5,798 bases of DNA from Phycisphaerales bacterium (GTDB taxonomy: Bacteria; Planctomycetota; Phycisphaerae; Phycisphaerales; UBA1924), in NCBI GenBank assembly GCA_016764015.1, contig JAESSR010000065.1, positions 1 through 5,798 on the forward strand. Reading direction: 5' to 3'. The first letter of the stretch is position 1; the number at the start of each line of letters is the position of its first letter. Shown piece by piece: positions 1-5,798 of the stretch. The notes beneath the pieces are model-generated. The model did not search any database and was not told where the DNA came from. It saw nothing but the letters and a program-made list of their open reading frames with translations. Both the position numbers and the translations under genes were made by a program.

Positions 1-13
1 CGGAGGCTTCGAA

Positions 14-87
14 CGATCCCGCTGAGATTCGAACTCAGAACCTCTGGCTTCGGAGGCCAACGCTCTATCCAGTTGAGCTACGGGACC
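14..87 (-). tRNA. tRNA-Arg (anticodon CCG)
   Basis: Read on the minus strand, the 74 bases fold into a complete cloverleaf. The acceptor stem is GGTCCCG with CGGGATC (one G-T pair) plus discriminator G. The D-arm is GCTC/GAGC. The anticodon stem TTGGC/GCCAG encloses the loop CTCCGAA, and the T-arm is CTGAG-TTCGAAT-CTCAG. The anticodon is CCG (plus-strand 51-53), which reads the arginine codon CGG. No 3' CCA is encoded (TTC follows the discriminator), so CCA must be added after transcription. There is no intron and the variable loop is short (class I). The gene diverges from the transporter gene at 152. I saw no convincing promoter in the 64 bases between them. Confidence 0.96.
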
Positions 88-100
88 AGAATCATGCTTC

Positions 101-122
101 GCCTACTGGTTTCCCAGCAGGC
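101..122. promoter_or_regulatory. imperfect palindrome between tRNA-Arg and the MFS gene
   Basis: GCCTACTGG (101-109) faces CCAGCAGGC (114-122) across the four-base spacer TTTC. Eight of nine positions pair, with one A/C mismatch in the middle. It lies in the 64-base divergent gap, 29 bases before the transporter start. It could be an operator for a dimeric regulator or a hairpin in a short leader. It has no T-run, so it is not a terminator. Only the symmetry is seen; the function is inferred. Confidence 0.35.
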
Positions 123-151
123 AGCAATGAGTCTACGATCGCCTACACCAA

Positions 152-1411
152 ATGGCAACGATCACACACAAACACTCTGACTGCCCCACACCCCCTACAC
201 CATTGTGGGCGGTGCTGGTGCTCACATTCTTGGGTTCACTGGGCACCGGGGCCGTCACCAACGGGTTCTCATTTATCGCGACACAGGGGCTTGGGTACGG
301 GCAGAAGATGAACCTGCTCCTCGCGCTCGTCCTCGGCTTCACTTATATCATCGGCGCACTGCTCGCAGGAAAAATCGTCGCCAAGCTCGCACTCAACACA
401 GGACTCCTCACCCCACGCGGGCTCTTGGGCGTCGCCTTGCTCATCATCGCCTTTGCCTGCCAGCTCCCGATCCTCGCCCAAAGCTTTGCGCCTGAACACA
501 CCGAACGCGCCCTCTGGATTTTCATCATCATCTTCTCGCCAGCGACCGGGCTCTTCTGGCCGATCATCGAGAGCTACCTCTCAGGCGGGCGATCCGGCAA
601 GCAACTCCGATCCGCCATAGGCAAGTTCAACATCACCTGGTCGAGCGCATTGGTGCTTTCTTTCTGGCTGATGGCCCCGCTCCTTGAGCACAACTCATTC
701 CTGATCATCGCACTCTTGGGCATCCTTCAACTGCTCATGGGAGGCATGCTCTATTGGTTCCCATCGCACCCGCCGAAACATCTTCCCGAGCACCACGAGC
801 CTCACCCTGATATCTATGTTCCCTTGTTGACCGTGTTCCGAGTAATGCTCATCGCATCGTACATCGTGCTCTCGGCCCTCTCGCCTTTGCTCCCGATCGT
901 CGAAGACAAACTCGGGGTCGATATCCATTGGAAGACACCCCTGGCGAGCGCATGGCTCACCTCGCGCGTATTCCTGTTCCTCTTCTTTGAACGCTGGCAC
1001 GGATGGCATGGAAAATGGTGGACGCCTTGGACCGGGATGGGATTGTTGCTCGTCGGGTTCAGCGCTTGCATGCTCTCGCCGATCGCTCAAAGCGCTGGGC
1101 TGGTCATCCTCACGATCGGACTGCTGATCATGGGGGTCGGCATGGCGATCACCTACTACGGTGCACTCTACTATGCGATGGCGGTCGGTAACGCCGAGGT
1201 CGATGCCAGCGGCAAGCACGAAGCGGTCATCGGGCTTGGCTATACACTCGGTCCGCTTTGTGGGCTCGCTGGGCTTTGGTTCTCTGGTGGCGATCCTGAT
1301 TCTTTCCGCATCTGGGTGATTCTCCTTGTGTCAACAGCCGTCGTCGTATCTGGTTTACTAGGCTTGGGTTTGATTCGCAAAGACCGATCCATTTCGATGC
1401 ACGCTCCCTAA
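152..1411 (+). CDS. MFS transporter, 12 transmembrane helices, substrate unknown
   Basis: This 419-residue integral membrane protein has the size and layout of the major facilitator superfamily. Hydrophobic segments lie at about 18-44, 53-81, 88-109, 118-144, 158-178, 180-202, 222-252, 263-283, 290-316, 317-346, 354-377 and 385-408, forming two six-helix halves. The central cytoplasmic loop (about 203-221) is rich in proline and histidine, with H206, H210, H214, H215 and H218. Conserved-looking polar or glycine positions include WPIIESYLSGG in helix 4 and the adjacent loop, and ITYYGALYYAM in helix 10. Such proteins move small solutes by proton or ion coupling, but nothing in the sequence identifies the substrate. 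ATG 152 is the only reasonable start: the next methionine (53) would remove the first helix. No Shine-Dalgarno sequence is visible, so it may be translated from a leaderless or weak-RBS transcript. It appears monocistronic; the next gene is 231 bases away and has its own ribosome binding site. Confidence 0.9.
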   Translation: MATITHKHSDCPTPPTPLWAVLVLTFLGSLGTGAVTNGFSFIATQGLGYGQKMNLLLALVLGFTYIIGALLAGKIVAKLALNTGLLTPRGLLGVALLIIAFACQLPILAQSFAPEHTERALWIFIIIFSPATGLFWPIIESYLSGGRSGKQLRSAIGKFNITWSSALVLSFWLMAPLLEHNSFLIIALLGILQLLMGGMLYWFPSHPPKHLPEHHEPHPDIYVPLLTVFRVMLIASYIVLSALSPLLPIVEDKLGVDIHWKTPLASAWLTSRVFLFLFFERWHGWHGKWWTPWTGMGLLLVGFSACMLSPIAQSAGLVILTIGLLIMGVGMAITYYGALYYAMAVGNAEVDASGKHEAVIGLGYTLGPLCGLAGLWFSGGDPDSFRIWVILLVSTAVVVSGLLGLGLIRKDRSISMHAP

Positions 1412-1574
1412 ATCTGCCAACCCACCTCACAGATTGGGAAACTTCTTATCGGGTCGTTCGTACAACAAGTGTTATACCGCCTGTGGGAACTACGACGCCC
1501 GATACTCGCCGATGCAATAAACTGATCCGTCGGGATGTTCACCAAGGGGTATACGAACCGCCGAAGAACTAGGC

Positions 1575-1599
1575 GTATAGGTATAGATAGATTCACCGC
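1575..1599 (+). promoter_or_regulatory. leader motif shared with the pdhA leader, copy 1
   Basis: GTATAGGTATAGATA (1575-1589), then GATT, then CACCGC (1594-1599). The dehydrogenase leader carries GTATTGGTATAGATA followed directly by CACCGC (4959-4979). The two 15-mers differ at one base and the six-base tail is identical, apart from a four-base insertion here. This copy ends 43 bases before ATG 1643. TATAGA could be a -10 element, but no -35 is visible at the right distance. Similarity is seen; function is inferred. Confidence 0.4.
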
Positions 1600-1633
1600 T
1601 GACAGGGTTCTCAAACCCACGATGCTCATGATT

Positions 1634-1637
1634 GGAG
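1634..1637 (+). promoter_or_regulatory. Shine-Dalgarno GGAG deciding the protease start
   Basis: GGAG lies five bases before ATG 1643. This favours 1643 over the in-frame ATGs at 1535, 1622 and 1628, and it places a typical signal peptide at the very N-terminus. Confidence 0.7.
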
Positions 1638-1642
1638 TCAAA

Positions 1643-3937
1643 ATGACGAGTTGGACAAAGAAAGCGACCACACTGGGCACTGTTGGGATCATCGGCGCCA
1701 TTGGAATCATTGGTCTGCTGACCACATTCTCAGGCACCGCACTCGCAGCTTCAAACGAGCCCGCCCCGACAGCGACCCAAGTTGCACTCTACACCTCACC
1801 AAACTCGATCTGGGACGCCGCGATCAAAGGCGATTCGGCCGCACTCGACTCATTGCTCACCCCATCCAACTGGGATCAAACGAGCCTCAATGCAAACCTA
1901 CTCGCTTCAATCGAGCTGCTCCAAACAAACATAGACAAACGCGAAGCGACCCGCGAAGAGCAGATCACCGACGCTGACAAGCGCCTGCTTGAGCATCTCG
2001 AAAACTACGATGAAAACCAATCGGGCATCGAGCTCTCCAAAGCCCTCGCCGCATCAGTCGAGTTGCAGATGCTTTTTAACGACGACGACAAGTTCTTCTC
2101 CGATGCCAATGTATCCAATGCCATTCATATCTCGGTCAAGGCTGCGAAGATAGCCGAAGAAACTGGCGACTGGATGATCGCATCGGAACTCTACTACCGA
2201 CTCAACGCCATCCACGATCCCAGCGGCATCTACAAACCAGATGTCAAACGACTCTCACGCCGACTCGCCATGATCCGGATGTACGCCCCAGAACGCCTCT
2301 GGGAAATCCGCAACCAGCGTCGAATCGACGAGGGCATGGACCCGTTGCCGCCATACAACGCCTACGGCGATGACTTCCATGAAAAACTCAAAGGCGTCAA
2401 CTCGGTCACTGTCCGCACAGCAATCCAACGCTCCGCCGATCAGCATGTCGGTCGCAAAACCCGCAAGCACCCCACCGGCGTGAACATGAACGACCTGATC
2501 CTCTCAGGTCTTGATGCGATCGAAACCATGGCGACCACCATCGACCTGGCCGTTGCGTTTGATGGGCTCGAAAAAGAATCCAACCGCAACAAGTTCCTCG
2601 ATGTCATCCATGCCCAGCAAGCAAAGATCCAAGCCAAGGAGCACACCGCTTCAGGATATGATCTCCGCAGGGCACTTGATGCTGTTTTAGTTGCTGGAAA
2701 CGAGCATGTCGGAATCATGGAAGCCGCATTGCTCCATGAGTTCGGCAACGGCGCGATGTCCGCACTCGACGACTACACCGCAATCATCTGGCCAGACGAA
2801 CTCTCACGCTTCCGCAGAAGCACCCAGGGAGAGTTCATCGGCATCGGTGTACAAATCCAGCTTGACGAGTTCCAGAACATCAAAATCGTCACCCCACTCG
2901 AAGGCACACCCGCCCAACGCGCGGGTGTACAGAGCAATGACATCATTAAAAAGATCGATGGAATCACCGCCGTCGGGCTCGGGCTCAACCAAGCCGTCGA
3001 TATCATCACAGGTCCAGCCAACACCAAAGTCAACATCACCGTCGAACGCGAAATCGAAGCCGGCGAAATCATCGAAAAAGAGTTCACTATCATCCGCCAG
3101 AAGATCGATCTTCCATCAGTCAAAGGCTGGTCCAAGACCGGCGCTGGTGATCAAGACTGGGACTACTTCATCGACAAAGACGCCGGGATCGGCTACATCC
3201 GCCTCACCGGGTTTACCAAAGACTCGACCAAAGAGTTTGACCGTGCCGTCAAGGCAATGAAGAAAGAAGGGCTCAACGCACTGATCCTTGATCTCCGCTA
3301 CAACCCCGGCGGGCTACTCGACCAAGCGGTCAACCTCGCATCACGGTTCGTGCCTTCGGGCATGATCGTCAAAACCGTTGACAGCTCGGGTATCACCAAC
3401 TCGATCGACGACGCTCGTCGAGTCTCGGCTCGGACATCCGTCGCCGACATCCCCGTCGTCGTGCTCGTCAACGAAGGAAGTGCGTCTGCATCAGAAATCT
3501 TGTCGGGTGCGATCCAAGCATCGGCACACCAAGGCAAGAGCCAGGCGCTCGTCCTCGGGCATCGTAGCTTTGGCAAAGGATCAGTCCAAAATGTCTACCT
3601 CCTCCCTGGAGGCGCAGCAGCCATGAAGGTGACGACCAACTACTACAAGATCGATGCGCCACGCATGATCCACAAAGTCCCCGGCTCAACCGAATGGGGT
3701 ATCGACCCAGACCTGGTCGTCGATATGCTCCCAAGCCAACAGGCCGAAGCTTTGATGCTCCGTCGGAGTGCAGATGTCTTGCCACTCGACGAGAACGGCG
3801 ACATCATCGTTGATGCCGAGCGCCCAGACCCAAACACCCTCATCACCGAAGGCACTGATCTGCAAGTCCAAACAGCACTCGTGCTGCTCCAATCCCAGAC
3901 CACGGTGGACAACACCAAGACTTCAATGATGGATTGA
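1643..3937 (+). CDS. exported carboxyl-terminal processing protease (PDZ + peptidase S41)
   Basis: This 764-residue serine protease belongs to the CtpA/Prc family, which cleaves exported proteins near their C-termini in the periplasm. Residues 1-35 form a Sec signal peptide: K6-K7, hydrophobic core 11-28, and ALA before the likely cut at 35/36. Residues 36 to about 340 are mostly helical and unassigned, with a TPR-like helix pair near 165-190. The S41 lead-in (ALDDY at 374-378, then FRRST) precedes a PDZ domain (about 396-490) with GIGVQI and the GTPAQRAGVQSNDII substrate-groove region. The catalytic core (about 510-700) has DLRYNPGG (550-557), the nucleophile Ser615 in SASASEI, the general-base Lys645 in FGKGSVQ and Gln649, matching Ser430, Lys455 and Gln459 of E. 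coli Prc. The Ser-Lys distance is 30 residues rather than 25, so a short insertion lies between them. The protein is longer than ordinary CtpA (400-500 residues). It stands alone, and a REP hairpin follows its stop codon by 15 bases. Confidence 0.92.
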   Translation: MTSWTKKATTLGTVGIIGAIGIIGLLTTFSGTALAASNEPAPTATQVALYTSPNSIWDAAIKGDSAALDSLLTPSNWDQTSLNANLLASIELLQTNIDKREATREEQITDADKRLLEHLENYDENQSGIELSKALAASVELQMLFNDDDKFFSDANVSNAIHISVKAAKIAEETGDWMIASELYYRLNAIHDPSGIYKPDVKRLSRRLAMIRMYAPERLWEIRNQRRIDEGMDPLPPYNAYGDDFHEKLKGVNSVTVRTAIQRSADQHVGRKTRKHPTGVNMNDLILSGLDAIETMATTIDLAVAFDGLEKESNRNKFLDVIHAQQAKIQAKEHTASGYDLRRALDAVLVAGNEHVGIMEAALLHEFGNGAMSALDDYTAIIWPDELSRFRRSTQGEFIGIGVQIQLDEFQNIKIVTPLEGTPAQRAGVQSNDIIKKIDGITAVGLGLNQAVDIITGPANTKVNITVEREIEAGEIIEKEFTIIRQKIDLPSVKGWSKTGAGDQDWDYFIDKDAGIGYIRLTGFTKDSTKEFDRAVKAMKKEGLNALILDLRYNPGGLLDQAVNLASRFVPSGMIVKTVDSSGITNSIDDARRVSARTSVADIPVVVLVNEGSASASEILSGAIQASAHQGKSQALVLGHRSFGKGSVQNVYLLPGGAAAMKVTTNYYKIDAPRMIHKVPGSTEWGIDPDLVVDMLPSQQAEALMLRRSADVLPLDENGDIIVDAERPDPNTLITEGTDLQVQTALVLLQSQTTVDNTKTSMMD

Positions 3938-3947
3938 GCAGATTGGC

Positions 3948-3988
3948 GGTGCCGTGGTTAACAAATCTCGAAGAGATTTTTAACTACG
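3948..3988 (+). repeat. REP hairpin A (AAATCTC class)
   Basis: The head GGTGC (3948-3952) is followed by a long hairpin. CGTGGTTAA (3953-3961) pairs with TTAACTACG (3980-3988) through eight Watson-Crick pairs and one G-T. C3962 is a bulge. AAATCTC (3963-3969) pairs with GAGATTT (3973-3979) around the loop GAA. The total is 16 pairs. It starts 11 bases after the protease stop codon and is the best-paired copy of its class. Confidence 0.9.
3963..3981 (+). terminator. likely intrinsic terminator of the protease gene, supplied by REP A
   Basis: The AAATCTC-GAA-GAGATTT hairpin runs into five Ts (3977-3981) shortly after the protease stop codon. The inner stem is AT-rich, but the outer TTAA-containing arm adds stability. 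The shape fits a Rho-independent terminator; activity is inferred. Confidence 0.4.
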
Positions 3989-4016
3989 ATCTTTGGTCCT
4001 ACTCCTAACCCAAGAG

Positions 4017-4054
4017 CGTAGTTAAAAACCCCCGGGTTTATTAACCACGGCACC
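4017..4054 (-). repeat. REP hairpin B (AAACCC class)
   Basis: Read on the minus strand: GGTGCCGTGGTTAA (4054-4041), a bulged T (4040), AAACCC, a two-base loop, GGGTTT (4031-4026), and TTAACTACG (4025-4017). The ends and the bulge position match copy A, but the inner stem sequence differs completely. It points toward A across a 28-base spacer. The ten bases CCACGGCACC recur at 4059-4068, 14 bases on, as an orphan head. Confidence 0.9.
4024..4039 (-). terminator. likely intrinsic terminator of the transposase gene, supplied by REP B
   Basis: On the minus strand, the AAACCC/GGGTTT stem ends in five Ts (4028-4024), 37 bases past the transposase stop. Together with REP A it would make the gap between the convergent protease and transposase genes a two-way terminator. 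This is inferred from shape. Confidence 0.4.
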
Positions 4055-4058
4055 AAGA

Positions 4059-4068
4059 CCACGGCACC
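4059..4068 (-). repeat. orphan REP head (GGTGCCGTGG on the minus strand)
   Basis: CCACGGCACC is an exact copy of the ten-base end of REP B, spaced 14 bases from it and with no hairpin attached. It lies 7 bases past the transposase stop codon. It may be a remnant of another REP or a second recognition site. Confidence 0.55.
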
Positions 4069-4075
4069 GGGAGTA

Positions 4076-4588
4076 TTACTCTCTCCAAATCTTGATGTGA
4101 CCTGTTTCGCCCGCATAATCACGAGCTGAAGACCAAATCCATTCGGTTGGTTGTTCAACCAACTCTCTTCGGACAGGGTTCCAATGGATGTATTCGATCT
4201 TTTCGTTGAGTTCATCCTGATCTCTCATGTTTCGATCGTATCCGCCTCCTCTTTGCCAGAAATGAGCAACGCCACGAGGATCAGTGAGTGATTGAATGAT
4301 GTTTGATTGATTTGCCTTCCATCCCGCCAGCATCGATCGAGCGAATCCTTGCTTGATGGATCTGAGTGACGACCCAATCTGGCCGTCGAGCGGACACAGG
4401 ATAAGATGAACATGCTCAGGCATGATGACCCAAGCGACAATTCTGAGTTGATGTTTTTCGCGTTGAAACTCGATCTGCTCTACGAATGCATTTCTTGTCT
4501 TTGGATCATTTAAAAGTGGTAATCTGTGGTAGCAAGAGAATGTGACAAACCGTGCTTGCCCCATGATATTGTACCGTTTCGTTGGCAT
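4076..4588 (-). CDS. REP-associated tyrosine transposase (RAYT, Y1_Tnp/IS200-like)
   Basis: This 170-residue single-domain HUH endonuclease, numbered from ATG 4588, cuts single-stranded REP DNA through a 5'-phosphotyrosine link in known family members. The family fold is evident in order: ARFVTFSCYHRLPLL (12-26), the metal-binding HUH motif in MPEHVHLIL (H59, H61), WQRGGGYDRN with the likely catalytic Tyr117, and the RAYT C-terminal signature YIHWNPVRREL then WIWSSARDY. All catalytic residues are present and the frame is intact, so the enzyme may be active. A TTG at 4594 would add two residues. The later ATG at 4564 would start after KRYNI, which resembles the usual family N-terminus. No Shine-Dalgarno sequence is obvious, so expression may be low. 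There is no partner gene. REP repeats lie on both sides. Base composition looks more AT-rich than in the neighbours, suggesting horizontal entry. Confidence 0.93.
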   Translation of the reverse strand: MPTKRYNIMGQARFVTFSCYHRLPLLNDPKTRNAFVEQIEFQREKHQLRIVAWVIMPEHVHLILCPLDGQIGSSLRSIKQGFARSMLAGWKANQSNIIQSLTDPRGVAHFWQRGGGYDRNMRDQDELNEKIEYIHWNPVRRELVEQPTEWIWSSARDYAGETGHIKIWRE

Positions 4589-4609
4589 ATCCAATCAAGA
4601 GTACACACT

Positions 4610-4619
4610 CAACGGCACA
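4610..4619 (-). repeat. degenerate REP head upstream of the transposase gene
   Basis: CAACGGCACA differs at two of ten bases from the REP end CCACGGCACC and has the same orientation as the orphan at 4059-4068. ACGGCAC (4612-4618) also forms a 7-bp inverted repeat with GTGCCGT (4626-4632) in the head of REP C. The transposase gene is therefore framed by two hairpin-less heads inside the true REPs. Confidence 0.35.
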
Positions 4620-4624
4620 CCCAT

Positions 4625-4665
4625 GGTGCCGTGGTTAACAAATCTCGAATAGATTTTTAACTACG
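4625..4665 (+). repeat. REP hairpin C (AAATCTC class)
   Basis: GGTGCCGTGGTTAA (4625-4638), bulged C4639, AAATCTC, loop GAA, TAGATTT (4650-4656) and TTAACTACG (4657-4665). It is identical to copy A over the 41-base unit except for one G-to-T change beside the loop, which opens one pair. TTAACTACGCTCT (4657-4669) is the exact reverse complement of AGAGCGTAGTTAA in copy E (4751-4763), so the conserved unit extends past the hairpin foot. Confidence 0.9.
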
Positions 4666-4682
4666 CTCTTCGCCCTAGATGC

Positions 4683-4718
4683 TGTGGTTAACAAATCTCA
4701 GAGAGATTGTTAACTACG
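4683..4718 (+). repeat. REP hairpin D (diverged AAATCTC class)
   Basis: TGTGGTTAA (4683-4691), C4692, AAATCTC (4693-4699), loop AGA, GAGATTG (4703-4709) and TTAACTACG (4710-4718). The head is eroded: GATGC replaces GGTGC. The change of the last stem T to G4709 lets the formerly bulged C4692 pair, and A4693 becomes the bulge instead. Stem length and a single bulge are therefore kept. Confidence 0.85.
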
Positions 4719-4754
4719 AACGGTAATTGTGGTGATTCATGGAAGAGTACAGAG

Positions 4755-4793
4755 CGTAGTTAAAAACCCTCCGGGTTTATTAACCACGGCACC
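4755..4793 (-). repeat. REP hairpin E (AAACCC class)
   Basis: On the minus strand: GGTGCCGTGGTTAA (4793-4780), bulged T (4779), AAACCC (4778-4773), a three-base loop, GGGTTT (4769-4764) and TTAACTACG (4763-4755). It matches copy B except for one extra loop base. It closes the right-hand cluster facing C and D, and marks the right edge of the island. Confidence 0.9.
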
Positions 4794-4802
4794 GGGGATC
4801 AT

Positions 4803-4868
4803 AGAATGCGTTTTTTCGTGATAAAATGGGCATTCTGTGTTCCAAAATCACCCAATCCGCCACGAAAA
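4803..4868 (+). other. interlocking inverted repeats upstream of the pdhA promoter
   Basis: AGAATGC (4803-4809) is complementary to GCATTCT (4830-4836). TTTTCGTG (4813-4820), inside that loop, is complementary to CACGAAAA (4861-4868). If transcribed, the two stems would form an H-type pseudoknot. The stretch lies upstream of the predicted promoter at 4894, so it may instead be DNA-level symmetry or part of an unrecognised small RNA. No gene is seen here. Confidence 0.3.
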
Positions 4869-4893
4869 CACTGCTGATTCTTCGCTGCACCAG

Positions 4894-4923
4894 TTGGCAT
4901 GATCTAGCCAGACTTCCTATACT
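4894..4923 (+). promoter_or_regulatory. sigma-70-type promoter for the pyruvate dehydrogenase gene
   Basis: TTGGCA (4894-4899; 5 of 6 to TTGACA) and TATACT (4918-4923; 5 of 6 to TATAAT) are separated by 18 bases. The transcript would start near 4930 and have a leader of about 112 bases before ATG 5042. This is the best promoter match I found in the window. Confidence 0.65.
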
Positions 4924-4934
4924 CTGTGATAAGT

Positions 4935-4958
4935 CAGCCGAGCACCGATGTTCGGCTG
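4935..4958 (+). promoter_or_regulatory. 10-bp stem-loop at the start of the pdhA leader
   Basis: CAGCCGAGCA (4935-4944) pairs with TGTTCGGCTG (4949-4958) around the loop CCGA, with one G-T pair. It starts about five bases after the predicted transcription start. There is no T-run, so it is not a terminator. It may be a 5' mRNA-stabilising hairpin or, as DNA, an operator overlapping the initial transcribed region. Confidence 0.5.
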
Positions 4959-4979
4959 GTATTGGTATAGATACACCGC
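4959..4979 (+). promoter_or_regulatory. leader motif shared with the protease leader, copy 2
   Basis: GTATTGGTATAGATA (4959-4973) is followed directly by CACCGC (4974-4979). It matches the element at 1575-1599 with one substitution and a four-base gap. It abuts the leader stem-loop and ends 62 bases before ATG 5042. TGG-TATAGA resembles an extended -10, so a second promoter is possible, but no -35 fits. Confidence 0.4.
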
Positions 4980-5029
4980 CCAATACGCTTAAGAATGCGT
5001 GTATGTACGAGTGGTGAACCATCAAGATC

Positions 5030-5034
5030 AAGGA
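5030..5034 (+). promoter_or_regulatory. Shine-Dalgarno AAGGA for pdhA
   Basis: AAGGA lies seven bases before ATG 5042 and selects it over the in-frame ATG at 5081. Confidence 0.7.
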
Positions 5035-5041
5035 CGACGCC

Positions 5042-5798
5042 ATGACCCAGGCAACCGCCGCCTCCAACGAGCAATCAACCATGAACACCGCGAAAGCAGA
5101 TTCGCCAGCAGCCGGCCTTGCACCAACAGCCAAGACCGCCGCCGAGCTTCCAAAAGAAGTACTCGTCAAATGGCTCTACGACATGCAACTCATCCGTGAG
5201 TTTGAAAACCGCACCATGCAGGCCTACCAACAGGCCAAAATCGGCGGATTCTGTCATATATACACCGGCCAAGAAGCCGTAGCCGTCGGCACCATCGGAT
5301 GTACCAACCACGATGACCCCGTCATCACCGCCTACCGCGATCATGGGCACGCACTCGCAAGAGGCATGACTCCAAACTCATGCATGGCTGAGATGTTTGG
5401 CAAGACCACTGGCTGCGCAAAGGGCAAAGGCGGGTCGATGCATATGTTCGATCGTCCAAACTGGCTCTTCGGCGGCCACGGCATCGTCTCCGCACAAACA
5501 CCAATGGGTGCAGGATTCGCATTCTCCGAAAAATACCAACTCGAAGTCATGGGCATCGGCAAAAAGAAAGTGACGCTCTGCTACATGGGCGACGGCGCAC
5601 TCGACCAAGGCTGCTTCCACGAAGCACAAAACCTCGCATCGCTCTGGGATCTCCCAGTCATCTACATCCTCGAAAACAACGGCTACTCCATGGGCACCGC
5701 CATCCACCGCCACACCGCAAACGCCGACAACCTCATCGATCGCGCCAAAGGCTACGGCATCAAAGCCGCCAAGATCGACGGGCTCGACATCATGAACA
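5042..5798 (+). CDS. pdhA: pyruvate dehydrogenase-type E1 component, alpha subunit (3' end cut by window)
   Basis: The first 252 residues of a thiamine-diphosphate-dependent 2-oxo acid dehydrogenase E1 alpha subunit, running off the right edge. E1 alpha2-beta2 decarboxylates pyruvate and passes the acetyl group to lipoyl-E2, feeding acetyl-CoA into the TCA cycle. Family landmarks in order: IREFENRTMQAYQQAKIGGF (51-70), YTGQEAVAVG (74-83), YRDHGHALARG (98-108), GKGGSMHMF (128-136), FGGHGIVSAQTPMGAG (143-158), and the ThDP/Mg motif GDGALDQG (183-190) ending in ENNGYSMGT (211-219). YRDHGHALARG and GKGGSMHMF favour pyruvate over branched-chain substrates, though acetoin dehydrogenase is a close alternative. 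Residues 1-35 are an Ala/Thr/Ser-rich extension of low complexity. A full subunit would be about 350-390 residues, so roughly 100-140 are missing. The beta subunit and E2 would be expected to the right. The leader has its own promoter and stem-loop. Confidence 0.9.
   Translation, partial: MTQATAASNEQSTMNTAKADSPAAGLAPTAKTAAELPKEVLVKWLYDMQLIREFENRTMQAYQQAKIGGFCHIYTGQEAVAVGTIGCTNHDDPVITAYRDHGHALARGMTPNSCMAEMFGKTTGCAKGKGGSMHMFDRPNWLFGGHGIVSAQTPMGAGFAFSEKYQLEVMGIGKKKVTLCYMGDGALDQGCFHEAQNLASLWDLPVIYILENNGYSMGTAIHRHTANADNLIDRAKGYGIKAAKIDGLDIMN

Follow-up and report, generated by a model that had tools for sequence, protein, structure and literature searches.

RAYTs are HUH/Y1 single-strand DNA nucleases related to the IS200/IS605 transposases, and REPs are classed by their tag. 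According to the passages of the literature cited here, most REPs sort into GTAG and CGTC tags (PMC3733652), and a GT[AG]G tag is found in five subclasses and CnGA in class 3 (PMC6006769). TnpAREP recognizes tag and hairpin jointly, the tag helps to select the cut, and GTAG goes with CT; a tag change shifted the cut in the Marinomonas system, but not in two others (PMC8266576). Roles of the RayT loop residues have also been described (PMC6006769 and PMC8266576). The preference of some REPs for heterodimers is reported to have no obvious explanation, and protection from SbcCD-type enzymes has been suggested (PMC3733652). In Rhodopirellula baltica, many RAYT-like genes are described as flanked by repeats (PMC3733652).

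The window analyzed here is the whole 5,798-nucleotide stretch of the Phycisphaerales contig JAESSR010000065.1. Between positions 3948 and 4793 it has five hairpin repeats of about 40 nt around one RAYT gene (Table 1). We conclude that this island is very probably a REPtron, in which the RAYT is accompanied by the non-autonomous, GTGC-tagged hairpin REPs that it would act on, and that these REPs form heterodimeric REPIN/BIME-like units of about 105 bp.

Table 1. Features of the window, numbered from its first nucleotide
Feature	Position	Strand	Description
tRNA-Arg(CCG)	13-88	-	opens the window
MFS transporter	152-1411		
S41 C-terminal processing protease	1535-3937		
Intergenic gap, S41 protease to PDH E1 alpha	3938-5041		1104 bp; contains the REP/RAYT island
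REP copy A	3948-3988	+	inner stem AAATCTC/GAGATTT; GGTGC tag followed by hairpin CGTGGTTAA...TTAACTACG
REP copy B	4017-4054	-	inner stem AAACCC/GGGTTT; partner of A
Sixth REP head, truncated	4058-4068	-	ACCACGGCACC; minus strand reads GGTGCCGTGGT
RAYT gene	4076-4594	-	172 aa from TTG; HUH at EHVH; loop WQRGGGYDRN
REP copy C	4625-4665	+	AAATCTC class; without a tag-outward partner
REP copy D	4678-4718	+	AAATCTC class; eroded tag GATGCT
REP copy E	4755-4793	-	AAACCC class; partner of D
PDH E1 alpha	5042-5797		open at window end

Each copy starts with an unpaired 5' GGTGC that is followed directly by a hairpin with C as its first stem base. Because CGTGGTTAA pairs with TTAACTACG, each copy is one long hairpin. 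The head and foot that the initial annotation saw in all the repeats are indeed common to them, but they pair as arms of a single stem and are not separate motifs. The shared 5' tag GTGC is a feature absent from that annotation. Its two inner-stem classes were confirmed by coordinates and folding, with A, C, and D pointing right and B and E pointing left, and both clusters contain the inverted pair of one copy per class that it described. These pairs, A-B and D-E, have their tags outward, measure 107 bp (3948 to 4054) and 116 bp (4678 to 4793), and enclose spacers of 30 and 38 nt, counting one stem-base letter per side. Folding with DNA parameters gave z scores of -5.1 for A, -2.1 for B, -3.9 for C, -5.4 for D, and -3.7 for E, and of -9.7 and -6.3 for A-B and D-E. 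Out of 200 shuffles, 7 folded as well as B and 1 as well as E, and none did so for A, C, D, or either pair. A four-way junction of A-B appears with DNA parameters. We dropped it as functional evidence, because RNA parameters fold A-B as a single long hairpin. The truncated head lies 3 bp past copy B in the same orientation, and a partial event may be recorded there.

The presence of a RAYT gene in the island, as initially annotated, is borne out by the NCBIfam model NF047646, which scores the protein at 109.7 bits (cut-off, 80). Alignment favors a start at the ATG two codons in (4588) and places the catalytic tyrosine at Y135. The predicted structure has a pLDDT of 92. Escherichia coli RayT with its REP hairpin (4er8) is the top PDB match both by sequence and by fold (TM, 0.64/0.67). 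The predicted protein has the HUH and single-tyrosine fold near 4er8 that marks RAYT/TnpAREP. In the loop alignment, E. coli WQPR-FWEHAIR lies opposite WQRGGGYDRNMR, so that the window RAYT is one residue longer in the GTAG-reading loop. Of the E. coli loop residues, E100 is replaced by D and H101 by R, and R104 is retained. GGGYD or a close variant occurs in most of the loci where a script located the WQ; this prevalence is not independent, because WQ[RA]GGGYD was one of the three patterns that seeded the locus search. The contrasting loop WQRRCYDHN is found at L049, L063, and L064, of which two are labeled GTGG and one has no tag. Three loci are too few, and we therefore draw no inference on loop versus tag from them.

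The host is Phycisphaerales-like by its S41 protease, RAYT matches, and gene order, in agreement with the planctomycete origin suggested at the outset. The top S41 matches (86 to 88% identity) are in genomes G403, G001, and G292. G001 is a MAG (isolate NORP141, the source of locus L001) whose S41 protein is 88% identical to that of the window. Other close RAYT matches (P0003 and P0034) carry Phycisphaerales names. RAYT homologues were present in 39 of 61 genomes, and the best RAYT identities in G403, G001, and G292 were 48, 58, and 56%, on contigs other than those of the S41 gene. In 8 of the 12 S41 loci of relatives, both S41 and PDH E1 are present, and the gap between them is 255 to 585 bp, versus 1104 bp in the window. 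The REP/RAYT island is missing from this gap in these 8 relatives sharing the gene order, and none of the 12 S41 loci had a RAYT match at 1e-5. The S41 gene of relatives is followed by a terminator of the type GGGATGGCGTTTTTT, of which the window, by eye, retains just the right end. Therefore, the island seems to be located at the S41 terminator. In two close relatives (L136 and L137), the S41-PDH E1 gap carries another GC-rich inverted-repeat insert, of the CCCCTCC...GGAGGGG type, so this gap may be an insertion hot spot.

REPs flanking the RAYT gene were seen in the window, and dispersal of the same REP was seen only in the relative G001. There, 37 exact heads GGTGCCRTGGTTA are spread across 19 contigs, and a reversed-pattern control gave 1. 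A head-independent search with the core found 21 copies, comprising 19 with GGTGCC, 1 with GGTGGC, and 1 reversed hairpin. The REP midpoints fell outside ORFs of at least 100 aa in 28 of 38 cases and inside them in 10, and such ORFs, by crude calls, span 84.5% of those loci. Pairing held in 98.6% of stem cells across 35 copies (19 distinct rows). Double-change stem cells numbered 25, versus a shuffled mean of 8.0, and 0 of 500 shuffles reached 25. The tens of dispersed copies that the initial annotation foresaw, mostly outside long ORFs and with unlike partners in their pairs, were thus found in this one relative. Among the 101 genomes around and including G001, the head pattern occurs in 8; G336 has 7 matches, and the remaining six have 1 or 2 each, inside the range of the reversed control (at most 3 per genome). 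None of the 397 genomes in the class to which G001 belongs contained the exact window head. The sole match on a viral contig (L117) was isolated, had neither a foot nor a second copy, and was rejected as chance.

G001 holds two RAYTs, 58 and 47% identical to that of the window, and their palindromes differ. The complete chromosome PNC22 has 9 RAYT matches, 6 of them above the cut-off. At five of its RAYT loci (L212, L214, L217, L219, and L220), a GTGC or GTGG tag precedes a palindrome particular to that locus, and by identical criteria the four others have no hairpin or a single one. In one PNC22 REP family, only 4 of 11 copies lie away from the RAYT array. At L214, sixteen tagged hairpins lie within 3.45 kb around one RAYT, and each strand has one class.

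Because the window offers just two pairs, the pairing rule was tested elsewhere. In G001 we found 13 distinct tag-outward pairs of 102 to 106 bp, and all 13 unite two unlike repeats. As in REPINs and BIMEs, the pairs of the window and of G001 thus consist of two inverted REPs at fixed spacing with tags outward. Pairing of two classes by inner stem alone, as initially proposed, describes 7 of the 13 pairs (ATCC/ATCTC) and fails for 6, namely 5 ATCTC/ATCTC pairs and 1 with a diverged partner. However, the stem base differs (GTG versus ATG) in all five ATCTC/ATCTC pairs, and therefore every G001 pair consists of one ATCTC/GTG REP and another REP. Random matching of the 26 pair members would give this with a chance of 13!/25!!, or about 0.0008 (computed post hoc). 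Class does not fix orientation across the G001 genome, because the ATCTC member lies on the left in some pairs but on the right elsewhere. The strict opposite orientation of the two classes holds within the window but is local, because pair orientation flips between sites on the G001 chromosome. The G001 spacers are near-constant in length and nearly unrelated in sequence. For 10 pairs out of 13, the middles of the spacers had a mean similarity of 0.367 versus 0.341 when shuffled, and 5 of 200 shuffles were as high; these middles are close to unrelated, though perhaps not entirely so.

Unlike pairs also recur beyond G001. Among 108 distinct RAYT loci, 29 contain 52 tag-outward pairs with a median identity of 0.76. 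Two of the 29 loci (L150 and L068) have a pair with at least 97% identity, and no pair reached 97% in the other 27, 3 of which (L042, L067, and L176) hold a pair at 91 to 96%. Same-strand hairpins within a locus were identical in 99 of 257 comparisons, which include duplicate loci and tandem arrays and are not independent. In many pairs, the lower stem is common to the partners and the upper part differs, as in the window. Nine loci have at least two pairs. Class was tied to strand in five of them (L006, L023, L027, L055, and L173), the pairs were unlike but flipped in two (L007 and L048), and they were alike in two. The RAYT at L173 is flanked by seven heterodimers with different stems, seemingly with GTGC on one arm type and GTGG on the other. 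The flanks at L027 have palindromes of about 57 nt with constant ends and a variable middle, in five heterotypic pairs.

The GTGC tag recurs around related RAYT genes. We compared 6-mers within 400 bp on either side of 80 RAYT genes with 1038 control windows from these loci, without regard to stems. GTGCCA occurred at least three times in 42 of the 80 loci (1.3 expected), followed by TGCCAC (35 loci; 1.2 expected) and GGTGCC (35 loci; 3.5 expected). Among all 5-mers, GTGCC was the one whose last base opened a stem in the most loci, 30 of 81. Such a stem was found at 85 of 484 GTGCC occurrences, against an overall rate of 0.9%. Neither the 6-mer nor the 5-mer test presupposes a tag. With any first stem base accepted, GTGC was the commonest of the 256 tetramers with at least two stems right behind, in 36 of 80 loci versus 6 of 240 distal windows sampled from 655. 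The corresponding counts were 14/80 and 5/240 for GTGG, 2/80 and 0/240 for CGTC, and 0/80 and 2/240 for GTAG. When only stems starting with C were counted, GTGC was found in 48 of 80 loci versus 34 of 655 distal windows and GTGG in 23 of 80 versus 36 of 655. These C-first tallies are unfair to GTAG and are superseded for it by the any-base test. As a positive control, the stem finder failed on E. coli rayT, where GTAG REPs with bulged stems do occur, giving one GTAGG match with GTAG outside the top eight tetramers. The low GTAG counts may therefore partly reflect missed bulged REPs, because the finder requires near-perfect stems; the 6-mer comparison is unaffected by this limit.

By C-first labels, the 111 RAYT loci (three of them duplicates) comprise 61 GTGC, 17 GTGG, 10 mixed, and 23 without a tag, and at least two GTGG hairpins were present in 27 of the 111. 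Thus, a GTRG-type tag, GTGG, does occur in part of the RAYT clade. A quick RAYT tree, many of whose branches are weak, requires 13 changes of the fourth tag base, and we therefore excluded C versus G at this position as a clade marker. Because this base flips so often, a fair name is a GTGS tag, mostly GTGC. The stems behind GTGC vary from genome to genome. Outside Planctomycetota, GTGC- or GTGG-tagged hairpins lie beside RAYTs in Fimbriimonadia/Fimbriimonadaceae (L069 and L080).

We infer that these repeats are the substrate of the window RAYT, that the GTGC tag may serve as its guide, and that a pair would require unlike arms. On single-stranded DNA, such as a lagging-strand template, the RAYT would bind the REP that has its tag 5' on that strand, read the tag as a guide, and nick beside the hairpin via Y135. 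The unit would be excised or copied and then joined elsewhere, mainly between genes. A simple guide model for GTGC, drawn by analogy, would predict a GC or GA cleavage dinucleotide. The flanks of the hairpins showed no fixed, tag-specific GC or GA; there is a weak pyrimidine-rich stretch behind the hairpins, and CT is among the top dinucleotides. Because the hairpins adjoin no fixed GC or GA, the simplest guide model finds no support. Guide use of GTGC is plausible by analogy with the described systems.

Three other explanations were weighed. The repeats could be ordinary "double foot" REPs of the GTAG superfamily, in which the stem base CGTGG...CTACG is the guide and GGTGC merely a conserved neighbor. 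The stem base GTGG...CTAC of the window does agree with the subclass 2.4 double foot, with GT[AG]G 5' and C[TC]AC 3' (PMC6006769, in the passage cited). However, members of that superfamily have an unpaired GTAG or GTRG directly before the hairpin, where the window has GTGC. The head-independent G001 set keeps a GTGC or GTGG tag in 20 of 21 copies, and its stem base is CATGG rather than CGTGG in 4 of 21. Among the 19 distinct rows, this stem-base pair is GC in 12, AT in 6, and GT in 1. Related loci also put CATGC, CACTG, CCTCC, or CCGCAG stem bases behind the same tag. We consider the double-foot explanation unlikely.

It is quite improbable that a small insertion sequence of the IS200/IS605 kind accounts for the island, with the REPs as terminal inverted repeats and the gene and its ends mobile as one unit, even though the entire island is absent from this site in the 8 relatives and two PNC22 RAYTs (L219 and L220) have a single hairpin per side in inverted order. 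Elements of that kind are marked by near-identical copies of the gene within a genome, often together with tnpB. The different palindromes of the two G001 RAYTs and the dispersed REPs without a gene argue against it, as do the weak PF01797 score (24.6 bits) beside the high score of the RAYT model and the absence of TnpB among the four window proteins scanned. Retention of the repeats for transcription termination or mRNA stability at the S41 and RAYT genes would accord with the start of copy A 10 bp past the S41 stop codon and with the apparent replacement of the left arm of the relatives' S41 terminator by the island. It leaves the tag, the pairing rule, and the dispersal unexplained, and a simple terminator scan gave no site at the REPs. 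This role is very improbable as the explanation of the repeats. We favor a REPtron, although several results weigh against it, namely the RAYT loci with no tag or with GTGG, the many changes of the fourth tag base, the lack of a fixed dinucleotide beside the hairpins, the few copies away from the PNC22 array, and the blindness of the stem finder to bulged stems.

The window island is more general than initially annotated, being a REPtron with a noncanonical GTGC tag and heterodimeric units. Beyond this locus, we can offer a tentative proposal that is possible but short of probable. GTGC, with its GTGG relatives, may be a third REP tag superfamily, which would belong to a planctomycete-centered RAYT clade with a residue gained in the loop that reads the guide (GGGYDRN). 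Its unit may be an obligate heterodimer, a miniature single-strand transposon with two unlike hairpins as its distinct left and right ends, and its cleavage dinucleotide may be shifted from CT. The mostly-GTGC RAYT clade is a natural experiment on guide-DNA reading by single-strand nucleases, because the loop change and the tag change are swappable in vitro. The heterodimer question is also testable, because unlike pairs recur (27/29 loci and 13/13 pairs in G001) over many unrelated palindromes.

In its listed titles and the openings of its abstracts, the open-licence literature on RAYT/REPIN, REPtron, BIME orientation, RAYTs and REPs of Planctomycetes, and Rhodopirellula palindromes shows no GTGC-tagged REP family, which agrees with the initial view that this family may be undescribed. 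The main text of PMC2817692 has no planctomycete and no GGTGCC. GTGG falls within the published GT[AG]G, and GTGC lies outside it; other REP families have previously been shown to include heterodimers and spacers that vary. The comparisons that follow are with the passages cited. TIRtrons/TIRYTs likewise have RAYT-like genes between non-GTAG inverted repeats, some of them self-complementary, but their shared motif, compared by text description, is GGGGWSAS (PMC3733652). Class 3 TnpAY1 also occurs in Planctomycetes with atypical REP-like hairpins; it has YV[VI]xEQ, W[TA], and a CnGA foot, whereas the window has YIHWNP, WQ, and GTGC (PMC6006769). Like Pseudomonas REPINs, the units are inverted doublets of fixed length, mainly intergenic, with poorly conserved spacers, and the G001 spacers, near-constant in length, resemble those of SBW25 REPINs (PMC3116915). 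However, the Pseudomonas REP tag is GTRG (PMC2817692), and the dimers of P. putida and P. entomophila are mostly homodimers, unlike the window pairs with their differing arms (PMC3733652). HH-type REP heterodimers share the unlike arms, and some have spacers similar in length but different, but their tags are GTAG or CGTC (PMC3733652). The E. coli RayT/REP-BIME system (4er8) shares the RAYT fold, the HUH motif, the catalytic tyrosine, and the 5'-tagged hairpin, and its gene is flanked by oppositely oriented pairs of two REP types, Y and Z (PMC6006769). It differs from the window in its tag, GTAG instead of GTGC, and in a loop that is one residue shorter.
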